A stretch of DNA of 12,963 nt, from contig JAFAEU010000072.1 of the NCBI GenBank assembly GCA_023423855.1, positions 1-12,963 on the forward strand. Direction: 5' to 3'. The position numbers and the translations under genes were made by a program. A model generated the notes under the pieces. It was not told the DNA's origin. It saw only the letters and a list, made by a program, of their open reading frames with translations, and ran no database searches. This DNA is from Pseudomonadota bacterium (GTDB lineage Bacteria; Pseudomonadota; Gammaproteobacteria; Xanthomonadales; Xanthomonadaceae). Below are positions 1 through 12,963 of this stretch, piece by piece (position 1 is the first letter of the stretch; every line of letters starts with the position of its first letter).

Positions 1-1875
1 TCCGCTGCCGCCGACGAGGTTGGCCTCGACCGGCGCGTCGCTCCAGGCGTAGCGCACCGCGACAGGGGTCGGCACCGCATCGCTGCGCACGAGCACCTTG
101 CCGTCTTCGATCGTGGCGGTGGCCGGATGGAACACACGATCGGCGCCGGCCAGCCGGAATCCCCGCAGGCTTCCACCATCGCGCGCGGCGAGTCCGCCGG
201 GCTCGAATGCGAGCGTCGCCACGCCGTCGTCGAAGTCCGCGCCCTTGAACACGGGGCCGCCGTGGACCAGCGATTCCCCGTAGGCCACGTGCCGCGCCAC
301 GAGTGCGAGCCGCTTGCCGACGTCCTGCTTGTTCTTCGGATGGATGTCGTCGACGTCGCCGATGTCGATCGTCACCACTTCCCCGGTCGCGGGCAGCGAC
401 AGCGTCGCCGTCTGCGATTCGCGCAGCACCGACCACGGGCTGGTGTCGCCCTGATCGCCGCCGGAATGCCAACTCGCCAGCTGCACCCACAGGAACGGCA
501 GCCGCGGCGCGTTCCACTGCGCGCGCCACTGGCCGATCATCGCCGGGAACTGTTCGCGGTACTTCAGCGCCTGTTCGATGCTGCCCGCGTTCGATTCGCC
601 CTGGTACCAGATCACGCCGCGCAGCCCGTAGGGCTGCAGCGGATGCAGCATGGCGTTGTAGAGCAGCGTGGCGCGCTGGTTCTTGTTGTCGTCGAGCGCG
701 AGCGCGCTGACGCTGGCGGGGCGGAACTTCCACGTGCCGGCCAGCGGACGGCGTTCGCCGCCCTGCGGCTGCACGAAGACCTCGTCGTCAGGGCCGTGGA
801 TGCCGCCACCGCCGCCGGTGTCGGTCACCCGCACCGCGACCTCGTTCGCACCCGCGCGCAGCGCCGACGCCGGCACGGCATAGCGGCGCGGTTCGTTGTA
901 CCGCATGTGGGTCGCGCCCACCTGTACGCCGTTGACCCAGGTGGTGTCGGAATCGTCGATGCGGCCGACGCCGAGCACGATGCCCGCCTTCGCTTCCTCC
1001 GCCGACAGCGTGAACGTGGTGCGGTACCAGGCCACGCCGTCCATGCCGTTCCAGCCGGCGCCTTCCCACAGGCCTGGCACCCGCAGCGTGTCCCACTGCG
1101 CATCGTCGAAGCCCGCCGCCTGCCAGCCGGCGTCGTCGGCCGGCAATTGCCAACGCGCGAGCCTGGAGCGCGCCTGCGCGAGCGCGGCCTCATCGTCGGC
1201 CTTGAGCTGGCGCGCCAGTTCGGCCAGGCCGTCGCCGTCGATGCCCTGCGTGGCCGCGTCCATCCACGCCTCGATCGAGCTGCCGCCCCAGGTGCTGTCG
1301 ATGATGCCGATCGGCACGCCTTCGGATTCGCGCAGTTCGCGCGCGAAGAAGTGCGCGATGGCCGAGAAGCTGCCCGCCGCCGCCGGCGAGGACGCGACCC
1401 AGTCGCCGCCGGCGAGCTGCCGTTCCGGCGTGCCCGACCACGACTTCGGGACCTTGAAGTGGCGGATCAGCGGATCGGTGGCGCGCGCGATCTCGGCCTC
1501 GGCATCGGCCGACTGCGAAATCGGCCACTCCATGTTCGACTGGCCCGAGGCCAGCCAGACGTCGCCGACCAGCACGTCGCGCAGCTCGCGCAGCACCTGG
1601 CCGTCGTCGATCCGCATCGCGTAGGGACCGCCGGCCTTGCGCGGCGGCAGCTCGACCCGCCACGCGCCGTCGGCCCCGGCCCGCGCGTGAGCGCTATCAC
1701 CCGCGAGCGTGACCGTGACACGCGCGTCGGTCCCGGCGCGGCCCCAGACCTGGATCGGCTGATCGCGCTGCAGCACCATGCCGTCGGCGAACACGCGCGG
1801 CAGTTCGACCGCCTGCGCGGAGGCGGCGAGCAGGAGCAGGGCGAGGCCGGCGACGATGCGGGGAAGTGGCTTCAC
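1..1875 (-). CDS. Carbohydrate acetylesterase, sialate O-acetylesterase/CE20 type (3' end cut by window)
   Basis: The minus frame is open for 625 codons from a GTG at 1875 to the left edge. Family members are about 650 residues, so only a short C-terminal piece is missing. Residues 1-22 form a signal peptide (hydrophobic run GLALLLLAASAQA), so the enzyme should be periplasmic or exported. The SGNH/SASA core shows GQSNMEW with the predicted nucleophile Ser113, the STWGGSSIEAW block near Trp196, WYQGESN at 423-429, and DIHP with Asp510 and His512 as the predicted catalytic pair. A galactose-binding-like jelly-roll segment (about residues 245-365, with VAWYRTTF around Trp283) interrupts the esterase domain. 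That split layout, and its place after GH74, fit the xyloglucan acetylesterase family CE20 from Xanthomonas better than a true sialate esterase. Acetylated galactose on xyloglucan as substrate is inference. The start is GTG because no in-frame ATG precedes the signal peptide and the next ATG is residue 33. It lies 110 bp after GH74, probably on the same transcript. Confidence 0.88.
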   Translation of the reverse strand, partial: MKPLPRIVAGLALLLLAASAQAVELPRVFADGMVLQRDQPIQVWGRAGTDARVTVTLAGDSAHARAGADGAWRVELPPRKAGGPYAMRIDDGQVLRELRDVLVGDVWLASGQSNMEWPISQSADAEAEIARATDPLIRHFKVPKSWSGTPERQLAGGDWVASSPAAAGSFSAIAHFFARELRESEGVPIGIIDSTWGGSSIEAWMDAATQGIDGDGLAELARQLKADDEAALAQARSRLARWQLPADDAGWQAAGFDDAQWDTLRVPGLWEGAGWNGMDGVAWYRTTFTLSAEEAKAGIVLGVGRIDDSDTTWVNGVQVGATHMRYNEPRRYAVPASALRAGANEVAVRVTDTGGGGGIHGPDDEVFVQPQGGERRPLAGTWKFRPASVSALALDDNKNQRATLLYNAMLHPLQPYGLRGVIWYQGESNAGSIEQALKYREQFPAMIGQWRAQWNAPRLPFLWVQLASWHSGGDQGDTSPWSVLRESQTATLSLPATGEVVTIDIGDVDDIHPKNKQDVGKRLALVARHVAYGESLVHGGPVFKGADFDDGVATLAFEPGGLAARDGGSLRGFRLAGADRVFHPATATIEDGKVLVRSDAVPTPVAVRYAWSDAPVEANLVGGSG

Positions 1876-1896
1876 GGATGCACCCGCAATGCCAGA

Positions 1897-1970
1897 CCTG
1901 TCATTCCGAACGCAGTGAGGAATCTCGCCCTTCAGGCAAGCAGATTTCCCGCTGCGCTCGAAATGACAGG
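1897..1970. repeat. Palindromic intergenic repeat, copy 1 (imperfect)
   Basis: This is an inverted repeat that fills most of the gap between GH74 and the esterase. The outer 9 bases are perfect (CCTGTCATT at 1897-1905, AATGACAGG at 1962-1970). The arms continue inward for about 30 bases with five mismatches, all transitions. The core reads CGAACGCAG on the left and CTGCGCTCG on the right. It shares arm sequence with the copy at 4386-4464. In RNA it would form a long hairpin between the two genes of a likely operon, which could protect or uncouple the upstream message. It is a repeat-family element of the kind scattered in genomes of this group, and no transposase accompanies it. Confidence 0.85.
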
Positions 1971-1985
1971 GCTTCAGTTCATGCC

Positions 1986-4217
1986 TCATCGCGGATCTCC
2001 ATACCAGATGCCGCGCCCCTCGGTGCCGAAGTAGACGCGGCCATGCAGGCGGGGATCGCCCGTCACGTGGCGCATGATGCCGCCAAAACGCAGCGCATCA
2101 TGGTCGATGCGCGTCCAGCGGCGGCCGCCGTTGTCCGAGCGGTGCAGGCCGAGCCTGCCGTTGACCTCGCCGTACACGAACAGCACCGGCGGATCGCCCT
2201 CCTTCGCTGGCCGTCCGAGGCCGACCGAATGCGCGTTGTCCACGCCCGGCACGCGCTCGAGCTTGCCCGGCGACCAGTGCAGCAGGCCGCGCCAGGACGC
2301 GGTGATCCAGGCTTCGCCCGTGCGCTGCGGATGCGGGCGGATCTCGGGACGGAACCAGTCGCCGATCGCGCCCACCTGCGCTTCCACCTCCACGAAGGAC
2401 ACGCCGCCGTTGCCGCTCACGTACAGCTTTCCGGCAATCGGGTCGAAGCCGTAGTACACCGCCTCGTCGACCCGGTCGGCTTCCACCACCGCGCCCTTCG
2501 GCAGCCCTTTCACCGCCTGCCAGCGCCCGCCCATGTCGGCGGTGAGCCAGTGGCCGCCGCCGCGCGGCTGCCAGATCGCGCGCTCGCCGTCGGCGGCGAG
2601 GGTGATGCGGCCGGCGCCTTCGCCCTCGGGCGGCTCCTGCGCGAACGCGGTCCAGTTGCGCCCGCCGTCGTCCGACCACGCGCCGCGCACCGCGCCCTCG
2701 GGCCGGTTGTGGAAATACCCGGTGCGCACCATGCGCTGCGGCGCCTGCCCGGCGAAGGCGAGGCTTTCGGTGTTGGAGAAGCGCACGCCGGAAAAGCGCT
2801 GCTGCGAGGCGTCGAGGGCGTCGTGCGCGAAGCCGTCGACGTCGCCGAGCCCGCTCACCAGGTGCGCGCCCTGCGGCGGGCTCAGCAGCGCCAGCGGCAC
2901 GGTTTCCTCGAAGCCGCGCTGCTCGAACGTCCACTGCAGCGTATCGCCGGCGTCGAACGCGCGCGCGTTGCGCGAGGCCCAGACGCCGTAGCCGGTGACG
3001 AACCAGATGCGCTCGGGATCGTGCGGATCGATCTCGACGTCGGCCATCCAGTGCGGCTTGGCATCGAGGGTCCACGGCGCGGCCGAGTGGTCGAAGGCCG
3101 AACGCGCGAACGTCGCCGTCCAGGTGCGGCCGCCGTCGGTGCTGCGGTAGAGGTCGTCGTGCGGCACGTAGCGGCGGAAGGTGGTGGCGACGATCACATC
3201 CGGATCGCGCGCATCGACCGCCACCGCGCCCCAGCCGAAGCCGCTGGCCTGCGCGGCGATGCGCGGCAGCGGCGTGATGTCGATCCAGCTGCCGTCGGCG
3301 GGATCGAAGCGGTACACCGCGCCGTCGGCCATGTTGTTCGGACCCGGCTCGTCGCCGTAGCTCAGCAGCCAGCGTCCGCGCCCGTCGCGCACCATGTGGC
3401 TCGGGCGCAGACCCACGGGCTGTCCGGGCACTGCCTGCCAGCTCGCGCCGCCGTCGTCGGAACGGTAGACGCTCGTTTCCTTCGTGGAGACACCGGCGTA
3501 GATCGTGCGCGAGGGCGTGCCTGCCGCACCGCTGCCGGGCTCGAACACCACGAAGGCGATGCCGATCGGCTGCTCCTCGCGCCATGCCTCGGCCCAGGCC
3601 GCGCGCGACTTCGCGACCGCCGGGAAGCCGGGCAACTCCCGCCAGCGCGCGCCGCCGTCGTCGCTGCGCCACAGGCCGTTCGCACGCGTGCCGAAGAGCA
3701 GCACGCGGCCGTCGTTGGGATCCACCGCCAACCGTTCGCCGTTGCCGCGCCCCTGCGCATTGCCGCCGAGCTTGAACGGCAGCGTCGCGCGCTGGAACGT
3801 GGCGCCACGATCGCTCGAACGCAGGATCGCACCGTCGTCGCCGCGCTCGTGCAGGTAGGTGCCGACCGCGAGGTAGACGCGATCGGGATCGGACGGATCC
3901 AGTGCCAGACTCTCGACGCCGAAGCGGCCCTTGTCGTCGGCGCCCATCCAGTCGAGCAGCGGCGTCCAGCGACCATCGGCCTCCCGTCGGTAGGCGCCGC
4001 CGATGTCGGTGCGCGCATACAGCAGGCCCGGCTCGGCGGGATGGAACACCAGCCCGCTGACGAAGCCGCCGCCGCCGATGGCGACGTTGCGCCATTGATA
4101 GGCCGCGTCCCGCGCCGACGCGGAGGACGCGACGCAGGCGCACGTGACCAGCAGCCACGCCCACGCCCTTGAACACCGGTCCGTGCCTCGCACGGATCGC
4201 CCTGCCTGGAGCCTCAT
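1986..4217 (-). CDS. Glycoside hydrolase family 74 xyloglucanase
   Basis: The predicted protein is 743 residues, a normal GH74 length, and has no attached carbohydrate-binding domain. It has a signal peptide (RAWAWLLVTCACVASSASA, cut after about residue 35). The mature part opens with the GH74 signature GGGGFVSGLVFHP and YARTDIGGAYR, where Asp71 corresponds to one catalytic acid. LVSGLGDVDGF carries Asp459 as the likely second one. Asp-box motifs of the two seven-bladed propellers are visible, for example SSDRGATF (134-141), SDDGGARW (185-192) and SDDGGASW (253-260), with STDGGRTW and SDNGGRRW later. The family cleaves the beta-1,4-glucan backbone of xyloglucan; endo or exo mode cannot be told from the sequence. 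I chose the ATG at 4217, not the in-frame ATG at 4301, because 4217 begins directly before the signal peptide and the promoter candidate at 4254-4283 lies between the two. A GAGGG lies about 10 bases before the start. Confidence 0.95.
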   Translation of the reverse strand: MRLQAGRSVRGTDRCSRAWAWLLVTCACVASSASARDAAYQWRNVAIGGGGFVSGLVFHPAEPGLLYARTDIGGAYRREADGRWTPLLDWMGADDKGRFGVESLALDPSDPDRVYLAVGTYLHERGDDGAILRSSDRGATFQRATLPFKLGGNAQGRGNGERLAVDPNDGRVLLFGTRANGLWRSDDGGARWRELPGFPAVAKSRAAWAEAWREEQPIGIAFVVFEPGSGAAGTPSRTIYAGVSTKETSVYRSDDGGASWQAVPGQPVGLRPSHMVRDGRGRWLLSYGDEPGPNNMADGAVYRFDPADGSWIDITPLPRIAAQASGFGWGAVAVDARDPDVIVATTFRRYVPHDDLYRSTDGGRTWTATFARSAFDHSAAPWTLDAKPHWMADVEIDPHDPERIWFVTGYGVWASRNARAFDAGDTLQWTFEQRGFEETVPLALLSPPQGAHLVSGLGDVDGFAHDALDASQQRFSGVRFSNTESLAFAGQAPQRMVRTGYFHNRPEGAVRGAWSDDGGRNWTAFAQEPPEGEGAGRITLAADGERAIWQPRGGGHWLTADMGGRWQAVKGLPKGAVVEADRVDEAVYYGFDPIAGKLYVSGNGGVSFVEVEAQVGAIGDWFRPEIRPHPQRTGEAWITASWRGLLHWSPGKLERVPGVDNAHSVGLGRPAKEGDPPVLFVYGEVNGRLGLHRSDNGGRRWTRIDHDALRFGGIMRHVTGDPRLHGRVYFGTEGRGIWYGDPR

Positions 4218-4253
4218 CGGCCAGCGCCCTCGCCCTAGCTGGTCAAGCCTCAG

Positions 4254-4283
4254 AGGATAGGGGGCGCAGGCATGCCGTTCCAA
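4254..4283 (-). promoter_or_regulatory. Candidate promoter of GH74
   Basis: On the minus strand TTGGAA (4283-4278) is followed after 18 bases by TATCCT (4259-4254). The arrangement CATTGG, an 18-base gap, then CCTATCCTC closely matches the receptor promoter at 11257-11287 (CATTGG, 19 bases, CCTATGCTC). Predicted transcription starts near 4246, about 30 nt before the chosen ATG. The -35 hexamer is poor, which fits an activator-dependent promoter. Confidence 0.45.
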
Positions 4284-4307
4284 TGAAGAAATTCCAGACA
4301 CGTATAG
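4284..4307 (-). promoter_or_regulatory. Degenerate LysR-type binding site upstream of GH74
   Basis: Reading toward GH74, CTATA-N8-GAATT (4307-4290) has the same spacing as the CTATT-N8-GAATA palindromes at 11306-11323 and 12403-12420, and matches the former at 13 of 18 positions. It is followed by TTTCTTCATTGG, which resembles the ATTTCATT block of those elements, but without the 9-bp gap. The T-N11-A rule for LysR-type sites is met. It is a weaker copy and could be chance. Confidence 0.35.
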
Positions 4308-4385
4308 CGCCGGGGAATGCTGCGTTGCGCCATCCGCTGATGGACGGCAAAGTCTCCGCGGTCTGGAAAGACATCCCGGAAAAGC

Positions 4386-4464
4386 CTGTCATTTCGACCG
4401 CAGGGAGAAATCATCTTCCCACGCGCCGGACAGGAGATTTCTCCCTGCGGTCGAAATGACAGGT
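4386..4464. repeat. Palindromic intergenic repeat, copy 2 (perfect 28-bp arms)
   Basis: This is an inverted repeat with perfect 28-bp arms (4386-4413 and 4437-4464) and a 23-base centre. The outer sequence is CCTGTCATTTCGACCGCAG, the same family as the element at 1897-1970. Flanking AAAGCC sequences extend the symmetry, with a small offset on one side. It sits between the terminator of the second receptor and the GH74 promoter. Perfect arms suggest a recent insertion or selection for pairing. Confidence 0.92.
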
Positions 4465-4498
4465 CGGCTTTCTCCGGCTTGTTCCCTCATTCGGGAGA

Positions 4499-4538
4499 AA
4501 AAAAGCGGGGACCGCGCGGCAAGCCGCACGATCCCCGC
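4499..4538 (-). terminator. Intrinsic terminator after the second TonB-dependent receptor
   Basis: On the minus strand a GC-rich hairpin (4538-4505) has outer arms GCGGGGA and TCCCCGC, two internal C-A mismatches and a 4-base loop. It is followed directly by six T (4504-4499). It begins 20 bases after the stop codon of the receptor gene ending at 4558. Confidence 0.88.
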
Positions 4539-4557
4539 CCGTTGCGCACGAGCCCGC

Positions 4558-7500
4558 TTACCAGCGCGCGCGCAGCACCGCCGAATAGCGGCGGTCGTTC
4601 ATGAAGTACGAACGCGCGTACAGCGTCTCATCGATGTAGCCGTCGGCATACGGACGCGGCCCCATCAGCACCTTGGTGATCGAGTCGGTCAGGTTGTTGG
4701 CCTGGATGCCGATCTGGATGTTGTCGTTGATGTTGTAGAAGAACGACCCGTCCAGCTGGCCGAAGTCGTCCGCCCACATCGGCAGCTGCAGGTTGGTCTC
4801 GCTGGCGGTCAGCAGGTAGCGCGAGCGCCAGTTGTACGCCAGGCGGAACGACCACGGCCCCTTCTCGTAGACGCCCACCACGTTGTAGGCGCGCTTGGAC
4901 AGACCTTCCAGCGGCAGGTTGTCGATCTGCGGGCGACGGGCTTCGGGATCGGTCGGATCGGGATTGGTGTTGCGTCCGCCCGAGCTGTCGACGTAGGTGT
5001 AGTTGGCCTGCACGCCGAAGCCGCTCAGCCAGCCGGGCAGGAAGTCGAAGAACTGGTTCCAGCCCACCTCGAAGCCCTGGATCCTGCCGGTGTCGAGGTT
5101 GTGCGGGCGGGTGATCGCCCAGGTGATGCCGCCGATCTCCTCGTCCCGCGTCTCGGTGACGAAGTAGCCCTCGACGTCCTTGTAGAACACGGTCGCGTAG
5201 AGCATGTTCGCCGGCCCGAAGTACCACTCCAGCGCGGTGTCGAACTGGTTGGCGCGCATTGGCTCCAACTCGGGGTTGCCGGCACTGCCGGAGTAACCCT
5301 GCAGGTACTCGTAGCCGCAGGGCTGGTCGTCGTTCAACTCCGGCTGGCACTCGTCGCTGATCCCGACGCGCAGCGGCAGCCACGCCGTCATCTGCCGGAA
5401 GTCGGGGCGCGCGATGGCCTTGGACGCGGCGAAGCGCCACTGCAGCTTGTCGGTCAGGTGCAGGCGCAGGTTCAGGCTGGGCAGCACGTCGGTGTAGCTG
5501 CCGCGACTGTGGATGTCGAAGTAGCTGCCGTCGTACTGGTCGCGGATCTCCTGGATCAACCGGGCCTGGCCGCTCAGGTCCGGGATCTGGCCGAAGCCGT
5601 CGGTGCGCGTGCTGGTCTTGACGATGCGGACGCCGACGTTGCCGTCCAGGGTCTTGCCGCCGAAGACGCTGTCGTTCTCGAAGTACAGCACGCCATACGC
5701 GGCCTGGGTGAGCTCGTCCTGGTAGTTGGTGTCCTGCGGGTTGAACACCGCCGGCAGCCAGCCGTCGAGCCCGGCGGCCATGCGGTCCGCGTACAGCCCC
5801 GGGAAGGCGGCGCCCGCGTTGGACAGCTCCACGATCGCGTTGGTCGGGTACCACAGGTTGCCCGGCACGTTGACCTGTCCGCGGAAGAAGTTGCCCATGG
5901 TGTACAGCTCGGAATACTGGGGCAGGTAGCGGTCGAGCCATGCCAGCTCGTTGCCACCGTCCCACGACCCGTACTGACCGGTCGCACCCGGGTCGAGCGT
6001 GGCCCAGGTCGCGCTGATCGGCTTCCAGTTGTCCCAGCCGCTGTCCTTGTTGATCTGGTTGCGCGACGCGACGCGCGCGCCGAAGCGGGCGAAGCGCAGC
6101 CAGCTGCCGTCGTCGAAGGTGTACTCGAAGTCCAGCCTGGCCGCGCGCGACTTGCCGCGGTTGTCCTGCAGGTTGTCCATCGCCGCCAGCCACGAATACT
6201 GGGACTGGTCCTGCAGCTGCCCGTCGTCGGCCAGCTGCAGCGACGGGTACTTGCCGGTCAGGTCCACGTAGATGTCGCCGAGGAAGATGCTGGAGATGAC
6301 GCTGAAGTCCACCGGCTTGCTGGACGATTCCACGTACTGGAAATCACCGCGCATGACCAGCTTGTCGGTCATGAAGTGGCGGAAGCCGGCCGACCAGTCG
6401 CTGGTCACCGTCTCCTGCCTGGACAGGCGGTTGGTGGTGCGGAAGGCGAGGCTGTACGGCCTCACGCCGCAGCACAGCGAGGTGATGTGGAGGTTCCGCT
6501 CGATTTCCTCCCAGGGCAGGCTCCAGTCGATCTCGCCGTCCGGGTCGAGGTTCACCCAGTCGATGTCGTTGCGCCTGCGGGTCACGTGGCCGCTCTGGAA
6601 CACGCCATTGGCGTCGTAGGTGAACTGCGTGCCCGGCGCCGGCAGGATGTCGTTGTCGCGCCAGGCGCCGTCCGCGCCCTGCAGCTGGTCGCCGAACGTC
6701 ATCGAATGCTCGCGCCACTGCATGTTGTACTTCGAGCGCAGGAACTGCGTATAGATTTCCGTGTTCTCGTTCGGCCGCCACTGGAACGCGAGCGCCATGC
6801 CCTGGCGCTCGCGCTCGAAATCGAGCGTGCGCCAGTTGACACCGCCGGGGATGGTCACCCAGTCGAAGCCGGTGCCCGCGAGAAGTTCGGGGTCGTTGCG
6901 GCGCTGGAAGGCCTCGATCTGGATGCCGTCCGAACGCGTGGCCAGCTCGGAGTACGAGAGGTTGGCCAGGAAGCCGAACTCGCCGGCGCCGGTCTCCCAG
7001 CGATCGCTGAACAGGATCGACCCGGAAGGATTGCCGCGCTTGGCGAAGTCGCCGTGGTTGTAGTCGAGGCTGGCGGCGACCTTGCGGCCGGGTTCGTCGA
7101 ACGGCATGCGCGTGCGCAGGTTGACCGTGCCGCCGAGGCCGCCCTCGATGATTTCCGCCGACGGGTTCTTGTACACGTCCACGCCGGCCATCAGCTCGGA
7201 CGGCACTTCCTCGAAGCTCAGGCCGCGGCCGCCGTTGGCGCTGAACACGTCGCGACCGTTGAGCTCGCCGCGCACCTGGGTCAGGCCGCGGATCATCACG
7301 CCGCTGCCTTCGGCCGAGAAGTGGTCGGGATCGTCGCGCGCCAGGAAGTTGGTCACGGTCACGCCGGACACGCGCTTGAGCGTTTCGGTGACGCTGCGGT
7401 CGGGCAGCGCGCCGATGTCCTCGGCGGTCACCGAGTCGACGATCTGGCTCGCCTCCTGCTTGATCTCCTGCGCGCGCATCACGCTGCCGCGCACGCCCTT

Positions 7501-7692
7501 GACCACGACGGTGTCGAAATCGGTCGGGTCGGCCGCCGTGGAGGACGGCGCCGGGTCACTGGCGACCTGCGCCCAGGCGGGCGCCGCCAGCATCGCGGCC
7601 ACGCCCAGGGCGATGGCGCTGCGCCGGAACGTGCGTGCAGGATCGAAGCCTGCCGTCCGGGCCGCCGGACGGTGGTGATGGAGCGTTCGCAT
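4558..7692 (-). CDS. TonB-dependent outer-membrane receptor, Xanthomonas/Caulobacter type (second of pair)
   Basis: The predicted protein has 1044 residues. A signal peptide (FRRSAIALGVAAMLAAPAWA) ends at about residue 41. A TonB-box-like DTVVVKG lies at 60-66. A plug domain follows, with VDSVTAEDIGALPDRSVTETL and VMIRGLTQVRGELNGRD. The rest is a 22-strand-type barrel ending in an aromatic residue (LRARW), as outer-membrane proteins do. Its job would be energy-dependent import of oligosaccharides; the adjacent GH74 points to xyloglucan fragments, which is inference. Start: ATG 7692 is preceded by GGAGG with a 6-base gap, whereas the in-frame ATG at 7716 lies upstream of that site. It has a long leader with its own promoter candidate and a strong terminator. 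The barrel has cysteines, rare in this class: a Cys-Cys pair at 407-408 (SLCCGVRP) and DECQPELNDDQPC, probably in outer loops. It is paralogous to the gene at 8154-11135. Confidence 0.95.
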   Translation of the reverse strand: MRTLHHHRPAARTAGFDPARTFRRSAIALGVAAMLAAPAWAQVASDPAPSSTAADPTDFDTVVVKGVRGSVMRAQEIKQEASQIVDSVTAEDIGALPDRSVTETLKRVSGVTVTNFLARDDPDHFSAEGSGVMIRGLTQVRGELNGRDVFSANGGRGLSFEEVPSELMAGVDVYKNPSAEIIEGGLGGTVNLRTRMPFDEPGRKVAASLDYNHGDFAKRGNPSGSILFSDRWETGAGEFGFLANLSYSELATRSDGIQIEAFQRRNDPELLAGTGFDWVTIPGGVNWRTLDFERERQGMALAFQWRPNENTEIYTQFLRSKYNMQWREHSMTFGDQLQGADGAWRDNDILPAPGTQFTYDANGVFQSGHVTRRRNDIDWVNLDPDGEIDWSLPWEEIERNLHITSLCCGVRPYSLAFRTTNRLSRQETVTSDWSAGFRHFMTDKLVMRGDFQYVESSSKPVDFSVISSIFLGDIYVDLTGKYPSLQLADDGQLQDQSQYSWLAAMDNLQDNRGKSRAARLDFEYTFDDGSWLRFARFGARVASRNQINKDSGWDNWKPISATWATLDPGATGQYGSWDGGNELAWLDRYLPQYSELYTMGNFFRGQVNVPGNLWYPTNAIVELSNAGAAFPGLYADRMAAGLDGWLPAVFNPQDTNYQDELTQAAYGVLYFENDSVFGGKTLDGNVGVRIVKTSTRTDGFGQIPDLSGQARLIQEIRDQYDGSYFDIHSRGSYTDVLPSLNLRLHLTDKLQWRFAASKAIARPDFRQMTAWLPLRVGISDECQPELNDDQPCGYEYLQGYSGSAGNPELEPMRANQFDTALEWYFGPANMLYATVFYKDVEGYFVTETRDEEIGGITWAITRPHNLDTGRIQGFEVGWNQFFDFLPGWLSGFGVQANYTYVDSSGGRNTNPDPTDPEARRPQIDNLPLEGLSKRAYNVVGVYEKGPWSFRLAYNWRSRYLLTASETNLQLPMWADDFGQLDGSFFYNINDNIQIGIQANNLTDSITKVLMGPRPYADGYIDETLYARSYFMNDRRYSAVLRARW

Positions 7693-7739
7693 GATTTCCC
7701 TCCCGAGGATGCGCATCGAACAAATGGATTGTGGTCACC

Positions 7740-7779
7740 GGAAAACGCTGCAACGCCGACGGTGCAGCCGTCTGGCTGC
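7740..7779 (-). promoter_or_regulatory. Mutually exclusive hairpins in the receptor leader
   Basis: In the minus-strand leader, GCAGCC (7779-7774) can pair with GGCTGC (7769-7764) over a 4-base loop. Alternatively GCTGCA (7768-7763) pairs with TGCAGC (7752-7747) over a 10-base loop, and this second hairpin is followed by GTTTTCC. The two share bases, so only one can form at a time. The stems are only 6 bp and such pairings are common in GC-rich DNA. Confidence 0.3.
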
Positions 7780-7850
7780 CTGCGCCGGAAACCGATCGAA
7801 ATTTGCGTAACCCTCCGACTGCGAACGCCCACGACCCCTTGCGACTCGTG

Positions 7851-7920
7851 TCCGTGCAGAAAACACGGCCGGCCCCCCGGCCACCCCCGTACCACAGTGC
7901 GATCTGTGCCGCTGCACGGA
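7851..7920 (-). promoter_or_regulatory. Predicted three-way-junction RNA in the receptor 5' leader
   Basis: Transcribed from the minus strand, a 9-bp closing helix (TCCGTGCAG at 7920-7912 with CTGCACGGA at 7859-7851) encloses two perfect hairpins. One is CACAG/CTGTG with a 6-base loop (7908-7893). The other is GGCCGG/CCGGCC with a GGGG loop (7882-7867). Joining segments are 3, 10 and 7 bases. The second hairpin is followed by GTGTTTT, so on its own it would resemble a terminator. It begins at the predicted transcription start and ends about 160 nt before the ATG. It matches no riboswitch class I recognise. Found by eye; no energy calculation. Confidence 0.4.
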
Positions 7921-7950
7921 AAGGTATCGCTACCATTGGAGCGGCGTCAA
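7921..7950 (-). promoter_or_regulatory. Candidate promoter with overlapping LacI-type operator for the second receptor
   Basis: On the minus strand TTGACG (7950-7945) is followed after 18 bases by TACCTT (7926-7921), or after 16 bases by GATACC. A 12-bp palindrome GGTAGCGATACC (7934-7923) covers the -10 region. With its preceding T it matches the Xanthomonas xylan-regulon box TGGTAGCGCTAACA, as I recall it, at 11 of 14 positions. Position over the -10 element suggests repression by a LacI-family protein that is not encoded in this window. Confidence 0.45.
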
Positions 7951-8055
7951 CGACATCCTCCGTCGACGCCGCGATCCGGTCAGATGAAACCTTTCCGCCA
8001 TCGCCGCCTCCCCGCGGGAAAGGCGGCGCGCACGGCCCCGGCATGCGCCGGCGCC

Positions 8056-8097
8056 GGAAAAGAAACGGGGATCGCCCAGTGCTGGAAGCGATCCCCG
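8056..8097 (-). terminator. Intrinsic terminator after the first TonB-dependent receptor
   Basis: On the minus strand a perfect 10-bp stem (CGGGGATCGC at 8097-8088, GCGATCCCCG at 8075-8066) with a 12-base loop is followed by TTTCTTTTCC (8065-8056). It starts 56 bases after the stop codon of the receptor ending at 8154, and separates it from the promoter of the next receptor. Confidence 0.85.
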
Positions 8098-8153
8098 GAA
8101 ACCCGGAGCGTGGCGTACCGGCGCGCGATCGGTCCCGCGCCGGCCGCTGCGGC

Positions 8154-11135
8154 TCAGAAGGTGAAGCGCAGCGTCGCCGCGTAGCGCCGGTCGTTCACGT
8201 ACCACGAGGTGACGCGCCGGCCGGCCCCGTTCTGGTCCATGATCGTGCGTTGCTCGGCGTTGTTGAGGTTGTTCATCTCCAGGCCGATCTGCACGTTGTC
8301 GGAGAACCGGTAGAAGATCGAACCGTCGAGCTGGCCGAAGCTGTCGCTGTAGACCGGCAGCTTCCAGTTGACGTTGTTGTCGGTCTCCGCATCGGCGTCG
8401 GGGTCGTAGCTGCCGTTGTATCCATTGGGACCGACCGAGAGCAGGTACTCGCTGCGCCAGTTGTAGGCCAGGCGGATCTGCCACGGGCCCTTCTCATAGA
8501 ACGCGGCGACGTTGTAGGCGTTCTTCGACAGGCCATCGGCCGGCAGGTCTCCGAACAGCGAACCATCGGTGTCGACAGGCGCCACGTCGATGTTGTTCGG
8601 CACCCTGGTCGAGCTGTCGATGTAGGTGTAGTTGGCCGACATGCCGAAGCCGTCGAACGGCGCAGGCAGGAAATCGAAGAACTGGTTCCAGCCGATCTCG
8701 GCGCCCTGGATCTTCGCGGTCCCCACGTTCACCGGGCGCGTGATCAGGTAGTTGTATTCGTTGCCGTCGGCGCCCGGATAGGCGACCAGCTCGGTCTGGC
8801 GACGGAAGTAGTCCTTGACGTCCTTGTAGAAGAGGTTGACCCACGCCATGCCGCCACGATCCGGCGCGAAGTACCACTCCAGCGACAGGTCGAACTGGTT
8901 GGCCTTCATCGGCTCCAGGTACGGGTTGTCGTAGGAGCTGCCCGTCAGGTCGAGGTCGGTCACCGGCAGCGCGCTGCCATCGTCCGGCGGATCGATGCCG
9001 GGCCGGGTGCCCACATTGAGCATCTGGTAGGCCTGCATGTCGCTGAAGTTCGGCCTCGCGATCGCCTTCGATGCGGCGAAGCGCATGACCCAGTTCTCCG
9101 CGAACTCCCACTTCAGGTTGGCGCTGGGCAGGATGTCGGTATAGGAATTCTCCGCCGTCACCGGCACCGCCTCGCCCGCACCCAGGTAGGGGGCGTACGG
9201 CTGGTTCGGATAGACCAGGTAGCCCGCCGCGCTGTTCTCGGTACGCACGACGCGCACGCCGAAGTTGCCGTCGAGCAGCAGGTCGTCCACCGCGAAGTTG
9301 AGCATCGCGTAGGCGGCGTAGGTCTTCTCGCGCTGCTCGTTGCCCCATTGCGGGTCGGCCAGGTTGCGCGGCGCGTAGACGCCGGCGTAGCAGCACAGGT
9401 AGTACGGATCGGCGGCGCTGTGGATGGCCTGGTAGCTGTTCGGGAAGCCGAGCGCGGTCGCCAGGATCGGCGCGTAGATCGCGCCGGGGGTGTTGGCGTC
9501 GCCGCGGTAGAAGTTCTCGAACGTGGTCAAGTTGACCAGGCTCGAGTTGACCTGGTCGTTGAGGTTGACGCCCGGCAGCGGCTGGTCGCCCGGCAGCGCC
9601 CACCACTGCATCCACGGCTGGATCACCGGCTGCCAGTCGTAGCCGGTGTCGATGCTGTGCGCGTCGCGATCGGTCACGCGCACGCCGAACTTGACCGAAT
9701 CGAAGAAATTGCTGTCGAAGCTGTGCTTGAGGTCGGCGCGCCAGGCGATCTCCTCGGCCTCGTTGTCGTCCTGGTGGTCCATCGTGAACGCCCAGTAGGA
9801 GTTGTCGAGGTTCGCGGTGAAGGACTCGTCGACGCCGATCACCGGCCGGCCGCCGCTGACGTCGATGTCGATGTAGGGAACGTTCAGGCCCAGCGTGACG
9901 GTGGAATCCAGCGCCCGGGTGTCGGCCTTGATGTACTGGAGATCGGTCGAGAACTCGGTGCGGTCGCCGATCAGCCACTTCAGGCCCGCCGAGAAGTCCC
10001 GGGTCTTGGATTGGCGATGCGAGGCGCGGATGTCCGCGCCCATCGGGATGTTGCCGTTCGAGGCCACGCGGCCGGACACGAAGACGTCGCCATCGAGTTC
10101 GTAGGGCTGGCTGGCGTCGAGCCGCATCTGCAGCGGGTCGTTGTCGAGGAAGATCGCGTCCTCGTACCACAGCTCGTCGTAGCTGCTCTGGAACGCGGTG
10201 GCGAACAGTTCGACGCGGTCGTTCGGGCGCCACTGCAGGGCCACGTAGGCGCCCTGGCGTTCGCGCTCGTAATCGAGCGTGCGCCAGTCGGCGCCGCGCG
10301 GGATCCACACCGGGTCGCCGCTGCCGTCGCCGTCGAGATCGGCGTTGGCGTTGTTGAAGAACGGGCGCACGAACATGCCGTCGGTACGCGTGGCCAGTTC
10401 CGAATGCGCGATGTCGACCAGGATGCCGAAGTCGCCGGCATCCGTGCTCCAGCGGTTGCTGTACAGGATCGAGCCCGAGGGCTTGAGCTTGTCGGCGAAA
10501 TCGCCGCGGTTGGCGCTGAAGGACATGCCGAACTTGCTGCCCTCGAAATCGAAGGGCATGAAGGTGCGCAGGTCGACCGTGCCGCCGAGGCCGCCCTCGA
10601 TCATCGCGGCGGTCTGGTTCTTGTACACGTCGACGCCGGCCATCAGTTCCGACGGCACGTCCTGGAAGCTGAGGCTGCGGCCGCCGGAGGCGGAGAAACT
10701 GTCGCGGCCGTTGAGTTCGGAGCGCACCTGGGTCAGGCCGCGCACGGCCACGCCGGCGCCTTCAGCGGAGAAGTGCTCGGGGTCGCCCACCGACAGGAAG
10801 CGGTCGATGGTGATGCCGGGGATGCGCGAGAGGGTCTCGGTGACGCTGCGGTCGGGCAGCGCGCCGATGTCGAGCGCGGTGACCGAATCAACGAAGGTGT
10901 CGGCATCGCGCTTGATGTCCTGGGCGCGGTAGACCGACGCGCGGATGCCCTTGACCACGACCGCGTCGAGATCGGTGGCGGCCTCGCCGGCGGCGGTGGC
11001 GTCGGCCTCCTGCGCGTGGGCGGTGCCGAGCAGCATGGCCGCGACGCCCAGGGCGATGGCGGAGCGGCGGAACGTGCGGATGGCGTCGGAGCCTGCCGGA
11101 CCGGCGGCTGGTCGGCGGTTGCGGAGCATTGACAT
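8154..11135 (-). CDS. TonB-dependent outer-membrane receptor, Xanthomonas/Caulobacter type (first of pair)
   Basis: The predicted protein has 993 residues: signal peptide to about residue 41 (FRRSAIALGVAAMLLGTAHA), TonB-box-like DAVVVKG at 57-63, and a plug with VDSVTALDIGALPDRSVTETL and VAVRGLTQVRSELNGRD. A long barrel ends in Phe (ATLRFTF). Start: the ATG at 11135 has GGGAGGGG about 6 bases upstream, while the in-frame ATG at 11159 precedes that site. The plug is very similar to that of the next receptor, while the barrel is less so, as expected for paralogues taking different ligands. A Cys-Cys pair (YYLCCYAG, residues 581-582) appears to be its only cysteines. Upstream lie a LysR-type element, a promoter candidate and LacI-like operators. 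Import of galactose-bearing xyloglucan oligosaccharides is inferred from neighbours and shared regulation. Confidence 0.95.
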   Translation of the reverse strand: MSMLRNRRPAAGPAGSDAIRTFRRSAIALGVAAMLLGTAHAQEADATAAGEAATDLDAVVVKGIRASVYRAQDIKRDADTFVDSVTALDIGALPDRSVTETLSRIPGITIDRFLSVGDPEHFSAEGAGVAVRGLTQVRSELNGRDSFSASGGRSLSFQDVPSELMAGVDVYKNQTAAMIEGGLGGTVDLRTFMPFDFEGSKFGMSFSANRGDFADKLKPSGSILYSNRWSTDAGDFGILVDIAHSELATRTDGMFVRPFFNNANADLDGDGSGDPVWIPRGADWRTLDYERERQGAYVALQWRPNDRVELFATAFQSSYDELWYEDAIFLDNDPLQMRLDASQPYELDGDVFVSGRVASNGNIPMGADIRASHRQSKTRDFSAGLKWLIGDRTEFSTDLQYIKADTRALDSTVTLGLNVPYIDIDVSGGRPVIGVDESFTANLDNSYWAFTMDHQDDNEAEEIAWRADLKHSFDSNFFDSVKFGVRVTDRDAHSIDTGYDWQPVIQPWMQWWALPGDQPLPGVNLNDQVNSSLVNLTTFENFYRGDANTPGAIYAPILATALGFPNSYQAIHSAADPYYLCCYAGVYAPRNLADPQWGNEQREKTYAAYAMLNFAVDDLLLDGNFGVRVVRTENSAAGYLVYPNQPYAPYLGAGEAVPVTAENSYTDILPSANLKWEFAENWVMRFAASKAIARPNFSDMQAYQMLNVGTRPGIDPPDDGSALPVTDLDLTGSSYDNPYLEPMKANQFDLSLEWYFAPDRGGMAWVNLFYKDVKDYFRRQTELVAYPGADGNEYNYLITRPVNVGTAKIQGAEIGWNQFFDFLPAPFDGFGMSANYTYIDSSTRVPNNIDVAPVDTDGSLFGDLPADGLSKNAYNVAAFYEKGPWQIRLAYNWRSEYLLSVGPNGYNGSYDPDADAETDNNVNWKLPVYSDSFGQLDGSIFYRFSDNVQIGLEMNNLNNAEQRTIMDQNGAGRRVTSWYVNDRRYAATLRFTF

Positions 11136-11205
11136 GGCGTTCCCCTCCCAAGGACACATGACAAGCGGATCGAACTGGTTTTCTGGCCGCCTCGGCCGCG
11201 GAACG

Positions 11206-11219
11206 TGTTACCGCTAACC
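11206..11219 (-). promoter_or_regulatory. LacI-type operator-like palindrome in the first receptor leader
   Basis: The palindrome GTTA-N4-TAAC (11207-11218) reads GGTTAGCGGTAACA on the minus strand. It matches the xylan-box TGGTAGCGCTAACA (recalled) at 11 of 14 positions and shares the TAGCG core with the site at 7923-7935. It lies downstream of the predicted transcription start near 11250, where a bound repressor could block elongation. Confidence 0.4.
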
Positions 11220-11225
11220 GGGCGG

Positions 11226-11240
11226 TGACAGCGCTTGACA
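11226..11240 (-). promoter_or_regulatory. Possible second operator, AGCGCT core with TGACA direct repeat
   Basis: TGACAGCGCTTGACA contains an AGCGCT core typical of LacI-family sites and a direct repeat of TGACA at 10-bp spacing (11226-11230 and 11236-11240). Symmetry beyond the core is poor. It sits 6 bases from the site at 11206-11219, at the predicted transcription start. Confidence 0.25.
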
Positions 11241-11256
11241 TCGACGGTTGCGGCGG

Positions 11257-11287
11257 AGCATAGGAGCGCCGAGCAATGCTAGACCAA
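11257..11287 (-). promoter_or_regulatory. Candidate promoter of the first TonB-dependent receptor
   Basis: On the minus strand TTGGTC (11287-11282) and TATGCT (11262-11257) are separated by 19 bases. The -35 hexamer touches the end of the LysR-type element at 11286-11324, the usual geometry for activation by this family. The layout is repeated upstream of GH74. Predicted leader is about 115 nt. Confidence 0.45.
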
Positions 11288-11324
11288 TGAAATTTTGCTT
11301 CTTGGCTATTTTTTTCTGGAATAC
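11286..11324 (-). promoter_or_regulatory. Bipartite LysR-type element, receptor copy
   Basis: On the plus strand this reads AATGAAATTTT (11286-11296), 9 bases, then CTATT-N8-GAATA (11306-11323). It has the same blocks and spacing as the element at 12402-12440. Seen from the receptor gene the palindrome is distal and the 11-bp block proximal, next to the -35. This fits a recognition site plus an activation site for a LysR-type regulator, most simply the one encoded at 11400-12377. Confidence 0.65.
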
Positions 11325-11330
11325 CTCAGT

Positions 11331-11346
11331 CCCGGCGGCGGCCGGG
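11331..11346 (-). other. Hairpin downstream of the LysR-type gene
   Basis: A perfect CCCGGC/GCCGGG stem with a 4-base loop lies 53 bases after the regulator's stop codon; a smaller GGCGGA/TCCGCC hairpin lies at 11375-11387. Neither is followed by a T run on the minus strand, so intrinsic termination is not well supported. Read-through of the regulator gene into the receptor control region is possible. Confidence 0.25.
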
Positions 11347-11399
11347 CATCCGCGGAGGCGGTCATCGAACCCGTGGCGGAATCCGCCGGCGCGGGGTGG

Positions 11400-12377
11400 T
11401 CAGCCGCGGCGCGCGAGGCTCGGCGCGGGCAGCGGCGGATAGATGCGGCGGGCGGTCTCGCGCAGGGTGTCGAGCATGCGGGCCACGCCCGGTGACGGCG
11501 TCTTGTCGCGGCGGCGGATGATGCCGAAGTACTCCATGCGCACGCCCAGGTCGATCGGCAGGACCTGCATCTGCGCGGTCTGCAGGTAGGGCGCCACCGA
11601 CTCGGTCGGGAGCGCGGTGAGCAGGTCGCTGTGGCGCAGCAGGTGGATGATGACCGGCAGCGACGAGGTTTCCACCAGGTTCTGCGGCGAGCGCAGTCCG
11701 TACTGGTGGAACACCGCGTCCAGCCGCGTGCGCAGCACGCTGCCGCGCGGCGGCATGATCCAGCCGTGGTCCTGCAGGTCGGCGTGGCGCACCGTCTCCG
11801 CCGCGGCCAGCGGATGCCCGCTGCGGACGATGACCGCGTGCGGCTCGTCGGCCAGCGGTTCGAACTCCAGTTCGTCGGCGCCTTCGGGCCCCATGATGCG
11901 GCCGATGACGATGTCCAGCTGGCCGTCGAGCAGGCGCGCGACCAGCGGCCGGCTGTAGTCCATCTCGACCTCGACCAGGAGGCCGGGGAAGTCCCGCTTC
12001 ACCGCGGCGACGGCCTGCGGCACCAGGGTCGTGCCCGGATTGACCACGGTGCCGATCGACACCTGGCCCAGCCGCCCTTCGCGCAGCGCGGCGATCTCCT
12101 CGCGGGCGCGCTCGATCTCCGACAGCGCCGAGCGCGCGCGCCGCACCATCGCCAGGCCGAAGGTGGTCGGCTCGACGCCGCGGGCATGGCGTTCGAACAG
12201 CGGCACGCCGAGCAGGCCTTCCATTTCCGCCAGCAGCTTGGAGGCCGCCGGCTGGGTCATGTTCGCGGCCTCGGCCGCGCGCAGCACCGAACGCTGCTCG
12301 TACAGGTGCAGCAGCAGCGCGAGGTGCCGGGTCTTGAGCCGCGTCGCGGCGGACCATCCCGTGGCGGGTTGCACCAT
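11400..12377 (-). CDS. LysR-type transcriptional regulator, GbpR-like
   Basis: The predicted protein has 325 residues. The N-terminal winged helix-turn-helix spans about 13-72, with RLKTRHLALLLHLYEQRSVLRAAE and the recognition helix MTQPAASKLLAEMEG (40-54), then VPLFERHARGVEPT. The effector domain follows (VSIGTVVNPGTTLVPQAV, QLDIVIGRI). The TRHL...MTQPAASKLL style is that of the GbpR group, whose namesake controls galactose-binding protein in Azospirillum. Start: ATG 12377 has GGGAG 6 bases upstream. It diverges from dgoA, and a LysR-type palindrome begins 24 bases before its own ATG, predicting autorepression and activation of dgoA. The shared element at 11286-11324 predicts control of the receptor as well. 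The inducer may be a galactose or galactonate pathway intermediate; this is inference. Confidence 0.93.
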   Translation of the reverse strand: MVQPATGWSAATRLKTRHLALLLHLYEQRSVLRAAEAANMTQPAASKLLAEMEGLLGVPLFERHARGVEPTTFGLAMVRRARSALSEIERAREEIAALREGRLGQVSIGTVVNPGTTLVPQAVAAVKRDFPGLLVEVEMDYSRPLVARLLDGQLDIVIGRIMGPEGADELEFEPLADEPHAVIVRSGHPLAAAETVRHADLQDHGWIMPPRGSVLRTRLDAVFHQYGLRSPQNLVETSSLPVIIHLLRHSDLLTALPTESVAPYLQTAQMQVLPIDLGVRMEYFGIIRRRDKTPSPGVARMLDTLRETARRIYPPLPAPSLARRG

Positions 12378-12401
12378 GACGAACTCCCGTGGGCCGTTGA
12401 T

Positions 12402-12440
12402 CTATTCGTTGGGGGAATAGCGTACGACGAAAATTTCATT
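12402..12440 (+). promoter_or_regulatory. Bipartite LysR-type element between lysR and dgoA
   Basis: On the plus strand this reads CTATTC-N7-GAATAG (12402-12420), a perfect 6-bp palindrome meeting the T-N11-A rule, then 9 bases, then AAAATTTCATT (12430-12440). The palindrome lies in the lysR leader or promoter. Toward dgoA the AAAATTTCATT block is proximal and abuts TTGCCG (12440-12445), a possible -35; no convincing -10 follows at normal spacing (TATGCC at 12469 is 23 bases away). The remaining gap to dgoA, 12446-12585, is GC-rich and I see no other clear site in it. Confidence 0.7.
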
Positions 12441-12585
12441 TGCCGTACATACCACCGCCACGCGAGGCTATGCCCGGCTTCCGCGGAGGCGGCCCGGGCG
12501 GGCACTCTCCGTACGGGCGGCGACCCGCCGGAACAGGCGAGCGCCCCTTCGAGCCACGTGGACAGGGACCGGGAGGAAGACTCGA

Positions 12586-12675
12586 ATGACGCAATCGCGG
12601 CCTGGCGATGGCGCCTGCCACGCCCATGCACCTGCCCGGCCCCCGGCGCGGACCGCGGCCGGCCGCGACCGCTGA
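12586..12675 (+). CDS. Possible 29-residue leader peptide upstream of dgoA
   Basis: ATG at 12586 is preceded by GGGAGGAA (12571-12578), a stronger ribosome-binding site than that of dgoA, and the frame runs 29 codons to TGA at 12673-12675, 14 bases before the dgoA ATG. The product (MTQSRPGDGACHAHAPARPP, then ARTAAGRDR) is rich in Ala, Arg and Pro, with no known domain or membrane segment. It is in a different frame from dgoA. It may be a translated leader coupling ribosomes to dgoA, or merely a chance frame with a good start. Confidence 0.3.
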   Translation: MTQSRPGDGACHAHAPARPPARTAAGRDR

Positions 12676-12689
12676 CGCACGAGGACGAC

Positions 12690-12963
12690 ATGGACCGCCA
12701 TCCCCCGCCCCTCCGCCTGCCCCTGATCGCCATCCTGCGCGGCATCACGCCCGACGACATCGCCGGGCACGCCGGCGCGCTGGTGGACGAGGGCTACGAC
12801 GCGATCGAGATCCCCACCAATTCGCCGGACTGGGCGCGCAGCGTCGCGGTCGCCGTGCGCGAGTGCGGCGCGCACGCGGGCATCGGCGCCGGCACGGTGC
12901 TCGAAGCCGCGCACGTCGATGCGCTGCTGGCCGCGGGCGGCACGCTCGCGGTCACGCCCAACG
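12690..12963 (+). CDS. dgoA: 2-dehydro-3-deoxy-6-phosphogalactonate aldolase (5' part only)
   Basis: Ninety-one codons lie before the right edge. The product starts with PLIAILRGITPDDI, then GYDAIEIPTNSPDW and GIGAGTVL, ending at LAVTPN. These match the KDPG/KDPGal class I aldolase family, and the PTNSPDW segment resembles the galactonate enzyme DgoA (PLNSPQW) more than the Entner-Doudoroff enzyme Eda. Arg17 and Glu40 correspond to active-site residues; the Schiff-base lysine lies beyond the window. The reaction splits KDPGal into pyruvate and glyceraldehyde 3-phosphate, the last step of galactose oxidation through galactonate. Start: ATG 12690 has GAGG 5 bases upstream. It is divergent from the LysR-type gene with a shared control region; the rest of a dgo operon probably follows. 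Confidence 0.93.
   Translation, partial: MDRHPPPLRLPLIAILRGITPDDIAGHAGALVDEGYDAIEIPTNSPDWARSVAVAVRECGAHAGIGAGTVLEAAHVDALLAAGGTLAVTPN

Follow-up and report, generated by a model that had tools for sequence, protein, structure and literature searches.

A conserved two-part element as the predicted operator of a GamR-type LysR regulon for galactose breakdown and plant polysaccharide uptake

In the stretch of DNA analysed here (the window, 12,963 nt), a gene for a LysR-type regulator lies between dgoA and a gene for a TonB-dependent receptor, and a similar two-part DNA element is found at each of its ends. The question raised by this arrangement is whether the elements belong to one regulon, as a preliminary description of the sequence had proposed, or have another origin or another reader. 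The LysR protein is 98% identical to a LysR protein of Luteimonas marina. Leftwards from the right end, the gene order is dgoA (partial, plus strand), lysR, receptor 1, receptor 2, GH74, and esterase (all minus strand). The term GamR-type refers to GamR, which is described in passages of three papers as the LysR-type regulator of galactose metabolism in Xanthomonas oryzae (Rashid 2016, via PMC8245568, PMC7831014, PMC6965072). The features are as follows:

1 to 1989, minus strand: CE20-type xyloglucan acetylesterase, truncated by the window start (PDB 7kmm, XacXaeA, 761 bits)
1986 to 4217, minus strand: GH74 xyloglucanase (PDB 7kn8, 825 bits)
4270 to 4322, plus strand: predicted operator 3, a weaker copy before the GH74 gene (matrix score 25.8)
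4558 to 7716, minus strand: TonB-dependent receptor 2 (TIGR01782, 661 bits)
8154 to 11159, minus strand: TonB-dependent receptor 1 (TIGR01782, 680 bits)
11274 to 11326, plus strand: predicted operator 2, the full element before receptor 1, with its core at 11286-11323 (matrix score 54.9)
11400 to 12377, minus strand: lysR, GamR-type regulator of 325 aa (HTH_1 and LysR_substrate domains; gene context)
12400 to 12452, minus strand: predicted operator 1, the full 53-bp element between lysR and dgoA (matrix score 64.0)
12402 to 12420, no strand assigned: distal palindrome CTATTC-N7-GAATAG of the LysR T-N11-A type, predicted high-affinity site
12430 to 12440, minus strand: proximal block AATGAAATTTT, predicted activation site towards dgoA
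12690 to 12963, plus strand: dgoA, 2-dehydro-3-deoxy-6-phosphogalactonate aldolase, truncated by the window end (NF006600, PF01081)

The lysR product is assigned to the LysR-type transcriptional regulators by both of its domains, an N-terminal HTH_1 (62.2 bits, Pfam cut-off 26.6) and a C-terminal LysR substrate domain (135.7 bits, cut-off 28). The dgoA fragment matches PF01081 above the cut-off; because it is only 91 aa long, its NF006600 score falls under the whole-protein cut-off. The complete dgoA is present in a related locus (L001), followed by genes for galactonate dehydratase (NF010624, 645 bits, cut-off 311) and a gluconolactonase-like protein and, about 0.9 kb beyond the latter, by a GH43 gene. 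We take dgoA, the dehydratase gene, and the lactonase-like gene to make up an oxidative galactose pathway. In another locus (L091), the first gene between lysR and dgoA encodes a short-chain dehydrogenase, perhaps a galactose dehydrogenase, and a gene of this type may also occur elsewhere, where about 1 kb separates dgoA from lysR. A second LysR protein, about 40% identical to that of the window, is encoded at G001:C1:905802-906743 and at similar places in many genomes. The start of the GH74 gene is the ATG at 4217; the mechanical open reading frame extends to 4301.

In LysR operators such as those of BenM and CatM, a distal recognition palindrome of the form T-N11-A is accompanied by an activation site nearer to the promoter, and the regulator gene is divergent. 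The palindrome in the window has this form, with a second site beside it. Between lysR and dgoA, TATTC-N7-GAATA is found with AATGAAATTTT about 24 bp away and beside the divergent regulator gene, which fits an operator of the LysR type. The preliminary description had held that the two elements share the block and both half-sites exactly and almost nothing else. This was borne out: AATGAAATTTT-N9-CTATT-N8-GAATA occurs with 0 mismatches at 11286-11323 (plus) and 12403-12440 (minus), and a by-eye count finds the 39-bp elements identical at only 3 of their 18 other positions. The orientation is also as described, with the 11-bp block towards dgoA or receptor 1 and the palindrome distal. When the window was shuffled 200 times with dinucleotides preserved, the pattern gave 0 matches at up to three mismatches. 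A scan of five Luteimonas genomes with the motif at the same tolerance found 7 places, every one at the lysR locus.

To what extent is the element kept among relatives? LysR matches at E<=1e-50 were found in 72 genomes of a family sample of 297, among them one with a 41% paralogue only (G218) and one with a partial copy (G296). A total of 74 loci were fetched (L001-L005, L049-L117), with G035 omitted (short contig); the paralogue locus (L088, G218) was then dropped and the window added, so that 74 loci were counted. LysR orthologues in the other family genomes are mostly 64-82% identical. At the level of the order, orthologues at E<=1e-90 occur in 26 of 299 genomes, of which 25 had been sampled with the family and G521 was the single addition, and plasmid records gave no LysR match of at least 60% identity.

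In the best register upstream of lysR, exact AATGAAATTTT is present in 69 of the 74 loci, CTATT in 70, and GAATA in 63. With a matrix of 75 aligned sites (A1; hereafter the second matrix), 73 of the 74 loci score at least 18 upstream of lysR, and L103, at 12.7, does not. Without L103 and L117, in which the spacing is altered, the 72 lysR/dgoA sites represent 57 distinct sequences and have the consensus TATG(T/C)-N-C-(G/T)(G/A)-CAAATGAAATTTTCG-N-CATA-NN-CTATTCC-N6-GAATA. The gap from AATGAA to CTAT is 14 in 131 cases, and the runner-up gap accounts for only 9. Furthermore, in all copies but one (73 of 74) the GAATA half lies 13-44 bp ahead of the aligned LysR residue 1; in the other copy the distance is 108 bp. 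The alignment of upstream regions, which had been proposed as a check, finds the lysR/dgoA blocks conserved, their spacing rigid, and their orientation constant. In L117 (G296), the regulator is only partly matched (residues 69-232), yet strong element matches remain beside it. In two Luteimonas loci (L003:9930-9982 and L004:9927-9979), the dgo-side block is flanked by an extra perfect inverted repeat, GTACGAC-N13-GTCGTAC. A shared promoter spacing was considered and rejected: a conserved GCGAGGCTA is present 3' of the dgo operator, but since the receptor-side spacing relative to it differs by eye, no promoter is claimed.

On the receptor side, 72 loci together have 102 further sites downstream of lysR and in the expected orientation that score above -21 with a matrix built from lysR/dgoA sites only. 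In a test of position with a matrix of all lysR/dgoA sites, 72 of the 74 loci had their best other match downstream of lysR and on the expected strand; the exceptions were L060, in which no receptor was found, and L073. An independent matrix, drawn from 38 lysR/dgoA sites of distant genomes only, scores 67.9 at operator 1 in the window and, second, 30.1 before receptor 1, with -3.0 before GH74 and -9.0 for background. The second matrix, whose training set, like that of the model R1 described below, includes many of the same sites, finds 181 sites with a score of at least 18 in 1.37 Mb: 73 at lysR/dgoA, 108 downstream on the expected strand, and 0 elsewhere. Twenty column-permuted versions of the matrix found 0 sites. 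The 108 downstream sites are spread over 73 of the 74 loci and stand before genes for receptors (93), GH74 (11), esterases (3), and one other. In L099, a strong downstream site (56.2) precedes an open reading frame that is neither receptor nor GH74/esterase and appears transporter-like by eye.

The receptor-side copies are looser than the window pair would suggest. Among the 102, AATGAA is found in 93, CTAT in 65, GAATA in 45, CTATT in 22, and exact AATGAAATTTT in 3 (the window, L001, and L057); the palindrome is often inexact. The identity at 21 of 21 positions therefore stands for the pair in the window and falls as a general statement, and the exact 11-bp block as a general receptor motif is ruled out by its 3 occurrences in 102. 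Because the receptor-side copies differ in detail, the perfect match is not the rule; the operator as such, unlike the perfect match, is.

These copies also bear on the idea that the two elements stem from a recent duplication of an intergenic segment and have no regulatory role. Their distance of about 1.1 kb, at both ends of lysR, would suit such an origin. However, the spacers disagree (the 3 identities in 18 positions), and both sites are found at the same places next to LysR proteins that are 65-80% identical, each site with its own consensus. Because the spacers mismatch and the sites are conserved separately, functionless duplication is rejected and its probability considered negligible. 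The dgo and receptor sites would be two separately conserved versions of one operator, which may set a graded order of induction.

The third element in the window, operator 3, lies 53 bp ahead of the GH74 ATG. Its score of 25.8 compares with at most 5.3 in 300 first-order Markov shuffles, and copies before GH74 also occur in L001, L002, and L089; the case is nevertheless weakest here. Ahead of receptor 2 in the window, nothing rises above background by matrix, although many relatives have a site at that place.

A model using sequence only, R1, was run on the 74 orthologue-bearing genomes in sets of 11, 12, and 51. Its E-values are rough, and many of these genomes also supplied its training sites; in the runs on the 51-genome set and on 72 regulator-free genomes, stricter filters applied and only the best first-look candidates were scored. 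A match at E<=1e-7 is present in 74 of 74 genomes that carry the LysR orthologue, and in G218, which has only the 41% paralogue, the best E-value is 0.04. A LysR match is absent from 225 family genomes; in the 72 of these that come first in numerical order, R1 found nothing at E<=1e-3, a single match at 1.5e-3, and four at E<=0.1. This co-occurrence is confounded, since the regulator-free genomes may simply lack the locus. G521, which is outside the training set, has a site on each side of lysR (46.6 and 54.3).

It could be argued that a DNA-binding protein other than the adjacent LysR uses the elements and that lysR merely neighbours them, given that the regulator and the locus are inherited together and that LysR binding is a prediction. 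Several observations speak against this reading, which is judged improbable. The palindrome has the T-N11-A form known for LysR proteins, with the second site beside it; the GAATA half keeps its place close before LysR residue 1 in nearly all copies (13-44 bp in 73 of 74); and R1 matches at E<=1e-3 are confined to regulator-bearing genomes. In addition, L060 (genome G265) has no receptor match at the locus and retains lysR, dgoA, and one operator, which is the sole match in that genome at E<=1. In the same genome, eight AraC-family loci have no element above background (best -2.6); hrpX was not identified among them.

A repeat family or an RNA-level feature, such as a REP-like palindrome, a terminator, or a leader structure, was also considered, as REP-like repeats are present in the window. 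One inverted repeat of the GTCATTTCGACCGCAGGGAGAAATC type lies at about 4387-4465, with another probably at about 1866-2034, and the start of the esterase open reading frame seems to enter a similar repeat (judged from its translation only). Such an explanation, for which the chance is put at next to nothing, has to contend with only 1-6 R1 matches per genome at the cut-offs used, among the matches listed, and with the fact that every one of the 181 strong sites in the loci fetched faces a gene in the same orientation.

How far does the predicted LysR regulon reach beyond the locus? R1 matches outside it are few among the matches listed. Ten were fetched, and two (L186 and L187) were dropped at matrix scores of -0.9 and -10.6. 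The eight that were kept have matrix scores of 27.7-52.1 and precede genes for TonB receptors (4; E 0.0017-0.39), GH5 (5e-7), GH39 (3e-4), GH97 (5e-5), and GH29 (0.47). At the four receptor loci and L185, the model E-values are weak (0.0017-0.47), a range partly reached by 4 of the 72 regulator-free genomes. In a second set of nine out-of-locus loci, L195 has no matrix site of at least 15 and the best in L194 is 16.4; these two were set aside. The sites in the other loci of this set stand before receptor-GH53-GH2 (L193), receptor-GH2 with GH29 beyond (L192), receptor-GH53 (L200), GH43 (L196, L198, L199), GH5 (L196), and a GH51-like gene together with a GH29 gene (L197); L192 and L193 are the neighbourhoods of two of the four out-of-locus receptor sites. 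GH53 and GH2 are galactan-side enzymes, and GH43 and GH51 are arabinan-side enzymes; the common theme would therefore be galactose- and arabinose-bearing plant polysaccharides. The regulon thus looks wider than first proposed: it would take in GH74 within the window and, at other places, genes for galactan or arabinan.

Taken together, these results have led to a model in which the elements are operators of the adjacent LysR-type regulator, bound by it as a tetramer, in a sugar-switched regulon of the dgo, receptor, and GH74 genes; this prediction from sequence is held with high confidence. One dimer of the tetramer would sit on the distal palindrome CTATTC-N7-GAATAG and the other, about 24 bp away from centre to centre, on the proximal block, which reads AATGAAATTTT or AATGAAATATT and lies towards the target promoter. 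The inducer would be a galactose-related sugar (D-galactose, an oxidation product of it, or L-arabinose) bound by LysR, and the induced protein would turn on transcription of the dgo operon, of the TonB receptor genes, and of GH74. LysR probably also limits its own synthesis, because the palindrome of operator 1 ends 24 bp ahead of the lysR start codon. Presence, conservation, spacing, orientation, co-occurrence, and target classes can be read from the DNA; from these we infer binding by LysR, the tetramer layout, activation, self-repression, and the inducer, with activation and self-repression deduced from where the sites lie and from how LysR proteins usually behave.

The direction of control cannot be read from sequence, and LysR could instead repress the polysaccharide genes, with the sugar relieving repression. 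This version of the model is considered unlikely. A proximal block with a distal palindrome is the layout of a LysR activator. Furthermore, passages of two papers describe positive regulation of hrp genes by GamR, and the X. campestris receptors XCC1749 and XCC1750, which are taken from their gene numbers to be counterparts of the xyloglucan receptors, are reported in a passage of PMC1790865 to be induced by arabinose and polygalacturonate.

The favoured reading is thus one GamR-type regulon, a prediction that is well supported. The proposal that it is kept by selection rather than by duplication is supported by the comparison among relatives, in which the blocks are conserved, the spacing is rigid, the orientation does not vary, and the element occurs together with the regulator. 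A conserved two-part element before genes for galactose breakdown and for the import and cutting of plant cell-wall sugars suggests that one regulator may switch them together. With less assurance, the evidence leans towards GamR as a master switch of the Xanthomonadaceae for galactose- and arabinose-bearing polysaccharides, in which one rigid two-part code would join the dgo genes, the receptors, and the xyloglucan, galactan, and arabinan hydrolases. With a sharp operator code, the regulon can be predicted in any family genome, and the code would explain how the outer-membrane uptake of polysaccharide fragments is coupled to oxidation of the galactose released. The passages covered present GamR of Xanthomonas as a galactose regulator with an input into virulence control.

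The preliminary description had called the regulator GbpR-like; by gene context, the nearest characterised relative is GamR at the xyloglucan locus of Xanthomonas. In passages of PMC8245568, the X. citri locus is described with two TonB transporters (XAC1768/1769), GH74, GH31, GH35, GH95, and an esterase; XAC1767 is named GamR there, 7KN8 is Xeg74, and 7KMM is XacXaeA, the CE20 founder. The window likewise clusters the genes expected of a xyloglucan utilisation locus, a GH74 endo-xyloglucanase (7KN8), a CE20 esterase (7KMM), and two TonB transporters. Because its gene set parallels the X. citri locus (PMC8245568), it is read as a Luteimonas xyloglucan locus with a GamR-type regulator. GH31, GH35, and GH95 belong to the Xanthomonas locus and would lie outside the window. 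The divergent dgo genes are an emphasis of the present analysis. The window lysR adjoins the xyloglucan TonB transporters and the GH74/CE20 genes, as GamR does, and the two regulators share the LysR family and a tie to galactose; from this context, the window regulator is very probably the Luteimonas counterpart of Xanthomonas GamR.

According to the passages covered, from one research paper and one review, GamR promotes hrp expression by binding at hrpG/hrpX, and hrpX rises with galactose in X. citri (PMC8245568). Xanthomonas GamR is thus described as a controller of hrpG/hrpX, and the material covered mentions neither an operator motif nor a connection with dgoA or the receptors, whereas operators are named here for the Luteimonas regulator. 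In the openly licensed literature (titles, abstract openings, and passages; subscription papers lay outside this scope), no GamR operator and no dgo-receptor-xyloglucanase regulon was recognised, and passages of PMC5507952, PMC13282271, PMC7036363, and PMC10714752 gave no operator for GamR or for a LysR galactose regulon.

Two further comparisons place the predicted regulon among known systems, and they concern GbpR and the LysR operators in general. GbpR of Agrobacterium and Azospirillum is a LysR regulator linked to galactose and arabinose uptake, and it controls a periplasmic ABC system, not TonB receptors. GbpR and the window LysR, likened here by description alone, are both LysR regulators tied to sugar uptake. 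Compared with LysR operators in general, the element in the window differs in its proximal block, AATGAAAT(A/T)TT, which is strongly conserved and hardly palindromic. The switch is of an ordinary LysR type; what the analysis adds is its DNA code and its list of genes.
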